From Streptomyces rapamycinicus NRRL 5491 (GTDB lineage: Bacteria; Actinomycetota; Actinomycetes; Streptomycetales; Streptomycetaceae), in NCBI RefSeq assembly GCF_024298965.1, contig NZ_CP085193.1:3720001-3784000 (forward strand): a DNA stretch of 64,000 bases. The letters run 5' to 3'. The notes under the pieces are model-generated. The model was given only the letters and a program-made list of their open reading frames with translations, ran no database searches and had not been told where the DNA came from. Within the stretch, counting starts at the first letter, position 1; every line of letters begins with the position of its first letter. The translations under genes and the position numbers were made by a program. Below, in pieces: positions 1 to 64,000 of this stretch.

Positions 1-1587
1 GCACTCGGCGTTCTTGAGCATGTCGGAGACCGACGACTTCTGCACGTTGAGGATCTTGCCCCGGATCGGCAGCAGCGCCTGGAACTCGGAGTTCCGGGCC
101 AGCTTGGCCGTACCCAGCGCCGAGTCCCCCTCGACGATGAACAGCTCGCTGCGGCCGACGTCGTCGCTGCGGCAGTCGGCCAGCTTCGCGGGCAGCGAGG
201 AGGACTCCAGCGCGGTCTTACGGCGCTGCGCCTCCTTGTGCTGGCGGGCCGCGATACGCGTACGGGCCGCGGCCACGACCTTCTCCAGGACGGCGCGGGC
301 CTGCTGCTTGGCATCCCGCTTCGAGGAGGTCAGGAACGCCTTGAGCTCCTTGGCGACCACATTGGCCACGATGCGGGAGGCCGCCGAGGTGCCAAGCACC
401 TCCTTGGTCTGGCCCTCGAACTGCGGTTCCGCCAGCCTTACGGTCACCACCGCCGTCAGGCCCTCCATGGCGTCGTCCTTGACGACGTCGTCCTCGGCGA
501 CCCGCAGCAGCTTGGTGGCGCGCAGCGCCTCGTTCACCGTCCTGGCGATCGAGCGCTCGAAGCCCGAGACATGGGTGCCGCCCTTGGGGGTGGCGATGAT
601 GTTGACGAAGGACTTGACCGTCGCGTCGTAGCCGGTGCCCCAGCGCAGCGCGATGTCGACGCCCAGGTCGCGGGTGACCTCGGTCGGGGTCATGTGGCCG
701 CGCTCGTCGAGGACCGGCACGGTCTCCTTGAAGGTGCCCTGCCCGGACAGCCGCAGCACATCGCAGACGGCCTTGTCCTGCGCGAGGTACTCACAGAACT
801 CACTGATCCCCCCGTCGTAGCGGAAGGTCTCCTCGACCGGCCCCTCCTGCCCGTCCAGGCCCCGCTCGTCCCGCACCACCAGGGTGAGCCCCGGCACCAG
901 GAACGCGGTCTGCCGGGCGCGGGCGTACAGCGTCTCCACGGAGAGCTTGGCGTCCTTGAGGAAGATCTGGCGGTCCGCCCAGTAGCGGATGCGGGTGCCG
1001 GTGCGGGTCTTGGGCACCCTCTTGCCCTTGAGGACACCGCTGGACGGGTCGAACGGGGCGTCCGGCCCGGATTCGGTGAAGATCCCGGGGACACCGCGGC
1101 GGAAGCTGATCGCGTGGGTCTTGCCGTGGAGGTCCACCTCCACGTCGAGACGGGCGGACAGCGCGTTCACCACGGAGGCGCCGACGCCGTGCAGACCGCC
1201 GGAGGCCGCGTACGCGCCGCCGCCGAACTTTCCGCCGGCGTGCAGCTTGGTCATCACGACCTCGACGCCGGACAGCCCCGTCTTGGGCTCGACGTCCACC
1301 GGGATCCCCCGGCCGTTGTCCCGCACCTCCACGGATCCGTCGTCGTGGAGGATCACCTCGATGTGATCGCAGAAGCCGCCCAGGGCCTCGTCCACCGAGT
1401 TGTCGATGATCTCCCAGAGGCAGTGCATGAGGCCACGGCTGTCGGTGGAGCCGATGTACATGCCGGGGCGCTTGCGCACCGCCTCGAGCCCCTCGAGGAC
1501 GAGAAGGTGCCGCGCGGTGTAGTTACCGCCGCCCCGGTCTGCTCCGGTCAGCAGCGCAGTGGACGGCACGGACGTGTCGGCGGTCAC
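1..1587 (-). CDS. parE: Topoisomerase IV subunit B (type IIA ATPase subunit), 3' end cut by window
   Basis: ATPase subunit of a type IIA topoisomerase, which with its partner ParC (not in the window) decatenates or relaxes DNA. About 528 residues are visible. The GHKL ATPase fold shows EIIDNSVDEA, DNGRGIP and LHGVGASVVNA, then the transducer domain, then the start of the TOPRIM domain with EGDSALGTAK and LLPIRGK. The GTG start is chosen because GCGAGGAG lies about 8 nt upstream. The C-terminal part lies beyond base 1. I call parE rather than gyrB because gyrB normally sits beside the origin and this copy is next to hrdB, as I recall for S. coelicolor parE; from sequence alone gyrB cannot be fully excluded. 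Confidence 0.9.
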   Translation of the reverse strand, partial: MTADTSVPSTALLTGADRGGGNYTARHLLVLEGLEAVRKRPGMYIGSTDSRGLMHCLWEIIDNSVDEALGGFCDHIEVILHDDGSVEVRDNGRGIPVDVEPKTGLSGVEVVMTKLHAGGKFGGGAYAASGGLHGVGASVVNALSARLDVEVDLHGKTHAISFRRGVPGIFTESGPDAPFDPSSGVLKGKRVPKTRTGTRIRYWADRQIFLKDAKLSVETLYARARQTAFLVPGLTLVVRDERGLDGQEGPVEETFRYDGGISEFCEYLAQDKAVCDVLRLSGQGTFKETVPVLDERGHMTPTEVTRDLGVDIALRWGTGYDATVKSFVNIIATPKGGTHVSGFERSIARTVNEALRATKLLRVAEDDVVKDDAMEGLTAVVTVRLAEPQFEGQTKEVLGTSAASRIVANVVAKELKAFLTSSKRDAKQQARAVLEKVVAAARTRIAARQHKEAQRRKTALESSSLPAKLADCRSDDVGRSELFIVEGDSALGTAKLARNSEFQALLPIRGKILNVQKSSVSDMLKNAEC

Positions 1588-2028
1588 GCGGTTCGCTCCT
1601 CGCTGAATTTCTGGTTGGCCCAACTGTGGGCACGATGGTGGCATGGTCGCCCGTCAGAGCGTACCGAGGCTTGATAGAGCCTTTGTGCCGCCACCCGTTG
1701 AAACGTCCATGCTAGTCGCACCGGCCACCGTTTCGCTCGTACGTTCGATACTTCACGGCGGTGCCGCACACATCACGTTCCCTTTCAGGCATGAACCATT
1801 TAGGCTCCGGGCACGTCCTCATTCACAACCGGCAACCCGGCCGGGAGGGCAAACCAGACAATCGACGCGAAGCATCAAAGCTAGGCAATACGGCTCATTC
1901 GCCGCCAAACGTCACCATCCGGCCTACTCAGAAGCAACTTTTGGGAAAAAGCCACGAGCGGGAACGATTTCAGGCTGGTTGGATGTTGACCCTGGTACGA
2001 CAGCTCGTCGAGCTAGAGAAGAGGCGAC
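1588..2028. other. Divergent intergenic region between parE and the DUF7455-type gene
   Basis: No coding sequence is supported here: the open frames crossing it lack ribosome sites and resemblance to known proteins. It must carry the promoters for the two divergent genes. It is less GC-rich than the flanking coding DNA. The only motif I can point to is a GGAAC-N19-GTT arrangement listed separately. Confidence 0.6.
1961..1987 (+). promoter_or_regulatory. Possible ECF (SigR-like) promoter for the small zinc-ribbon gene
   Basis: GGAAC at 1961-1965 and GTT at 1985-1987 are separated by 19 nt. The SigR consensus in Streptomyces is GGAAT-N18/19-GTT, so one -35 base differs. The predicted transcript start would lie about 35 nt before the GTG codon at 2029. 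A short motif like this can occur by chance. Confidence 0.25.
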
Positions 2029-2259
2029 GTGACTACTGTTCTGACCCCCGCGAGCCCGTTGACGGCCGCTGACCGCTGCGATCGCTGCGGCGCCCAGGCG
2101 TACCTGCGCGTCGTGTTGATCAGCGGTGGTGAACTGCTCTTCTGTGCCCACCACGGGCGCAAGTTCGAGCCGGAACTCAAGAAGATCGCCGCGGAAATAC
2201 AGGACGAGACCGAGCGACTCACGGCCGCTCCGGCGTCCGCGTCCGAAGACGAACGCTGA
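2029..2259 (+). CDS. Small conserved actinobacterial zinc-ribbon-like protein (DUF7455 type)
   Basis: A 76-residue protein starting at GTG behind GAAGAGG. Four potential metal ligands are visible: Cys17 and Cys20 in CDRC, and Cys39 and His42 in FCAHH. The C-terminal third is charged (Glu/Lys then Ala/Ser/Glu). Short proteins of this kind are conserved in actinobacteria and are usually annotated as DUF7455 family; no function is known to me. It lies between parE and the protease, divergent from parE. The paired Cys/His ligands suggest a structural zinc site rather than catalysis. The presence of a good ribosome site and conserved-looking core makes it a real gene. Confidence 0.8.
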   Translation: MTTVLTPASPLTAADRCDRCGAQAYLRVVLISGGELLFCAHHGRKFEPELKKIAAEIQDETERLTAAPASASEDER

Positions 2260-2373
2260 CGCCTCATACCCACGACGACGAGCGACGCCGGCCCAGGGCC
2301 GGATTCCGGGCGGTCTGCCCCCTGAGCGGGGCGGCCGCCCACGCTCGTAACGTGGGTCCTTCCGCGCTTCCGG

Positions 2374-2421
2374 CATGCCCCAAGGGCAGTCCTCCGACAT
2401 GACCCAGGGGCAGTCCTCCCG
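2374..2421. repeat. 24-bp tandem direct repeat, two copies plus a partial third
   Basis: Two 24-bp units beginning CATG(C/A)CCCA and sharing GGGCAGTCCTCC run head to tail at 2374-2397 and 2398-2421, and a third degenerate unit follows from 2422. The repeat lies in the 237-bp space between the convergent small zinc-ribbon gene and the protease gene, so it is non-coding. Confidence 0.7.
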
Positions 2422-2496
2422 CATGACCCCAGGGCCCTGCGGGGCTCGCTCCGGGGCCCCTTCCAGGCCCCTCCACAGGCGCCCGCGGGCTCCGCG

Positions 2497-3327
2497 TCAG
2501 CCATGGGCGGCCACCAGATCGGCCACCGAGGAGATCCTCGTGTAGACGCCGGGCCGCCCCGCCACGGCGCATCCACTCCCCCAGGACACCAGGCCCACCA
2601 GCCGCCCCCGGACCACCAAAGGCCCGCCGCTGTCCCCCTGACAGGCGTCCCGGCCCCCGTCCGGCAGCCCCGCGCAGACCATGGAGCGCGGGTCGTAGTC
2701 CCCCTCGGCATTGCCCGGGTAGGCGCTCTCACAGACGCTGTCGGCCAGCACCCGGACCGTCGCGGTGCGCAGCGACGAGGCATAGGTGCCATCGCCCTCC
2801 GTATCGCCCCAGCCGTACACCGCGGCCCGTTCACCCGGCCGGTACGCCTGGTCACCGGTGCCCGCCATGCGGATCGTGTAGGCCGCGGGCACCGCGACCC
2901 CCAGGGTGAGCACCGCGATGTCCCCGGCCCGGTTGTCGCCCTCGTACGCCGGATTGACCCACACCCGCGCGGGCGGGTACTCCACCCCGTCCTTCTTCCG
3001 CAGGTCGTTGCGGCCGATGATCACCTTCAGGTCCCGCACCTCCCGCCAGTCCTTGCCGAGCACCCCACGGCTCAGACAGTGGGCCGCCGTGACGACCGCT
3101 GTGGGGCCCACCACCGCCCCGCCGCAGAACTGGCCCGACCTCTTCTCCCCGAAGAGCGCACGGCTGGCCAGGGCCACCGTCCAGGGCGCCTCGACCGTAC
3201 GGGCCGGATGCCCGCCGATCACCACCCGGTCGGCCGTCGCCGGGGCGGGTGCGGTGAGCACTATCGCGAGCGCGGCGGCCAGCGGCACCGCCAGGGCGAT
3301 GAGGAGCGAGCGGGGCGACCTGGGCAT
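2497..3327 (-). CDS. Secreted trypsin-like serine protease (S1 family)
   Basis: A 276-residue chymotrypsin-fold protease. Residues 1-33 form a signal peptide (MPRSPRS, a hydrophobic Leu/Ala stretch, then a proline/alanine-rich cleavage zone). The mature enzyme would begin near VVIGG at 35-39. The catalytic triad is complete: His83 in TAAHC, Asp136 in DIAVL and Ser233 in GDSGGP. Cysteines flank the active-site loops as in trypsins. The ATG is chosen because AGGAGG lies just upstream; the frame stays open for 38 more codons. It is predicted to act outside the cell, with trypsin-like specificity uncertain. It is downstream of hrdB but separated from it by a strong terminator. Confidence 0.93.
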   Translation of the reverse strand: MPRSPRSLLIALAVPLAAALAIVLTAPAPATADRVVIGGHPARTVEAPWTVALASRALFGEKRSGQFCGGAVVGPTAVVTAAHCLSRGVLGKDWREVRDLKVIIGRNDLRKKDGVEYPPARVWVNPAYEGDNRAGDIAVLTLGVAVPAAYTIRMAGTGDQAYRPGERAAVYGWGDTEGDGTYASSLRTATVRVLADSVCESAYPGNAEGDYDPRSMVCAGLPDGGRDACQGDSGGPLVVRGRLVGLVSWGSGCAVAGRPGVYTRISSVADLVAAHG

Positions 3328-3453
3328 GCGGCCTCCTGACCATACGGAGCAAGACGCATACTCAGCGTTACCCCCTCTGTCGCGAAGCGCATCCCGAGTG
3401 GGCCAAGCGGGGAACATGGCGCCGGAGGCTTGGCACCGCACCTGGCGGCGGCA

Positions 3454-3496
3454 GCGCGAATGCCGGGCCCCCTCGGAGGGAGCCCGGCCTTCGCGC
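3454..3496. terminator. Strong hairpin terminator downstream of hrdB
   Basis: GCGCGAA at 3454-3460 pairs with TTCGCGC at 3490-3496 and GCCGGGC at 3462-3468 pairs with GCCCGGC at 3482-3488, with a one-base mismatch between the two stems. It lies 50-100 nt after the hrdB stop codon and before the protease start on the same strand. There is no T-tract, which is common for Streptomyces terminators. Confidence 0.75.
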
Positions 3497-3548
3497 TGTA
3501 CCGCTGTACCGCTTCCGCCATGAGGCGGCCATGAAGCGGCGGTCCGGA

Positions 3549-5114
3549 TCAGTCCAGGTAGTCGCGGAGAACCTGGGAGCGGGACGGGTGGCGCAGCTTC
3601 GACATCGTCTTGGACTCGATCTGGCGGATGCGCTCACGCGTCACGCCGTAGACCTTGCCGATCTCGTCGAGAGTCTTCGGCTGACCGTCGGTGAGGCCGA
3701 AGCGCATCGAGACCACGCCCGCCTCGCGCTCGCTGAGCGTGTCGAGCACGGAGTGCAGCTGCTCCTGCAGCAGGGTGAAGCTGACCGCGTCGGCCGGGAC
3801 GACCGCCTCGGAGTCCTCGATGAGGTCACCGAACTCGCTGTCGCCGTCCTCGCCCAGCGGGGTGTGCAGCGAGATCGGCTCACGGCCGTACTTCTGGACC
3901 TCGATGACCTTCTCGGGGGTCATGTCGAGCTCCTTGGCCAGCTCCTCCGGGGTGGGCTCACGGCCCAGGTCCTGGAGCATCTGGCGCTGGACGCGCGCCA
4001 GCTTGTTGATGACCTCGACCATGTGCACCGGGATACGGATGGTGCGGGCCTGGTCGGCCATGGCGCGAGTGATCGCCTGCCGGATCCACCAGGTGGCGTA
4101 CGTGGAGAACTTGTAGCCCTTGGTGTAGTCGAACTTCTCGACCGCGCGGATCAGACCGAGGTTGCCCTCCTGGATGAGGTCCAGGAAGAGCATGCCGCGG
4201 CCCGTGTAGCGCTTGGCCAGCGAGACCACCAGACGGAGGTTGGCCTCCAGGAGGTGGTTCTTGGCGCGGCGGCCGTCCTCGGCGATGATCTCCAGCTCGC
4301 GCTTGAGCTTGGGGGCCAGCTTGTCGGAGTTGGCGAGCTTGTCCTCGGCGAACAGACCGGCCTCGATGCGCTTGGCGAGCTCGACCTCCTGCTCGGCGTT
4401 GAGCAGCGGGACCTTGCCGATCTGCTTGAGGTAGTCCTTGACCGGGTCGGCGGTGGCACCGGCCGCGGCGACCTGCTGCGCCGGGGCGTCGTCCTCGTCA
4501 TCGTCGGAGAGCACGAAGCCCGCGTTCTCCGGCTCGGCCTCAGCGCCCTCGGGGCCGGGCTTGCCCGGTGTCTCCTCGATGACCTCCTCGCCCTCGAGGA
4601 GCTCGTCGGTGACGTCCTTCTTGGCCGTGGTCTTCTTCGCGACCGTCTTCTTCGCGGCGGCGGTGGTCTTCTTGGCGACCGTCTTCTTGGCCGCGGCCTT
4701 CTTCGCGGCGGCCTTCTTCGCGGGTGCGGCCATGGCCTCACCGGCCGGGGCAGCGCCCGGGTCCGCGGTGGGGGCGACCGGGGCGGCGGGGGCCTTCTTG
4801 GCAGTGACCGTCTTGGCCGCGACAGTCTTGGTGGCGGTGCGCTTCGCCGGGCTCTTCGCTGCGACGCTCTTACGGGTGCGCTTGGGCGCTTCTGCGGCAC
4901 TGACCATCAGCGTCACACCCTCCTCGTCGAGGATCTGGTTGAGGCTGCGCAGTACGTTCTTCCACTGGGTTGGCGGAATCTGGTCAGCCTCGAAGGCCCG
5001 GCGCACATCGTCGCCGGCGATCTGCCCCTCAGCCTTTCCCCGCTCGATGAGCGCCATGACAGACTCCGACTCGGCGATCTCCGGCGGGAGCGTACGGGAT
5101 GTGCTGGCCGACAC
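3549..5114 (-). CDS. hrdB: Principal RNA polymerase sigma factor HrdB (sigma-70 family, group 1)
   Basis: The 521-residue housekeeping sigma factor directs RNA polymerase to vegetative promoters. Order: N-terminal region ending near residue 75; a Lys/Ala/Thr-rich low-complexity arm (about 80-165), as expected for Streptomyces HrdB; an acidic stretch (DDDEDD at 204-209); region 1.2 from [11 protein letters not shown] at 223; region 2 with [31 protein letters not shown] and [11 protein letters not shown] at 336-348; region 4.2 helix-turn-helix around [20 protein letters not shown] at 481-500. The GTG start follows GAGAGG by 6 nt; an in-frame TTG two codons upstream overlaps that spacer and is less likely. 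Adjacent to whiH, as in S. coelicolor. Confidence 0.98.
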
Positions 5115-5226
5115 GAACAACCTCTCGGAACGTTGGAAACGGCTTCCGGCTCAGTCCGCTGGGGACCGGAGCCGACGACCGCCGGCAGGGATGAACCGAC
5201 GGCGCGGGCGGAGTGCGGAGGAGTAC

Positions 5227-5253
5227 AGCGTTTTGAGCGACATCCGTATTCCC
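5227..5253 (-). promoter_or_regulatory. Possible SigR-type promoter upstream of hrdB
   Basis: On the minus strand GGGAAT (complement of 5248-5253) is followed after 18 nt by GCT (complement of 5227-5229). SigR promoters are GGAAT-N18-GTT, and in S. coelicolor one hrdB promoter is known to be SigR-dependent, so this is the best candidate even though the -10 triplet differs by one base. It lies about 110 nt upstream of the GTG. Confidence 0.4.
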
Positions 5254-5360
5254 TCCGCGGCTGCCACCTCTTTAATCATCGCGCTGCCCCAAAGAGCGTT
5301 ACGCCCAATACTCGTGGCCCGAGTCACACCCCATAACGGTCTTAATGCCCTTCCAACGGG

Positions 5361-5393
5361 ACAAAAAACTCCCAGTCGCGCACCGATGGGAGT
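5361..5393 (-). terminator. Rho-independent terminator after whiH
   Basis: Read on the minus strand: ACTCCCA, a 12-nt loop, TGGGAGT, then a run of six T. A hairpin followed by a true T-tract is unusual in Streptomyces and clearly orients this as the end of the whiH transcript, insulating hrdB from read-through. Confidence 0.8.
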
Positions 5394-5582
5394 CACACGG
5401 CGCCGATCGATCAGATCGCGCCGCGCCGCCGAACCCGCGACGCGGGATCCGGCGACGCCCTCTCGTACGCCGTACGGCATTCATCGGGCCGGAACTCGCC
5501 GCCTACTGACACCGCCTTGCCGTACGTCGTACGCCGCACGCTCCGGACGCCCGGCGATCCGGGCGACCGGCCGCGCCGCGGC

Positions 5583-6482
5583 TCAGTGCTCGCGCGGCGC
5601 GGGCACCCCGACCTCGGCATGATCGAGATCCGGGTGGACGGTCAGCAGCTGGCGCATCGCCGCCTCGGCCGCCGCGGGGTCGCCCTCACCGACCGCCTCG
5701 ACGATCCTGCGGTGATGGGCGACCCCCGCCTCGGTGAGGCGGTCGCAGCCGGAGACCGGGGCCCCGGAGACATGGAGCGCGGCGGCGACGATGCCCGCCA
5801 GGTGCTCCAGCATCCGATTGCCGCCGACCTGGAGCAGCAGCGCGTGGAACTCGGCGTCGGCGCGGGAGAAGGTGAGGGCGTCACCCTGTGCCAGCGCATG
5901 GCCCATGATCTCGACCATGTCGCCGAGCCGCTGCTGCACCTCCTCGCGGCCGTGCCCGGCGGCGAGACGGGCGGCCAGCGGCTCGATGGTCCAGCGCAGC
6001 TCGCACAGCTCACGGCGCTGGCCGTCGCGCTGCGGCCCGAAGGCGCGCCACTCGATGATGTCCGGATCGAGCAGGTTCCAGTCGCTGACCGGGCGGACCC
6101 GGGTGCCCACATTGGGGCGGGCGCTGACCAGGCCCTTGGCCTCGAGGACGCGCAGCGATTCCCGTACGACGGTGCGGGAGACCTCGAAGCGCTGCCCGAT
6201 CTCCTCGGGGACGAGCGGACGGTCCGCGCCCAGGTCACCGGAGACGATCATCTGGCCCAGCTGCTGAACGAGTTGGCCGTGCAGCCCGCGGCCCCGGTTG
6301 CCGGCCGCGCGCCGGCCCACCCGGCCGATCTCCGCCTCGGTTCCGTCCCAGGAGGAGGGGGCGCTGCCGCGGTGGGCGCCGGGGCCTTCGGCGTAGGAGT
6401 AGCGGTCAAGCTCGCCCGAACCGGCCAGGCCGGAGTCGGCGGGGCGAGCCGCGGTCATCGTGGTGTGCGCAAGGGTACTCAC
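5583..6482 (-). CDS. whiH: Sporulation regulator WhiH, GntR family (FadR subfamily)
   Basis: A 299-residue one-component regulator needed in Streptomyces for orderly septation of aerial hyphae. The winged helix-turn-helix spans about 66-135, with EEIGQRFEVSRTVVRESLRVL, and ends in the wing sequence GTRVRP. The C-terminal FCD ligand domain follows from about 155 (RRELCELRWTIEPLAA, then DAEFHALLLQ and HHRRIVEA, whose Asp/His residues form the usual metal/ligand site). The GTG start (VSTLAHT) is behind AAAGGA; an ATG nine codons into the gene has no ribosome site. Its position next to hrdB matches S. coelicolor. Expected control: sigma-WhiG and autoregulation; a weak WhiG-like -10 is listed separately. 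Confidence 0.95.
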   Translation of the reverse strand: MSTLAHTTMTAARPADSGLAGSGELDRYSYAEGPGAHRGSAPSSWDGTEAEIGRVGRRAAGNRGRGLHGQLVQQLGQMIVSGDLGADRPLVPEEIGQRFEVSRTVVRESLRVLEAKGLVSARPNVGTRVRPVSDWNLLDPDIIEWRAFGPQRDGQRRELCELRWTIEPLAARLAAGHGREEVQQRLGDMVEIMGHALAQGDALTFSRADAEFHALLLQVGGNRMLEHLAGIVAAALHVSGAPVSGCDRLTEAGVAHHRRIVEAVGEGDPAAAEAAMRQLLTVHPDLDHAEVGVPAPREH

Positions 6483-6545
6483 GCATCCTTTGTCGGCGAC
6501 GCCTCGGAAGCCCTTGAGGTCTTTGGTGAAAAGCACACGAAAGGG

Positions 6546-6567
6546 TGATCGCCCATTACCTCATAAT
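6546..6567 (-). promoter_or_regulatory. Candidate sigma-WhiG-type promoter of whiH
   Basis: On the minus strand GGCGATCA (complement of 6546-6553) matches 6 of 8 positions of the WhiG -10 GCCGATAA. A TCAA element lies upstream but with a 13-nt spacer instead of the usual 15-16, so the -35 is doubtful. whiH is a known WhiG-dependent gene in S. coelicolor, which is the main reason for proposing it. Start codon is about 60 nt downstream. Confidence 0.3.
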
Positions 6568-6718
6568 TGACGCTCAATCGGACAGAAAGAAGCACCCTTC
6601 GGGGAGTTGCGAGCAGTTCGCGCGACGGCTGTGCGAATCCGCTTCGGGCCTGATCCACTGGCCTGGGGATGAGGCCGGGCGGCCTCCGGACCGAGCGGGC
6701 TACGGGGTTGGGGGTGCG

Positions 6719-6782
6719 TCGGAGCGGGCGGGCGTCGGAGCGGGCGGGCGTCGGAGCGGGCGGGCGTCGGAGCGGGCGGGCA
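6719..6782. repeat. Four tandem copies of a 16-bp GC-rich unit
   Basis: The unit TCGGAGCGGGCGGGCG runs head to tail at 6719-6734, 6735-6750, 6751-6766 and 6767-6782; the last copy ends in A instead of G. It is non-coding, between whiH and the 3' end of the ABC fusion gene. Confidence 0.9.
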
Positions 6783-6852
6783 GGTGGTCGACGGGGCGGA
6801 CGTGGGCGCCCGGCGCGGGGATGGTGCCACTGGCGGCTGCTGCTGGCAGGTG

Positions 6853-9120
6853 CTACTGGCGGGTGCTCTTGCCGCGCAGACCGGTGAGGGCGTAGGCGCA
6901 CAACAGGACGGCCACCGACAACATCAGCGCCTGTCCGACCGGTTGGGACGCGAGCCGCAGCGCGACCGCCAGCCCTCGGTCGATCATGGAGGGCGACCGG
7001 TCCAGCGTCGCCGCGCGCAGCCGGTGCGGCAGCATGACCAGCGAACGCAGCGACGGGTCCTGCGCCGCGCGCTGGACGACGGGCACCGCGAGGATCGGCA
7101 CGGCGAGCAGGGTAGCCAGCCCGAGCGCGGTGGAACGGAAGACTCCGGCGGCGAGCAGCCCGGCCCACGACGAGCCGATGGTCAGGCCGAAGACGCCGAC
7201 CACCAGAGCGGGCCAGTCGCCCGGCAGCGGCACCGCGTTGCCGCCCACGAGCAGCAGGAGCGCCGCGCTGTCGAGCACGATGACGCCGAGCGACAGCAGG
7301 ACGGCACCGGCCGCGCAGACCGCGAATTTGGCGGCCAGCAGCCCGAGTCGGCGGGGCACGGCGTCCCGGGTCGCGGCCAGTGCCGGAAAGCGGAACTCGT
7401 CGCCGAAGGCGAGGGCGCCCAGGAGACCGGCCGCGATGGCGACGGGAGGCAGCGGGAGGTCGGCGGGCCAGCCGGTGAGCCGGTGCAGTTCCCCGGTGCC
7501 ACCGGCACGGGCGAGCAGCACGGAGGCGAGGAGCGAGGCCACGACGGAGGCGACACCGATCAGCCAGCCGGTCCGCACGCCGGTGGCGCGGCGCACCTCG
7601 TAGCGCATCGGCCAGGCGGGGCCGGGGAAGCGGAGCTTGGGGAGCAGCCGCAGCGGGGGTGCCTCGGGGGCGCGTGCGCGGGCGGCCGCGGGAGTCCCCG
7701 GGCCCAGATCGGCGGTCTCCTCGACCAGCCGGTGGACCACGATGCCGTGGCGGTAGGCGGTCTCCCCGACCGATGCGGGGGACAGGCCGTAGACGGAGAT
7801 GTGGGTGTCGTCGTCACGCACCACGGAGAACGGGTCGGCGGGCGCGGCGACCGGCTCCTCCTCGGGCTCGGCCCCCACTCCCATCCCGGCCCCGACGGCG
7901 ACCCGGGTCCCGGCCCCGGCCCGCGCGTGGACCGCTTCGGCGCCGACCGCTTGGGTGTCGGCAGCGGGGGCGGGGATGGGGGCAGAGGCGGGAGCGGGAG
8001 CGGGGGCGGGAGCGGGAGCGGGAGCGGGAGCGGGAGCGGGGGCGGCCTTGTCCGCCGGGTTTGCCGCGTCGGCCTTGTTCGCCTCGTCGCTGGCCGTCTT
8101 GCCGCTGGCCGCCTTGTCGCCGCCCGTCCTGCCGCTGACCGCGGCTTCCACGGTGGCCTTCTTCGCCTCGGCCGCGGCGGAGCCCCGGTAGGCGGACTGG
8201 GCCATCCTGACCTTGCGCCAGATCGCCCTCTTCCTGGTCTTGGGCCCGGGGCTCTCGGCCTTGACGACGTCGCCCCCGTCGGCCACGTCGGGCTGGGCCG
8301 TGTCGGCCGGGGCAACCCCGGACTTGGCCGCGAGCCCGGCCGCCGCCCGGGCCTCCTCCGCCGCCTGGGCCTCGGCCAACTGCCGGGCGGCCTCTACCTC
8401 CTCCTCCAGGACGGCGGCGAGGCGGCCGACGAGCGGCGAATGGACGACGACACGGGGGCGCAGCCGGGTGCGGGCGAACTCGTCCACCGGCTGATCGGCC
8501 ACCAGCCGCCCCGATTCCAGCGTGAGCACCTGATCCGCGAGGCGGATCACGCCCTCGGCGTCCTCGGTGGCGACGAGGACGGCGCCGCCCTGGGCGGCGA
8601 ATTGGCGCAGCAGCCCGTAGAGCCAGGCGGTCTCCCGGGTGGACAGGCCCCGGGCGGGCTCGTCGAGGACCAGGGTGTGCGGGTCCCCGAGCAGCGCGGT
8701 GGCGATCCCGAGGCGACGCTCCGCCCCGGTGGACAGATCACCGAGACGCTCGTCCGCCAGATCGGTCAGGCCGACCACATCGAGCACGACATCGGCGCGT
8801 GCGGCAGCCACCCCGGCCGCGGCACCGAGCATCCTCAGATGCCCCCGCACGGTGCGGCCCGGGTGGCCCGGGACGTCCTCGAGGAGAACGCCGACCTCAT
8901 GAGCCGGGCGCCGGATGCGGTGCAGGGGGCGGCCCCGGAAGAAGGCGGAGCCATGGCCCCGGTCGAGCTGCAGCAGAAGCCGCAGGGCGGTGGTCTTGCC
9001 CGCGCCGGGGCCGCCGAGCAGTGCGGTGACCCGGCCCGCCGGGGCCTCGAAGGTGAGGTCGTCGACAACGGGCGGTTGGTTGCGGCGGGGGGTGCTGGTC
9101 AGTCCGGTGGCCTGGATCAT
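6853..9120 (-). CDS. ABC transporter: ATPase fused to membrane domain through an Ala-Pro linker
   Basis: A 755-residue fusion. An ABC ATPase occupies residues 1-220: Walker A GGPGAGKTT (36-44), an unusual signature LSTGAERR (129-136) in place of LSGGQ, and Walker B TLVLDEP (149-155). Then comes a charged Ala-rich segment, a run of Ala-Pro dipeptides (about 360-384), and a C-terminal part with about six hydrophobic segments (LIGVASVVASLLASVLLA, VAIAAGLLGALAF, AGAVLLSLGVIVL and others) resembling an ABC-2 type permease. ATG start behind GGGAGAAG. Substrate unknown. Such a long disordered linker between ATPase and permease is odd; the order ATPase-then-permease suggests an exporter or regulator of membrane composition. 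It lies immediately upstream of whiH. Confidence 0.8.
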   Translation of the reverse strand: MIQATGLTSTPRRNQPPVVDDLTFEAPAGRVTALLGGPGAGKTTALRLLLQLDRGHGSAFFRGRPLHRIRRPAHEVGVLLEDVPGHPGRTVRGHLRMLGAAAGVAAARADVVLDVVGLTDLADERLGDLSTGAERRLGIATALLGDPHTLVLDEPARGLSTRETAWLYGLLRQFAAQGGAVLVATEDAEGVIRLADQVLTLESGRLVADQPVDEFARTRLRPRVVVHSPLVGRLAAVLEEEVEAARQLAEAQAAEEARAAAGLAAKSGVAPADTAQPDVADGGDVVKAESPGPKTRKRAIWRKVRMAQSAYRGSAAAEAKKATVEAAVSGRTGGDKAASGKTASDEANKADAANPADKAAPAPAPAPAPAPAPAPAPASAPIPAPAADTQAVGAEAVHARAGAGTRVAVGAGMGVGAEPEEEPVAAPADPFSVVRDDDTHISVYGLSPASVGETAYRHGIVVHRLVEETADLGPGTPAAARARAPEAPPLRLLPKLRFPGPAWPMRYEVRRATGVRTGWLIGVASVVASLLASVLLARAGGTGELHRLTGWPADLPLPPVAIAAGLLGALAFGDEFRFPALAATRDAVPRRLGLLAAKFAVCAAGAVLLSLGVIVLDSAALLLLVGGNAVPLPGDWPALVVGVFGLTIGSSWAGLLAAGVFRSTALGLATLLAVPILAVPVVQRAAQDPSLRSLVMLPHRLRAATLDRSPSMIDRGLAVALRLASQPVGQALMLSVAVLLCAYALTGLRGKSTRQ
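7988..8044. repeat. GGGAGC/GGGGGC hexanucleotide repeat inside the ABC fusion gene
   Basis: Hexamers GGGAGC (occasionally GGGGGC) repeat about nine times on the + strand and encode the Ala-Pro dipeptide run of the linker on the minus strand. Length variation here would change the linker by whole dipeptides without a frameshift. Confidence 0.85.
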
Positions 9121-9250
9121 GGCTTCTCCCGCGGGGCATGGAACCGCTCGATGGCACGTGGGGACTGGTGGCGTACCGGAGAACGTTAACCCGCTATGTC
9201 CTATTTCGTCAGGACGTAGCACTCCCGGGGAGTCGTCGTGTCATGGCCCG

Positions 9251-10012
9251 TCACACCTCGGGGCGAAGCATGGGCGGATTGAGCAGCGTCGCCCCTCCGG
9301 CCCGGAACAGCTGGGCGGGACGGCCGCCCTGACGGGTCGTCGTACCACCGGTGGGCACCAGGAAACCCGGAGTGCCGGTGACCTTGCGGTGGAAGTTACG
9401 CGGATCCAGGGCCACACCCCATACCGCCTCGTACACCCGGCGCAGCTCGCCGACCGTGAACTCCTGCGGGCAGAAGGCGGTGGCCAGCGAGGAGTACTCG
9501 ATCTTGGAGCGGGCGCGCTCGACCCCGTCCGCGAGGATGCGGGCATGATCGAAGGCGAGCGGGGCGGCCAGATCGCTGTCCCGCCCGAAGGCCCCCTCCT
9601 GGTCGAGCAGCGACTCGACCGGCGCCCAGCGCACGCTGTGCGCGTCGCCCCCAGCCCGGGGAGCGGGCAGATCGGGCGCCAGCGCGAGATGCGCCACGCT
9701 GACCACGCGCATCCGGGGGTCCCGCTTCGGATCGCCGTAGGTGGCGAGCTGCTCGAGGTGGGCCGCGTTCGGCGGAACCGGAAGCGTGGGGTCATGGGCG
9801 AGCAGCCCGGTCTCCTCGGCCAACTCCCTGGCAGCGGCGACGGCGAGATCCTCATCGGGCCGCACGAAACCGCCGGGCAGCGCCCACCGCCCCTTGAAGG
9901 GCGACTCCCCGCGGCGAACGGCCAGCGCACACAGCGAATGCCGCCGCACGGTGAGCACGACCAGATCAACGGTGACGGCGAATGCCGGGAAAGCCGACGG
10001 GTCGTAGGGCAT
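9251..10012 (-). CDS. NrtR-type regulator: Nudix domain plus winged helix
   Basis: A 253-residue protein. The N-terminal Nudix fold has a complete Nudix box at 48-70 (G-x5-E-x7-REL-AEE-TGL). The C-terminal part (from FDH at 154) reads as the winged helix of NrtR regulators: KIEYSSLA, then EFTVGELRRVYEAVWG and DPRNFHRKV at 203-211, then a C-terminal LFRAGG strand. NrtR proteins sense ADP-ribose and repress NAD metabolism genes; here the intact box means hydrolase activity remains possible. The ATG at 10012 begins MPYDPSAFPAF. Overlapping inverted repeats 10-37 nt upstream of it suggest autoregulation. No NAD gene is adjacent. Less likely it is a plain Nudix hydrolase. Confidence 0.8.
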   Translation of the reverse strand: MPYDPSAFPAFAVTVDLVVLTVRRHSLCALAVRRGESPFKGRWALPGGFVRPDEDLAVAAARELAEETGLLAHDPTLPVPPNAAHLEQLATYGDPKRDPRMRVVSVAHLALAPDLPAPRAGGDAHSVRWAPVESLLDQEGAFGRDSDLAAPLAFDHARILADGVERARSKIEYSSLATAFCPQEFTVGELRRVYEAVWGVALDPRNFHRKVTGTPGFLVPTGGTTTRQGGRPAQLFRAGGATLLNPPMLRPEV

Positions 10013-10021
10013 GACGCGATC

Positions 10022-10049
10022 ATAGTCGTCTGCCTGACGATAATCAGGC
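10022..10049. promoter_or_regulatory. Overlapping inverted repeats, candidate operator of the Nudix regulator
   Basis: ATAGTCGTC (10022-10030) and GACGATAAT (10036-10044) are inverted repeats matching at 7 of 9 positions around a 5-nt centre. Overlapping it, GCCTGA (10032-10037) and TCAGGC (10044-10049) are perfect inverted repeats around CGATAA. The element sits just upstream of the minus-strand regulator gene, the usual place for a self-repressor operator. Confidence 0.5.
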
Positions 10050-10513
10050 CCTTGAGCATGATCACCGATGTTCGTGAAATCGCTCTCTCAAGCGCTCGCC
10101 TGCACGATTCCCGCACCCCCTTCCGAATCCCCCGAGCCGCCCCACGCGGGCGGACCGCCACACCCCAACCCACCGGCCGCCCCGGACCGTCACGCCTCAG
10201 CAGACCCCCTCGCCGCCCACTGTCCGCCCCCAGCCGCCGGACCTCAGCACACCCCCTGCCGTCCACCGACCGCCCCCAGGCCACCGTGTCTCAGTCGCCG
10301 AGCCTCCAGCCGATCGGGATCCCCGGCCTGGAGGACCCGCCCCGCTAGCCGTTCGCTATCTGCCCCCGGCCACGGGGCCTCGGCCCACCTGCGCCGCCCC
10401 CGGGCCGCGTGTCTTGGGCCCGAGCCGTCCAGCGGATCGGGATCCCCGAGGGTAGTCCGCAGGCCGCCCCTGGCCCCCGCCCCAGGGCTCTCCCGGCCTG
10501 GCCGCTGGCCGGG
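10050..10513. other. Gap without a supported gene; degenerate direct repeats
   Basis: The open frames across this stretch are Pro/Ser/Arg-rich and unlike real proteins. I see degenerate direct repeats: a block of about 54 bp at 10271-10325 recurs at 10395-10448, the best-conserved core being CCGAGCC(G)TCCAGC(C/G)GATCGGGATCCCCG in two parts. Earlier, at about 10170-10290, weaker copies of CGCCCCCAG...CTCAG recur. The far end lies just beyond the 3' end of the DUF4192 gene. Confidence 0.6.
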
Positions 10514-12034
10514 TCAGCGGCGGCTGCGCGTGCCCCGGCCTCCGGTGCGGCGGCGGGTGCGCGGCCGCCCTTCCGGGCGGCGCTTGCCACCCGGGGCGCT
10601 CGTCCCTGCCGAGCCGCTCCTGCCGCCCGGCCCCGCCGCCCCGCTCGGCCGCTCCCGCGCCGGCTCCCGCTCACCCTGGCCTTCCGCCTCCCCCGATTCC
10701 TCCACTTCCTCCAACTCCTCCGCTTCCGCGCGGGCGGCCGATTCGGCGGGCTCAGCCGACTCGACCGGTCCGGCCGTTTCCATGCTCGTTTCGGCCGGAG
10801 TTCCGGCCACCCCCCGCGGCTCGGCGGCAGCCAAGTCGCCGAGCCGCTCCAGTTCCGCGTGCACCGCGGCGTGCACGGCACGATCGGCGCGGTCGGCCGG
10901 GTCGGAGCGCTCGGAGTCCTCCCGGCGCAGGCATTGACGCAGCAGCTTCGGATGGACCCCCTCATTGCACGCCTGGTGCAACAACCTCGCGAAGAGGTAG
11001 TCGGGATCAACACGCAGGGCACGCCCGAGCGCCACCCGTGCCGTGAGCTCATCACCCGCCGACCAGGCGACCCACCCCGCCAGGGCGAGCGGCGCCGCCG
11101 CATGCTCCCCGTAGGAGCCGACACAGCGTCGGGCCAGCGCCCGCCACAGCCGCAGCGCCGCGTCGGCGTCCGCTTCCTCCATCCAGCCGGCCACCCGGTC
11201 CCGGGTCCGCCGGTCCTGCAGCCCGATGATCATCGCCGCCGCCTCCTGGTCGTCGAGCAGACCGTCATCGCGGAAATCGGCCGCACAGGCGTCGGCGACC
11301 GACGGCGCGGCCTGGAACGTGTCCAGCATCCGGCCCACCAGACCGAGGGTTTGCGCACGCACCGCCACGGAGCCACCGGCGTCCAGAATCCTCGGCACAA
11401 GATCGGCCCCCGCTGTGTCCAGCGCCCGCTCCTGCCCATCGGCCCGAGGCGCCCCGAGCGGGGCGAGCCTGGCCTCCATCTCGCGCAGCGAGCCGCGCAC
11501 CTGGACTCCCGCGAACGTCGCCGCCGCGGCCATGACCGACGTGCCGGGCAGGGCGAGCGGAACGCCTTCCGGCGGACAGCAGCGCCGGTCGGGGCAGACA
11601 TACGACCAGAACCGGCCGCCGGAGATGCACAGCGCCTCGAACACCGGCACCTCCAACCCGCCGCACGCGATGCGCAGCCGCTGAGAGAGGGGCCGCAGCC
11701 GCTCCATCGCCTCCTGCGCGGACTCGCCCTCGGCCGGCTCCTGGCACAGGAACAGAACGACTCCGTCCGGCCGCACGCCCCGCCGCTCGCTGCCGCTGAT
11801 CAGGCATTCGGCGAGCTGATCGCAGACCTCGGGCCACTCCTCCGGGACCCGGGGAATGCCGAGCCTCAGCCTGCCGCCGAACCGGCCGCGGGCGCCGTGC
11901 AGCGCGATCATCACGATGCTGTCGTCCGGCTGAAAGCCCAGGACATAGGGCAGGGCATCGGCGAGCTCGGCCGGGCTGCGGAGGGTGACCTGCTCTTCGC
12001 CGGGCAGACCGGCCGCTTCGTTGTGTCGAGTCAT
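10514..12034 (-). CDS. DUF4192 domain protein with charged C-terminal tail
   Basis: A 506-residue actinobacterial protein of the DUF4192 family: near the N-terminus are [20 protein letters not shown] and [11 protein letters not shown], typical for the family, followed by a mixed alpha/beta body with a cysteine-rich spot (CPDRRCCP). From about residue 385 the chain becomes low complexity: an Ala/Glu-rich acidic segment, then a Gly/Arg-rich basic tail ending in [14 protein letters not shown]. The function of DUF4192 is unknown to me. ATG chosen at MTRHNEA; a GTG 12 codons upstream is possible. It is divergent from recQ and shares a promoter region containing two inverted DnaA-type boxes. Confidence 0.8.
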
Positions 12035-12071
12035 GGCCCGACGGTCCCTCAGCCCAGCCGACCCCGCCACC

Positions 12072-12095
12072 CCTGTGGATAACGTTATCCACAGG
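12072..12095. promoter_or_regulatory. Perfect 24-bp palindrome made of two inverted DnaA boxes
   Basis: TGTGGATAA (12074-12082) and TTATCCACA (12085-12093) are two exact copies, in opposite orientation, of the 9-mer TTATCCACA, separated by CG; flanking CC/GG extend the symmetry to 24 bp. This 9-mer is the E. coli DnaA box; the preferred Streptomyces box is TTGTCCACA, one base different. It lies between the divergent DUF4192 and recQ genes, 38 nt before the former and 50 nt before the latter. Confidence 0.75.
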
Positions 12096-12115
12096 CTGCC
12101 CGGGGCGTTGGCGCG

Positions 12116-12138
12116 ATGTCGGCGGTATCAGGTTGCAT
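12116..12138 (+). promoter_or_regulatory. Possible LexA-independent damage promoter of recQ (degenerate)
   Basis: ATGTCGGCG (12116-12124), 8 nt, then TTGCAT (12133-12138). The actinobacterial PafBC-dependent promoter is TTGTCRGTG-N8-TANNNT; here 7 of 9 and part of the -10 match, with exact spacing. Transcription would start at or next to the ATG at 12145, giving a leaderless message. Confidence 0.35.
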
Positions 12139-12144
12139 GGGGGC

Positions 12145-14310
12145 ATGAGCGACGAAGACCTGCGCCTCTCGGCCGACCGCGTCCTGGCCCGCCTCGTCGG
12201 GGACACCACCGGCTCCGCCCGGCTCCGGGAGGATCAATGGCGGGCGATCGAGGCGCTCGTCGCCGAGCGCCGCCGGGCGCTGGTCGTGCAGCGCACCGGC
12301 TGGGGCAAGTCGGCGGTGTATTTCGTCGCCACCGCGCTGCTGCGCGAGCGGGGCAGCGGTCCGACCGTAATCGTCTCCCCCCTGCTCGCGCTGATGCGCA
12401 ACCAGGTCGAGGCCGCCGCGCGCGCCGGTATCCAGGCCCGGACGATCAATTCCGCGAACACCGAGGAGTGGGACACCATCCAGGCGGAGGTGGCCGCCGG
12501 CGAGGTGGACGTGCTGCTGGTGAGCCCGGAGCGGCTCAACAACCCCGACTTCCGCGACCAGGTGCTGCCCCAGCTCGCCGCCGCCACCGGCCTGCTGGTC
12601 GTCGACGAGGCACACTGCATCTCCGATTGGGGCCATGACTTCCGGCCCGACTACCGCAGGCTGCGCACCATGCTCGCCGATCTTCCCCAGGGTGTGCCCG
12701 TGCTCGCCACCACCGCGACCGCGAACGCGCGGGTCACCGCCGATGTGGCCGAGCAGCTGGGCACGGGCGAGGGAACCGGGCGGGCGCTGGTGCTGCGCGG
12801 CCCACTGGACCGGGAGAGCCTGCGGCTGGGCGTGCTGCCGCTGCCGGACGCCGCGCATCGGCTCGCCTGGCTCGCCGACCACCTCGACGAGCTGCCGGGT
12901 TCCGGGATCATCTACACCCTCACCGTGGCCGCGGCCGCGGAGGTGACCGCGTTCCTGCGGCAGCGCGGCCACGCCGTCGCCTCCTACACCGGCAAGACGG
13001 AGAACGCGGATCGCCAGCAGGCCGAGGAGGACCTGCTGGCCAACCGGGTCAAGGCGCTGGTCGCCACCTCAGCGCTGGGCATGGGCTTCGACAAGCCGGA
13101 CCTCGGTTTCGTGGTGCATCTCGGTTCGCCGTCCTCCCCCATCGCCTACTACCAGCAGGTCGGGCGCGCCGGGCGCGGTGTGGAGCACGCCGAGGTGCTG
13201 CTCCTGCCCGGTCGCGAGGACGAGGCGATCTGGCGGTATTTCGCCTCGCTCGCCTTCCCGCCCGAGGAGCAGGTGCGCCGCACGCTCGACGTGCTCGCGT
13301 CGTCGGACCGGCCGGTCTCGCTGCCCGCGCTCGAGCCCCAGGTCGAGCTGCGGCGGTCGCGTCTGGAAATCATGCTCAAGGTGCTCGACGTGGACGGCGC
13401 GGTGCGGCGGGTGCGCGGCGGCTGGACCGCCACCGGGCAGCCCTGGGCGTATGACGCGGAGCGGTATGCGTGGGTGGCGCGCCAGCGGGAGACCGAGCAG
13501 CAGGCCATGCGGGAGTACGCCACGACGGCCGACTGCCGGATGGAGTTCCTGCGGCGGCAGCTGGACGACGAGAAGGCGGCGCCCTGTGGCCGCTGTGACA
13601 ACTGCGCGGGGGCCCGGTTCACCACCGAGGTGTCCGCCGCCGCGCTGGACGCGGCGCGCGGTGAGCTGGGGCGGCCCGGTGTCGAGGTGGAGCCGCGCCG
13701 TATGTGGCCGACCGGGCTGCCCGCGGTGGGCGTCGACCTCAAGGGCCGCATTCCGGCCGGGGAGCAGGCCGCTCCGGGCCGGGCCCTGGGCCGTCTGTCC
13801 GACATCGGCTGGGGAAACCGGCTGCGGCCGCTGCTGGCCCCGCAGAACCCGGACGCCCCGGTGCCCGACGATGTGGCCGGTGCGGTGGTGACCGTGCTCG
13901 CCGACTGGGCCAAGGGCCCCGGCGGCTGGGCCTCGGACGCGCCGGACGCCCCGGACCGCCCGGTGGGCGTGGTCACGATCGCCTCGCGCACCCGCCCACA
14001 GCTGATCCGGTCACTCGGCGAACGGATCGCCACCGTCGGCCGGTTGCCCCTGCTCGGGAGCGTCGCGTACCACGACGGCGAGATCGACACCCGGGTCCCG
14101 CGCACCAACAGCGCCCAGCGGCTGCGGGCGCTGCACGGCGCGCTGACCGTGCCGCCCCCGCTGGCGGCGGCCCTTGCCGAGGCGGGTGGGCCGGTGCTGC
14201 TGGTGGACGACCTGGCGGACACCGGCTGGACCTTGGCGGTCGCCTCCCGGCTGCTCCGCCGGGCCGGGGCGGCCGGGGTGTTTCCGCTGGTCCTGGCCGT
14301 GCAGGGATAG
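12145..14310 (+). CDS. recQ: RecQ-family DNA helicase with C-terminal phosphoribosyltransferase-like domain
   Basis: A 721-residue fusion. The helicase core has TGWGKS (51-56), DEAH (154-157) followed by the RecQ aromatic loop region [19 protein letters not shown] (188-193), and motif [12 protein letters not shown] (335-344). A RecQ-type zinc module follows with Cys464, Cys481, Cys484 and Cys487 (CGRCDNC). Instead of a HRDC domain, the C-terminal 200 residues end with [16 protein letters not shown] (682-696), the PRPP-binding signature of type I phosphoribosyltransferases (ComF-like). It unwinds DNA 3'-5' in repair by family knowledge; the role of the added domain is unknown. The start ATG has only a G-rich upstream stretch and may be leaderless. 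Confidence 0.9.
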
Positions 14311-14539
14311 GGACGGCCGCGGTTGCGGCGGGGTGCGAACCGGCCAGGAATATAGAACGCACATCCAGGTAAAACGGTCAGTGGTGCCGACTGTGCATTG
14401 CCGCACGCGGGCGCTACCGCGAGAATTGTCAGCAGCTCCCCCGCCCCCGGTCCGGCCGTGGTACCGACGGGGCTGTGTCGTGGCCCGCGCCCGTGCCCGA
14501 CCCTTCGCACGGACCGTGGGCGCAGACGAAGGGAGGACC
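14311..14539. other. Intergenic region downstream of recQ
   Basis: No gene is supported. It contains an AT-richer patch (GGAATATAGAACG around 14345) that could hold the promoter of the following gene, but no clear motif. Confidence 0.4.
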
Positions 14540-15163
14540 GTGACCTTCGGCTTCGTTCCGCCACCGTCCGCCGATTCCACTTCCCGAGCCGGCCGGATGC
14601 TCCAGCCCGCCGAGTGGGCGGCAGCGGGAATCCCATTGCTGCGCAATCCGCGCGAGGTGGTCACCGGACTGCACATTCGCCATCTGCCGACGCCCTCGAC
14701 CGCCGTCGTCGCGGTCCTCGATCCGGAGGAACGGCTCGCGGCGAGCGCCTCGTTCGTCCGCCGCGGCGCTGCCGCCGTCGACGGCTGGGACTTCCGGAAC
14801 GCGCTGCTGGCGCAGTTGCGCCGGGTGATCCCGCACGATCTGCGGCGCCGCACACCGATCCGCACCGCCGTGCTGCTCTACTGCCGCGAGGGCGAGAGCC
14901 GGTGGACGGAGGAGGACGGCGCCTGGATGTGGGGTCTGCGCGACGCCTGCACCCTGCACGGCCTGCGCTGCGGTGCGTACATCACGCTGACCCACGACGG
15001 ATGGCGGGTCCTCGGTGAGGGGCGGGGCGGCCGTCGGCCGCACTCCGCTTCGCTGCCGACCGAACCGGGCGTGGCCGTCGAGGGCGATGGCGACGCCAAG
15101 GCGCTGCCGCGGCCCCACCTCGGAGGGCGGCGCAAGGCGCTGAGCCACCCCGCCGCCGTCTGA
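14540..15163 (+). CDS. Conserved hypothetical protein, Streptomyces
   Basis: A 207-residue protein that I do not recognise. GTG start (VTFGFVPPPS) directly behind GGGAGGACC. The central part alternates strands and helices (STAVVAVLDPEERLAASASFVRRG, RTAVLLYCREGESRW in parts, CGAYITLTHDGWRVL) and could be a small alpha/beta domain; the last 45 residues are low complexity and charged. No signal peptide, no membrane segment. It follows recQ on the same strand after a 229-nt gap, so probably has its own promoter, and converges on the rnhB unit. Confidence 0.6.
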   Translation: MTFGFVPPPSADSTSRAGRMLQPAEWAAAGIPLLRNPREVVTGLHIRHLPTPSTAVVAVLDPEERLAASASFVRRGAAAVDGWDFRNALLAQLRRVIPHDLRRRTPIRTAVLLYCREGESRWTEEDGAWMWGLRDACTLHGLRCGAYITLTHDGWRVLGEGRGGRRPHSASLPTEPGVAVEGDGDAKALPRPHLGGRRKALSHPAAV

Positions 15164-15262
15164 CCGGTCGCGGGCCGCACGGCCACCGGCCGTCCGGACG
15201 CCGGACAGCTCCGCCACGGGGGAAGAGACTGCCGGGCACCGGGCGTTCGGGGACGTGCGGCC

Positions 15263-15922
15263 TCAGGCGCCCGGACCGATGAGGGTGTTGATGCGCTCCG
15301 GATCGCCGCAGACGATCAGCAGCGTCCCGGCACGGCCCATCGCCTCGGGCAGCGCGCGGGCCACGGCGTCGTTCACACCACCGTTGACGGCGACGACCAC
15401 GACCGGACGGCCCTTGAGGCGGTCGGCATCCGCGCCGGCGTAGAAGACATCGTCTCCGGCGTCGTGCTGCGCCCAGTAGGACGCCTCGCCGAAGGACAAC
15501 TCATGTGCCGCCCACGGATGCTGTTCCCCGGTGGTCAGTACCAGGATCTCACCAGGGGGCCGACCGGAATCCAGCAGCAGGTCGACCGCCTCGTCAGCCG
15601 CGTCCAGGGCGCCGTCCACCGTGGCGGGGATCAGCTGGATCTGGGGCGTGGCCTTCGTGGCGGTGGGTGCGGCCTTGGCAGCCGAAGCCGCCTGGGCGGT
15701 CGGCACGGGCTTCGTCGCATCGCTCGTGGTGCGCTGCGACTGAGCCGACGAGGTTCCGGCGGAGCCACGGTTGGGACCGGGGCTTCCGGGGCGCCGCGGT
15801 GCGGGCCGGGGGCCGGGACCAGGGACAGGACGAGGGGTCGGCGCGGTACGGCCTGCGGCCGGTGTCGCGCGGGGACCCGGGACACTCTCGTGAATCTGAG
15901 GCTCCTCGGGGATGAGAGGCAT
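15263..15922 (-). CDS. Conserved protein with UvrD/Rep C-terminal-like domain, no ATPase part
   Basis: About 219 residues. The first 95 are Pro/Ala/Gly-rich and probably disordered. The rest resembles the C-terminal (2B/2A) end of UvrD-like helicases: GEILVLTTGEQHPWA, then RLKGRPVVVVAVNG where helicases have the RAKGLE-type motif V, then ALPEAMGRAGTLLIVCGDPE where motif VI would be, but without its catalytic arginines in the usual context. No Walker A is present, so it cannot be a helicase alone. It follows rnhB on the same strand with 68 nt between, likely an operon. Start uncertain: ATG at 15922 or, 12 codons earlier, at 15958; neither has a clear ribosome site. Confidence 0.6.
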   Translation of the reverse strand: MPLIPEEPQIHESVPGPRATPAAGRTAPTPRPVPGPGPRPAPRRPGSPGPNRGSAGTSSAQSQRTTSDATKPVPTAQAASAAKAAPTATKATPQIQLIPATVDGALDAADEAVDLLLDSGRPPGEILVLTTGEQHPWAAHELSFGEASYWAQHDAGDDVFYAGADADRLKGRPVVVVAVNGGVNDAVARALPEAMGRAGTLLIVCGDPERINTLIGPGA

Positions 15923-15990
15923 GGGCTGATGTCTATCAAACGTCGGTGCGAGTCGCATCGGCGGGTGGCGGTTTTGACCGCTTGGTCTGC

Positions 15991-16692
15991 TCAGAAGTCG
16001 AAGCCGAGTTGGCCTTCGCCCTCCAGCCCGACCGGTTCGGATGTGCTGCGGAACCGCTTCAGGTGCCGCCAGCGGGGCAGCCCGTCCATATAGGCCCAGG
16101 ACAGCCGGTGGTGGGGCGTGGGCCCCAGTTCCCGCAGGGCGGCGCGGTGTGTGGGGGACGGATATCCGGCGTTGTCCCCGAAGCAGAAGTCCGTGTGCTC
16201 GACTCCCAGTTCGGCCATCATCGCATCCCGGCGGACCTTGGCGATCACCGAGGCGGCGGCGACGGACACACAGGACTGATCGCCCTTGATGACCGTACGA
16301 ACCGTCCAGGGACCACCGAGGTAGTCGTACTTCCCGTCCAGGATCACCGCGTCCGGCCGGACCGGCAGCGCGTCCAGCGCACGCGTGGCGGCGAGCCGGA
16401 GGGCGGCCGTCATCCCCAAGTCGTCGATCTCCTCGGGAGAGGAGTGACCCAGGGCGTGTGCGGTGACCCAGGAGTCCAGCTCCAGAGCCAGGGCCGTGCG
16501 CTTCTTGGGACTCAGCAGCTTGGAGTCGGTGAGCCCGGTCGGCGGACGGCGCAGACCGGTGACCGCCGCGCAGACCGTCACCGGACCGGCCCATGCCCCG
16601 CGCCCGACTTCGTCGATACCGACGACGATCTTGGCTCCCGTCGTGGCTCGGAGCGAGCGCTCGACACTGTGGGTGGGTGGTTCATAGGCCAT
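15991..16692 (-). CDS. rnhB: Ribonuclease HII
   Basis: A 233-residue enzyme that cuts the RNA strand of RNA-DNA hybrids and removes misincorporated ribonucleotides. The signature [14 protein letters not shown] (residues 25-38) carries the catalytic Asp-Glu pair; further acidic residues come in LTDSKLL, VILDGK and [20 protein letters not shown]. The C-terminus ends in [12 protein letters not shown]. Length is typical. ATG start overlaps no other gene; the ribosome site is weak. Downstream on the same strand is the helicase-like fragment protein. Acts in the cytoplasm during replication and repair. Confidence 0.97.
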
Positions 16693-16883
16693 GGCGAGGA
16701 CAACCTTACGCCGCTCTTACCTGCGTTCGGAACCCGGATCCCCAGCAGTGATCACCGGCCGCCGCCGGCGGTCGCCGCCCTGCTGGATCCCATGGCCGTT
16801 CCCGCCCAACACGACGCGACGCAAGGCTGGTTCGACAGGTGGGGCAAACCGGACGGCGCACCGCATCACGCCCACGCGAAAGG

Positions 16884-17777
16884 TCAGCCGGCGCCCGCCG
16901 GGACCCACTCCGGCAGAGCCTCGGTGCGCTCCAGCCAGTCGGCCGGTGGCGCACCGGCGGCCTCGGACGCGACCACTCCCCCGACGATGGCGCAGGTGGT
17001 GTCCACGTCTCCGCCGGCCGAGGCCGTCCTCCAGAACGCCTCCTCGAAGGAACCCAGGTGGCGAGCGGCCGCCCACAGGGCGAACGGCACGGTGTCATGA
17101 GCGCTGGTGCGGCGGCCGCAGCCGAGCACCGCGGCGACGGTCCCGGCGTCCGCGTAGTCGAGCATGTCGCGGGCGCGGCGCAGCCCCGCCTGGACGGCGC
17201 TGCGCGGCACCACCTCGACCACCCGGTCCAGCAGTTCCCCGGGCCCGCCGTGGCCCGCCGGATCGGCCACCAGCGCCGCGGCCGCGGCCACCGCCATGGC
17301 TCCCGCAACCGCCTCGCGGTGCTGATGCGTGGTGTACGCCGAGATTTCCGCCTGATGTGTGGCCTGCTCCACATCGCCCGCGTACCAGGCGCCCAGGGGG
17401 GCGATCCGCATGGCGGCGCCGTTGCCCCACGAACCCTGCCCCTGGAACAGCCCGGCGGCCAGGTCACGCCAGTCGCCGCCCTCCCTGATCAGGCGGAGCA
17501 TCCGGTTCACGGCGGGGCCGTAGCCCCGGTCGAAGTCATGGTGGTCGGCGAAGGACCGGGCGAGATCGTCCTGGTCGATCCGGCCATGGGTCGCCAGGGC
17601 GGCCAGGATCGAACAGGCCATCTCGGTGTCGTCGGTCCACTGCCAGGGGGTGGGCGGCAGTTCACGGCGCTTGAGGTAGGGATAGTTGGCGGGTACGAAG
17701 AACTGGGAGCCGAGGGCGTCGCCCACGGTCAGCCCGCGCAGGCTCCGCAGAGCCCGGTGGAAACGGTCAGCGGTCAT
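16884..17777 (-). CDS. ADP-ribosylglycohydrolase (DraG/ARH fold)
   Basis: A 297-residue enzyme expected to remove ADP-ribose from proteins or related adducts. The metal-binding residues of the family are visible: GLTVGDALGSQFF at 15-27, WTDDTEMACS near 46-55 and GGDVDTTCAIVGG near 262-274, giving the Asp/Thr ligands of the two magnesium sites. All-alpha, cytoplasmic, no signal. It is downstream of a histidine phosphatase gene by 11 nt and almost surely cotranscribed with it. In Streptomyces ADP-ribosylation changes during development, but the substrate here is unknown. Confidence 0.9.
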   Translation of the reverse strand: MTADRFHRALRSLRGLTVGDALGSQFFVPANYPYLKRRELPPTPWQWTDDTEMACSILAALATHGRIDQDDLARSFADHHDFDRGYGPAVNRMLRLIREGGDWRDLAAGLFQGQGSWGNGAAMRIAPLGAWYAGDVEQATHQAEISAYTTHQHREAVAGAMAVAAAAALVADPAGHGGPGELLDRVVEVVPRSAVQAGLRRARDMLDYADAGTVAAVLGCGRRTSAHDTVPFALWAAARHLGSFEEAFWRTASAGGDVDTTCAIVGGVVASEAAGAPPADWLERTEALPEWVPAGAG

Positions 17778-17788
17778 CGCTGCGCACT

Positions 17789-18448
17789 CTAACCGGTGTG
17801 GCCGTAGGGCTTGGGGGTGCACCAGCGCTCGAAGGGCTGGTCGAGGTGGTAACGCCCGTCGGAGCCGAGCAGCAGAGTCCGCATCTCGCCGTTTCCGGGG
17901 TTCGACAGCGACTCGAATTCGGCGACGTTCCAGTGCAGCCACCGCATGCAGAACAGCCGCATGGTCAGCCCATGGGTCACCAGCAGGACGTTCGGCGGGT
18001 GGGCCGGGTCCTCGAAGCTGCGCCACAGGCTTTCCAGGAAGGCGTCCACCCGGTCATAGACGTCGGCGCCCGACTCACCCTGCGCGAACCGGTAGAAGAA
18101 GTGGCCGTAGGCGTCGCGGTACGCCATCTGTTTCCGCACGTCCTCGCGGTCCTGCCAGTTCCCCCAGTCCTGCTCCCGCAGCCGCGGCTCCTCCCTGACC
18201 CGGGTGCGGGAGGGGTCGAGATCGAGCAGCTTCAGGGTCTGGTGGGTGCGGCGGTACGGCGACACATAGATCGACACGCGCTCGTCGCCGAAGGTGGCGC
18301 GCAGCCGCTCGCCCGCCTCCTCCGCCTGCCGGCGCCCGGCCTCGGTCAGCCTCAGGGCGTGGTCGGGCACCCTTTCGTACACCGAGTCATCGACATTCCC
18401 CTCCGATTCTCCGTGCCGTAGGAGGACGATGCGCCGGGGTCGTGCCAT
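17789..18448 (-). CDS. Histidine phosphatase family protein (phosphoglycerate mutase-like)
   Basis: A 219-residue cytoplasmic enzyme of the branch-1 histidine phosphatases. LLRHGESEGN (9-18) supplies the phospho-accepting His12; the second catalytic His is in VLLVTHGLTMRLF, and arginines in SPYRRTHQT complete the pocket. The DWGNWQ stretch is typical of small actinobacterial members. The reaction is probably phosphomonoester hydrolysis rather than mutase activity; substrate unknown. It is the first gene of a two-gene unit with the ADP-ribosylglycohydrolase, an association that hints at ADP-ribose or nucleotide breakdown products (inference). Confidence 0.9.
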   Translation of the reverse strand: MARPRRIVLLRHGESEGNVDDSVYERVPDHALRLTEAGRRQAEEAGERLRATFGDERVSIYVSPYRRTHQTLKLLDLDPSRTRVREEPRLREQDWGNWQDREDVRKQMAYRDAYGHFFYRFAQGESGADVYDRVDAFLESLWRSFEDPAHPPNVLLVTHGLTMRLFCMRWLHWNVAEFESLSNPGNGEMRTLLLGSDGRYHLDQPFERWCTPKPYGHTG

Positions 18449-18457
18449 GGCGCCACC

Positions 18458-20104
18458 CTAGATCGAGGCCGTGGCCGGCGCCTCGCCCCCCTCCTCGGCC
18501 ATGGGCCGGCCTCCTCGTATCTCGCGGCGCCGCCCGGTGAAGCGGCTGCGCAGCAGCCGGTCGTGTGAGACCACCACCAGCGCCCCGGTCCACTGGGCCA
18601 GCGCCTCCTCCAGCTCCTCCACCAGGCCGAGGGCGAGATGGTTGGTCGGCTCGTCGAGCAGCAGCAGATCGGCGGGGCGGGCCATCAACCGGGCCAGCGC
18701 CAGCCTGCGGCGCTGGCCCGCGGAGAGCGACCCCACCGGGACGTGGAGGGCATCCGGGCGGAACAGCCCGTACGACAGCAGCAGGTCGGTGTGCTCCTCC
18801 GGTGTCCCCGGCAGCCCCCGGCCGAAGGCCGACAGCAGTCGCTCCCGGGGCCGGGCAACCGGTATCTCCTGGGCGAGGTAGCCGATCCTGCCCCGGCGGG
18901 CCACCCGGCCCGACTCCGGTTTCTCCACCCCGGCCATGACCCGCAGCAGCGTCGATTTGCCCGCGCCGTTGGCACCGTGGACGAGCAATCGCTCTCCGAC
19001 CGCCACCGTGAGCCGGTCGACCGCCAGCTGCTCCCCCACGCGGACATCGTGAAGGTCGACAAGCAGACCGTCCGCCGCGCCCGCGGCGGGGAGCGCCGAG
19101 AACCGCAGCGGCTCCGGCGGGCGCGGCACCGGATCCTCCTGGAGTCTGCGCAGCCTCTCCCGCGCGTTCCGCACCCTGCTGGACACCGAGGACTGCACAC
19201 GTCCCCGGTCCCGGTCGTAGGCCATCTTGTTGCCGTCCTTCATGCCGCGGCCCGGGGCGACCCGCCGGGCGACGGTGGTGGCGGCCTCGGCGAGCGCGGC
19301 CGTCTCCGCGCACCACTCCTCGTACGCCTGCTCCCAGCGGCGGCGCGCGGCGGTCTGCTCGGCGACGAATCCGCCGTACCCCCCGCCGTATCGCACCAGG
19401 GTGCGCCGGTCGGCGTCCACCTCGACGATCGCGGTCGCCACCCGCTCCAGGAAGACCCGGTCGTGAGAGACCGCGAGGACGGTGCCCGGATGCGCCCGGA
19501 GCGCCTCCTCCAGCCAGCCGAGCACCGCGCCGTCGAGGTGGTTCGTCGGCTCGTCCAGCAGCATCACCTCGGGGGCGGCCGCGATCAGACAGGCGAGCCC
19601 GAGCCGGGCCTGCTCACCACCCGACAGGGTGCCGAGCCGCCGCTCGTACCCGATGCCACCGAGCCCCAGGCCGTGCAGGGCCTTCTCCACCCGGGCATCC
19701 GCCTCATAGCCGCCGCGGGCCTCGAACGCCGTGAGCAGGTCGCCGTACGCGGCGAGCACGTCGGGGGCGCCGCCGCCGAGATCCGCCTCCAGCTCGCGCA
19801 GCCCGCGCTCCATGGCGCGCACCTCGGCGAGGGCGGTGTCCACCGCGTCGCGCACCGTGTGGTCCGGCGGCAGCTCGGGTGTCTGGCCGAGGTGGCCGAC
19901 GCCGCCGTCGGTCACCGTCACCACGGCGCCGTCGTCCGGTGACTCGCGCCCGGCCAGCAGCCGCAGCAGGGTGGACTTACCGGCCCCGTTCTCCCCCACG
20001 ACGCCGATCCGCTCCCCGGGCCGCACCGCGAAGGACACGTCGTCGAGCAGCAGCCGGTCCCCCCGGGACAGCGTGACGCCTCGCAGCGAGATCTGAGTGG
20101 GCAA
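18458..20104 (-). CDS. ABC-F ATPase, probable ribosome-protection/antibiotic-resistance type
   Basis: A 548-residue soluble protein with two ABC domains and no membrane segment. Domain 1: GENGAGKST, LSGGEQARL, LLDEPTNHLD. An arginine-rich linker follows (KDGNKMAYDRDRGRVQ region). Domain 2: GANGAGKST, LSAGQRRRL, LLDEPTNHLA. ABC-F proteins enter the ribosomal E site; the variants in actinomycetes with this layout (TlrC, OleB, SrmB) protect against macrolides and related drugs. TTG start behind CGGAGG by 8 nt. Divergent from a TetR repressor with two shared palindromic operators, the standard arrangement of an inducible resistance gene. The actual drug cannot be read from the sequence. Confidence 0.85.
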   Translation of the reverse strand: MPTQISLRGVTLSRGDRLLLDDVSFAVRPGERIGVVGENGAGKSTLLRLLAGRESPDDGAVVTVTDGGVGHLGQTPELPPDHTVRDAVDTALAEVRAMERGLRELEADLGGGAPDVLAAYGDLLTAFEARGGYEADARVEKALHGLGLGGIGYERRLGTLSGGEQARLGLACLIAAAPEVMLLDEPTNHLDGAVLGWLEEALRAHPGTVLAVSHDRVFLERVATAIVEVDADRRTLVRYGGGYGGFVAEQTAARRRWEQAYEEWCAETAALAEAATTVARRVAPGRGMKDGNKMAYDRDRGRVQSSVSSRVRNARERLRRLQEDPVPRPPEPLRFSALPAAGAADGLLVDLHDVRVGEQLAVDRLTVAVGERLLVHGANGAGKSTLLRVMAGVEKPESGRVARRGRIGYLAQEIPVARPRERLLSAFGRGLPGTPEEHTDLLLSYGLFRPDALHVPVGSLSAGQRRRLALARLMARPADLLLLDEPTNHLALGLVEELEEALAQWTGALVVVSHDRLLRSRFTGRRREIRGGRPMAEEGGEAPATASI

Positions 20105-20155
20105 GGGCGCACCTCCGAGCACGCGAGCGGCCACCCGGACCGCACACTCCAAACA

Positions 20156-20215
20156 CAACTGAAGTTGCGTTACCCTCAGCATGACACAGCGCACCCACTA
20201 ACACAACTGGAGTTG
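20156..20215. promoter_or_regulatory. Two TetR-type operators, CAACT-NN-AGTTG
   Basis: Perfect 12-bp inverted repeats CAACTGAAGTTG (20156-20167) and CAACTGGAGTTG (20204-20215), both preceded by ACA, lie 48 bp apart centre to centre in the divergent promoter. The second overlaps the ribosome site of the TetR gene; the first lies about 55 nt upstream of the ABC-F start. Together they predict joint repression of both genes. Confidence 0.8.
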
Positions 20216-20218
20216 CAA

Positions 20219-20845
20219 TTGTCCACAGAGGGCGCCGCCCCGACGCCGGGCACCGTCCGCCCCGGCGGGCGCACCGCGCGCACCCGTTCTGCGGTGCGCG
20301 ACGCGGTGCTCACCGGCCTCGCAGAGCACGGCTACCCCGGTCTGACCGTGGAGTACGTCGCCGAGCGCTCCGGCATCCACAAGACGACCGTCTACCGGCG
20401 CTGGGGCGGCGTCGAGGGGCTCGTGGCGGACGCGCTGGACCTGGCGGGAGAGGACGCCTGGACGCCGCCCGACACCGGGAATCTGGAGGGCGATCTGGGC
20501 GCCCTCGCCCGCGAGGTGACCGAGACCTTCGGCAGCGCGTCGGCCGCCGCCGCGCCGACCGCCTTCATCGCGGCCGCGTTCCAGTCCGAGCGCGCGGCGC
20601 AGGCGCTGCGCGACTTCTACACCGAGCGCTTCGCGCGCTGCGAATCCGTGGTGCGGCGGGCCGTCGACCGAGGTGAGGCACCCTCCGGCACAGACGCCGC
20701 GGCGGTCGTACGCGCCGTCTCCGCGCCCTTGTTCTTCCGGGCGCTCATCACCCGCGAGCCCATCGACAGCCCGCTCGCCGACCAGACGGCGGCCGCGGTC
20801 GCCGCCGCGGTCCGGGCCGGGGCCTACCTCCCCGCCCGCCGCTGA
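20219..20845 (+). CDS. TetR/AcrR-family transcriptional repressor
   Basis: A 208-residue repressor. The N-terminal helix-turn-helix includes AVRDAVLTGLAEHGYPGLTVEY and RSGIHKTTVYRRWGG, the canonical recognition helix of AcrR-type regulators. The C-terminal helical domain would bind the inducer. A TTG start is preferred because GGAG lies 7 nt upstream; the open frame extends 18 codons further with no ribosome site. The start codon is also the first triplet of TTGTCCACA, a consensus Streptomyces DnaA box. Divergent from the ABC-F gene and probably controlling it and itself through the two CAACT-NN-AGTTG operators. Confidence 0.9.
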   Translation: MSTEGAAPTPGTVRPGGRTARTRSAVRDAVLTGLAEHGYPGLTVEYVAERSGIHKTTVYRRWGGVEGLVADALDLAGEDAWTPPDTGNLEGDLGALAREVTETFGSASAAAAPTAFIAAAFQSERAAQALRDFYTERFARCESVVRRAVDRGEAPSGTDAAAVVRAVSAPLFFRALITREPIDSPLADQTAAAVAAAVRAGAYLPARR

Positions 20846-20881
20846 TCAGGTACCGCCCCTGAACGGGCAGAGGGCTCCGCC

Positions 20882-21487
20882 TCACACCGTCCAGGCGGAC
20901 TCGACCCGTACGACATCGCCGGCGATCGCCGCCACATCCGCTTCCGTCTGCGCGCGCAGGCCGAGCCGCTCGACCCGCTCCACGCGGTACTTCCCGTGCT
21001 CGGCCGCCGAGTCCCACATCGACAACACCAGGAACTCGTTCCCCGGCGCCTCCCCGAACACCCCACGCAGCATCCCGGGGGATCCGGCCATGGCCGGATT
21101 CCACACCTTCTCCTGCACCAGCGTGAAGTGATCCACCCGGTCGGGGCGCACCCGGCAGTGTGCGACGCGCACCACGTCCGCGTCGGAGAACCGCGGCTCG
21201 AAGCCGACCTTCACATCGAATCGGTGCTCGAACAGCCGGACTTGCATATCCCGGTACGTGCCCGACTGCGAGGCCGCCAGCCGGTCGTGCGAGCGCGCCA
21301 TGAAGGAGTCGTAGAACGCCCGGCTCTCCCAGAACGAGAAGACATGCGCCATACTCGGCCGCCCCCGGCTCCAGCCACCGCCCTGCCCCCGGAATCCCGG
21401 TTCGCCGGGCAACCCCGCCCACTTCCGCTGCCCCCGCTCGAAACCCGGACGGTCCACCACGGTGCAGCGAATCCACTTGACCAGCAC
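20882..21487 (-). CDS. YdbC/DUF4937 family protein (antibiotic-biosynthesis-monooxygenase-like fold)
   Basis: A 201-residue cytoplasmic protein of duplicated ferredoxin-like (ABM-like) halves: the N-terminal half has WIRCTVVD, FERGQRKWAGL and AHVFSFWESRAFYDSFMARSHDRL in order; the second half has RVAHCRVRP, FTLVQEKVWNPAM and NEFLVLSMWDSAAEHGKY. This matches the YdbC/DUF4937 family, of unknown function. GTG start behind TAGGA. It converges on the TetR gene and is followed upstream by a terminator of nrdJ; it stands alone. Possible roles include binding or protecting a small aromatic molecule, but I would not assign one. Confidence 0.75.
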   Translation of the reverse strand: MLVKWIRCTVVDRPGFERGQRKWAGLPGEPGFRGQGGGWSRGRPSMAHVFSFWESRAFYDSFMARSHDRLAASQSGTYRDMQVRLFEHRFDVKVGFEPRFSDADVVRVAHCRVRPDRVDHFTLVQEKVWNPAMAGSPGMLRGVFGEAPGNEFLVLSMWDSAAEHGKYRVERVERLGLRAQTEADVAAIAGDVVRVESAWTV

Positions 21488-21583
21488 CGCGCCATCCTAC
21501 GGCCGTACGGTGGCCCTCATCACATACCGGAGAGTCCGCCCCCGGTTCGCCATCGCGTCGTACGACAGCGAGGGAAGAACGGC

Positions 21584-21617
21584 GGCGGGGCGCGGACCCG
21601 AAGGTCCGCGCCCCGCC
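21584..21617. terminator. Terminator hairpin after nrdJ with UUCG-type tetraloop
   Basis: A perfect 15-bp stem (arms 21584-21598 and 21603-21617) closes on a tetraloop that reads TTCG on the nrdJ (minus) strand, an extra-stable loop. It sits 42 nt after the nrdJ stop codon. Confidence 0.85.
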
Positions 21618-21644
21618 TCGGATGTCATCCCTCGGATGTCATCC
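21617..21644. repeat. 14-bp direct repeat between nrdJ stop and its terminator
   Basis: CTCGGATGTCATCC occurs twice head to tail (21617-21630 and 21631-21644). Non-coding. Confidence 0.85.
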
Positions 21645-21658
21645 GTAAGGGCTCGCGA

Positions 21659-24526
21659 TCAGCTGCAGCCGCTCGTCGAACCGCAGCCCTCGCACAGGTA
21701 GCAGCTGCCCGCACGGCGCATCTTGGTGCCGCAGGAGAAGCAGAGCGGCGCGTCCGCGTTCAACCCCAGCTGGATCTCGACCAGTTCGGTCGAGCTGTGG
21801 GCCTCCTTCGCCGACTCGGACCCGCTCCGCGACTGCGACGACGAGCCACTGTTCTTCTGGGCGGCCACATGGCGCGGCGCCGACTGGGCCAGGCCCTCGA
21901 CGTCCACCTCGTCGTCGGCGGCCTCGTAGGACCCGGTCTCCAGGTGGCGCTGGCGCTCCTCGGCGGAGTGGATGCCGAGCGCCGAGCGGGTCTCGAAGGG
22001 CAGGAAGTCCAGCGCCAGCCGGCGGAAGATGTAGTCGACGATCGACTGCGCCATCCGCACGTCCGGGTCGTCCGTCATCCCGGCCGGCTCGAAGCGCATG
22101 TTGGTGAACTTCGAGACGTAGGTCTCCAGCGGCACGCCGTACTGCAGGCCGACCGACACGGCGATCGAGAAGGCGTCCATCATGCCCGCCAGGGTCGAGC
22201 CCTGCTTGGACATCTTCAGGAAGACCTCACCGAGACCGTCGTCCGGGTAGGAGTTGGCGGTCATGTAGCCCTCGGCGCCACCCACGGTGAAGGAGGTGGT
22301 GATGCCGGGACGGCCCTTGGGGAGGCGCCTGCGGACCGGGCGGTACTCGACGACCTTCTCGACCTCGGGCTCGGCCTGCTCCTTCTCCTCCTTCTTCTTG
22401 GCGGAGAGCGGCTGGCCGACCTTGCAGTTGTCGCGGTAGATCGCCAGCGCCTTGATACCGAGCTTCCAGCCCTCGAAGTAGATCTCCTCGATCTCCTCGA
22501 CGGTGGCAGACTCCGGCATGTTGACCGTCTTGGAGATCGCGCCGGACAGGAACGGCTGGGCCGCCGCCATCATCCGCACATGGCCCATCGGCGAGATGGA
22601 GCGCTCGCCCATCGCGCAGTCGAAGACCTCGTAGTGCGCGGGCTTCAGCCCCGGCGCGTCGATCACATTGCCGTGCTCGGCGATGTGGGCGACGATCGCC
22701 TCGACCTGCTCCTCCTGGTAGCCGAGCCGCTTGAGCGCCTTGGGGACCGTGTTGTTCACGATCTGCATGGAGCCGCCGCCGACCAGCTTCTTGAACTTGA
22801 CCAGGGCCAGGTCCGGCTCGACGCCCGTGGTGTCGCAGTCCATCATCAGGCCGATGGTGCCGGTCGGCGCGAGCACCGACGCCTGGGCGTTGCGGTAGCC
22901 GCTCTTCTCGCCGAGGCGCAGCACGTCCTGCCAGGCCTCGGTGGCCGCGGCCCAGACCGGGGTGTCCAGGTCGTCCATGCGCTTGGCGGCGGCGTTGGCG
23001 TCCGAGTGCTGCTTCATGACGCGCTTGTGGGCGTCCGCGTTCCGGGCGTAGCCGTCGTACGTGCCGACCACGGCGGCGAGCTCCGCGGAGCGCTTGTACG
23101 AGGTGCCGGTCATCAGTGAGGTGATGGCTCCGGCCAGGGCCCGGCCGCCGTCGCTGTCGTAGGCGTGGCCGGTGGCCATCAGCAGGGCGCCCAGGTTGGC
23201 GTAGCCGATGCCCAGCTGGCGGAAGGCGCGGGTGGTCTCGCCGATCTTCTCGGTCGGGAAGTCCGCGAAGCAGATGGAGATGTCCATCGCGGTGATGACC
23301 AGCTCGACGACCTTGGCGAAGCGCTCGGCGTCGAAGCGCTGGTTGCCCGCGTCGTCGTCCTGGAGGAACTTCATCAGGTTGAGCGAGGCGAGGTTGCACG
23401 AGGAGTTGTCCAGGTGCATGTACTCGCTGCACGGGTTGGAGGCGGTGATCCGGCCCGACTCCGGCGATGTGTGCCAGTGGTTGATGGTGTCGTCGTACTG
23501 GATGCCCGGGTCGGCGCAGGCCCAGGCGGCCTCGGCCATCTTGCGGAAGAGCGCCTTGGCGTCGATCTCCTCGATGGGCTCACCGGTCAGCCGGCTGCGC
23601 AGCCCGAACGAGGAGCCGGACTCCACCGCCTTCATGAACGTGTCGTTCACGCGGACGGAGTTGTTGGCGTTCTGGTACTGGACGGACGTGATGTCGTCGC
23701 CGCCCAGGTCCATGTCGAAGCCCGCGTCGCGCAGGGCGCGGATCTTCTCCTCCTCCTTGACCTTGGTCTCGATGAACGCCTCGACGTCCGGGTGATCGAC
23801 GTCGAGCACGACCATCTTGGCGGCCCGGCGGGTGGCGCCGCCCGACTTGATCGTTCCGGCGGAGGCGTCGGCGCCGCGCATGAAGGAGACGGGGCCGGAG
23901 GCATTGCCGCCCGAGGAGAGGAGCTCCTTGGAGGAGCGGATGCGGGAGAGGTTCAGGCCGGCGCCGGAACCGCCCTTGAAGATCATCCCCTCTTCCTTGT
24001 ACCAGTCCAGGATCGACTCCATGGAGTCGTCCACGGAGAGGATGAAGCAGGCGCTGACCTGCTGCGGCTGCTTGGTGCCGACGTTGAACCAGACAGGCGA
24101 GTTGAAGCTGAAGACCTGGTGCAGCAGCGCGTAGGTGAGCTCGTGGTCGAAGATCTCGGCGTCCGCGGGCGAGGCGAAGTAGCCATTGTCCTCACCGGCC
24201 TTGCGGTAGGTGCGCACCACGCGGTCGATGAGCTGCTTCAGGCTCGCCTCGCGCTCCGGGGAGCCCACCGCCCCACGGAAGTACTTGCTTGTGACGATGT
24301 TGACCGCGTTCACCGACCAGAAGTCGGGGAACTCCACGCCGCGCTGCTCGAAGTTGACCGAACCGTCGCGCCAGTTGGTCATGACGACGTCACGGCGCTC
24401 CCAGACCACCTCGTCGTACGGATGCACGCCGGGGGTGGTGTGGATGCGCTCGATGCGCAGACCCTTGTTCGCCTTGCTGCCCTTGGAGCGGGAGCCTCGT
24501 GCCGGGCCGCTCGTCGTCTCTGTCAT
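21659..24526 (-). CDS. nrdJ: Class II (B12-dependent) ribonucleotide reductase
   Basis: A 955-residue adenosylcobalamin-dependent reductase making deoxyribonucleotides with or without oxygen. Key segments: FNSPVWFNVG, then ACFILSVDDSMESILDW, GGSGAGLNLSRIRSS, the finger-loop NPCSE motif, SCNLASLNL, ISICFADFPTEKIG, LAPTGTIGLMMDCDTTG, and a zinc-ribbon tail with CFSCGTKM, CYLCEGCG and a terminal CS typical of actinobacterial NrdJ. ATG start behind GGGAGG. It is downstream of nrdR by 116 nt on the same strand, the known nrdRJ operon of Streptomyces, repressed by NrdR when dNTPs are sufficient. I find no B12 riboswitch in front of it; in Streptomyces that controls the class I enzyme instead. Confidence 0.98.
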   Translation of the reverse strand: MTETTSGPARGSRSKGSKANKGLRIERIHTTPGVHPYDEVVWERRDVVMTNWRDGSVNFEQRGVEFPDFWSVNAVNIVTSKYFRGAVGSPEREASLKQLIDRVVRTYRKAGEDNGYFASPADAEIFDHELTYALLHQVFSFNSPVWFNVGTKQPQQVSACFILSVDDSMESILDWYKEEGMIFKGGSGAGLNLSRIRSSKELLSSGGNASGPVSFMRGADASAGTIKSGGATRRAAKMVVLDVDHPDVEAFIETKVKEEEKIRALRDAGFDMDLGGDDITSVQYQNANNSVRVNDTFMKAVESGSSFGLRSRLTGEPIEEIDAKALFRKMAEAAWACADPGIQYDDTINHWHTSPESGRITASNPCSEYMHLDNSSCNLASLNLMKFLQDDDAGNQRFDAERFAKVVELVITAMDISICFADFPTEKIGETTRAFRQLGIGYANLGALLMATGHAYDSDGGRALAGAITSLMTGTSYKRSAELAAVVGTYDGYARNADAHKRVMKQHSDANAAAKRMDDLDTPVWAAATEAWQDVLRLGEKSGYRNAQASVLAPTGTIGLMMDCDTTGVEPDLALVKFKKLVGGGSMQIVNNTVPKALKRLGYQEEQVEAIVAHIAEHGNVIDAPGLKPAHYEVFDCAMGERSISPMGHVRMMAAAQPFLSGAISKTVNMPESATVEEIEEIYFEGWKLGIKALAIYRDNCKVGQPLSAKKKEEKEQAEPEVEKVVEYRPVRRRLPKGRPGITTSFTVGGAEGYMTANSYPDDGLGEVFLKMSKQGSTLAGMMDAFSIAVSVGLQYGVPLETYVSKFTNMRFEPAGMTDDPDVRMAQSIVDYIFRRLALDFLPFETRSALGIHSAEERQRHLETGSYEAADDEVDVEGLAQSAPRHVAAQKNSGSSSQSRSGSESAKEAHSSTELVEIQLGLNADAPLCFSCGTKMRRAGSCYLCEGCGSTSGCS

Positions 24527-24642
24527 TCCGCCTCCCTGTACGGGCGAAAACGCCCTGATGTGCCCATTTCTTCCCCGGGCACGGTGTGTCTGTCTTTCAC
24601 CCGGACGCGACAAGCGCCCCGGGCGGGTATGTGGACCGCCGG

Positions 24643-25164
24643 TCAGTCGGCGGCGATGGCCGGCGCGGGGGCCTCCGCGGCCCCTTCGGCGCCGGGCCCG
24701 CGGTCGTGCGCGGGAGGCCGTTGCTGGTCACGCAGCTCCGCCACGGCGGCCTCGAAGTCCTCGAGGGAGTCGAAGGCGCGGTAGACGGAGGCGAAGCGGA
24801 GGTAGGCGACGAGGTCGAGCTTCTGGAGCGGGCCGAGTATGGCGAGCCCGACGTCATGGGTGGACAGCTCGGCGCTGCCGGTGGCCCGGACCGCCTCCTC
24901 CACCTGCTGGCCGAGCTTGGCGAGGGCGTCCTCGGTGACCGGACGGCCCTGGCACGCCTTGCGGACCCCCGAGATGACCTTGTCGCGGCTGAAGGGCTCG
25001 GTGACCCCGCTCCGCTTGATCACCATGAGTGACGCCGTCTCCACGGTCGTGAAGCGGCGCGAGCAGTCGGGGCACTGGCGGCGCCTGCGGATCGAGCAGC
25101 CGTCATCCGTGGTTCGGCTGTCGACGACGCGGCTGTCGGGGTGCCTGCAGAAGGGGCAGTGCAT
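24643..25164 (-). CDS. nrdR: Transcriptional repressor NrdR
   Basis: A 173-residue zinc-finger/ATP-cone repressor of ribonucleotide reductase genes. The zinc ribbon uses Cys3, Cys6, Cys31 and Cys34 (MHCPFC and CPDC). The ATP-cone follows ([15 protein letters not shown] onward, about 48-138), which reads ATP/dATP levels. The last 25 residues are a Pro/Ala-rich tail. ATG chosen so that the zinc finger begins at residue 3, as in the family. First gene of the nrdR-nrdJ unit and divergent from lexA; two NrdR-box-like palindromes lie upstream, so it should repress its own operon. Confidence 0.97.
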
Positions 25165-25200
25165 GACTCCGATCCCTCCCTCACCCTGAAAAACGGCGCA

Positions 25201-25230
25201 TGACTGAACATGCCTGAACATGCCTGATGA
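25201..25230. repeat. Three 10-bp direct repeats in the nrdR leader
   Basis: TGACTGAACA, TGCCTGAACA and TGCCTGATGA follow one another without gaps, 37 nt upstream of the nrdR start codon. Purpose unknown. Confidence 0.7.
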
Positions 25231-25305
25231 GCCCCGTCCGGGCCGTAAGGCCCTCCGAGGCGGCCACAAGCATAGGCCAAAACTCCGTCGGCGGATCCAC
25301 CAGGG

Positions 25306-25354
25306 ACCACAACCTGTGGGTGGCTTGCATCCATCAAACCACTAGATCTGGTGT
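25306..25354. promoter_or_regulatory. Pair of NrdR-box-like palindromes upstream of nrdR-nrdJ
   Basis: ACCACAACCTGTGGGT (25306-25321, arms CCACA/TGTGG) and CCACTAGATCTGGTGT (25339-25354, arms CACTAGA/TCTGGTG with one mismatch) lie with centres about 33 bp apart, roughly three helical turns. NrdR boxes are 16-bp elements of the form ACACWATATWTTGTGT that occur in phased pairs; these are diverged but similarly placed. Confidence 0.55.
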
Positions 25355-25537
25355 CCGGCACTCAACCGAGCCGGATGGCGTGTCACGGGTCGGGAGCAGG
25401 CACGAGACTACGCGAACCCCGGGCGTCCCTGATTCACAGGGGTGGGGATGCAAGACTGGGGCCGCCGCACGGCGACCGGACCAAACGGCCTATACACCCA
25501 AGCCTGTGATCACGTCAGTCCATCTGCGATATTTCAC

Positions 25538-25553
25538 TCGAACGTGTGTTTGG
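25538..25553. promoter_or_regulatory. LexA (SOS) box of lexA
   Basis: TCGAACGTGTGTTTGG matches the actinobacterial LexA consensus TCGAAC-N4-GTTCGA at 10 of 12 defined positions. It overlaps a possible -35 (TTGGCG, 25550-25555), followed by 18 nt and TACCGT at 25574-25579. It lies about 63 nt before the lexA GTG, as expected for autorepression. Confidence 0.85.
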
Positions 25554-25615
25554 CGCAACCTTTCGAAAGCAACTACCGTTGTCCAACTAGGGAGAACATC
25601 TCGAGAGGGGCCGTC

Positions 25616-26419
25616 GTGACCACCACCGCAGAGAGCGCCACTGTTACCGCCCAGGAGCGCTCCCAGAGCCGACTCGAACAGACACACGCGATGAACCAGA
25701 CCCACCCGATGAACGACGACGCCACGACTCCGGAGGGGCAGAAGCCCGCGCGCTCGCTACCAGGGCGACCTCCAGGCATCCGGGCGGACAGCTCGGGGCT
25801 GACCGACCGGCAGCGGCGCGTCATCGAGGTCATTCGCGACTCTGTGCAGCGGCGTGGCTACCCACCGTCCATGCGGGAGATCGGCCAGGCGGTGGGGCTC
25901 TCCAGCACCTCGTCCGTCGCCCATCAGCTGATGGCCCTGGAGCGGAAGGGCTTTCTGCGGCGCGACCCCCATCGGCCCCGGGCCTACGAGGTCCGCGGCT
26001 CCGACCAGCCCAGCACCCAGCCCCCGGACACCACCGGCAAGCCCGCCGCCTCCTATGTGCCGCTGGTCGGCCGGATCGCCGCCGGTGGCCCGATCCTCGC
26101 CGAGGAGTCGGTCGAGGATGTCTTCCCGCTCCCCCGGCAGCTGGTCGGCGACGGTGAGCTCTTCGTGCTGAAGGTGGTCGGCGACTCCATGATCGAGGCC
26201 GCCATCTGCGACGGCGACTGGGTGACGGTGCGCCGCCAGCCCGTCGCGGAGAACGGCGACATCGTCGCCGCGATGCTCGACGGTGAGGCCACGGTGAAGC
26301 GTTTCAAGCGTGAGGACGGCCATGTGTGGCTCCTCCCGCACAACGCCGCCTACCAGCCCATCCCCGGTGACGAGGCGACCATTCTCGGCAAGGTGGTCGC
26401 GGTGCTGCGGCGCGTCTGA
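25616..26419 (+). CDS. lexA: SOS repressor LexA
   Basis: A 267-residue repressor-protease. The DNA-binding winged helix covers about 62-126 ([35 protein letters not shown]). The self-cleavage site Ala156-Gly157 lies in RIAAGGP, and the Ser/Lys dyad is Ser191 (GDSM) and Lys228. The N-terminal 50 residues are an extension rich in Thr/Gln/Met before the conserved start. GTG chosen behind GAGAGGGG; ATG codons at residues 26 and 32 are inside the extension and might be alternative starts. Divergent from nrdR. RecA filaments trigger its cleavage during DNA damage. Confidence 0.98.
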
Positions 26420-26461
26420 GCGCGCCGGATCGAGGTGCGCCCCTCAGCGTGCCCCACGACC

Positions 26462-26495
26462 GGGCCCCGGGACCACTGCGCCGGTTCCGGGGCCC
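26462..26495. terminator. Terminator between convergent lexA and dinG-like genes
   Basis: A 13-bp stem (26462-26474 with 26483-26495, one G-U pair) and an 8-nt loop, 43 nt after the lexA stop codon. It can serve both strands. Confidence 0.8.
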
Positions 26496-26565
26496 TGCTG
26501 TGTCTCGCGACCATCGAGGCCCTGTCGTATGAGGCGACCGCGCCCCTGAGACGACCGCGCCCCCG

Positions 26566-28566
26566 CTAGGCCTCCTGTGCCTTGGCCGCCGCGTCGATGG
26601 CGGCCAGCGAGCGGCGCACCTGGTTGCGGTCGGTGGTGTACCAGAACTCCGGCATGGACTTGCGGAGAAACGAGCCGTAGCGGGCCCGCTCGACCCGCGG
26701 ATCCAGGACGGCGACAATGCCCCGGTCGCCGGAAGCCCGCACCAGCCGGCCCGCGCCCTGGGCCATCAGCAGCGCGGCATGGGTCGCGGCGACGGCCATG
26801 AAGCCATTGCCCCCGGCCTCCTCCACCGCCTTCTGGCGGGCACTCATCAGAGGGTCGTCGGGACGGGGGAAGGGCACCCGGTCCATCACCACCAACTGAC
26901 AGCTGGGCCCCGGCACATCGACGCCCTGCCAGAGGGACAGCGTGCCGAACAGGCAGGTCCTGGCATCGGCGGAGAAGGAACGGATCAGCTCGCCCAGCGT
27001 CTCCTCGCCCTGGAGCAGGATGGGCGTGTCCAGACGCCCACGCAGCTCCTCCGCGGCCGCCTGGGCGGCGCGCATGGAAGAGAACAGCCCGAGCGTGCGA
27101 CCACCCGCTGCCTCGACCAACTCGGCGAGCTCATCGAGCATATCGGCGCGGCTGCCCTCGCGGCCGGGCTGGGCGAGATGCTTGGCGACGTAGAGAATCC
27201 CCTGCTTGGAGTAGTCGAAGGGCGAGCCGACGTCGAGACCCTGCCAGCGCGGCGCGGCCTCCTCACCGCCCTCCGGATCCTGCGAACTCTCGGGGGCGAG
27301 ACCGAGGGAGGCCGCCACCCCGTTGAAGTCCCCGCCCAGCTTGAGCGTGGCGGAAGTGAGGACGACGGACCGGTCCTCGAACAACTTCTCGCGCAGCAGA
27401 CCCGACACGGAGAGCGGGGCGACACGCAGCGAGGCGCCGAAGCGGTCGTGCCGCTCGTACCAGACCACGTCGTACTCGGAGGCTTCGACGATCCGCTCGG
27501 CCACCTGGTGGATGTTCTCCACGGCGCCCAGCGCCTGCTTGCGGACCGCGTCCTCATCCTTGACCGAGGCGTCCCGTGTGGAGCCGAGCGCCGAGATCAC
27601 CGTGCGGGCCGCGTCGCGCAGCGCCATCAGCACATAGCCGAGGTCCTCGGGGATCTTCTCGAGGCGGCCGGGCAGGGCGAGCTCCATCAGCCGCTCGAAG
27701 CCCTCGGAGGCGGTCTGCAGGGCGTCCGCCGCCTGTTCGTTGACCAGCTTCGCGGCACGCCGCACGGCGCGGTTGACCTGGCCCGGGGTGAGCTCTCCGC
27801 TGGCGACGCCGGTGACCCGGGAGACCAGCTCATGGGCCTCGTCGACGATCAGCACCTCATGGCTGGGCAGCACGGGGGCGCCCTCGATCGCATCGATGGC
27901 GAGCAGCGCGTGATTGGTGACGACGACGTCGGCGAGCTTGGCCCGCTCACGGGCGGCCTCGGCGAAACACTCCGCGCCATAGGCGCATTTGGACGCGCCG
28001 AGGCACTCCCGGGAGGTGACCGACACCTGGGACCAGGCGCGGTCCGAGACACCGGGGGTCAGATCGTCCCGGTCGCCCGTCTCGGTATCGTCCGACCAGT
28101 CGCGCAACCGCAGCAGGTCCTTGCCGAGCTTGCTGGTGGGCGCGGCGGCCTCGAACGGGTCGAAGAGCCCGGCCTCATCCGCGTCCTCCTGCGGGACGCC
28201 CTCGTGGAGCCGGTGCAGGCACAGATAGTTGGAGCGGCCCTTGAGCATGGCGAACTCGGGGCTACGGCGCAGCAGCGGATGCAGCGCCTCCACGGTGCGG
28301 GGAAGGTCGCGCTCGACGAGCTGCCGCTGCAGGGCGAGGGTCGCCGTGGCGACGACGACGCGCTCGCCGTGGGCGAGGGCGGGCACCAGGTAGCCCAGGG
28401 ACTTTCCGGTGCCGGTGCCGGCTTGGACCAGCAGGTGGGAACTGTCGTCGATCGCCTCCGCCACCGCTTGGGCCATGGCGGTCTGGCCAGGGCGCTCCGT
28501 GCCGCCGACGGCGGTTACGGCGGCGTGCAGCAGATCTTCGAGTGGAGGCGAGGACGATTCAGTCAT
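26566..28566 (-). CDS. dinG: DinG/XPD-type iron-sulfur DNA helicase
   Basis: A 666-residue 5'-3' superfamily 2 helicase. Walker A QAGTGTGKS (48-56), DEAH at 242-245, and four cysteines placed as the [4Fe-4S] ligands of XPD-like enzymes: Cys116 (NYLC), Cys188, Cys194 and Cys200 (ECLGASKCAYGAEC). Motifs V/VI appear in GTLSLWQGVDVPG and QGAGRLVR. It would resolve R-loops and unusual DNA during repair. ATG start has almost no ribosome site, fitting the leaderless transcript predicted by a damage-type promoter just upstream. It converges on lexA. Confidence 0.92.
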   Translation of the reverse strand: MTESSSPPLEDLLHAAVTAVGGTERPGQTAMAQAVAEAIDDSSHLLVQAGTGTGKSLGYLVPALAHGERVVVATATLALQRQLVERDLPRTVEALHPLLRRSPEFAMLKGRSNYLCLHRLHEGVPQEDADEAGLFDPFEAAAPTSKLGKDLLRLRDWSDDTETGDRDDLTPGVSDRAWSQVSVTSRECLGASKCAYGAECFAEAARERAKLADVVVTNHALLAIDAIEGAPVLPSHEVLIVDEAHELVSRVTGVASGELTPGQVNRAVRRAAKLVNEQAADALQTASEGFERLMELALPGRLEKIPEDLGYVLMALRDAARTVISALGSTRDASVKDEDAVRKQALGAVENIHQVAERIVEASEYDVVWYERHDRFGASLRVAPLSVSGLLREKLFEDRSVVLTSATLKLGGDFNGVAASLGLAPESSQDPEGGEEAAPRWQGLDVGSPFDYSKQGILYVAKHLAQPGREGSRADMLDELAELVEAAGGRTLGLFSSMRAAQAAAEELRGRLDTPILLQGEETLGELIRSFSADARTCLFGTLSLWQGVDVPGPSCQLVVMDRVPFPRPDDPLMSARQKAVEEAGGNGFMAVAATHAALLMAQGAGRLVRASGDRGIVAVLDPRVERARYGSFLRKSMPEFWYTTDRNQVRRSLAAIDAAAKAQEA

Positions 28567-28575
28567 AGGGCTGCC

Positions 28576-28598
28576 AGCCTAAGGGGCGGCACCGACAT
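28576..28598 (-). promoter_or_regulatory. PafBC-type (LexA-independent) damage promoter of dinG
   Basis: On the minus strand: ATGTCGGTG (complement of 28590-28598), 8 nt, TAGGCT (complement of 28576-28581). The consensus is TTGTCRGTG-N8-TANNNT; only the first base differs. The predicted start, about 7 nt after the -10, falls at the ATG, so the message would be leaderless. Confidence 0.7.
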
Positions 28599-28782
28599 CA
28601 CTCCTGTCGGTGTGGTCGGTGACGGACGGTTTCGGCCGGGGCGGGGTTCGGGCGGATCTTCGCTCCGTGGCACGGGCGGATCCGCGCCGCGTGGGAACCG
28701 GGACCGGGCGAGCGGTGTATCAACAGTGGAATCTCGCATCGAGACAGATGGATCACCGGGGGGCACGGATGGTTGCGGAGGC

Positions 28783-29481
28783 TCACAGGACGTGTCGCAG
28801 GGCACGGTCGCGCAGCATCAGGGCGGCGCGTTTGCCGGGAAGTTCGACTTCCGCGGAGAAGCGGAAACCGGCACCGAGAAAGGCGGCCACGGAGGGGGTG
28901 TTGCGGAGATCCGGCTCGGCCACGACCCGGGTGCAGGACGGACGGTGCTCGAGGACGAGGTCGGCGGCCGCGCGGAGCAGCGTGGTGCCCAGGCCACGGC
29001 CGCGATCGCTGACCCGGCCGATGAGCAGGTGGATACCCGTGTCGTGCGGCCGGGCCGGGTAGTACCGCGCGAGCGTGTCCAGATCGGCGCGGTACACCTC
29101 CCAATAGCTCATCGGGACGCCGTCCAGGACGCCCAGACAGGGCACGCTGCGCCCATCGCCGTCGAGCTGGTCCCCGAGGTGGCTCGCGGTCGCCTCCTGG
29201 GGGCCGTCGAGCTCCCAGAAGGCGGCCACGGACGGGTCGTTCATCCATTGGGCGATGAGCCGCAGATCGCGCCCGATGCGGACCGGGACGAGCTGGAAGG
29301 TGCCCAACGGGGTGTTGGTGGGCCCCCATTCGACGATGTGGTCGAGCAGATCCGGCCGGTCGTCGGCCTCCGGCCGGGCGGAGCCCAGGTCGATGAGTCG
29401 TGCGATGTCCTCTTCCTGGCGCAGCCGCATGTCGATGGTGTCGTCGGTGCTGGAGCTCGTACTGGAGTCGGTGTGCGGCAC
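28783..29481 (-). CDS. Siderophore-type N-acyltransferase (IucB/RhbD-like GNAT)
   Basis: A 232-residue acyltransferase expected to acylate an amine or hydroxylamine of a siderophore building block. RLIAQWMNDPSVAAFWE matches the N-terminal HxWMN-type motif of IucB-like enzymes, followed by MSYWEVYR and DTGIHLLIG and the acyl-CoA loop DRGRGLGTTLLRA of the GNAT fold, then AEPDLRNTPSVAAFLGAGF. GTG start behind GAGGAG by 9 nt. It is the last gene of a three-gene unit after the NIS synthetase and the aminotransferase. The acyl group (acetyl, succinyl or other) cannot be told from sequence. Confidence 0.85.
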   Translation of the reverse strand: MPHTDSSTSSSTDDTIDMRLRQEEDIARLIDLGSARPEADDRPDLLDHIVEWGPTNTPLGTFQLVPVRIGRDLRLIAQWMNDPSVAAFWELDGPQEATASHLGDQLDGDGRSVPCLGVLDGVPMSYWEVYRADLDTLARYYPARPHDTGIHLLIGRVSDRGRGLGTTLLRAAADLVLEHRPSCTRVVAEPDLRNTPSVAAFLGAGFRFSAEVELPGKRAALMLRDRALRHVL

Positions 29482-29559
29482 GGCGATGCTCTCCTCTCAG
29501 GGGTCTGGGCACGTCGGGAGGGACGTGGGGGGTGAGGGGCGTGATCGCGGGTCGCGGAG

Positions 29560-32004
29560 TCAAGCCATGGGGGTGACAGCGGTGGAGCCGGAGGGCGAGA
29601 CGGACAGGGAAAGGGGGTTGGGGATGGTCACATAGACGGACTGGGTGTCCACCGGTCCCACGAGCTCGTCCAGGCCGCGCAGCCGCGTGAGCAGATTGGC
29701 CTTGCAGCGCAGGGTGGGTGTCTCCAGGAGCCGAGCGGGAAGCGGTGAGCGGGTTCTGCCGGGGCCGGACGCGGCCTCGGCGAGGAAGCGGCGGAACGCG
29801 GCCAGCAGCACGCGCTCGTCGACGAGTCGCTGGGACCCGAAGGCGCCGATCAGTCCGAGGACGTTGTTGACACCCAGGTAGTAGGCAAACCGTTCGTCGG
29901 TGACGTCGTCGGAGACGAAGGTGTCGCTGCGGCCGCCGATACCGGGCAGCCGGCGCTGGAGTTCGGCGTGCCGGGACGCGCGGAAGTAGTAGCCCTGGTT
30001 GTCCCGGTAACGGCCACCGACCGGCCAGCCGTCGGGGCCAAGCAGCACCAGAGTGTTCTGCTGGTGCGCCTCGAGCGCGATGCCGGCCTCTCCGTCCAGC
30101 CAGAGCAGGGGGCGTACGACCGTGTGCAGATAACGCAGGAACCACTCCGTGCCGACGGCCGCGGTGGAACGGCCGGTTCGAGCGGCGAGCCGGGCGACGA
30201 GGCGGGCGAGCCGGGAGCGCATCACCGGCTGTCCGGGCCAGGGGCGCGGCGCGAGGAGTCCGGCGACGCAGACGGCGTCGTCGCCGGGGCCGAACGGGTT
30301 GTGCCGGATGACGACGTCAAGGCCGGTCAGGGGCTCGCCATCCGGTCCGTCGACGGCCAGCCAGGCCGGGTCCCGGACGATGTCGAAGCCCGGGAAACCG
30401 GGGAAGGCCGCCCGCCACTGCTCGGCCAGTCCGCTGCGGAGCAGCCGGTGCACCTCCACACCGCGGCGGAGTTCCTTACGGAGGTTCTCACGACGGGAGT
30501 TGGTGATCCGCAGACCGAGGGAGAGTTTCAGCATGGCGGGAGCGCCGGGCCGGTAGACGGTACGGACCGAGGAGGTGGGGTGCCAGGCCCCGCCGGACGG
30601 CCCGAGGTCGTGCAGCAGGCCGGCGTCGAAGAGCGCGGCGACCTCCGGGCGGTGCCGGATCTCGCGAGCCTGCCAGGGATGCAGGGGCAAGGGCACTGTG
30701 CCGGTGGGCAGTTGGAGGCCGCTGCCCGCCAGGGAGAGGGCGAGCCGTTCGGCGGGCACGGTCCGGCCGCGCTCCGTCCAGGCCGACTCACAGGCCAGTG
30801 CCGACCGGCCGACCGCGATCCAGTGAAGGGGGAAGGAGCCACGCGTTTCCGGTGAGCAGACGGTGGATTCGGAGTCGGAGAGGCCCTCGCGGCTCTTCGG
30901 CGTGGGATGCAAGGGGTGACCGAACAGGAGGGACTGTTCCGCTCTGAGAAACGGGGTGCTCGTGCTCGGATCGGCGGGTGTGGCCCGGCGGAGGGTGAGG
31001 AAGAGGGCGGTGCGCCGTACGGAGTCAGCGACACGGCCGACGAGTTCGGTGGCGTCCGCGTCGGGGTCGTCCCGCCGCGCGCTGTACGTCGCCTCGCGGC
31101 TGAGCAGGGCCGCGAGGGTGACGGCGCCGACAGCGGGCGCGTCATGGGGGCCGTGTTCCAGCAGCGGCGGGCCGAAACGGTGCCAGCCGGTGGGCGACCA
31201 ATAGCGCACCGGGACGAGGAGGACGGTTCCGCTGGCGGCGAGGGGAATGCGCAGGGTGTCCCCGTCGGTGCGCACGAGGCCGCTCTCACGCACCCAGCAG
31301 CGCAGCAGGTTCTCGACGGCTGCGGCGTCGGCGGCGATCTGCGGGTCGGGGTCGTCGAGCGGATCGGCGCAGAGCGCGCGGGTCCCGGCCTCGCGGGTGC
31401 GATTGCCCGACGACGCTTCGTGGCTGTCGTGGTTCTGCCGGGGCACGGCCGTCGCGGCGGGGGGCGGCCCCTGGGAGGGCAGCCGCAGCGCAGGCGGCTC
31501 CTCCGCCGAGGGCTCCGGGGCGGGTGGCGGCTCCAGAGCGGGTGGCTGGGGTGCTCCCGCTCCCGCTCCCGTTCCCGCCGCGCTGGCGGTCGGCGCCGTG
31601 GCGGGTGGTGCCACCGGGGGCAGCGGCACGGGTGCCGGGGACGGTGGCGCCGTCGTTGAGGGCGATGGGGGTGCTGGGGATGCTGGGGGCACCGTCTGGT
31701 CGCCGGTGGCCGTCGTGGCGGTGGACGGTGCCCTGACCGTCGAGACCACCGCAGGTGGAACGGGCGGTCTTGTCGCCTCGGCCGGAGGAGGCGCTGTGTG
31801 GGGCGGGTGTGGGAGGGGCGGCGGGGGGCCGGGGCGGGTGGAGTCGTCGGGGGCGGTCAGGGCGCCGGGCACGGGCTGCGGTTGGGGAGGCAAAGGGGCT
31901 CCCCCGGGGGTGTGCGGCATGGTGGGTGCGGCGCGGGCGTCACGGCGTTCATGTCCTGGGCCCGGCGCCTGCCTCCTTCGGTGGTGCGATGGCGGTGCGG
32001 TCAT
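29560..32004 (-). CDS. IucA/IucC-family siderophore synthetase with long Pro-rich N-terminus
   Basis: An 814-residue NRPS-independent siderophore (NIS) synthetase that would join a carboxylate such as citrate to an amine using ATP. Conserved motifs are present: GHPLHPTPKSR (362-372), LPLHPWQ (439-445), HPTSSVRT (475-482), KLSLGLRITNSR (493-504), EAHQQN (645-650) and RDNQG (667-671). Family members are about 580-620 residues; here the first 205 residues are an extra Pro/Ala/Thr-rich, probably disordered arm. ATG start 15 nt after the aminotransferase stop, with no clear ribosome site, so coupling is likely; a later start at residue 29 is also possible. Product unknown. Confidence 0.9.
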   Translation of the reverse strand: MTAPPSHHRRRQAPGPGHERRDARAAPTMPHTPGGAPLPPQPQPVPGALTAPDDSTRPGPPPPLPHPPHTAPPPAEATRPPVPPAVVSTVRAPSTATTATGDQTVPPASPAPPSPSTTAPPSPAPVPLPPVAPPATAPTASAAGTGAGAGAPQPPALEPPPAPEPSAEEPPALRLPSQGPPPAATAVPRQNHDSHEASSGNRTREAGTRALCADPLDDPDPQIAADAAAVENLLRCWVRESGLVRTDGDTLRIPLAASGTVLLVPVRYWSPTGWHRFGPPLLEHGPHDAPAVGAVTLAALLSREATYSARRDDPDADATELVGRVADSVRRTALFLTLRRATPADPSTSTPFLRAEQSLLFGHPLHPTPKSREGLSDSESTVCSPETRGSFPLHWIAVGRSALACESAWTERGRTVPAERLALSLAGSGLQLPTGTVPLPLHPWQAREIRHRPEVAALFDAGLLHDLGPSGGAWHPTSSVRTVYRPGAPAMLKLSLGLRITNSRRENLRKELRRGVEVHRLLRSGLAEQWRAAFPGFPGFDIVRDPAWLAVDGPDGEPLTGLDVVIRHNPFGPGDDAVCVAGLLAPRPWPGQPVMRSRLARLVARLAARTGRSTAAVGTEWFLRYLHTVVRPLLWLDGEAGIALEAHQQNTLVLLGPDGWPVGGRYRDNQGYYFRASRHAELQRRLPGIGGRSDTFVSDDVTDERFAYYLGVNNVLGLIGAFGSQRLVDERVLLAAFRRFLAEAASGPGRTRSPLPARLLETPTLRCKANLLTRLRGLDELVGPVDTQSVYVTIPNPLSLSVSPSGSTAVTPMA

Positions 32005-32019
32005 ACGGTGCGGGACGCG

Positions 32020-33744
32020 TCACCGGTGGTCTCCGGCGAGCGGCGGGGCGAATGGGGCAGCGGCGGGAGGGAGCTCGCGGGAGTGGGATCCGGTGGTGTG
32101 GATCGCCGCGTCCAGGGCGTCGGTGAGCCGGTCCAGGACCGCCTCTGTCTGCTCATCGGTGATGGTGAGCGGAGGGAGAAGGCGGATCACCGCGCCGTGG
32201 CGTCCGCCGAGTTCGACGATGAGCCCGCGCCGCAGGCACTCCTGCTGAACGGCCGCCGCGAGCGCGGGATCGGCGGGCGGAGCCCCCGTACGCGTGGCAC
32301 CGGCGTATGGCCCTCTCTCATCCAACGCCCCGCCCGCACCCTCGCCTTGAGCGCCCACTCGTCGGCCTCCCTCGCGCGGGGCTCCCTCGCGCGGAGTCAT
32401 CTCGCAGGGAGCTGCCTCGCAGGGGACGGCCTCGCTCGGGGATGCCTGGTACGGGGATGCGGAGCCCGGGGTTCCCTCGCGGTGTGCGTTCGTTGCGGCC
32501 CCGGCCCCTGCGGCACGCCCCACCCTTGCGGCACGCCCGGCCCCTGCGGCGTGCCCGACCTGTGCTGCGTTCCCGGCCTCCCCGACAGGCCCGGCATCCT
32601 GGTCCACCAGCTCCAAGCCGATCATGAGGCCGCGGCCGCGTACGTCTCCGATCCACGCACGCCCGGTGGCGAATCGGCGTAGCCGGTCCAGCATCCGGGC
32701 GCCGACGGTTGCCGCGCGTTCGGCGAGGTTGTTCTCGCGGACGTAGGCGAGGGTCGCGGCGCCCGCGGCCATGGCCAGTTGGTTGCCGCGGAAGGTGCCC
32801 GCATGGGCTCCGGGGGGCCAGACATCGAGGTCCTCGCGGTAGACCACGACGGCCAGCGGCAGGCCACCGCCGATGGCCTTGGACAGCACCATCACATCGG
32901 GCACCACCCCGCTGTGGTCGACCGCCCAGAAGGCCCCGGTACGCCCGACGCCGGTCTGGACCTCGTCCGCGATGAGCGGGATGGAGCGGGCCGCGGTGAT
33001 GTCGCGCATCCGGCGCAGCCAGCCGTCCGGGGCCGGGATCACCCCGCCCTCGCCCTGCACCGGTTCGAGGATCATCCCGGCCGGGTCGGCCGCCCCGCCC
33101 TTCGGGTCGTCGAGCAGCTCCTCGGTCCAGCGCGCGGAGAGTTCGGCGCCGTGCTGCCCGCCGGCCCCGAATGGGCAGCGGTAGTCGTACGGAAAGGGCA
33201 GCCGGGTCACACCGGCGGCCGGGGCGCCGCCGGAGGCGGCCAGGGCTCCGGCCGTCATGCCGTGGTAAGCCCCGGAGAAGGCGAGCAGGCCGTCGCGCCC
33301 GGTGGCGGTCCGCACCAGTTTGAGCGCGGCCTCGACCGCGTCCGTGCCCGCCGGTCCGCAGAACTGCACCCGCGCCCGGGCAGCGAGTCCGGGCGGCAGG
33401 GTGGCGAACAGCTCGTCCGTGAAGGCGTCCTTGACCGGTGTGGCCAGATCCAGGACCTGCAGCGGCGCTTCCGCGTCCAGGACGGCCCGGATCGCGTCCA
33501 GCACCACCGGGTGGTTGTGCCCCAGGGCCAGCGCCCCGGCCCCGGAGAGACAGTCGAGATAGCGGCGGCCGTCGGCCCCTTCGACCGTCATCCCCCGGGC
33601 GCGCACCGGAACGATGGGCAGCGCCCGGGCGTAGGTGCGGGCGGCGGACTCACGCAGCGTCTGGCGCCGCAGAATGCCCTGGGCGGCGCCGCCGTCGTCG
33701 GAGACGGCGGCCAGGGCCATCGGCGGGAGTTGGGTCACGGCCAC
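32020..33744 (-). CDS. Class III aminotransferase, diaminobutyrate-2-oxoglutarate type, with repeat insert
   Basis: A 574-residue PLP enzyme likely to make L-2,4-diaminobutyrate from aspartate semialdehyde (RhbA/EctB-like). Core motifs: FCGPAGTDAVEAALKLVR (128-145), SGAYHG, ILEPVQGEGG, IADEVQTGVGRTG, and the PLP lysine Lys289 in VLSKAIGGGLP. Between the large domain and the C-terminal end lies a low-complexity insert (about 385-490) made of a 6-residue period (such as GRAARV, GRAAGA) and a 5-residue period (such as APCEM, TPREG, APREG); most relatives lack it. GTG start behind AGGAGG. First gene of the siderophore-type unit. Whether the insert disturbs activity is unknown. Confidence 0.85.
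   Translation of the reverse strand: MAVTQLPPMALAAVSDDGGAAQGILRRQTLRESAARTYARALPIVPVRARGMTVEGADGRRYLDCLSGAGALALGHNHPVVLDAIRAVLDAEAPLQVLDLATPVKDAFTDELFATLPPGLAARARVQFCGPAGTDAVEAALKLVRTATGRDGLLAFSGAYHGMTAGALAASGGAPAAGVTRLPFPYDYRCPFGAGGQHGAELSARWTEELLDDPKGGAADPAGMILEPVQGEGGVIPAPDGWLRRMRDITAARSIPLIADEVQTGVGRTGAFWAVDHSGVVPDVMVLSKAIGGGLPLAVVVYREDLDVWPPGAHAGTFRGNQLAMAAGAATLAYVRENNLAERAATVGARMLDRLRRFATGRAWIGDVRGRGLMIGLELVDQDAGPVGEAGNAAQVGHAAGAGRAARVGRAAGAGAATNAHREGTPGSASPYQASPSEAVPCEAAPCEMTPREGAPREGGRRVGAQGEGAGGALDERGPYAGATRTGAPPADPALAAAVQQECLRRGLIVELGGRHGAVIRLLPPLTITDEQTEAVLDRLTDALDAAIHTTGSHSRELPPAAAPFAPPLAGDHR
32371..32460. repeat. 15-bp tandem repeat (six copies) in the aminotransferase gene
   Basis: Units starting CTCGC(G/A/T)(C/G)GG at 32371, 32386, 32401, 32416 and 32431, with a diverged sixth at 32446. 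On the coding strand it gives the pentapeptide series SPYQA, SPSEA, VPCEA, APCEM, TPREG, APREG. Confidence 0.9.
32501..32590. repeat. 18-bp tandem repeat (five copies) in the aminotransferase gene
   Basis: Units of the type CCGGCCCCTGCGGCACGC at 32501, 32519, 32537, 32555 and 32573, the last two diverged. It encodes the hexapeptide series GNAAQV, GHAAGA, GRAARV, GRAAGA of the insert. Confidence 0.9.
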
Positions 33745-33848
33745 GCGTCTCGGTCCTCCTGCTGCTGAACACCCTCCGGCTGTCCCCCGTACGTACCAAC
33801 GACGCGTGGCGCTCTGGATCACGGGCTGGGCGAAGATCCTTGTGGCCG

Positions 33849-33875
33849 GGAACCAAGGACCCGCCCGCAGCCGTC
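33849..33875 (+). promoter_or_regulatory. Possible ECF promoter (SigE-like) of the lipoprotein protease
   Basis: GGAACC at 33849-33854 and CGTC at 33872-33875 with 17 nt between resemble the Streptomyces cell-envelope sigma-E promoter (GGAACC, about 16 nt, CGTNT). The start codon is about 100 nt further on. Confidence 0.3.
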
Positions 33876-33980
33876 GTAGGCGGCACCGGCATAGTGGGAT
33901 ACCACCCCATTGCCGGGGCGGTGCATGACAATTCCATACAGGCCGTAGAGCAGCTCAGAACCTCAGGGGGAGTCCCACCC

Positions 33981-35156
33981 ATGCCATCCAAACGCCGACC
34001 CGCACTGGCCGTGGCCGCGATAGCCTCGGTTCTGGCGCTCACCGCCACCGCGTGCGACTCCTCGGACGACAACGCCGATGCCAAGCCGACCGCGTCGTCG
34101 GAGCAGCGGGGCGTGGACGACATCAAGCTGCCCGACAACCTCAACGACAAGTTGAAGAACCTCGGCATCGATCTGGACCAGTGGAAGAACGGTGCCTGGA
34201 ACAAGTGGGACAAGGACGACTGGCTGCGCGAGGCCGGTGACTTCATCAACCCGATCATCAAGGGCCTGTGGAAGCCGGACCGGATGCGCGAGGCGCAGGA
34301 GCCCGACAAGCCGGTGGACGACGGCGACATCGCGGACGACCAGGGTGTGACCGACCCCGATCCGCAGCCCGTCCCGGCCAAGGAGGTCACCAGCCCGTAC
34401 AGCTCCAAGGTCCCCTACGCGGGCAAGGTCTTCTTCGACGGCCCCGAGGGCTCGATGGTCTGTTCCGCGACGGTGGTCGAGGACCCGGCGCATCCCGGCA
34501 AGTCCAACCTGGTGTGGACGGCGGGCCACTGCGTCCACGCGGGCAAGGGCGGCGGCTGGTACAAGAACCTGATGTTCGTGCCCTCCTACAACGACGCGGG
34601 CAAGTCGCAGGCGGAGCTGGAGAACGCCACCAAGGAAGAACTGGCCCCCAAGGGCGTCTGGTGGGCCGACTGGGCGCAGACCTCCTCGCAGTGGATCGAC
34701 AACGGCGCGGCCGTGGGCGGTAAGGGAGCTCCGTACGACTTCGCGGTGATGCATGTGAAGCCGGAGGCCAGCGGCGGCAAGTCGCTCGAGGAGACCGTGG
34801 GCGGCGCGCTGCCGGTCGACTTCAACGCCCCGGCGGTGAAGTCCATCGACGAGATCACGGCCACCGGCTACCCGGCCGCCCCGCCGTTCGACGGCCAGAA
34901 GATGAACCAGTGCGCGGACAAGCCGGGCCGGCTCTCCCTGGACGCCAAGCAGCCGACGATGTACCGCATCGGCTGCACCATGACCGCGGGTTCGTCCGGC
35001 GGCGGCTGGGTCGCCAACGGCGCGAACGGCAAGCCGGCGCTGGTGTCCAACACCTCGATCGGCCCGTCCAACGCGACCTGGCTGGCGGGCCCGCATCTGG
35101 GCCCCGAGGCGAAGGGCGTCTACAGCGCGGTCAGCAAGAAGTTCGCGAACCAGTGA
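33981..35156 (+). CDS. Exported trypsin-like serine protease, probable lipoprotein
   Basis: A 391-residue protein. The signal peptide ends in LALTATAC, a permissible lipobox, so Cys25 or so would be lipidated and the protein anchored on the outer face of the membrane. A charged Asp/Trp/Lys-rich segment follows (DQWKNGAWNKWDKDDW). The protease domain has the triad residues in WTAGHC, PYDFAVMHV and TAGSSGGGW, the glutamyl endopeptidase/V8-like version of the chymotrypsin fold. ATG start behind GGGGGAG. Divergent from the siderophore locus and closed by a very strong terminator. Natural substrate unknown; envelope maintenance is a guess supported only by the possible sigma-E-like promoter. Confidence 0.85.
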   Translation: MPSKRRPALAVAAIASVLALTATACDSSDDNADAKPTASSEQRGVDDIKLPDNLNDKLKNLGIDLDQWKNGAWNKWDKDDWLREAGDFINPIIKGLWKPDRMREAQEPDKPVDDGDIADDQGVTDPDPQPVPAKEVTSPYSSKVPYAGKVFFDGPEGSMVCSATVVEDPAHPGKSNLVWTAGHCVHAGKGGGWYKNLMFVPSYNDAGKSQAELENATKEELAPKGVWWADWAQTSSQWIDNGAAVGGKGAPYDFAVMHVKPEASGGKSLEETVGGALPVDFNAPAVKSIDEITATGYPAAPPFDGQKMNQCADKPGRLSLDAKQPTMYRIGCTMTAGSSGGGWVANGANGKPALVSNTSIGPSNATWLAGPHLGPEAKGVYSAVSKKFANQ

Positions 35157-35199
35157 CCGCTTGAGCCGGTAGCCGTCAGGCAGCCGGTCATCCCATGGC

Positions 35200-35235
35200 G
35201 AGGGCCCGCCCCCGGATTTCCGGGGGCGGGCCCTC
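35200..35235. terminator. 16-bp perfect hairpin between convergent protease and hflX
   Basis: Arms 35200-35215 and 35220-35235 are perfectly complementary around an ATTT loop; one further outer C-G pair is possible. Very stable, bidirectional. Confidence 0.9.
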
Positions 35236-35284
35236 GTCGTGCAGGTGTCGTGGCCGACGCGGTGCGGCTGGTGTGACCAGCTGA

Positions 35285-36787
35285 CTAGCGCTGTCCGGCG
35301 GCCGTGGCCGGGATGAAGCGCCGCAGCTCCGCCGCGAGCTCCTCGTGCACCCGCGCCTTGAGCAGCGTGCCCTCGGGGGTGTGCTCCTCGGAGAGCACCT
35401 CGCCCTCGACGTGGGTGCGCGCGACGAGCTTGCCGTGGGTGTACGGCAGCAGCACCTCGATCTCGACCTGGGGCCGGGGCAGCTCCTCGTCGATCACCGC
35501 GAGCAGCTCGTCGATGCCCAGCCCGCTGCGGGCCGACACCGCCATGGCGCGCCGCTCCATGCGCAGCAGCCGCTGCACGACGAGCGGATCGGCCATGTCC
35601 GCCTTGTTGATCACGACGATCTCGGGCACGTCGACCGCGCCCACATCGCGGATCACCTCGCGCACGGCGGCCAGCTGCTCCTCCGGCGTCGGATGTGAGC
35701 CGTCCACCACATGGAGGATCAGATCGGCGTCGCCGACCTCCTCCATCGTGGAGCGGAACGCCTCCACCAGGTGGTGCGGCAGATGCCGGACGAATCCGAC
35801 GGTGTCCGCCAGCGTGTAGAGCCGCCCGCTGGGGGTCTCGGCCCGGCGCACGGTCGGGTCGAGGGTGGCGAACAGCGCGTTCTCCACCAGGACACCGGCG
35901 CCGGTGAGCCGGTTGAGCAGCGAGGACTTGCCCGCGTTGGTGTATCCGGCGATGGCGACCGAGGGGACCTTGTGGCGCCGGCGCTCCTGCCGCTTGATGT
36001 CGCGGCCGGTCTTCATCTCGGCGATCTCGCGGCGCATCTTCGCCATCTTCTCGCGGATGCGGCGTCGGTCGGTCTCGATCTTGGTCTCACCGGGACCACG
36101 GGTGGCCATACCTCCGCCCGAGGAGCCGGAGCCACCGCCACCCATCTGGCGGGAGAGCGACTGACCCCAGCCTCGCAGCCGCGGCAGCATGTACTGCATC
36201 TGGGCGAGCGAGACCTGCGCCTTGCCCTCTCGGGACTTGGCGTGCTGGGCGAAGATGTCGAGGATCAGGGCGGTCCGGTCGACCACCTTGACCTTGACGA
36301 CGTCCTCGAGGTGGATCAGCTGCCCGGGGCTCAGCTCACCGTCACAGACCACGGTGTCGGCACCGGACTCGACCACGATGTCGCGCAGTTCCTCGGCCTT
36401 GCCGGAGCCGATGTAGGTGGCGGAATCCGGCTTGTTGCGCCGCTGGATCACGCCGTCGAGCACCAGGGCGCCGGCGGTCTCGGCGAGGGCGGCGAGCTCC
36501 GCCAGGGAGTTCTCCGCGTCCCGCGCCGTGCCGGAGGTCCATACGCCGACGAGCACCACGCGCTCCAGGCGCAGCTGCCGGTACTCGACCTCGGTGACGT
36601 CCTCGAGCTCGGTGGACAGCCCCACCACGCGCCGCAGCGCGGCACGGTCGGAGCGGTCGTACTGGTCGCCGTCACGCTCCTCGTCGATCTCGTGACTCCA
36701 GGCGACGTCCTCTTCCATCAGGGCGTCGGCCCGAAGGCTCTCGGCGGGGCGCTGCCGGTCCTGCGGAAGGGAAGAGGAGTGGGTCAA
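35285..36787 (-). CDS. hflX: Ribosome-associated GTPase HflX
   Basis: A 500-residue GTPase that splits stalled or hibernating ribosomes. The N-terminal HflX domain is recognisable (LVLDGVIQRRNKPDSATYIGSGK in parts, DGELSPGQ), then a helical linker with a glycine stretch (QMGGGGSGSSGGG) and RGPGETKIETDRR, then the G domain: GYTNAGKSSLLNRL (G1), DPTVRR, ADTVGF (G3), VINKAD (G4) and the SARSG (G5) segment. TTG start chosen because AAGGA lies 5 nt upstream; the frame remains open for 13 codons further. It stands alone, ahead of a M1 peptidase gene on the same strand. Confidence 0.96.
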   Translation of the reverse strand: MTHSSSLPQDRQRPAESLRADALMEEDVAWSHEIDEERDGDQYDRSDRAALRRVVGLSTELEDVTEVEYRQLRLERVVLVGVWTSGTARDAENSLAELAALAETAGALVLDGVIQRRNKPDSATYIGSGKAEELRDIVVESGADTVVCDGELSPGQLIHLEDVVKVKVVDRTALILDIFAQHAKSREGKAQVSLAQMQYMLPRLRGWGQSLSRQMGGGGSGSSGGGMATRGPGETKIETDRRRIREKMAKMRREIAEMKTGRDIKRQERRRHKVPSVAIAGYTNAGKSSLLNRLTGAGVLVENALFATLDPTVRRAETPSGRLYTLADTVGFVRHLPHHLVEAFRSTMEEVGDADLILHVVDGSHPTPEEQLAAVREVIRDVGAVDVPEIVVINKADMADPLVVQRLLRMERRAMAVSARSGLGIDELLAVIDEELPRPQVEIEVLLPYTHGKLVARTHVEGEVLSEEHTPEGTLLKARVHEELAAELRRFIPATAAGQR

Positions 36788-36910
36788 AGGAATCCTTACG
36801 TCGTGGAATACCGTCACTGTCGACAACGCGTGGCGGGCCCGCGGGATTCCCCCCGCCGGGGCCGGTCACGAACGCCGACCCCTTGATGGTCCCACGCGGC
36901 GGGCGGGCCG

Positions 36911-38491
36911 TCACCCGGGTTTCACGGCCCATGGCACCGCGTAACGTACCGCGTGCCGCCCCGCCCGCGCGCCGGGCAGCGCGGCGCCCTTGGTGGTCAC
37001 CTTCTCCGTCTGCTTCCAGTCGGGGTGTCCCGGCATCGGCGGCGTCTTCCTGCCGTACAGCCACGGATGGAGGAATCCGCTCAGGTCGCGCCCCGCCACC
37101 GTGGAGGCCAGCCGGACGAAGTCGGCGGTCGAGGCCACGCCGTCGCGGTGGCGGAGCACCCATCGCCGCTCCAGCCGTTCGAAGGCGGCTCGGCCGATCC
37201 GCTGCCGCAGCGCGTACAGCACCAGCGCGCTGCCGTCGTAGACCACCGGGCGGAAGATGCCGATCGGTTGGCCGGGGTCGGCGGCCTCGGGGGCCGCGGG
37301 CGGCCCTCCCTCGGCCCGCCAGGCGTCGGACTGCCCGTACGCCTTGCGCATCCGCCGCTCCAGGCTCGCCTTACCGCGCTCATCGGCGTACAGCGCCTCG
37401 TACCACGTGGCGTGGCCCTCGTTGAGCCACAGATCGGACCAGCGGCGCGGGCTGACGCTGTCGCCGAACCACTGGTGCGCCAGCTCATGCACCATGATCG
37501 ACTCGATGTACCACCGGGGCAGCTGACCGCTGGTGAACAGATCGCGCTCGAATAGGGAGAGCGTCTGGGTCTCCAGCTCGAAGCCGGTGGTGGCGTGGGC
37601 GATCAGAACGCCGTAGGTCTCGAAGGGGTAGCGCCCGGCCTTCTTCTCCATCCAGGCCAGCTGCCCGGGGGTGCGCGCGAGCCACTTCTCCAGCCGTGCG
37701 CGGTCCGCCGCGGGGACGACGTCGCGCACCGGCAGCCCATGGGGCCCGGTGCGGCGCGGCACGGCGGAGCGGCCGATGGAGATCTGCGCCAGCTCGGTGG
37801 CCATGGGGTGGGCGAGGCGATACGTCCAGGTGGTGCGCGATCCCTTGCGGACGCGCTGTCCGGGCAGGCCGCCCGCGACGACCGTAAGGCTCTTCGGAGC
37901 GGTGATCCGGAAGGTGAAGCGGGCCTTGTCGGCGGGGTGGTCGTTGCACGGGAAGACCCGGTGGGCGGCGTTGGCCTGGTTGGCCATGGCCAGCCCGTCG
38001 CCGGTGCGGACCCAGCCGCCGTTCGTGCCGCTCCGCGGATCGCTGGTGTGGCGGACGGTGACCCGGAAGGCGGCGCCCTTACGGATGGGGGCGGACGGGG
38101 TGATCACCAGGTCCTCACCGGCCGTGGCGAACCGGGCCCGCGCTCCGTCGACCCGCACCGAGTCCACGACACCCTGGGCGAAGTCGAGGTTGACGGTGCG
38201 CAGCGGGGCGGTCGCGCGGGCCTCGATGGTGGTGACGGCGTCGAGCGGCCGGTCCTGGCGGTGGTAGGCGAACGCGATGTCGTACGCCGTGACGTCGTAC
38301 CCGGGGTTGCCGAGCTGCGGGAAGAGGGGGTCTCCGATGCCCAGGGGAGCCGGGTGCGCGGGGGACACCGGCCCCGCCGCGGAGGAGGGGCCGACCGCGA
38401 GGAAGACGGCGGCCATGGCGGCGGCCACCGACGCGGTCCTGCGGCGCCCGGTGCGCGGCGGCCAGGGGCGGCGCCCCGAAGAAAGCGTCAT
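36911..38491 (-). CDS. Secreted M1-family metallopeptidase (aminopeptidase-like)
   Basis: A 526-residue zinc peptidase. Residues 1-39 look like a signal peptide with a twin-arginine-like basic region (TGRRRTASVAAAMAAVFLAV) and an Ala cleavage site. The N-terminal beta domain follows, then the zinc site HELAHQWFGD with the downstream glutamate in NEGHATWYE, the HExxH-x18-E pattern of M1. The GAMEN motif of true aminopeptidases is replaced by TGFELETQT, as is usual in the shorter bacterial members. It probably acts extracellularly on peptides. It lies between hflX and the RelA/SpoT gene on the same strand, each with its own spacing, so cotranscription is uncertain. Confidence 0.93.
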   Translation of the reverse strand: MTLSSGRRPWPPRTGRRRTASVAAAMAAVFLAVGPSSAAGPVSPAHPAPLGIGDPLFPQLGNPGYDVTAYDIAFAYHRQDRPLDAVTTIEARATAPLRTVNLDFAQGVVDSVRVDGARARFATAGEDLVITPSAPIRKGAAFRVTVRHTSDPRSGTNGGWVRTGDGLAMANQANAAHRVFPCNDHPADKARFTFRITAPKSLTVVAGGLPGQRVRKGSRTTWTYRLAHPMATELAQISIGRSAVPRRTGPHGLPVRDVVPAADRARLEKWLARTPGQLAWMEKKAGRYPFETYGVLIAHATTGFELETQTLSLFERDLFTSGQLPRWYIESIMVHELAHQWFGDSVSPRRWSDLWLNEGHATWYEALYADERGKASLERRMRKAYGQSDAWRAEGGPPAAPEAADPGQPIGIFRPVVYDGSALVLYALRQRIGRAAFERLERRWVLRHRDGVASTADFVRLASTVAGRDLSGFLHPWLYGRKTPPMPGHPDWKQTEKVTTKGAALPGARAGRHAVRYAVPWAVKPG

Positions 38492-38609
38492 GCCCTACGG
38501 CTACCAGCGCCCCGGCGCCCGCGCAGTCGCTCCCGGCCTTGATCCACCCGAAGGAGTTCAGACGCCCGAAAATGATCACGAGCGTGCCGCTCAGGAGCGC
38601 GCCCGCACG

Positions 38610-40883
38610 TCAGTGCGCCGCGGCCATGCTGCGGCCCTCGCGCGTCACGTCGTAGACCCCGGGGACGTTCCGCATGGCCCGCATCAGCGCCGGCAGCCTG
38701 CCCGCGTCGGGCAGCTGCAGCGTGTAGGTGTGCCGGACCCGCTGCTCACGCGGGGGTTCGACGGCGGCCGCCACCACCTCCGCGCCCTCGGCGGCGATGG
38801 CCTCGGTGAGATCCGCGAGCAGGTGCGGCCTGCTGAACGCCTCCGCGAAGAGGGTCACGCGATAGTCGCCGCCCCCGTCCCCGTCGTCCTCGTCCGCCCA
38901 GCGCACCCCGACGGCCGTGCGCCCCGCCGAAATCATCCGCCCCACTCCGGGGCACCGCTCGCGGTGCACGGTGACGGCGCCGCCGCGGACCGCGAAGCCG
39001 GTGATCGCGTCGGGCGGCACGGGGGTGCAGCAGCGGGCGAGCCGTACGGTCGCGCCGGGCAGGTCGACGACGATGCCCGCCTCGGGGCGGCCCGCACCGG
39101 GCGACGCGGGGGCGACGGTCTGGCCGCCCTGCGAAGTCCGCGGGCCCCGCGTGGCCTGCGCGTCCTGGCCGTCCTGCGGGTCGGCGGCGTCCTGCCCGTC
39201 CTGTCCGTCTTGACCGTCCCGGCCGTCCTGCCCGTCCCGGCCGGTGAGCTCGGAGGCGGACTCCGGCTCCTCGGCGGCCTCCCGGGGCTCGTGCTGCGAC
39301 GCCGGATGGGCGGCCAGCCAGCGGTTGATGGCGATGCGGGCGGCCGGGGTGCGGGCGTGGTCGAGCCACTCCGGCGAGGGGCCGTGGGAGGCGGTGTCCC
39401 GGGTGTCGCTCGCCATCAGCAGTTGCAGGGTGTCGCCGTCGAGCAGCACCGTGCTCAGCGTCGCGAGCCTGCCGTTGACCCGGGCGCCGATACAGGAGTG
39501 CGCGTCGTCGCCGTACAGGGCGTACGCGGCGTCCACGCAGCTCGCGCCCGCGGGCAGGCCGAGCGTCCCGCCGTCGGAACGGAAGACGGTGATCTCCCGG
39601 TCCTGGGCGAGGTCGTCACGGAGCGAGGTCCAGAAGATATCGGGGTCGGGGGTGGCGCTCTGCCAGTCGAGCAGCCGGGAGAGCCAGCCGGGCCGGGTGG
39701 GGTCGGCCCGCTCGCCCTCGGGGGCGTCGGTGCCGTCGGTCGGGGCGTACGGATTGCCGAGGGCGATCACTCCGGCCTCCGCGACCCGGTGCATCTGGTG
39801 GGTGCGGATGAGGACTTCGGTGACCTCGCCGTCACGCCCGGCCACGGCCGTGTGCAGCGACTGGTAGAGGTTGAACTTGGGGACCGCGATGAAGTCCTTG
39901 AACTCCGAGATCACCGGGGTGAAGCAGGTGTGCAGTTCGCCGAGGACCGCGTAACAGTCCGCGTCGTCGGAGACGAGGACGAGAAGGCGGCCGAGGTCGG
40001 CACCGGTCAGCTCGCCGCGCTTGAGCCCGACCCGGTGGACGGAGACGAAGTGCCGCGGCCGGACCAGGACTTCGGCGGTGATGCCCGCCTCGTGCAGCAC
40101 GCCCCGTACGTCCTCGGCAGCCTGGGCCAGCGGGTCGGGGTTGCCGGCGTGGGCCTGGAGGAGCTCGCGGGTCCGCGCGTACTCCTCGGGGTGGAGGATG
40201 GCGAAGACCAGGTCCTCCAGCTCGGTCTTGAGCGCCTGCACCCCGAGCCGCTCCGCGAGCGGGATCAGCACATCGCGGGTGACCTTGGCGATGCGCGCCT
40301 GTTTCTCGGGGCGCATCACGCCGAGGGTGCGCATGTTGTGCAGCCGGTCGGCGAGCTTGATCGACATCACCCGGACGTCGTTGCCGGTGGCGACGAGCAT
40401 CTTGCGGAAGGTCTCGGGCTCGGCCGCCGCGCCGTAGTCGACCTTCTCCAACTTGGTGACGCCGTCGACGAGGAAGCGGACCTCCTCGCCGAACTGCTCC
40501 CCCACCTGATCGAGGGTCACATCGGTGTCCTCGACCGTGTCGTGGAGCAGCGAGGCGGTCAACGTCGTGGTCTCGGCACCCAGTTCGGCGAGGATCAGGG
40601 TGACGGCCAGCGGATGGGTGATGTACGGCTCACCGCTCTTGCGCATCTGACCGCGGTGGGAGGACTCGGCCAGGACATACGCCTTGCGGAGCACATCCAG
40701 ATCGGCTCCGGGGTGATACGCGCGGTGGACCTTGGCCACATGCTCGATCGCGTCGGGCAGCCTGCCACGGGAGGCGGGCCCCAGCAGGGCGGCCCGACTG
40801 AACCTGCGGAGATTGCGCAGGTCGATGCGGGGGAGGCCGCGCCTGCGGCCGAACGGGGCCTGGTCGGTGGCCTCTGCGCTCAT
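38610..40883 (-). CDS. rshA: RelA/SpoT homologue (RSH protein), second copy type RshA
   Basis: A 757-residue (p)ppGpp enzyme. The HD hydrolase domain is intact: His90 in ITHPLAV, His114-Asp115 in LLHDTVED, Asp179 in KLADRLHNMRT. The synthetase domain is recognisable (RPRHFVSVHRVGLKRGEL, DCYAVLGELHTCF, FKDFIAVPKFNLYQSLHTAV) but departs from the canonical KHxYSIxxKM and NGYQSLHT motifs, so synthesis may be weak. Then come a TGS domain, a Gly-Gln-Asp tandem repeat (RDGQDG type), a Cys-containing segment (ARCCTPVPPD) and a C-terminal ACT domain. ATG start behind GGAGG. This corresponds to the second RSH gene of S. coelicolor (rshA), distinct from relA. Confidence 0.9.
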   Translation of the reverse strand: MSAEATDQAPFGRRRGLPRIDLRNLRRFSRAALLGPASRGRLPDAIEHVAKVHRAYHPGADLDVLRKAYVLAESSHRGQMRKSGEPYITHPLAVTLILAELGAETTTLTASLLHDTVEDTDVTLDQVGEQFGEEVRFLVDGVTKLEKVDYGAAAEPETFRKMLVATGNDVRVMSIKLADRLHNMRTLGVMRPEKQARIAKVTRDVLIPLAERLGVQALKTELEDLVFAILHPEEYARTRELLQAHAGNPDPLAQAAEDVRGVLHEAGITAEVLVRPRHFVSVHRVGLKRGELTGADLGRLLVLVSDDADCYAVLGELHTCFTPVISEFKDFIAVPKFNLYQSLHTAVAGRDGEVTEVLIRTHQMHRVAEAGVIALGNPYAPTDGTDAPEGERADPTRPGWLSRLLDWQSATPDPDIFWTSLRDDLAQDREITVFRSDGGTLGLPAGASCVDAAYALYGDDAHSCIGARVNGRLATLSTVLLDGDTLQLLMASDTRDTASHGPSPEWLDHARTPAARIAINRWLAAHPASQHEPREAAEEPESASELTGRDGQDGRDGQDGQDGQDAADPQDGQDAQATRGPRTSQGGQTVAPASPGAGRPEAGIVVDLPGATVRLARCCTPVPPDAITGFAVRGGAVTVHRERCPGVGRMISAGRTAVGVRWADEDDGDGGGDYRVTLFAEAFSRPHLLADLTEAIAAEGAEVVAAAVEPPREQRVRHTYTLQLPDAGRLPALMRAMRNVPGVYDVTREGRSMAAAH
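39160..39245. repeat. Imperfect 9-bp tandem repeat encoding a Gly-Gln-Asp run in rshA
   Basis: Short units of the form (C/G)CCGTCCTG/CCGTCCCGG recur and encode a DGQ/DGR triplet run between the TGS domain and the Cys-rich segment on the minus strand. Confidence 0.75.
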
Positions 40884-41019
40884 GGGCACCTCCGGCGGCG
40901 TCGAGCGTCAACCGGCGTGGGTACTCCCCGGGGGCCGGTGCTTGATGCTATCGAGCCCATCACGCACGGCCGACCGGCTCTCGCCCAGAGTGAAACGGAT
41001 CACCCATTCGAGGGAAGTG

Positions 41020-41952
41020 TCAGCCGAGGTCCGTGCCCAGCCAAGAGGGATCGATCTCCCCCTCGGCCACGATCACGGCAGGGCCGGTCATCTCCACCGT
41101 ACCGTCCGGCCGTTCGCTGATGACAAGCCGCCCTCCGGGAACGTCCACGGTGTATGTGACGGGGTGCCCGGTGACGGCCGGATCGGCCCCGTCACGGCGT
41201 GCGGCGGCGACCATCACGGCGCAGGCGCCGGTGCCGCAGGAGCGGGTCTCTCCGGAGCCGCGCTCATGCACGCGCATCGCGACATGGCGCGGGCCGCGAT
41301 CGACGACGAATTCGACGTTGGTGCCCTGCGGGTACGCGGCGGCGGGGCGCACGGCGGGGGCCGTGAACAGATCACCGGCCTGGGCGAGGTCGTCGACGAA
41401 GGCGACCGCGTGCGGATTGCCCATGTTCACGTTGCGCGCGGGCCAGCTGCGGTCACCGACCGTGACCGTGATCTCCCCTTCGGGGCCGGGCCCGGGCAAC
41501 ACGGCCTCGCCCATCACCACGGTGATCGGGCCGTCGGACCCGGCCGTGGCCTCGCCCCGCCGGGCGGCGTCACCGGCGTCCTTGGCGATGTGGGCCCGGC
41601 GCACCCCGGCCCGGGTGGCGATCGCGAGATCACCCTCCTCGACCAGCCCGGCGCGCTGAAGGTACCGGGCGAAGACGCGGACTCCGTTGCCGCACATCTC
41701 GGCGATGCTGCCGTCGCCGTTGCGGTAGTCCATGAACCATTCGGCCTGGTCGGCCATGGCCCGCGCCTCGGGGTGTGCCGAGGACCGCACGACGCGGATC
41801 AGGCCGTCACCGCCGATACCGGCGCGTCGGTCGCAGATCCGGGCGACGGTGGCCGCGGACAGCTCCAGGCGGCCGTCCAGGTCGGGGACGATGACGAAGT
41901 CGTTCTCGGTGCCGTGCCCCTTCAGGAAGGCCAGCCGTGGTGCGGTGCTCAT
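41020..41952 (-). CDS. dapF: Diaminopimelate epimerase
   Basis: A 310-residue enzyme converting LL- to meso-diaminopimelate for peptidoglycan and lysine. The two catalytic cysteines lie in MCGNGVRVFARYL and SCGTGAC, with substrate contacts NDF (17-19) and NVEF. ATG start; the upstream GGATCGAGGG is the likely ribosome site though close. Length and motif order are typical. Streptomyces walls carry LL-DAP, so the enzyme mainly serves lysine synthesis here (inference). It is upstream of rshA on the same strand with 136 nt between. Confidence 0.97.
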   Translation of the reverse strand: MSTAPRLAFLKGHGTENDFVIVPDLDGRLELSAATVARICDRRAGIGGDGLIRVVRSSAHPEARAMADQAEWFMDYRNGDGSIAEMCGNGVRVFARYLQRAGLVEEGDLAIATRAGVRRAHIAKDAGDAARRGEATAGSDGPITVVMGEAVLPGPGPEGEITVTVGDRSWPARNVNMGNPHAVAFVDDLAQAGDLFTAPAVRPAAAYPQGTNVEFVVDRGPRHVAMRVHERGSGETRSCGTGACAVMVAAARRDGADPAVTGHPVTYTVDVPGGRLVISERPDGTVEMTGPAVIVAEGEIDPSWLGTDLG

Positions 41953-42027
41953 CCCTCGATCCTACGGGGCTCCGCCCGCACCGGCCCCCGGCGCCCGGTG
42001 GCCCGGGGAACCCACTGGTCGGAGGGC

Positions 42028-42525
42028 CTAGCGGAGGCGGGCCACCCGCCAGAAGGTGAGGGCGGCCAGCAGCGCCACGATCACCACATAGAGCACGACG
42101 AAGCGCCAGTCCGGGCGGCGCCCGGAGCCTCTGGGGGGCAGGCCCGGCCAGGTGTAGCCCACCCGGCGGGCGGCCATCAGGCCCCACCCCGCCGCGCAGC
42201 AGCTCAGCAGCAGGCCGAGCATGGCCACGACCGCCCCTCCGTCGCCGAACTCGAAGGCGAGCGGGAAGGCGAACATCAGCGAGCCGAGGATGGCCAGGGC
42301 GACGATCGGCGCGATCTGCCAGATCCGCAGCCGGCGCGGCGGGCGCAGCTCCCGGAAGGACTCCTCGGAGACCGAGCCCGCCCCGACCTCGCCCTCGGAG
42401 CCGTCCTCGAGGACCGGCGCGCCGGGTTCGTGCAGCCCTCCGGCCTCATCGGGGCCGTCCGGGGTCAGCGGCCGCGGGTCTCCGTGCGGCGATTGCTGCG
42501 ATGCGTCGCGAGGGCCGGCCTCCAT
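42028..42525 (-). CDS. Small membrane protein of unknown function
   Basis: A 165-residue protein with an acidic, hydrophilic first half and three hydrophobic segments in the second: IAPIVALAILGSLMFAFPLA, AVVAMLGLLLSCCAAGWGLM and FVVLYVVIVALLAALTFW. No known family recognised. ATG (MEAGPRD) with GGGAGGG 9 nt upstream; a GTG two codons earlier is also possible. It is between miaA and dapF on the same strand and may be part of that transcription unit. Confidence 0.7.
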   Translation of the reverse strand: MEAGPRDASQQSPHGDPRPLTPDGPDEAGGLHEPGAPVLEDGSEGEVGAGSVSEESFRELRPPRRLRIWQIAPIVALAILGSLMFAFPLAFEFGDGGAVVAMLGLLLSCCAAGWGLMAARRVGYTWPGLPPRGSGRRPDWRFVVLYVVIVALLAALTFWRVARLR

Positions 42526-42633
42526 CGCCACACGCCCTCCCAACTCCAGACACCACGGCACGATCGGAGCTTGATGATGGCACGCCCGCCGGGGCCCGAA
42601 TGACGAGCTGAGCTTCCCGATGCCATGACGTGA

Positions 42634-43572
42634 TCAGGCTGTGACCGCCCGTTCAACCAACGCGAGCGCGCTCGCCAGGAGTTCCCCTCTGTGGTCGGCT
42701 GCTCCGCTGAGCCAGTGGACCCTGGGGTCGCGGCGGAACCAGGAGTCCTGACGGCGTGCGAACCGCTTGGTGGCACGCACGGTTTCGGCCCTCGCCTCCT
42801 CCTCGGCGCACTCCCCCGCGAGCGCGGCGAGCACTTGCTGATAGCCCAGCGCGCGGGAGGCGGTACGGCCGGAGCGCAGCCCGGCGTCCTCCAGCCGGCG
42901 GACCTCCGCGACCAGCCCGGCGTCCCACATCCGGTCCACTCGCAGGGCGATCCGCTCATCCAGCTCGGGCCGCTCGACGTCGACGCCGATCTGGAGCGTG
43001 TCGTAGACCGCCTCGTGCCCGGGCAGATTGGCGGTGAACGGGCGGCCGGTGATCTCGATGACCTCCAGCGCCCGGACCACCCTGCGGCCGTTGCTGGGCA
43101 GGATCGCGCGCGCCGCCTCGGGGTCGGCGTCGGCGAGCCGGGCGTGCAGGACCCCGGAGCCCCGCTTCTCCAGTTCTGCCTCGAGCCGGGCCCGGACGGC
43201 GGGGTCGGTGCCCGGGAACTCCAGGGCGTCGATGGCCCCGCGGATGTACAGGCCGGAACCGCCGACCAGGACGGGGGTACGGCCCTCGGCGAGCAGGCGG
43301 TCCATCTCGGCGCGGGCCAGCCGCTGGTACTCGGCGACGCTCGCGGTCTGGGTGACGTCCCAGATGTCCAGCAGCCGGTGCGGCACCCCCTGCCGCTCGT
43401 CCTCCGTCAGCTTGGCGGTGCCGATGTCCATGCCCCGGTACAGCTGCATGGAGTCGGCGTTGACGACCTCGCCGTCGAGGTGTCTGGCGAGGGCGACGCC
43501 CAGATCGGACTTTCCGGCCGCTGTGGGGCCGACGACGGCGATGACTCGCGGCGGATGGCCTGCAGTATTCAC
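42634..43572 (-). CDS. miaA: tRNA dimethylallyltransferase
   Basis: A 312-residue enzyme that adds a dimethylallyl group to A37 of tRNAs reading UNN codons. Motifs: VVGPTAAGKSDLGV (Walker A), NADSMQLYRGMDIGTAK, RLLDIWD, VLVGGSGLYIRG, NGRRVVRALEV and RALGYQQ. GTG start (VNTAGHPP); the ribosome site is poor and the frame is open far upstream without protein-like sequence. Its product is the substrate of MiaB, whose gene lies 3.2 kb away on the same strand. Confidence 0.96.
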   Translation of the reverse strand: MNTAGHPPRVIAVVGPTAAGKSDLGVALARHLDGEVVNADSMQLYRGMDIGTAKLTEDERQGVPHRLLDIWDVTQTASVAEYQRLARAEMDRLLAEGRTPVLVGGSGLYIRGAIDALEFPGTDPAVRARLEAELEKRGSGVLHARLADADPEAARAILPSNGRRVVRALEVIEITGRPFTANLPGHEAVYDTLQIGVDVERPELDERIALRVDRMWDAGLVAEVRRLEDAGLRSGRTASRALGYQQVLAALAGECAEEEARAETVRATKRFARRQDSWFRRDPRVHWLSGAADHRGELLASALALVERAVTA

Positions 43573-43786
43573 CGGGCCAGTCTCGCAAATGCCGCGGGGC
43601 TCCTCGAATGAGCGACGTGACGGGGCGCCGCCGGGTTCGTTGCCTGTTGCGAGGTTCCGAGGCCGGACCGGGGAATCGGCCGCCGCGCGCCGCGCAGTCG
43701 CCGCGCACCGCACAAGGGGGCACTCCGGGCGGCACTGGATTTCGCCCACGCGAGTTTCGCCCACACGAGTAAGGTATGGAGTAGAT

Positions 43787-44038
43787 ATGGGCGTGTTTTC
43801 CAGGTTTCGTCGTGTGTCGAAGGAGGCGAGCCGTTCGTCCGAGGAGGCGCCGTCCGTGCGGGATTCCCAGGCCACGGCCGACGCCATGACGGCGGAGACC
43901 GAGTCCGGGACCGCCGATGGGGCTGAGGCCGCGCGGAGCGGGAAGGAGAACCCGACGGGTGAAGGCGCCGGGATCCCCAAACAGCAGTCCGCGGCCGAGG
44001 CGGCCGACAGCGAGACCGGTGAGAACGCCCGCGCATAG
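43787..44038 (+). CDS. Small acidic hypothetical protein upstream of the antitoxin-like gene
   Basis: An 83-residue hydrophilic protein: a basic start (MGVFSRFRRVSKEASRSS) then Ala/Glu/Ser/Thr-rich low complexity to the end, predicted disordered. ATG behind GGAG in TAAGGTATGGAGTAG. It lies 24 nt upstream of the next small gene on the same strand, so the two are probably one operon. No family recognised; it could be a partner of the antitoxin-like protein but nothing in the sequence looks like a toxin. Confidence 0.6.
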   Translation: MGVFSRFRRVSKEASRSSEEAPSVRDSQATADAMTAETESGTADGAEAARSGKENPTGEGAGIPKQQSAAEAADSETGENARA

Positions 44039-44062
44039 GCAACCGACGAGGGTAGGTGGCAC

Positions 44063-44305
44063 ATGGGCCTGATGGACAATCTCAAGGCCAAGGCCGGTCA
44101 GATGAAGGGCAAGGCCGGCAGCTTCGCGCAGCAGCACGAGGCCAGGATCGGGCGGGGCCTGGAGAAGGCGGCCAAGTCGGTCGACACCAGGACCAAGGGC
44201 AAGTACAGCGCCAAGATCGAGACTGGCACGGGCAAGGCGAAGGACGCTCTCAACCGCCTCTCGCAGATGGACGAGCGCAAGCCCAAGCACAAGGGCGACG
44301 CATAA
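44063..44305 (+). CDS. Antitoxin-like small protein (MT0933/Rv0909 family)
   Basis: An 80-residue, Lys/Gly/Ala-rich basic protein: MGLMDNLKAKAGQMKGKAG..., with EARIGRGLEKAAKSVDTRTKGKY and DALNRLSQMDE in the middle, matching the MT0933-type antitoxin family of actinobacteria (in M. tuberculosis Rv0909 is paired with toxin Rv0910). No SRPBCC-fold toxin like Rv0910 is adjacent here. ATG behind GGTAGGTGG. It is followed by a strong terminator. In Streptomyces such proteins are widespread and abundant, so a role other than toxin neutralisation is possible. Confidence 0.75.
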   Translation: MGLMDNLKAKAGQMKGKAGSFAQQHEARIGRGLEKAAKSVDTRTKGKYSAKIETGTGKAKDALNRLSQMDERKPKHKGDA

Positions 44306-44380
44306 GACCGGCCGAGCAAACAAGGCGCAGAAGACGGGGGCGGGCGATGCCGGGCCCGGACCGGCCAACCCCGCCGGTAC

Positions 44381-44410
44381 GCGGCCGTGGAGCGCAGGCT
44401 CCACGGCCGC
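44381..44410. terminator. 13-bp hairpin terminator between convergent genes
   Basis: Arms 44381-44393 and 44398-44410 are perfectly complementary around GCAG. It separates the antitoxin-like gene from the LigB-like gene on the opposite strand. Confidence 0.88.
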
Positions 44411-44417
44411 GAGCGGA

Positions 44418-45194
44418 CTAGGACGACCAACTCGCCACGAAATACCCCACGCCGTACGGCGCTTCGTCATACCGCAACTCCCCCTTCAGGCGCGCCCCCT
44501 CGCCCGCCCCCGCGAGCACCTGCAGCGGCGCGCGACCTGCCGCCTTGAGCTCGTACGCCAACTCCTCGTCGAGCGCGGCCAGCGCCCCGGTGTCGGCGGC
44601 CGCCAGCGCCCGCGCCACCTCGGCGTCGAACGCTGCCGCCCGCTCGTCGAGATAGCCCGGCGCCTTCAGCGTGCGGCATGCGGTGCCGTCGCCCGTCACC
44701 AGCAGCGCGACCCGCTCCGCCCGTCCGGCGAGCTCCCTTCCAACTTCAATACACCGCTCGGCCGCGAGAGGTTCCCCCACACCCAGCCCCTCGACGGGCA
44801 CCGCCGGATCCCACCCCGCGTGCTCCAGCAGCCAGGCGCCGACCGCCAGCGACGTCGGCAGCGAGCGCGAGGACCCGCCGTCCGCGGCGTCGCCGCCGGA
44901 CTCCCCGTCCGCCGTCGCGGGTGCGGTTCGCCGCTCCCCCGTCGGCGCGGCGAGCCGCACATCCACCTCCACGCCGAAGCCGCGGAACGTCCCGGCCGCA
45001 CCCTGCGCATGCGGCCCGCGCCCGGCGCGATCGGCGGGCCCCACCACGATCAGGCGCTCCGGACGCGCAGCCGCGAGGGCGCGGATGACCTCGAAGCACT
45101 CCGCGCGCAGCCCGTCCAGCTCGCGGGCGGCTCCGGCGGCGACCTCGGGCACCAGCAGCGGCGGACACGGGCAGACGGCGGCGGCGATCAGCAT
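44418..45194 (-). CDS. LigB-like (class III extradiol dioxygenase fold) protein
   Basis: A 258-residue protein of the extradiol dioxygenase class III subunit B-like family. N-terminal MLIAAAVCPCPPLLVPE corresponds to the HPPxLxPE entry motif of LigB/MEMO folds, but the iron-ligand histidine position holds a cysteine. LLVTGDGTACRTLKAPGYLDERAAAFD and RAPLQVLAGAG and YGVGYFVASWSS at the C-terminus are typical of the actinobacterial subgroup that is found beside miaAB. Ring cleavage is therefore doubtful; function unknown. Located just after miaB, 22 nt downstream on the same strand, probably cotranscribed. Confidence 0.75.
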   Translation of the reverse strand: MLIAAAVCPCPPLLVPEVAAGAARELDGLRAECFEVIRALAAARPERLIVVGPADRAGRGPHAQGAAGTFRGFGVEVDVRLAAPTGERRTAPATADGESGGDAADGGSSRSLPTSLAVGAWLLEHAGWDPAVPVEGLGVGEPLAAERCIEVGRELAGRAERVALLVTGDGTACRTLKAPGYLDERAAAFDAEVARALAAADTGALAALDEELAYELKAAGRAPLQVLAGAGEGARLKGELRYDEAPYGVGYFVASWSS

Positions 45195-45216
45195 GATCGT
45201 CAGCCTAGCCGTGCGC

Positions 45217-46770
45217 TCAGTCGCAGCCGCAGCCCGCGGTGGGCGCGGCCGGCTGCGGCGGCGGCGCCCCCACCGTCGGCAGGCCCAGCATCACACCCGC
45301 GGGCTTCTTCTCCTCGGGCGCGTTCCGCCGCTCCCAGGCGTCCCCTGCGCGGGTACGCCGCACGCCCCGGGCCGGGCCCTCGGCCAGCAAATGGTGGGGG
45401 GCCGCGTAGGTGATGTCGACGGTGACGACGTCGCCGGGGCGCACCGGCTCCTCGGGCCGCGCGAAGTGCACCAGGCGGTTGTCGGGGGCACGGCCGGACA
45501 GCCGCCGGGTGGCGTCGTCCTTACGGCCCTCGCCCTCGGCGACCAGCACCTCCAGCGTGCGCCCGACCTGCTTCTTGTTCTCCTCCCAGGAGATCTCCTC
45601 CTGGAGGGCGACCAACCGCTCGTAGCGCTCCTGGACGACCGCCTTGGGCACCTGGCCGTCCATCTCGGCGGCGGGCGTCCCGGGCCGCTTGGAGTACTGG
45701 AAGGTGAACGCCTGGGCGAAGCGGGCCTCGCGCACCACGTGCAGCGTCTGCTCGAAGTCCTCCTCCGTCTCACCGGGGAAGCCGACGATGATGTCGGTCG
45801 AGATGGCGGCGTCCGGCATCGCGGCACGCACCTTCTCGATGATGCCCAGGTAGCGCTCCTGCCGGTACGACCGGCGCATCGCCTTGAGCACGGTGTCCGA
45901 GCCGGACTGCAGCGGCATGTGCAGCTGCGGCATCACGTTCTCCGTCTCCGCCATGGCGGCGATGACGTCGTCGGTGAAGTCGCGCGGATGCGGCGAGGTG
46001 AACCGGACCCGCTCCAGGCCCTCGACCTTTCCGCAGGCGCGCAGCAGCTTGCTGAACGCCTCGCGGTCGCCGATGTCGGAGCCGTACGCGTTCACGTTCT
46101 GGCCGAGCAGGGTGACCTCGGTGACGCCCTCGGCGACCAGGGTCTCCACCTCGGCCAGGATGTCGCCCGGGCGGCGGTCCTTCTCCTTGCCGCGCAGCGC
46201 CGGGACGATACAGAAGGTGCAGGTGTTGTTGCAGCCCACGGAGATGGAGACCCACGCGGCGTACGCGGACTCGCGCCGCGTCGGCAGGGTGGAGGGGAAG
46301 GCCTCCAGCGACTCGGCGATCTCGACCTGGGCCTCCTCCTGGACGCGGGCGCGCTCCAGCAGCACCGGCAGGCTGCCGATGTTGTGGGTGCCGAAGACCA
46401 CGTCGACCCAGGGGGCCTTGTTGACGATGGTGTCGCGGTCCTTCTGGGCCAGACAGCCGCCGACGGCGATCTGCATGCCCGGCCGCCGCGCCTTGATCGG
46501 CGCCAGTCGGCCGAGGTTGCCGTACAGCCGGTTGTCGGCGTTCTCCCGCACCGCGCAGGTGTTGAAGACGACGATGTCGGCCTCGCCCTCGCCGGTGCCC
46601 TCGGGCGCGCGGACATAGCCCGCCTCTTCCAGGAGGCCCGAGAGCCGCTCGGAGTCATGGACATTCATCTGGCACCCGTAGGTGCGGATCTCGTAGCTCT
46701 TGGGTGCTTGAACGTCCACTGCCGGGCTCCGGTCGCTGCTGATGGTCACCCAACAAGGGTAGGCGCTCAC
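45217..46770 (-). CDS. miaB: tRNA-2-methylthio-N6-dimethylallyladenosine synthase
   Basis: A 517-residue radical SAM methylthiotransferase acting on A37 after MiaA. The N-terminal UPF0004 domain has [22 protein letters not shown] and GGCLAQ, holding the auxiliary [4Fe-4S] cysteines; the radical SAM motif is CNNTCTFC; a TRAM domain ends near residue 480, followed by a tail finishing in GCGCD. GTG at 46770 is preferred because GAGGGGC lies 5 nt upstream; another GTG seven codons later would match some annotated relatives. Divergent from an IclR regulator. Confidence 0.96.
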
Positions 46771-46851
46771 AGAAGCCCCTCTGCCGGGCGGTGGACCGGG
46801 CCACCGGCCCGTCCCCCGGGTATGGGCCGACGGCCGGGCACCGGCACACTG

Positions 46852-46870
46852 TGTTCCATGACACGGAACA
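46852..46870. promoter_or_regulatory. Inverted repeat TGTTCC-N7-GGAACA over the IclR start codon
   Basis: Perfect 6-bp arms at 46852-46857 and 46865-46870 bracket the ATG of the IclR-type gene. The position suits autorepression. It resembles the short palindromes bound by IclR regulators. Confidence 0.55.
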
Positions 46871-47607
46871 GCGCACAGGGGAACATGCTCGACAAAGCAA
46901 TGGCCGTCCTCGACTGTTTCCGTCCCGATGGCGGCACGTTCCGTCTCACAGAACTGTCCGCGCGTACCGGGCTGGCCAAGACCACCGTGTTCCGGCTCTG
47001 CGCCGATCTGGTCCGGCTCGGCCTGCTCGAACGCGACGCCGAGAGCTACCGGCTCGGGGGCGCCCTCTTCGAACTGGGCTCACTTGTCCCGCGCCGACGC
47101 GATCTGCGGGAGGCGGCGCTGCCGTTCCTGCAAGACCTCTTCGAGGCCACGCACGAGACCGTGCACCTCGGGGTGCGCGAGGGCCACGAGGTGGTCTACG
47201 TCGAGCGCATACACGGCCACGGCGCCCTTCGGCTGCCGTCCCGCATCGGCGGCCGACTGCCACTGACCTGCACCGGCGTCGGTAAGGCGCTTCTGGCGTT
47301 CTCGGGCTCCGAGCTGGTCGAGGAGATCCTGGCCGCGCCTCTGCCGGCCCTCACCCCCCACTCGATCACCGACCCGGGCCGGCTGCGCACGGCCGTCGAG
47401 CAGGCCCAGGTCGCGGGTCTGGCCTACGAGGAGGAAGAGGCGGCTCCGGGGGTCAGCTGCATCGCGGCTCCCGTCTTCGACGGGCCGACCTCGGTGGCGG
47501 CGCTGTCGGTGGCCGTACCCCGCGGCCGCTTCCGGCCGGCGCAGCTGGCACCGGCGGTCCGGACCGCGGCCCTGGGCCTGTCGAGGGCCCTGCGCTCCGG
47601 CAGGTGA
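46858..47607 (+). CDS. IclR-family transcriptional regulator
   Basis: A 249-residue regulator. The N-terminal winged helix (about 10-75) has [38 protein letters not shown] and [11 protein letters not shown]. The C-terminal effector domain shows [34 protein letters not shown] and the conserved [18 protein letters not shown] signature. ATG start lies inside an inverted repeat. Target unknown: the gene is divergent from miaB and upstream of the TAXI gene on the same strand (115 nt), which makes itself and the TAXI gene the first candidates to test. Confidence 0.93.
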
Positions 47608-47722
47608 GCGGGCGCCGCCCGCACGACGGGATCCGCGGGCGGCTCGCCCCTCCGCTCCTGCAGCGGCTCCTGTAGCGGCTCGCCCCTCCCCTCCCGCCGG
47701 CGGGCCTGGCAGGATCCTCGCC

Positions 47723-48712
47723 ATGGCCCTCACCCTTCCGCGCCTGGACCGGCGCCGTGCCCTGCAGTCCGCCGCCGCGGGCCTCGTCGCCCTCGGGCTG
47801 CTGCTGTGGTGGCTGCTGGCGTCGGGCGGTGGCCCCTCGCCCAGCGGCCGGGTGACGTTCGCGACGGGGGTCTCCACCGGGGTCTACGACACCTACGGCC
47901 GGATGCTCGAGCAGGACCTCGCCCGGGACCTCCCCGATGTCGATGTGCGGCTGGAGCAGTCCAGGGGGTCCCCGGACAACGTCGAGCGGCTGGCCCGGGG
48001 CAGGGCCACCTTCGCCATCGCCGCCACCGACGCCGTCGCCGCCTACCGGGGCGAGGGAGCGGGGCGGCTGCGGGCCTGTGCCCGGCTGTACGACGACTAC
48101 ATGCAGTTGGTCGTGCCGAGGGGCTCGTCCGTACGGTCGGCCCGCGATCTGAAGCATCTGCGCGTGGGCGTGGGCGGCGACGGCTCGGGGGTGCAGCTGA
48201 TCACCCGGGCGCTGATCAAGGCCGCCGGGCTCGACTTCCACCGGGACATCCGGGCGGAGCGGGTCGGCATCGACACCATGCCGAGGCTGCTGCGGCAGGG
48301 CAAGCTCGACGCCTTCTTCTGGTCGGGCGGGCTGCCGACCACCGCGGTGCGCACCCTGGCCCACGCCTACCCGATCCGGCTCGTCCAGCTCGGCGACCTC
48401 ACCGGCCCGCTGCACCGGCAGGGCGGGGTGACGCGCTACTACCGGGCGGCCACCGTGCCCGCCGACGCGTACGAGGAGATACGCAGGCCGGAGCCGGTCA
48501 AGACGATCGCCGTACCGAATCTCCTGGTCACCACGGACCGGGTGGCCCCCGGTCTGGCCGAGGGCGTCACCCGTACGGTGATAGAGAACCGGGACCGCAT
48601 CGGGGCGAAGGTGCACGCCGCCCAGAAGGTGGACCTGCGAACCGCCGTCTTCACCGATCCCCTCGCCCTTCACAAGGGCGCGGCGCGCTATTACCGCTCG
48701 GTCAAGCCGTAG
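47723..48712 (+). CDS. TAXI-family solute-binding protein, membrane-tethered, no TRAP permease nearby
   Basis: A 329-residue binding protein of the TRAP-associated extracytoplasmic immunogenic (TAXI) type. An N-terminal basic stretch (LDRRRAL) precedes one hydrophobic segment (about 14-34) without a lipobox cysteine, so it is either a signal anchor or a cleaved signal. Family sequence follows: TFATGVSTGVYDTYGRMLEQDL, RGRATFAIAATDAV, RVGVGGDGSGVQLI, KLDAFFWSGGLPT. No TRAP DctM/DctQ genes are nearby. Some TAXI proteins bind glutamate or glutamine, and the gene lies beside gluK-gluR and gluABCD, so it may feed a sensor rather than a transporter (inference). Confidence 0.85.
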   Translation: MALTLPRLDRRRALQSAAAGLVALGLLLWWLLASGGGPSPSGRVTFATGVSTGVYDTYGRMLEQDLARDLPDVDVRLEQSRGSPDNVERLARGRATFAIAATDAVAAYRGEGAGRLRACARLYDDYMQLVVPRGSSVRSARDLKHLRVGVGGDGSGVQLITRALIKAAGLDFHRDIRAERVGIDTMPRLLRQGKLDAFFWSGGLPTTAVRTLAHAYPIRLVQLGDLTGPLHRQGGVTRYYRAATVPADAYEEIRRPEPVKTIAVPNLLVTTDRVAPGLAEGVTRTVIENRDRIGAKVHAAQKVDLRTAVFTDPLALHKGAARYYRSVKP

Positions 48713-48774
48713 CCCGGCACCGCCGCCGCCTCAAAACGGCCGACGACCGGGACCCGGTCCGGCAGGATCTTCAC

Positions 48775-49377
48775 ATGACAGTGAAGAACGGCAGGCGGTG
48801 GAACCACAACATCCACTACCACCCCCGCATCCTCCAGGCGGTCCCCGATGGCGCCCAGCACGCCCTCGACGTCGGCTGCGGCGAGGGCATGCTCGCCCGC
48901 GCGCTCCGGCGGACCGTGCCGCACGTCACCGGGATCGACCTCGACGCGGCCGGCATCGATCAGGGACGTGCGTACGGGGACGACGTCGACTACGTCCTCG
49001 GCGACTTCCTGAGCCATCCCTTCGAGCCCGCCTCGTTCGACGTCATCGCGTCCGTGGCCACCCTGCACCACATGGACGCCGCCACCGGACTGGCCCGTAT
49101 GCGCGACCTACTGCGGCCCGGCGGGGCCCTGGCCGTCGTCGGTCTCGCCCGGAACTCCATGCCCAGGGATCTGCCGCACGTCCTCGCCGCCGTGGCCGTC
49201 GGTAAGGTCCACAGCGCCAGGAAGGGGTACTGGCAGCACCCGTCCCCCGTCGTATGGCCGCCGCAGGTGACCTATCCGGAGATGCGGGCCCTGGCCGCCG
49301 AGCTCCTGCCCGGCTCGCGGTACCGCCGTCACGTCCTGTGGCGCTACAGCATCGTCTGGCGCAAGCCGCGGGACTGA
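48775..49377 (+). CDS. Class I SAM-dependent methyltransferase
   Basis: A 200-residue enzyme. The SAM-binding loop is ALDVGCGEGMLARAL, the acidic residue after strand 2 is in TGIDLDAAGIDQ, and DYVLGDFLSHPF, FDVIASVATLHHM and LLRPGGALAVVGL complete the Rossmann-like methyltransferase fold. Substrate unknown. ATG behind CAGGA. It lies between the TAXI gene (62 nt upstream) and gluK (convergent). Confidence 0.88.
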   Translation: MTVKNGRRWNHNIHYHPRILQAVPDGAQHALDVGCGEGMLARALRRTVPHVTGIDLDAAGIDQGRAYGDDVDYVLGDFLSHPFEPASFDVIASVATLHHMDAATGLARMRDLLRPGGALAVVGLARNSMPRDLPHVLAAVAVGKVHSARKGYWQHPSPVVWPPQVTYPEMRALAAELLPGSRYRRHVLWRYSIVWRKPRD

Positions 49378-49390
49378 GCGGCCAGCGGGC

Positions 49391-49469
49391 CTTACGGCTC
49401 GCGTCACGTCCTTACGGTCCGCGTCACGGTCCTCACAGCCCGCCTCACGTCCTTACGGTCGTCACGGTC
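49391..49469. repeat. Four degenerate ~20-bp tandem repeats, running into the gluK 3' end
   Basis: Units of the form CTTACGGTCCGCGTCACGTC begin at 49391, 49411, 49432 and 49452 (the last shortened). The first two and half of the third are intergenic; the rest encodes the final residues of GluK. The string replaces a recognisable terminator between the convergent methyltransferase and gluK genes. Confidence 0.75.
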
Positions 49470-50881
49470 TCACCGGGCCCCGACCGCGGCACCGTGATGG
49501 TCACGCACAGACCACAGGGCTCGTTGGGCGCGTAATCGATCGTGCCCCCGCCAGCCGAGAGCAGCGCGCGGGTGATGGACAGGCCCAGACCCGAGCCCGA
49601 GACGTTCTGGTGGCGGCCGCTGCGCCAGAAGCGGTCGCCGATGCGGGCGAGTTCGTCCTCCGTGAGGCCCGGGCCGCCGTCGGCGACGACGATCGCCACG
49701 GTGTCGCCCTCCGTCCGCGCCGAGACCTCCACATGCGCCCCCTCGGGCGTGAACTTCAGGGCGTTGTCGACGACGGCGTCCAGCGCGCTGGACAGGGCCA
49801 CCGGGTCGGCCCAGCCCGTGATGGCCGCGGGGCCGGTGTAGGCGAGCCCGACCTCCTCCCGCTCGGCCACCGGAAGCCAGGCGTCCACCCGGTCGGTGGC
49901 CAGCTCCGCGATATCGGTGAGCCGCAGATCCGCGGCGGAGTGCTCGGCCAGGGCGAGGTCGAGCAGATCGTCCAGGACGCTGGCCAGGCGCTTGCCCTCC
50001 GCACGCACCGAGGCGATCTCCTCATGGCCGTCCGGCAGCTCCAGCGCCAGCAGCTCGATGCGCAGCAACAGCGCGGAGAGCGGATTGCGCAGCTGGTGGG
50101 AGGCGTCGGCGACGAACGCCCGCTGCTGCTCCAGGACTTGCTCGACGTTGTCGGCCATCTCGTTGAACGAGCGGGCCAGCCGCCGCAGCTCCGGGGGCCC
50201 GGAGGCGGCCGCGACGCGTGACTGCATCCGCCCGGTCGCGATGTCGTGGGTCGCGGTGTCCAGGACGCGTACGGGCCGCAGCACCCATCCGGTGAGCCGG
50301 AAGGCGGCGCCGACGGCCAGCAGCATCGCGGCGCATTCGCCCCCGCCGATCACCAGCCAGCCGTGCAGGATCCGCGACCGCATCTGGCCGGTGGGCGAGT
50401 CGGTGACGACCACGGCCACCACGTCCCCGTCGCGGACCACAGGGGACGCCACGGTGAGCCTGCCCCGCTGCCAGGGCCACACCTGGGGCGGATCGTGGCT
50501 CCGGCGCCCGGCGAGCGCCTCGTCGAACGCCTGGGCGCTCTCGCCCGTGTCCGGCAGCTGCCAGCCGCCGGGCGCCTCGGCCATGGGCGGTGCGTCCCGG
50601 TCCCGGTAGAAGACCCCGGCCCGGATGCCGTACAGGTCGTGGTAGCGCCTGAGCTCGGCGCGCAGGGTGTTCAGCCGCTCGTTCCCCTCGGCGCCCACCG
50701 CTCCCGTGGGCCCGGCGGTGACGAACTGGGCGAGCGCGGCGAACCGCGCGGTGTCGTCGATCCGGTCGACGACCACGCGCTGCTGCTCCCTGGCGGCCAG
50801 GCTCCCGGCGAGCGGGAAGCCGAGCGCGAGAAGCACGCCCGCCATGAGGACGATGAGGAGGGGGAGGAGCCGAGTGCGCAC
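49445..50881 (-). CDS. gluK: Sensor histidine kinase, GluK-like
   Basis: A 478-residue kinase. Two transmembrane segments (about 5-28 and 172-195) enclose a roughly 145-residue extracytoplasmic sensor domain. HAMP follows (LRPVRVLDTATHDIATGRM), then HisKA with the phospho-His in ADASHQLRNPL and HATPase_c with DNALKFTP, DGGPGL and SGSGLGLSI. GTG start overlaps the regulator gene's end by about 18 nt, so the two are translationally coupled. In S. coelicolor the pair upstream of gluABCD is known as GluR-GluK and responds to glutamate; the same position here supports the name. Confidence 0.88.
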   Translation of the reverse strand: MRTRLLPLLIVLMAGVLLALGFPLAGSLAAREQQRVVVDRIDDTARFAALAQFVTAGPTGAVGAEGNERLNTLRAELRRYHDLYGIRAGVFYRDRDAPPMAEAPGGWQLPDTGESAQAFDEALAGRRSHDPPQVWPWQRGRLTVASPVVRDGDVVAVVVTDSPTGQMRSRILHGWLVIGGGECAAMLLAVGAAFRLTGWVLRPVRVLDTATHDIATGRMQSRVAAASGPPELRRLARSFNEMADNVEQVLEQQRAFVADASHQLRNPLSALLLRIELLALELPDGHEEIASVRAEGKRLASVLDDLLDLALAEHSAADLRLTDIAELATDRVDAWLPVAEREEVGLAYTGPAAITGWADPVALSSALDAVVDNALKFTPEGAHVEVSARTEGDTVAIVVADGGPGLTEDELARIGDRFWRSGRHQNVSGSGLGLSITRALLSAGGGTIDYAPNEPCGLCVTITVPRSGPGETVTTVRT

Positions 50882-50899
50882 CGAGGGAGCCCCGGCCGC

Positions 50900-51610
50900 T
50901 CAGCCGGCCGGGGCGACGAGGCGATAGCCCACGCCGCGCACCGTCTCGATCAGGGCGGGCATCCGCAGCTTGGAGCGCAGGGAGGCGATGTGGACCTCCA
51001 GGGTGCGCCCCGTCCCTTCCCAACTGGTGCGCCAGACCTCGCTGATGATCTGCTCCCGGCGGAAGACCACACCGGGGCGCTGGGCGAGCAGGGCGAGCAG
51101 ATCGAACTCCTTACGGGTGAGCGAAATGGTCGTCCCGTTGACGGAGACCTGGCGGGTGGGCAGCTCGATGGTCACCGGGCCGAGCCGCAGCGGCGGATGG
51201 AAGCCGTCCGGGCTCTCCTCGGTGCCATGGCCCGGGTCGTGGGCGGCGGTGCGGCGGCTGACGGCGTGGATCCGGGCGAGCAGCTCCATGGTGTCGTACG
51301 GCTTGACCACGTAGTCGTCGGCGCCGAGGTTGAGTCCGTGTATGCGGGAGCGCACATCGGCGCGCGCCGTCACCATGATCACGGGAGTGGCGGTGCGCTT
51401 GCGGATCTTGCCGCACACCTCGAAACCGTCCTGGTCGGGCAGGCCGAGGTCGAGGAGGACGACGCCGAAGGGGGCGCCGGAGTCCGGCAGCAGCGCCTGC
51501 AGCGCCTCCTCGCCGCTGCGGGCGTGGGCGACCTCGAAACCGTGCTTGGAGAGCATGGCGGACAGAGCCGCGGCGACATGGTTGTCGTCCTCGACGAGCA
51601 GCAGTCTCAC
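50900..51610 (-). CDS. gluR: OmpR-family response regulator, GluR-like
   Basis: A 236-residue regulator. The receiver domain has the acidic pair in VEDDNHV, the phospho-Asp in VVLLDLGLPD, Thr in VTARAD and Lys in VVKPYD. The C-terminal winged helix (from about 140) includes LTRKEFDLLALLAQRPG and TLEVHIASLRSKL. GTG at 51610 gives the classical start VRLLLVEDD behind GGAGGGG; another GTG five codons earlier is possible. First gene of the gluR-gluK unit, divergent from gluABCD, which it is expected to activate in response to glutamate. Confidence 0.9.
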   Translation of the reverse strand: MRLLLVEDDNHVAAALSAMLSKHGFEVAHARSGEEALQALLPDSGAPFGVVLLDLGLPDQDGFEVCGKIRKRTATPVIMVTARADVRSRIHGLNLGADDYVVKPYDTMELLARIHAVSRRTAAHDPGHGTEESPDGFHPPLRLGPVTIELPTRQVSVNGTTISLTRKEFDLLALLAQRPGVVFRREQIISEVWRTSWEGTGRTLEVHIASLRSKLRMPALIETVRGVGYRLVAPAG

Positions 51611-51916
51611 CGGCCCCTCCACCACCTTTCCGTATCAGGGGAGACGCGCCCCGTACGCGTCCCCGTCACCATGTCTTCGAATGCGGCCACGAACATGGCC
51701 ACAGGGCATCCACCCCGATCGACGGGCAGCCGTCAAGACGCATTGGGTCACACACTGGTTTCCGTTACGCAGCCGGTACGGCGCGCGTCGTCCCGTTCAC
51801 GCAGAGTGTCGCATCGCGGCCATATCGTTATCCTCAATTTCAGCTCAGATGTAATGACGCTGGTCGCGGGCGCTCATTAGTGTCCTCCCAACCGAGGAGG
51901 ACGGAGCGAGACGCCG
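51611..51916. other. Divergent regulatory region between gluR and gluA
   Basis: No gene. It must hold the gluA promoter and GluR sites. An AT-rich patch (CCATATCGTTATCCTCAATTTC around 51820-51842, written here in two parts CCATATCGTT and ATCCTCAATTTC) is the likely promoter core. GTTAC-N6-GGTAC at 51764-51779 resembles a GlnR half-site (GTNAC-N6-GAAAC) with mismatch; direct repeats GTTACGCAG and GTTCACGCAG lie about 35 bp apart. I cannot choose the true site. Confidence 0.45.
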
Positions 51917-52693
51917 ATGAGCGAAGTATCGGTGACCAAGGACGCCGCACCGGTGGCGAACGCGTTGGTTGCGCTGTCAGGAGTCAACAAGCACTTCGGC
52001 GCGCTGCATGTGCTCCAGGACATCGACCTGACCATCAGCCGCGGCGAAGTGGTCGTCGTCATCGGGCCGTCCGGGTCCGGGAAGTCGACGCTGTGCCGCA
52101 CGGTCAACCGGCTGGAGACGATCGACTCCGGCTCCATCACGATCGACGGCAAGCCGCTGCCCCAGGAGGGCAGGGAGCTCGCCAGGCTGCGTGCCGACGT
52201 CGGCATGGTCTTCCAGTCCTTCAACCTCTTCGCGCACAAGACGGTGCTCGAGAACGTGATGCTGGGCCAGATCAAGGTCCGTAAGTCGGACAAGAAGGCC
52301 GCCGAGGAGAAGGCCCGCACGCTACTCGACCGGGTCGGCGTCGGCGCCCAGGCGGACAAGTACCCCGCCCAGCTGTCCGGTGGCCAGCAGCAGCGCGTGG
52401 CGATCGCGCGCGCCCTGGCCATGGACCCGAAGGTGATGCTCTTCGACGAGCCGACCTCGGCGCTGGACCCGGAGATGATCAACGAGGTGCTGGAGGTCAT
52501 GCAGCAGCTCGCCCGGGACGGCATGACGATGGTCGTCGTCACCCATGAGATGGGCTTCGCCCGCTCCGCGGCGAACCGGGTGGTCTTCATGGCCGACGGC
52601 CGGATCGTCGAAGAGGCCGAGCCGGAGCAGTTCTTCAACAACCCCCGCAGCGACCGGGCCAAGGACTTCCTGTCGAAGATCCTTCACCACTGA
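51917..52693 (+). CDS. gluA: Glutamate ABC transporter ATP-binding protein
   Basis: A 258-residue ATPase of the polar amino acid uptake family. Walker [11 protein letters not shown]-loop FQSFNLF, signature LSGGQQQR, Walker [13 protein letters not shown] and H-loop VVVTHEM are all present. ATG follows GGAGCGAG. First gene of the gluABCD operon (binding protein, two permeases downstream). The corresponding system of Corynebacterium and S. coelicolor imports glutamate. Confidence 0.95.
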
Positions 52694-52792
52694 CCCAGCT
52701 GAGCCCGCCGGGCCCGCACTCGGCCCGGCAGACCGCTCCACGTTCGCCACTGCGTATGTGAACCACGTACTGAACACAGAGGGATGGGCACC

Positions 52793-53704
52793 ATGAGAAT
52801 TCGTAAGACGGCCGCGGCGGCCACGGTGGTTCTCGCGCTGGCCGCGACGGCGACCGCCTGTGGCGGCGAGAAGGGCAACGCTGGGGACAAGCCGAAGGGT
52901 GGCGAGGTCTTCAGCGGCGACTACACGGTCGCGAAGGATGTGAAGATCGACTCGCCGACGCTGAAGGCGGCGCAGAAGCGCGGCAAGATCGTCATCGGCG
53001 CCAAGGCCGACCAGCCCTTCCTCGGGTTCCAGGACACCGAGGGCAAGCGCTCCGGCTTCGACATCGAGATCGCCAAGATGGTCGCCGCCGACCTCGGCTT
53101 CTCCGCGGACAAGATCAGCTTCAAGACGGTGGACTCCAACGTCCGCGAGACCTCGATCTCCAAGGGCCAGGTCGACTACTACGTCGGCACCTACACCATC
53201 AACGACGAGCGCAAGAAGCAGGTCGGCTTCGCGGGCCCGTACCTCACGGCCGGCGCCGACCTGCTGGTGCGCGAGGAGGACAAGGGCAAGATCACCGGCC
53301 CGGACAGCATCAAGGGCAAGAAGGTCTGCTCGATCGTCGGCTCCACCCCGCTCCAGGAGATCAAGAAGCCGAAGTACGGCGCCAAGACCACCGAGCTGAG
53401 CAAGTACTCGCTCTGCGTCAAGCAGCTGCTCGACGGCCAGGTCGACGCGGTCACCACCGACGACGCCATCCTCAAGGGCTACGCCGCCCAGCGCCCGAGC
53501 AAGCTGCACGTGGTCGGCAAGCCGTTCACCGAGGAGCCGTACGGCGTCGGCATGGACAAGAACGACAAGGCGCTCCGCGACGCGATCAGCGACTCGCTCG
53601 AGAAGCACATCAAGAACGGCGACTACAAGAAGGCGTACGAGGGCACGCTCGGCAAGTCCGGCTCCTCCTACGTCGCGCCGAAGACGCCGCTGCCGCGCTA
53701 CTGA
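52793..53704 (+). CDS. gluB: Glutamate ABC transporter binding lipoprotein
   Basis: A 303-residue periplasmic-type binding protein. The signal peptide ends in LAATATAC with Cys22 as lipidation site, followed by a Gly/Asn linker. The mature part is a type II amino acid binding fold: KIVIGAKADQPFLGFQD, SGFDIEIAKMVAADLGF, GQVDYYVGTYTIND and DGQVDAVTTDDAIL. ATG at MRIRK chosen over an ATG three codons earlier because the GAGGG site would overlap that one. 99 nt separate it from gluA and 97 from gluC, with a small GTGCG/CGCAC hairpin before gluC that may lower permease expression relative to the binding protein. Confidence 0.95.
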   Translation: MRIRKTAAAATVVLALAATATACGGEKGNAGDKPKGGEVFSGDYTVAKDVKIDSPTLKAAQKRGKIVIGAKADQPFLGFQDTEGKRSGFDIEIAKMVAADLGFSADKISFKTVDSNVRETSISKGQVDYYVGTYTINDERKKQVGFAGPYLTAGADLLVREEDKGKITGPDSIKGKKVCSIVGSTPLQEIKKPKYGAKTTELSKYSLCVKQLLDGQVDAVTTDDAILKGYAAQRPSKLHVVGKPFTEEPYGVGMDKNDKALRDAISDSLEKHIKNGDYKKAYEGTLGKSGSSYVAPKTPLPRY

Positions 53705-53801
53705 GCAGGGCTCTCCGTCCGCTCGTTCACCCGTTCGCCTGTTCGCCTCGAAGCCGGTGCGCTCCGCACGCCGCTGACCTGACCGCTACCGCGGAGAATC
53801 G

Positions 53802-54449
53802 ATGAACGTACTTCTCGATCATTTGCCCCAGTTCCGGGAGGGGTTCCTGGGAACCCTCTCCATCACGGCGGCCAGTGCGGCGCTGGCCCTCGTGCTGGGC
53901 GTCGTCATAGCCGGCTTCCGGGTGTCGCCCATACCGCCGCTGCGGGCGTTCGGGACGGCCTGGGTCACCCTGCTGCGCAACACCCCGCTGACCCTGCTGT
54001 TCCTGATCTCGTTCTTCGTGATCCCGCAGATCTTCTTCCCGGGAACGAGCCCCTTCGTCCTCGCCATGATGGCGCTGGGCTGCTACACGTCGTCCTTCGT
54101 CTGCGAGGCCGTGCGGTCCGGTATCAACACGGTGCCGCTCGGCCAGGCGGAGGCCGCCCGCAGCCTGGGGATGACCTTCTTCCAGACCCTCCGGCTGATC
54201 GTCCTCCCCCAGGCCACCCGGTCCGTGATTCCCCCCATGAGCAGCATCTTCATCGCGCTCACCAAGAACTCGGCCATCGCCGGGGCATTCAGCAACACCG
54301 AACTGTTCAATGTCTCGAAGCTGCTGAGTGACAAGGGCTTCGCGATCGGCTGGATCTTCCTGTGGATCGCGCTGTGCTACCTGGTCATCACGTTCGCCAT
54401 CAGCGGTCTCTTCCGGCTGCTGGAGAACCGCCTGGAGGTGGCCCGATGA
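53802..54449 (+). CDS. gluC: Glutamate ABC transporter permease GluC
   Basis: A 215-residue membrane protein of the HisM/GlnP type with about five hydrophobic segments. The cytoplasmic EAA loop is EAARSLGMTFFQTLRLIVLPQA in two stretches. The sequence NTPLTLLFLISFF is typical of amino acid permeases. Its stop overlaps the gluD start by four bases (ATGA), so the two are translationally coupled and probably form the heterodimeric channel. Confidence 0.95.
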   Translation: MNVLLDHLPQFREGFLGTLSITAASAALALVLGVVIAGFRVSPIPPLRAFGTAWVTLLRNTPLTLLFLISFFVIPQIFFPGTSPFVLAMMALGCYTSSFVCEAVRSGINTVPLGQAEAARSLGMTFFQTLRLIVLPQATRSVIPPMSSIFIALTKNSAIAGAFSNTELFNVSKLLSDKGFAIGWIFLWIALCYLVITFAISGLFRLLENRLEVAR

Positions 54450-55390
54450 GCTCGAGCGTCCTGTACGACGCCCCAGGGCCCAAGGCCCGCGTCCGGAACC
54501 GCGTCTTCTCCGTCGTCGGCGGCCTGGCCGTCCTCGGGCTGATCGTCTTCGCGGTGGTGCGGCTCAACGCCAAGGGCCAGTTCGCGCCCGAGATGTGGGA
54601 CATCTTCAACTACGCGGGGGTGCGGACCAGCATCCGCGACGGCGTGGTCACCACCCTGAAGGTGTTCGCGGTCGCGGCGGTCCTCTCCCTCGCCCTCGGT
54701 GTGCTGCTGGCCGTGGGCCGGCTCTCGGACCACAAGCCCGTCCGCTGGTTCGCTACCGGCTTCATCGAGCTGTTCCGGGCCGTCCCGCTGCTGATCACCA
54801 TCTACGTGCTGTGGGTGCTCTTCCTGACCTACCGCTCGGACCTGGGGCTCAGCGGTGACAACACCGGCTTCTGGGCCCTGGTCATCGGCCTGACCGTCTA
54901 CAACGGCTCGGTCCAGGCCGAGGTCCTGCGGGCGGGCATCAACTCGGTGCCCAGGGGCCAGCGCGAGGCCGCGTACGCCCTGGGCATGCGCAAGACCCAG
55001 GTCATGATGACGGTCCTGGTGCCGCAGGCCGTACGGGCGATGCTGCCGACCATCATCAGCCAGCTGGTGGTGACGCTGAAGGACACCTCCCTCGGCTATG
55101 TCATCACCTACCAGGAGCTGCTGTTCCAGCTTCAGCAGCTGGCCGGCAACATCGTGGTCAACGACGAGAACCCCTACGTCCCGGTGATCATCGTCGGCGG
55201 TGTCATCTACATCGCGATGTGCCTGGCCCTCTCCGCCCTCGCCACCTGGATCGAGCGGCGCGGCCGGCGCGCCAAGACCGGCATCCGGGTCGCGGACGCC
55301 GGACAGCCGCTCGCGGCCGCCGACGCGCTCGACGTCGTCGACCAGTCCGCGACCTCCGCTCCGAACGCGTCCGCGGGCAAGACGAACTGA
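54446..55390 (+). CDS. gluD: Glutamate ABC transporter permease GluD
   Basis: A 314-residue permease with a longer N-terminal cytoplasmic and membrane region than GluC. EAA loop: REAAYALGMRKTQVMMTVLVPQA in two parts; ELFRAVPLLITIYVLW precedes it. The last 50 residues are a soluble Ala/Asp-rich tail. ATG behind GGAGGTGGCCCG, overlapping gluC. Last gene of the operon, followed by two strong hairpins. Confidence 0.95.
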   Translation: MSSSVLYDAPGPKARVRNRVFSVVGGLAVLGLIVFAVVRLNAKGQFAPEMWDIFNYAGVRTSIRDGVVTTLKVFAVAAVLSLALGVLLAVGRLSDHKPVRWFATGFIELFRAVPLLITIYVLWVLFLTYRSDLGLSGDNTGFWALVIGLTVYNGSVQAEVLRAGINSVPRGQREAAYALGMRKTQVMMTVLVPQAVRAMLPTIISQLVVTLKDTSLGYVITYQELLFQLQQLAGNIVVNDENPYVPVIIVGGVIYIAMCLALSALATWIERRGRRAKTGIRVADAGQPLAAADALDVVDQSATSAPNASAGKTN

Positions 55391-55399
55391 GGGGACGCC

Positions 55400-55436
55400 C
55401 CCGGCTCTCCGGGCGGACGCCGTCCGGAGAGCCGGG
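55400..55436. terminator. First terminator after gluD
   Basis: 13-bp perfect stem (55400-55412 with 55424-55436), 11-nt loop, starting 10 nt after the gluD stop codon. Confidence 0.85.
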
Positions 55437-55478
55437 CGGGCGCCGCCCGGGGCCGGGCGGATGAGCGTGACCCTTACC

Positions 55479-55506
55479 AGGGCGGTGGCGCACGCGCCAC
55501 CGCCCT
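55479..55506. terminator. Second terminator after gluD
   Basis: 12-bp perfect stem (55479-55490 with 55495-55506) around CACG. Together with the first hairpin it gives a tandem termination site between gluD and the flavin hydroxylase gene. Confidence 0.85.
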
Positions 55507-55583
55507 TCGTCGCTTGACGCGGGCAGCGGCAGTGGGTTGCATGCTTTCTGTGATCGCTCACCGGGTTTCAACTGCCAATTTCC

Positions 55584-55598
55584 GTACGTCACGTACGA
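55584..55598. promoter_or_regulatory. 15-bp palindrome CGTACGT-C-ACGTACG before the flavin hydroxylase gene
   Basis: Perfect symmetry around base 55591, 26 nt upstream of the ATG. Likely an operator or a transcription start-proximal site; the regulator is not next door. Confidence 0.5.
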
Positions 55599-55623
55599 CC
55601 CGCAGGGCCAAAGGAACCGCACC

Positions 55624-57363
55624 ATGGACCCGGTGATCGTCGCCGGGGCGGGCCCGGTCGGCCTGACCCTGGCCCTCGCCCTCGCGCGCCTCGAGGTGCC
55701 CGTCATCCTGCTGGACGAGTCCACGGAAACCGAGGAGAGCCGTCTGGCCCGCACCGTCGTGCTGCGCCCGGACGCCGCCGCCCTGCTGGAGCGACTGGGC
55801 TGCCGGGTCACCGCCCGCACCCGGCCGTGGACCGGATGGCGCACGATGCGGCGGCGACAGCTGGTGCGGCAGGTGCCCCTCACTCCCGGCAGCCTCTTCG
55901 GCGGTCCGCCGTCGCCCGAGCGCGGCACCGGCGGCTGGAACGGCGGCCTTACGGAGGCCATGGAGGCTCCCGACGGTGACGCGCCCTCCTCCGAGGACGA
56001 GTCGGCACCGGTATCGGCGCCCTCACCGCTGCATCTGCCCCAGCACGAGCTCACCCGGGCGCTACGGGGCTCGCTGGCCGCCATGGGCGACGAAGACCTC
56101 GTCCGGATCGTCTCCGGAACCCGGATCGACGACCTGGAGCAGGACGACCACGGAGTCGGGGTGCGCACCCGGGGCGCCCAGGCCACCTGGTGGCGGGGCA
56201 GCTATCTGGTGGGCTGCGACGGGCCGCGATCCACCGTCCGCAAGCTCCTGGGCGTGCGCTTCCCAGGCCGTACGGCGGTGGAGCGGCACGCCGTCGCGGC
56301 GCTGCGCGCCGAACTCCCCTGGCCCGGCGAGGCCCTGCTGCACCGCTCCCCGCCCTGGCGCAGCATCGACGCCGAGGTCACCGCCCGGCCGCTGCCGCAC
56401 GGCCTGTGGCGGGTCGACTGGCTGCTGCCGCCCGGCCGCGACCTTGTCACCCCTGACGCCCTGATGGTGCGGGTGCGCGACACCCTCGCGGGGTGGTGCG
56501 GCGAATCCGAGCCCCCCTATGAGCTGCTGGACACCGGCGTGCACACCGTGCACCACCGGCTCGCGCTGCGCTGGCGCGCCGGGCGCGCCTTCCTGGCCGG
56601 GGACGCCGCCCATCTGCTGGGCGCGCTCGGCACCCAGGGGCTCGAGGAGGGGCTGCGGGACGTCGACAACCTCGCCTGGAAGCTCTCCCTCGCCTGGCAC
56701 CACGGGGCCTCGGACGCCCTGCTCGACAGCTATCAGGCGGAGCGGCGCGGAGCCGTCGGGGCCCGGCTGCGCGCGGCGGACCAGGCGCTGCCGCTGGTGC
56801 GGGCGGCCGGCGGCTGGCACGCGGTTCGGCGCACCGTGCGGCCCGGCGGGGCGCGCGGGCACGACGCGCTGCTCACCGAGGGTCACCTCGGGCGGGGTCC
56901 GCTGGGCGCGCCACCCGTCTACGACCGTTCGCCGCTGGCCCCGGCCGCGCCGCCGGACGGCTCGGTCACGGTGGGCACGGCGCTGGGGGCGCCGGTCGCC
57001 GATGTGCCGGTGACCGCGCCGGACGGTTCGGTCGTACGGCTGCGGGAGCGGCTCGGCCGGGAGCTACTGGTGGTGCTGGTCGCCCCCGGCACCGGGGTGT
57101 GGGACCGCCGCCACTGGATGCGCGCCGGGCTGATGCCGCGGCTGGCGGCGGCCGTCGCGGCGCTGCCCCTGCGCACCGAGTTGCTGGTCACCGAGGCGTA
57201 CCCGGGCGCCCCGGCGCACACCGTGCTGCTGGTGCGGCCGGACGGCCATCTCGCCGCGGCGCTCTCCGGGGTGCGGCCGAGCGCGCTGTACGCGTGCGCG
57301 GACGCGGTCCGGGGCGGGAACGCGGCCAGGGGCGCCCCGGCGGAGGCCAGCGCACGGCGGTAG
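55624..57363 (+). CDS. FAD-dependent aromatic hydroxylase-like monooxygenase
   Basis: A 579-residue flavoprotein of the PHBH/UbiH fold. FAD-binding GAGPVGLTLALALAR at 7-21 with the acidic partner in VILLDES, the NAD(P)H/FAD motif GCDGPRSTVRKLLG and the GD motif FLAGDAAHLLGALGTQGLEEGLRD. A Gly/Glu/Ser-rich insert near 95-135 separates the first two. The C-terminal 150 residues form the thioredoxin-like domain of phenol-hydroxylase relatives (VVRLRERLGRELLVVLVAPG). ATG behind AAAGGA. The substrate (often a polyketide or phenol) is unknown and no biosynthetic cluster surrounds it. Confidence 0.85.
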   Translation: MDPVIVAGAGPVGLTLALALARLEVPVILLDESTETEESRLARTVVLRPDAAALLERLGCRVTARTRPWTGWRTMRRRQLVRQVPLTPGSLFGGPPSPERGTGGWNGGLTEAMEAPDGDAPSSEDESAPVSAPSPLHLPQHELTRALRGSLAAMGDEDLVRIVSGTRIDDLEQDDHGVGVRTRGAQATWWRGSYLVGCDGPRSTVRKLLGVRFPGRTAVERHAVAALRAELPWPGEALLHRSPPWRSIDAEVTARPLPHGLWRVDWLLPPGRDLVTPDALMVRVRDTLAGWCGESEPPYELLDTGVHTVHHRLALRWRAGRAFLAGDAAHLLGALGTQGLEEGLRDVDNLAWKLSLAWHHGASDALLDSYQAERRGAVGARLRAADQALPLVRAAGGWHAVRRTVRPGGARGHDALLTEGHLGRGPLGAPPVYDRSPLAPAAPPDGSVTVGTALGAPVADVPVTAPDGSVVRLRERLGRELLVVLVAPGTGVWDRRHWMRAGLMPRLAAAVAALPLRTELLVTEAYPGAPAHTVLLVRPDGHLAAALSGVRPSALYACADAVRGGNAARGAPAEASARR

Positions 57364-57569
57364 TGCGGGAAGTGCGGGCTCAGCGGGGCGCGCTGGGGAT
57401 GGCGCTCCTGCGCCCGGTCGCGTGTCCGGGCGCAGGAGTGCGTGTCCGGGCGCGGATGGTCGTCCGCGGGTGTGCGTGGTTGTCTCCGGGCGTGCGCTAT
57501 CTGGGCGCGCATCCGGGCCCAAGCCGGTGAGGTTGACCTTCCTTTCCGGCACATGATTCACTTCGCAGC

Positions 57570-57659
57570 GTGACTGACACCTGCTTGCCTCGCTTCTGGC
57601 GGAGGGTCCATCTGGACCTGGTCCGCTACGCGGGCTGTGTCTGTCGTCCGTCCTGTTGA
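57570..57659 (+). CDS. Cysteine-containing leader peptide upstream of cysteine dioxygenase
   Basis: A 29-residue open frame starting GTG: VTDTCLPRFW, then RRVHLDLVRYAGCVCRPSC. It has Cys at 5, 23, 25 and 29, so Cys codons cluster at the very end. The RRVHLDLVRYAGCVCR part fits the short RRxHxDL...C leader peptides seen in front of sulfur-metabolism genes in Streptomyces. It ends 61 nt before the cysteine dioxygenase start and its last codons overlap a sequence complementary to that gene's ribosome site. The ribosome site of the leader itself is weak, so the start is less sure than the end. Confidence 0.65.
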   Translation: MTDTCLPRFWRRVHLDLVRYAGCVCRPSC

Positions 57660-57714
57660 TCCGCCTCTTTCCCGCGCGGCGCGGCCGTGCCCCTTTCGCG
57701 ATCATTCAGGACGG
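57648..57714 (+). promoter_or_regulatory. Predicted RNA switch: anti-Shine-Dalgarno hairpin controlling cysteine dioxygenase
   Basis: CCGTCCTG (57648-57655, inside the leader's last codons) is perfectly complementary to CAGGACGG (57707-57714), which contains the ribosome site AGGACGG of the downstream gene. After a small internal loop GATC (57658-57661) pairs with GATC (57700-57703), extending the stem to 12 bp. A ribosome finishing the leader would cover the left arm and free the ribosome site. Confidence 0.55.
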
Positions 57715-57720
57715 TTCTCT

Positions 57721-58296
57721 GTGCCCGATGTACGCACTTCCCCCTCCAGTCCCGTGCGCCCCTCCGCGGGCCTCGTCACGGACCCCGCATCCGACCCCGT
57801 CGCCCCGCCCAGCGCCGCGGAACTGCTCGACTTCGCCCGCCGGACCGCCGCCGACGCCGAGCTCGTCGCCTCGCTTCCGCTCGATCCGGAGGGCCGCACC
57901 TGGCTGCGCCTCGACGGGCCGGGCGGCAGCGAAGCCTGGCTGATCGGCTGGCCTCCGGGCACCGGTACGGGCTGGCACGACCACGGCGGCTCCCATGGTG
58001 CCTTCGTCTCGGCGGCGGGTGAGCTCAACGAGCAGTCGCTCACCGCGCGTCTGCCCACCGAGGGCTGGAAGACCCTGGAGCTGGCCGACGGTGTGGACCG
58101 CGAGCGGCGGCTGCCCGCCGGGCAGGGCCGGGCCTTCGGACCACATCATGTGCATGAGGTGATCAACCCGTCCGACACCGAGCATGCGGTGTCGGTGCAC
58201 GCCTACTATCCGCCGCTGCCGCTCATGCGGCGCTACAGCCGCACCGGTCAGACGCTGCGGCTGGAGCAGGTCGAGCGGCCCGAGGAGTGGGGATGA
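57721..58296 (+). CDS. cdo: Cysteine dioxygenase
   Basis: A 191-residue cupin iron enzyme oxidising L-cysteine to cysteine sulfinate. Iron ligands appear as HDH in GTGWHDHGGSHGAF and the distal histidines in PHHVHEV; the NEQS region and a Tyr near YYPP supply other active-site residues, and a Cys-Tyr crosslink cysteine is not obvious, as in many bacterial enzymes. GTG start 6 nt after AGGACGG; the frame stays open upstream. It overlaps the rhodanese gene by 4 nt. Likely regulated by the leader peptide just upstream. Confidence 0.92.
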   Translation: MPDVRTSPSSPVRPSAGLVTDPASDPVAPPSAAELLDFARRTAADAELVASLPLDPEGRTWLRLDGPGGSEAWLIGWPPGTGTGWHDHGGSHGAFVSAAGELNEQSLTARLPTEGWKTLELADGVDRERRLPAGQGRAFGPHHVHEVINPSDTEHAVSVHAYYPPLPLMRRYSRTGQTLRLEQVERPEEWG

Positions 58297-58697
58297 ACGC
58301 GATGGGCACGACCAACACGACCAAGCGGAGCGTGGACGAGCTGCTGGCCGAGGCCCGCGAGGAGCTCGACCGGCTGGAGCCCCTCGACGCCGCCGCGGCG
58401 CAGGTCGAGGGCGCACTGCTGGTGGACATCCGGTACGCGGCGCTGCGGGAGCGCGACGGCACCATCCCGGGGGCGCTGATCGTCGAGCGGAACGAGCTGG
58501 AGTGGCGGCTCGACCCGCAGTGCGACCATCGGCTGCCCGAGGCCACCCACCACGATCTGCGGGTCGTGGTGGTGTGCAACGAGGGCTACGCGTCCAGCTT
58601 CGCCGCGGTCTCGCTGCGCCGGCTGGGGCTGGCGCGGGCGACCGATCTGACCGGCGGCTTCCAGGCGTGGCGCGCGGCGGGCCTTCCGGTCGGCTAA
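58293..58697 (+). CDS. Rhodanese-like sulfurtransferase
   Basis: A 134-residue single rhodanese domain. Active-site Cys is in VVVCNEGYASSFA, followed by SLRRLGL, DLTGGFQAWRAAGLPVG, all typical; VDIR and IPGALIVERNEL mark the N-terminal half. ATG overlaps the dioxygenase stop (ATGA) with GAGGAG upstream, so it is translationally coupled. Coupling to cysteine dioxygenase suggests handling of persulfide or sulfite-level sulfur made from cysteine. Confidence 0.92.
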   Translation: MNAMGTTNTTKRSVDELLAEAREELDRLEPLDAAAAQVEGALLVDIRYAALRERDGTIPGALIVERNELEWRLDPQCDHRLPEATHHDLRVVVVCNEGYASSFAAVSLRRLGLARATDLTGGFQAWRAAGLPVG

Positions 58698-58727
58698 CAC
58701 CCCGCGTCTCGGGTGCCGGACGGGCCT

Positions 58728-58758
58728 TGAGCTCTCGGAGGTCGGCCGCCGAGGCTCA
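58728..58758. terminator. Hairpin between convergent rhodanese and recX genes
   Basis: TGAGC and CTCGG pair with CCGAG and GCTCA around a 10-nt loop with one bulged T. It overlaps the recX stop codon. Confidence 0.6.
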
Positions 58759-59367
58759 GAGATCCGGGAGGTGATACTCCAGCAGCTCCGGGTCCTCCCC
58801 CTCCTCCTCCAGCGCGCGCCGCACCACCCGCAGCGCCAGCCCCTCGGAGTAGCCCTTGCGGGCCAGCATCCCGGCGAGACGGCGTATCCGCTTCTCCCGG
58901 TCCAGGCCACGGGTGGCCCTCAGCTTGCGCTCGACCAGCTCGCGCGCGGTCTGCTCCTCCTGGTCGGCGTCGAGCTGTCCCACCGCGTCGTCGATCAGGG
59001 TGGAGTCCACGCCCTTGGTGCGCAGCTCCCGGGCGAGCGCCCGCCGGGCGAGCCCTCGGCCGTGGTGCCGGGACTCCACCCACGCCTCCGCGAACGCCGC
59101 GTCGTCGATCAGACCGACGTCCTCGAACCGGGACAGCACCTCCTGCGCCGCGTCATCGGGGATGCCCCGGGTGCGCAGCGCGTCCGCGAGCTGCTTACGA
59201 GTGCGCGGGGTCCCGGTGAGCAAGCGCAGGCAGATTGCCCGCGCCTGCTCCTCCGGGCCCGGCGGCGGCCCCTGCTCGGCCCTCGACAAGGAGGGGACGC
59301 CGCTGTCCGGACGGTCCGGGCGCTCCGGACGGCCTGGGCCGTCCGGCCATTCGGTCCGCCGTGTCAT
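58756..59367 (-). CDS. recX: RecA modulator RecX
   Basis: A 203-residue helical protein that limits RecA filaments. Three RecX repeats of triple helices can be traced (RAICLRLLTGTPRTRKQLADAL; DDAAFAEAWVESRHHGRGLARRALAREL; RIRRLAGMLARKGYSEGLALRVV, each shown within the limit in parts). The first 40 residues are Pro/Asp/Arg-rich. ATG begins 3 nt after the recA stop codon, making an obvious operon. Confidence 0.94.
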   Translation of the reverse strand: MTRRTEWPDGPGRPERPDRPDSGVPSLSRAEQGPPPGPEEQARAICLRLLTGTPRTRKQLADALRTRGIPDDAAQEVLSRFEDVGLIDDAAFAEAWVESRHHGRGLARRALARELRTKGVDSTLIDDAVGQLDADQEEQTARELVERKLRATRGLDREKRIRRLAGMLARKGYSEGLALRVVRRALEEEGEDPELLEYHLPDL

Positions 59368-59370
59368 GGA

Positions 59371-60510
59371 TCAGCTCTTGGCCGCGGCGGTCTTGGCCGC
59401 CTTCGCCCCGGACTTGGCCGCCGGTGCGGCCACGGCCTTCGTCGGTGCGGCGGCGGCCACACCCGCGGCACCCGCCGCGTCCGCGGTGGGCTCCGCGGCG
59501 GCCGGGTCCTGGGGCTTCACTCCGATGCCGAGCTTTTCCTTGATCTTCTTCTCGATCTCATTGGCGAGATCGGGGTTGTCCTTCAGGAAGTTGCGGGCGT
59601 TCTCCTTGCCCTGGCCGAGCTGGTCGCCCTCGTAGGTGTACCAGGCACCGGACTTGCGGACGAAGCCGTGCTCGACGCCCATGTCGATCAGACCGCCCTC
59701 GCGGCTGATGCCCTGGCCGTAGAGGATGTCGAACTCGGCCTGCTTGAAGGGCGGCGCGACCTTGTTCTTGACGACCTTGCAGCGGGTGCGGTTACCGACC
59801 GCGTCGGTGCCGTCCTTGAGGGTCTCGATGCGACGGATGTCGATGCGGACCGAGGCATAGAACTTCAACGCCCGGCCGCCGGTCGTCGTCTCCGGAGAGC
59901 CGAACATGACGCCGATCTTCTCGCGCAGCTGGTTGATGAAGATCGCGGTGGTCTTGGACTGGTTCAGCGCGCTGGTGATCTTGCGGAGCGCCTGGCTCAT
60001 CAGCCGGGCCTGGAGACCGACGTGGGAGTCGCCCATCTCACCCTCGATCTCCGCGCGCGGCACCAGGGCGGCGACGGAGTCGATGACGATGAGGTCGAGA
60101 GCGCCGGAGCGGACCAGCATGTCCACGATCTCGAGCGCCTGCTCGCCGTTGTCCGGCTGGGACAGGATCAGCGAGTCGGTGTCCACGCCGAGCTTCTGCG
60201 CGTAGTCCGGGTCGAGGGCGTGCTCCGCGTCCACGAAGGCGACCGTGCCACCCGCCCGCTGGGCGTTGGCCACCGCGTGCAGGGTCAGGGTCGTCTTGCC
60301 CGAGGACTCCGGGCCGTAGACCTCCACCACGCGGCCGCGTGGCAGGCCGCCCACGCCGAGGGCGACGTCGAGAGCGGTCGACCCGGTGGGGATGACCTCA
60401 ATCGGGTCGTTCGGCCGGTCGCCCATGCGCATCACGGCGCCCTTGCCGAATTGCCGTTCAATCTGTGCGAGCGCGGCGTCGAGCGCCTTCTCGCGGTCGG
60501 TTCCTGCCAT
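59371..60510 (-). CDS. recA: Recombinase RecA
   Basis: A 379-residue strand-exchange protein and activator of LexA cleavage. Walker [11 protein letters not shown], Walker [11 protein letters not shown], and the DNA loops L1/L2 regions ([21 protein letters not shown] in parts; [13 protein letters not shown]) are present. The C-terminal tail is Ala/Lys/Pro-rich, longer than in E. coli and usual for Streptomyces. ATG start at MAGTDREK behind GGGTGGG. It has two damage-type control elements upstream: a LexA box with TTGACA, and the LexA-independent promoter TTGTCAGTG-N8-TAGCGT. Confidence 0.99.
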
Positions 60511-60553
60511 GGGTCCCACCCGGTTTGCTTGAGTCGATCGCTTCACGTCCATG

Positions 60554-60576
60554 ACGCTAGCGCCTGCCACTGACAA
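60554..60576 (-). promoter_or_regulatory. LexA-independent (PafBC/RecA-NDp type) promoter of recA
   Basis: On the minus strand TTGTCAGTG (complement of 60568-60576), 8 nt, TAGCGT (complement of 60554-60559): a full match to TTGTCRGTG-N8-TANNNT, the damage-inducible promoter of actinobacteria. The start codon lies about 40 nt downstream. Confidence 0.92.
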
Positions 60577-60597
60577 GCGGCCCTGACGTCCTCGGCC

Positions 60598-60606
60598 TGT
60601 GGATAA
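60598..60606. promoter_or_regulatory. DnaA-box 9-mer in the recA upstream region
   Basis: TGTGGATAA is the reverse complement of TTATCCACA. It lies between the two recA promoter elements. It may be incidental, but the same 9-mer occurs twice in the recQ promoter. Confidence 0.45.
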
Positions 60607-60622
60607 CTGCCGGGGCCTCCAT

Positions 60623-60650
60623 GAGAATGGATGTTCGATTTTTGTGTCAA
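60623..60650 (-). promoter_or_regulatory. LexA box and -35 element of the distal recA promoter
   Basis: TCGAACATCCATTCTC (complement of 60623-60638) matches the left LexA half-site fully and the right half weakly (ATTC for GTTC), like the Cheo-type box described for Streptomyces recA. TTGACA (complement of 60645-60650) lies just upstream as a perfect -35. It overlaps the first codons/stop of the AI-2E gene's 3' end. Confidence 0.7.
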
Positions 60651-61852
60651 CCACGCCGCGCCAGCGCGGCGCGCATCCGCGCGAGGGCCGAGACTCCGCG
60701 CCGCCGCGTGCGCCCGTGCACCCGCGGATCGTCGGTCACGTCGTAGCGCTTGATGTACGCGCCGAGGAACGCCTGCAGCGTCGCGGTCGCCGGAATCGCG
60801 ATCAGCGCGCCCACCGCGCCCAGCAGCGCGGTGCCCGCTATCACCGATCCGAAGGACACGGCCGGGTGGATGTCCACCGTCCTGGCGGTGATCCTCGGCT
60901 GGAGCAGATAGTTCTCGAACTGCTGGTAGATCACGACGAAGATCAGGACCCACAGCGCGTACCAGGGCTCGATGGTGAACGCGATCAGCATCGGCAGGGC
61001 CCCGGCCAGGTAGGTGCCGATGGTCGGGATGAACTGCGAGATCAGCCCCACCCAGACGGCGAGCGCCGGGGCGTAGGGCACGCCCAGGGCCTCCAGCAGG
61101 ATGTAGTGGGCGACACCGGAGATCAGGGCCATCAGCCCGCGGGAGTAGATGTAGCCGCCGGTCTTGGCGACCGCGATCTCCCAGGCGCGCAACACCTCGA
61201 CCTGCCGGGTCGGCGGCAGCACCGAGCACAGGGCGCGGCGCAGCCGGGGGCCGTCGGCGGCGAAGTAGAAGGCGAACAGCGTGACCGTCAGCGTCTTGAA
61301 CAACCCGCCGAGCACCTGTGCGGAGACGTCCAGCACATTGTCGGCGCTGTTCTTGACGTAGCTCTGGAGCCAGTCGGAGTGCAGCAGGCTGTCCTGGATC
61401 TCCAGACGCGACAGATGCGTATGGAACGTGTCGTTGATCCAGCTGACCACGTCATCGAGGTACTTCGGGAAGTCCTGGACCATGGTGATGATCTGGTCGG
61501 CGAGCATCGAGCCGAGCAGGGTGAAGAACCCCGCGGCGCCGACGAGGATGGCGAGAAAGACCAGCCCGGTGGCCAGCCCCCGGCGCATGCCCCGGGCGGC
61601 CATCCGGTCCACGGCCGGTTCGATCGCGAGCGCCAGGAAGAACGCGATCAGGATGTTCAGCAGCAGTCCGGTCAGCTGGTCGAAGGCCCAGGTCGCAAGG
61701 CGGTAACAGGCCACCAGCGCGAGTGCGAGGACCATGGCGCGCGGCAGCCAGCGCGGCATGCGCGCGGCGGGTTGCGGGGATTCCGAGGAGGCCCGAGCGG
61801 CGCTCGGGTTGTCGTCGGCGTCGGAGGAGAGGGTCTCTTCGGTCGGGGCCAC
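60647..61852 (-). CDS. AI-2E family transporter-like membrane protein
   Basis: A 401-residue integral membrane protein with about eight hydrophobic segments: two near the N-terminus ([36 protein letters not shown]), a soluble loop ([18 protein letters not shown] region) and a C-terminal cluster with [20 protein letters not shown] and [20 protein letters not shown], the hallmark of the AI-2E/PerM family. Substrate unknown; the autoinducer name is historical. GTG start without a clear ribosome site. Its 3' end touches the recA control region. Confidence 0.9.
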
Positions 61853-61930
61853 GGAGCAAGTGTGGCGTACACCGGTCGAAGAAATCCGGCCACCCCGGGA
61901 AGCGATACGCCCGGAGCGCCCGGGGACCGC

Positions 61931-62125
61931 TCAGCGCCTGCTCTCGGGGATCTCCATCGCGGCGCAGACCCCGCGCCAGACGTCCTTGGCCTCCCAGCCG
62001 TCCCTCAGCGCCTCGTGCACCGTCCGGCCGCCGAGTTGCGACATCACATGATCGCGCGCAAAGGAGTCGGCGTACGCCTCGCCGAAGTGATTCGCCATTC
62101 GCTGCCAGAAGTCCGTCAACCGCAT
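61931..62125 (-). CDS. DUF3046 small protein
   Basis: A 64-residue protein: MRLTDFWQRMANHFGEAY, then DHVMSQLGGRTVHEALRDG and DVWRGVCAAMEIPESRR. This is the complete DUF3046 family pattern, conserved in actinobacteria next to recA/AI-2E genes, function unknown. It is one of the smallest well-conserved genes in the window. Located 78 nt upstream of the AI-2E gene on the same strand. Confidence 0.9.
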   Translation of the reverse strand: MRLTDFWQRMANHFGEAYADSFARDHVMSQLGGRTVHEALRDGWEAKDVWRGVCAAMEIPESRR

Positions 62126-62203
62126 GCGCCCAGTATCGCGCTCCCGGGGTGCACCGGTGCGTGAGCCCCCTACCGACGGTGCCTTCCGGCCTACGGTCTG
62201 TCC

Positions 62204-63199
62204 ATGGATCGATCCGCAAGTCTCCCCTCCTCGCCGTCGTCGTCCCCCTTGCCCACGCCCGGGCCCGCCGAGCCGGCCCGGCCGGCCGGATCCTCGGCGC
62301 TCGCCCGCGCCGAGCGGTTCGTCTGGCTGTCCGCCCGGGTGCTGGAGCAGCGCAGATTCGCGTACCACTTCCTGGGCGACGGCGCCGAGGCGGTCGAGAC
62401 CGCGCTGACCGCGTACCTGGGGACCGACGGGGGCTACGGCCATGCGCTGGATCCGGATCTGCGCGGCCCGGTGAGCCAGCCGCCGCACGCCGTGCACGCC
62501 TTACGGGTGCTCGACGGGATCGGGCGGTGCGGCGGGCAGCGGGTGGAGCGCCTGTGCCGCTATCTGACGTCCGTGTCCACCCCGGACGGCGCGCTGCCCG
62601 TCTGCCACCCTTCGCCGCACGGCTATCCGGCGGCCCCCTGGGTCCCGTCGGCGGACGATCCGCGCGGTGATCTGCTGACCACCGGGCCGGTGGTGGGGCT
62701 GCTGCACCGCAACGAGGTGTGGCATGCGTGGCTCTTCCGGGCCACGGACTTCTGCTGGGCGGCGGTCACCGCCCTGGGGGAGGGCGGCGCGGCGGTGCGT
62801 CCGTACGAGGTCGCCGCCGCCGTCGCCTTCCTCGACGGGGTGCCGGACCGGGCCCGCGCCGAGGCGGTGGCCGAGCGGCTCGGCCGCCGGGTGCGGGAGG
62901 AGCGGCTGATCGTGCCGCCCCCGGCCGCCGAGCCCGCCGAGGACCGCCCCCTGGCGCCGGGGTCCTGTGAGCCCCTCCAGGTGCACGACATCGCCCGTAC
63001 GCCCGGCTCGCCGGCGCGCCGGTGGTTCACCGACGCCGAGGTGGAGCGGTCCCTGGACGCTCTCGTGGCCGCACAGCAGGAGGACGGGGGCTGGCCGCCG
63101 CACCGGCGTGCCTGGACGCCGGGGGCCACGCTGGAGTGGCGGTCGGTGGCGACCATCGAGGCGCTGCTGACGCTGCGGGCCTACGGGCGGCGGATCTGA
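62204..63199 (+). CDS. Prenyltransferase/squalene-cyclase-like alpha-toroid protein
   Basis: A 331-residue protein. After a Ser/Pro-rich first 30 residues it has repeats typical of the (alpha/alpha)6 toroid: AYLGTDGGYGHALDPDLRG, LTSVSTPDGALP and, at the end, LDALVAAQQEDGGWPPHRRAW. No DxDD cyclase motif is seen, so it is not an obvious terpene cyclase. Function unknown. ATG near CGGTCTGTCC lacks a clear ribosome site. Divergent from DUF3046. Confidence 0.65.
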   Translation: MDRSASLPSSPSSSPLPTPGPAEPARPAGSSALARAERFVWLSARVLEQRRFAYHFLGDGAEAVETALTAYLGTDGGYGHALDPDLRGPVSQPPHAVHALRVLDGIGRCGGQRVERLCRYLTSVSTPDGALPVCHPSPHGYPAAPWVPSADDPRGDLLTTGPVVGLLHRNEVWHAWLFRATDFCWAAVTALGEGGAAVRPYEVAAAVAFLDGVPDRARAEAVAERLGRRVREERLIVPPPAAEPAEDRPLAPGSCEPLQVHDIARTPGSPARRWFTDAEVERSLDALVAAQQEDGGWPPHRRAWTPGATLEWRSVATIEALLTLRAYGRRI

Positions 63200-63218
63200 G
63201 CGCGGGCGTCCGGAGCGG

Positions 63219-63521
63219 TCACAGGGCCCGGACGCCGGCCGTGACGGCGACGGCCACGGCGACCACCACCAGGAAGGGGGCGCGGAGCACCAGCGCGAGC
63301 GCCGCCGCTCCCAGCCCGGCCGCCCGCGCGTCCAGGAGGAGGTGCCGGCCGTCGCTGAAGGTCTGCTGGGCGGTGAGCGCGGCCAGCAGGGCCACGGGCA
63401 GCAGTGCGGCCAGACGCCTGACGAGCGGGCGCTCCAGGACTCCGGCGGGCACCGAGAGACCCAGCAGCTTGACCAGGTAGCAGCCCGCCGCGGTGACGCC
63501 GATGGCGATCCAGGTGGTCAT
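63219..63521 (-). CDS. azlD: Branched-chain amino acid exporter small subunit AzlD
   Basis: A 100-residue protein with three to four hydrophobic segments (WIAIGVTAAGCYLVKLLGL, LAALLPVALLAALTA, ALALVLRAPFLVVVAVAVAV), the AzlD pattern. ATG overlaps the azlC stop codon by four bases. It forms the exporter with AzlC. Confidence 0.93.
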   Translation of the reverse strand: MTTWIAIGVTAAGCYLVKLLGLSVPAGVLERPLVRRLAALLPVALLAALTAQQTFSDGRHLLLDARAAGLGAAALALVLRAPFLVVVAVAVAVTAGVRAL

Positions 63522-64000
63522 CGGCGCTCACCCGGCTCCGCGCCGCGTGCCATGCGCCCGTGCACCGTAAGGACGACGGGAGCGGCGAGCGCCGCCACCA
63601 GGACCGGGACCCCGGCGGGCAGGACCGGCTGGCACAGCAGCACCAGCAGGACGCCGAGACCGGCCACGGCCCGTTCGACGGTGCCGCTGAGCATGGGGGC
63701 CAGCAGGGCGAGGAAGACGGCGGGCCCGGCGGCGTCCAGGCCCCAGGCGTCGGTGTCGCCGAGCGCGGACGCCCCCAGGGCGCCGATCAGCGTGGTGAGG
63801 TTCCACAGGACGTACAGGGTCAGCCCGGTGACGGTGAAGCCGATGCGCGCGGTGCGCCGGTCGGGCTGGGCGAGGGCGACGGCCGAGGTCTCGTCGATGA
63901 CCCATTGGGCCGCCAGGGGGCGCACCGCGCGCGGCAGTCCGAGGAGTCCGGACAGCCGCAGCCCGTAGAAGGCGTTGCGCACTCCTAGGAAGAACGCCCC
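63518..64000 (-). CDS. azlC: Branched-chain amino acid exporter large subunit AzlC, 5' end cut by window
   Basis: The last 160 or so residues of AzlC: GAFFLGVRNAFYGLRLSG, then AAQWVIDETSAVAL and four or more hydrophobic helices. The start is beyond base 64000. It is coupled to azlD downstream. A regulator of the Lrp type often accompanies such pairs but is not in the window. Confidence 0.92.
   Translation of the reverse strand, partial: GAFFLGVRNAFYGLRLSGLLGLPRAVRPLAAQWVIDETSAVALAQPDRRTARIGFTVTGLTLYVLWNLTTLIGALGASALGDTDAWGLDAAGPAVFLALLAPMLSGTVERAVAGLGVLLVLLCQPVLPAGVPVLVAALAAPVVLTVHGRMARGAEPGERR

Follow-up and report, generated by a model that had tools for sequence, protein, structure and literature searches.

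Mycobacteria reportedly carry polycysteine short ORFs, leaderless and with their Cys codons near the end, upstream of cysteine genes, as Canestrari and colleagues are said to have described in 2020. Ribosome speed, set by cysteine, reportedly controls the downstream gene in these cases, the suggestion reportedly being that stalling exposes a ribosome site that is otherwise sequestered. In RNA phages, the coat and replicase genes are translationally coupled through ribosome passage. Actinobacterial Cys leaders before cys or cbs operons are described from Mycobacterium, Propionibacterium, and Bifidobacterium in the relevant passages of Seliverstov et al. 2005 (PMC1262725). The sections of Shell et al. 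2015 that describe cysteine leaders make no mention of a sequestering stem, and Table 4 of the S. lividans reannotation (PMC8079986) gives eight leaders, none of them for cdo. Literature searches for cdo together with a leader or attenuation in Streptomyces showed no such title or abstract among the papers listed, subscription papers lying mostly outside their scope. The leader of a cysteine dioxygenase (CDO) gene of Streptomyces rapamycinicus NRRL 5491 analyzed here is best read as an addition to the actinobacterial cysteine translational attenuators, placed before a gene that is thought to be catabolic.

The window, i.e., the whole 64,000-nt stretch that was analyzed, lies in a 12.47-Mb genome, and its features around the leader are collected in Table 1. 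A first-pass annotation of the sequence had placed a 29-codon leader with Cys at codons 23, 25, and 29 before the CDO gene; the ORF and its translation bore this out and added a further Cys at codon 5. The Cys residues near the leader end are separated (C-V-C-R-P-S-C) and form no contiguous run. The leader scored 33.8 bits against the NF042934 profile ('putative leader peptide'; cut-off 27; 32.3 bits in the genome search) and 18 bits against NF042933, the Ms5788A Cys-rich leader family (cut-off 45). The last Cys of the NF042934 profile falls on Cys25, which is likely the sensor codon. The CDO gene was identified by its domain; its catalytic Arg could not be placed with certainty via PDB alignments, and cysteine is its presumed substrate. 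Together with the rhodanese-domain gene behind it, it likely forms one operon. In the promoter-like region upstream of the leader, the anchor columns are T in 79/79 and C in 78/79 loci (see below for the locus set), and the -10-like block is conserved at constant spacing; a consensus scan of this region gave no sigma-70 match. Because the -10-like block stops 7 nt before the leader GTG, the leader mRNA made from this putative promoter may be leaderless.

Table 1 Features of the leader and its downstream genes (positions within the window)
Feature	Position	Strand	Remarks
Promoter-like region: -35 TTGACC (57533-57538), -10-like TTCACT (57557-57562)	57533..57562	+	Conserved blocks at fixed distance
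Leader ORF, 29 codons; GTG 57570, TGA 57657-57659	57570..57659	+	Peptide MTDTCLPRFWRRVHLDLVRYAGCVCRPSC; NCBIfam NF042934
Hairpin P1 inside the leader ORF, codons 10-20	57597..57628	+	Folding and conservation
Cys23 codon	57636..57638	+	TGT in the window; TGC 62, TGT 17 among 79 loci
Cys25 codon	57642..57644	+	TGT 79/79; conserved Cys of the leader family
Anti-Shine-Dalgarno arm CCGTCCTG, last leader codons	57648..57655	+	Complementary to CAGGACGG
Cys29 codon	57654..57656	+	Cys in 73/79 loci; 6/79 without
Lower stem, left side GATCCGC	57658..57664	+	86% of cells paired
Lower stem, right side GCGATC	57698..57703	+	Pairs with GATCCGC
Shine-Dalgarno arm CAGGACGG, over the CDO SD	57707..57714	+	Complementary to CCGTCCTG
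Cysteine dioxygenase gene (CDO_I)	57721..58296	+	PF05995, E 1.9e-44; GTG start 57721, in frame
Rhodanese-domain gene	58293..58697	+	PF00581; start overlaps the CDO 3' end

The complementarity between the last leader codons and the CDO ribosome site that had been proposed for this locus was found as described, with CCGTCCTG facing CAGGACGG. The proposed extension of the stem by GATC/GATC held in part: GATC is present at 57658-57661 and 57700-57703, but GATCCGC/GCGATC is the better pairing for the lower stem. A second hairpin, P1 (TGGCGGA/TCCGCTA plus GGTCC/GGACC), lies within the leader ORF and ends shortly 5' of the Cys codons. Its pair columns are nearly invariant, 11 of its 13 pairs have a mean pairing probability of at least 0.89 (79 loci), and it would account for the rare Arg codon AGG that is found in 71/79 loci. 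An Rfam search of 57300-58800 gave no match at or above the gathering score; two sub-threshold matches (E up to 5) were both unrelated and within CDO.

Related loci were taken from one protein scan of genome contigs, of which the best 80 of at least 535 relatives (the closest including S. iranensis, S. endocoffeicus, and S. violaceusniger) and the window make up 81 loci. A pattern search located the leader, a conserved short ORF that has its Cys codons close to the end, upstream of the gene in 79 of the 81. The other two, L082 and L094, were left out of all 79-locus counts: L082 retains the C-terminal half alone, intact (MDLARYAGCVCRPSC), and L094 has no leader. An [A/C]GGACGG element was present within 320 nt 3' of the leader stop in 79/79 loci, and both arms are still kept over stop-to-start distances of 60 to 265 nt (67/81 loci with an assigned start). 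A separate Streptomyces draw supplied eight further CDO leaders: in six of them a strong pairing with the SD core lies +8 to +12 from the sensor, and in the other two (L122, L130) the SD pairing is weak. Beyond Streptomyces, the leader of L133, an orthologue in a different genus within the order, contains HLDTVRFVGCLCC, uses TGT as the sensor codon, and has CCCGTCC opposite GGACGGG; the other orthologue from that genus (L134) has no such leader in the three frames examined. The leader pattern missed L133 and could miss others among the nine more distant CDO-like loci (L135-L143), and L144 is a fragment that could not be read. Two of these nine (L138, L139) hold a second CDO-like gene, diverged to about 42% identity, that is preceded by a Cys leader of another kind, HHVDFVRVASALC, with TGT. 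Because of this different leader, Cys leaders may have come to precede CDO genes more than once.

Codons with a paired third base are fixed (Pro27 CCG 75/78, Ser28 TCC 74/76), and three other loci have Phe TTC in the Ser28 column, which retains the stem as G-U. Wobble bases that are predicted to be unpaired are variable (Arg26 CGT 0.65, Cys29 TGC 0.60, Tyr20 TAT 0.52). Synonymous randomisation of a single locus is a weak test (at the window locus, 341/2000 left arms were as good and 96/1000 P1 versions as stable), and therefore codon fixation was controlled over loci, using CDO coding sequences from 78 of the 79 loci (one was dropped). In these comparisons, which carry no correction for phylogeny, no Pro (0/11), Ser (0/5), or Arg (0/9) column within CDO matched the codon fixation of leader Pro27, Ser28, and Arg11/12/19, 0.95 fixation over all residues was reached by 9/15 leader columns vs 12/86 CDO columns, and the cognate arm duplexes had a mean of -21.7 vs -20.7 when shuffled, a mean reached by none of 20000 permutations. 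The codons of Ala21 (GCG, 0.99) and Gly22 (GGC, 0.96) at 57630-57635 are also nearly fixed though they lie outside both named helices.

Pairing was counted in a 75-row alignment (L050, L059, L061, and L086 were dropped because their arms lie too far apart), and standard pairs made up 92.8% of cells in the named structure, which was derived from these same sequences, vs 25-44% in slid controls. The upper stem is nearly invariant, with no double changes, which is conservation and not covariation. Double changes occur in four of the six lower-stem pairs, in seven cells, counts that were reached by 1 and 0 of 500 shuffles, respectively; L032 gives a clear compensatory example (CAC/GTG vs CGC/GCG in the window), and L025 has the G-U form. 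The slid controls gave up to four double-change pairs and six cells, and their covariation scores (0.044, 0.041) exceeded that of the named structure (0.035). Covariation was thus rejected as proof of the stem, the counts being nearly or fully matched by the controls. RNAalifold on the full alignment predicted only five upper-stem pairs, with no covariation. A search of relatives for the leader and a covarying stem, as had been suggested at the outset, confirmed the leader and the conservation of the stem, whereas covariation did not go beyond slid controls; conservation and folding are what support an mRNA structure between the leader and the CDO ribosome site.

We regard it as very probable that the leader is a cysteine translational attenuator, irrespective of sign, and hold with moderate confidence that it is one of the actinobacterial polycysteine/NF042934 type that turns CDO on at cysteine shortage. 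In the absence of a ribosome close to the end of the leader, its final codons would pair with the CDO SD, and CDO would go untranslated. Scarce charged tRNA-Cys would slow the ribosome at UGU Cys25 or Cys29, where it would occupy the left arm and free the SD. The output of CDO, and probably of the rhodanese, would then rise once cysteine becomes scarce or oxidised, the sign expected for the assimilation genes behind sibling leaders. The ORF, the stem, and the sensor codon are supported by comparison between loci; leaderless transcription, stalling, translational-level control, and the sign are what we infer. These odds draw on conservation, codon fixation, and family context. Conservation, codon fixation, and folding also support the initial proposal that the Cys codons of a leader peptide are placed at an anti-SD arm.

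Ribosome positions were modelled by folding with a blocked footprint (79 loci; 3' edges +9, +11, +13, and +15; the same trend in 12 loci). Mean SD-core accessibility was 0.02 in free RNA, 0.023-0.035 with Cys23 in the A site, and 0.02, 0.09, 0.23, and 0.26 for the four edges, respectively, with Cys25 in the A site; it was 0.17-0.27 at codon 26 and 0.26-0.29 from Pro27 through the stop. The predicted opening, only about 0.26, counts against the attenuator reading. These accessibilities put Cys23 in a closed zone, Cys25 on the edge, and Cys29 in the open zone, so that a stall at Cys29, or at the edge codon Cys25, would open rather than close the stem. The earlier expectation that stalling at Cys23 or Cys25 leaves the stem closed agrees with the model for Cys23, but not for Cys25, which lies at the edge. 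The folding model supports a conserved stem that ribosome position could open. In a traffic simulation of leader ribosomes with assumed rates (12 settings; first Cys rate 8), slow decoding of all three Cys codons gave more opening in 8/12 settings, was flat in 1/12, and gave less in 3/12, all three with initiation at 1 per second; some settings were non-monotonic. With Cys29 removed and opening from codon 26, slow Cys decoding gave less opening in 12/12 settings.

If Cys23 acts as a brake and Cys25 and Cys29 as openers, the output at CDO could be two-phase or opposite, low in severe starvation and with a peak at mild limitation or plenty. We consider this unlikely, though the non-monotonic traffic settings would suit it; if true, one conserved sensor would serve both cysteine assimilation and breakdown. 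The first-pass annotation had proposed an inverted sign, in which ribosomes that finish the leader open the stem and CDO is on with plentiful cysteine, whereas a stall at Cys23 or Cys25 keeps the stem closed. This sign suits a catabolic gene, and it is favoured by the closed stem at Cys23 (79-locus means), by the traffic model in all 12 settings without Cys29 and in 3/12 settings with it, and by the six loci that lack Cys29. However, Cys29 is kept in the other 73, inside the open zone.

The same genome contains nine NF042934 matches above the cut-off, including the CDO leader, and, up to E 10, a further 14 under it. Downstream of the sibling leaders are genes for a ThiS-like (CysO-like) protein with a cysteine-synthase-like (CysM-like) ORF, sulfite reductase, SsuA, SsuC, SsuE, a sulfurtransferase, an SDF symporter, a flavin reductase, and luciferase-like monooxygenases. 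The sensor codon was TGT in 37/37 readable leaders (39 examined: L001-L009, L011, and L104-L132; nine of CDO type), and Cys codons in 39 long high-GC3 ORFs of the window comprise 137 TGC and 32 TGT (n = 169). Many sibling leaders have a single Cys near the end, and L010 and L012, both below the NF042934 cut-off, have no Cys at the sensor position. Reading the sign from the arm geometry of the siblings failed, the pairing positions being inconsistent across the 39 leaders. Among seven leaders of LLM monooxygenase type (a type assigned by HMM for L004 alone and otherwise by N-terminal similarity), four have the SD pairing immediately 3' of the sensor, as CDO does, which counts against the inverted sign. 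In L002, the SD pairs upstream of the sensor with one start choice and not with the alternative start; the remaining siblings pair elsewhere or weakly, or their start is unassigned. L002 also has a short second ORF between the leader and the LLM monooxygenase, located after an SD-like stretch for which pairing to leader bases 5' of the Cys codon is predicted.

Our literature searches found no direct cysteine-response data for the CDO gene. In S. coelicolor, SCO5772, named a putative cysteine dioxygenase in the relevant passage of PMC3087709, is 8.0x up in H2O2, with cysM at 8.5x, cysI at 9.3x, and cysA at 8.3x (PMC4991794, Table 1). The co-induced set in that source comprises SCO5772, SCO6094-6102, SCO4164-4165, and SCO2910-2912. 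In the sections of PMC4991794 concerned, the effect is at the mRNA level and is credited to a two-component system, in whose mutant no gene was up-regulated. By annotation, the H2O2-induced genes are counterparts of, and overlap with, the leader-bearing genes of the present genome, and SCO5772 presumably carries the Cys leader, if the 79/81 loci can be extrapolated. Part of the S. coelicolor peroxide response may stem from a lack of cysteine that ribosomes sense. In S. lividans, the 'methionine' leader upstream of metNIQ has the C-terminal sequence CMCRRMCAF (PMC8079986, Table 4), and S. coelicolor metNIQ rises with cys genes in H2O2 (PMC4991794); this may be a cysteine leader. The S. venezuelae homologue of SCO5772 is described as GlnR-dependent and induced by nitrogen starvation in the passages of PMC3087709 that treat it. 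In Streptomyces SCUT-3, cdo1 and cdo2 are given as 50.2x and 8.3x up in feather medium (PMC7181669, in part), a rise that might be explained either by cysteine supply, if both carry a comparable leader, or by nitrogen control.

The feather-medium induction favours the inverted sign, and it stands against induction by starvation, as do the closed zone at Cys23 and the three falling traffic settings; a cysteine-degrading enzyme induced by cysteine shortage would also be odd physiology. Nevertheless, starvation-induced CDO is the more likely of the two signs. The claim that CDO is on with plentiful cysteine, opposite to assimilation genes, finds no support in the open-zone position of Cys29 and the 8/12 rising settings, and it is made less likely by the sibling TGT leaders that precede assimilation genes and by the co-induction of SCO5772 with such genes. 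We therefore judge the inverted sign to be unlikely.

A further alternative, that general translational coupling or RxHxDLxR nascent-peptide arrest gates CDO and that cysteine supply is not the physiological signal, appears quite improbable. The H-x-D-x-x-R peptide motif is common to leaders with quite different codons, and the second hairpin within the ORF would also suit it, but Cys25 and its TGT are kept in 79/79 CDO leaders, as is TGT in every readable leader. Transcription attenuation (intrinsic or Rho-dependent) between the leader and CDO, in place of SD sequestration, is highly improbable, since an intrinsic terminator scan of 57450-57780 gave no terminator-like site of the kind that a classical transcription attenuator would have, and the conserved structure terminates on the SD, although the H2O2 effect in the cited sections of PMC4991794 is at the mRNA level and positions +7 to +13 past the leader stop are C/T-rich.

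With the leader read as a cysteine translational attenuator, the Streptomyces cysteine-leader set gains a gene usually called catabolic, with an SD-sequestering stem that is unusually clean and conserved. Should CDO rise at cysteine shortage, what it does in Streptomyces (sulfur salvage, sulfite supply, oxidative stress) would have to be reconsidered; a rise with cysteine would mean that identical parts yield the opposite output. Compared to the leaders in the passages of PMC1262725, the CDO leader is likewise short, has Cys codons close to its stop, and lacks a clear terminator, whereas the targets there are cys/cbs genes and the SD-sequestering stem described here goes unmentioned in those passages. 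It resembles NF042934 leaders in scoring above the cut-off and in the match of the last profile Cys to Cys25, and it differs from NF042933 (Ms5788A; 18 vs 45 bits). With the mycobacterial polycysteine sORFs, as portrayed in passages that cite them, it shares a short ORF, near-end Cys codons, and proposed ribosome-controlled access to the SD; it differs in its cysteine dioxygenase target, in Cys codons that are spaced and not in a run, and in the second hairpin within the ORF. As in the RNA phage coat-replicase system, the anti-SD arm lies within the upstream reading frame; in contrast to that system, amino-acid-sensing codons would be located at the arm.
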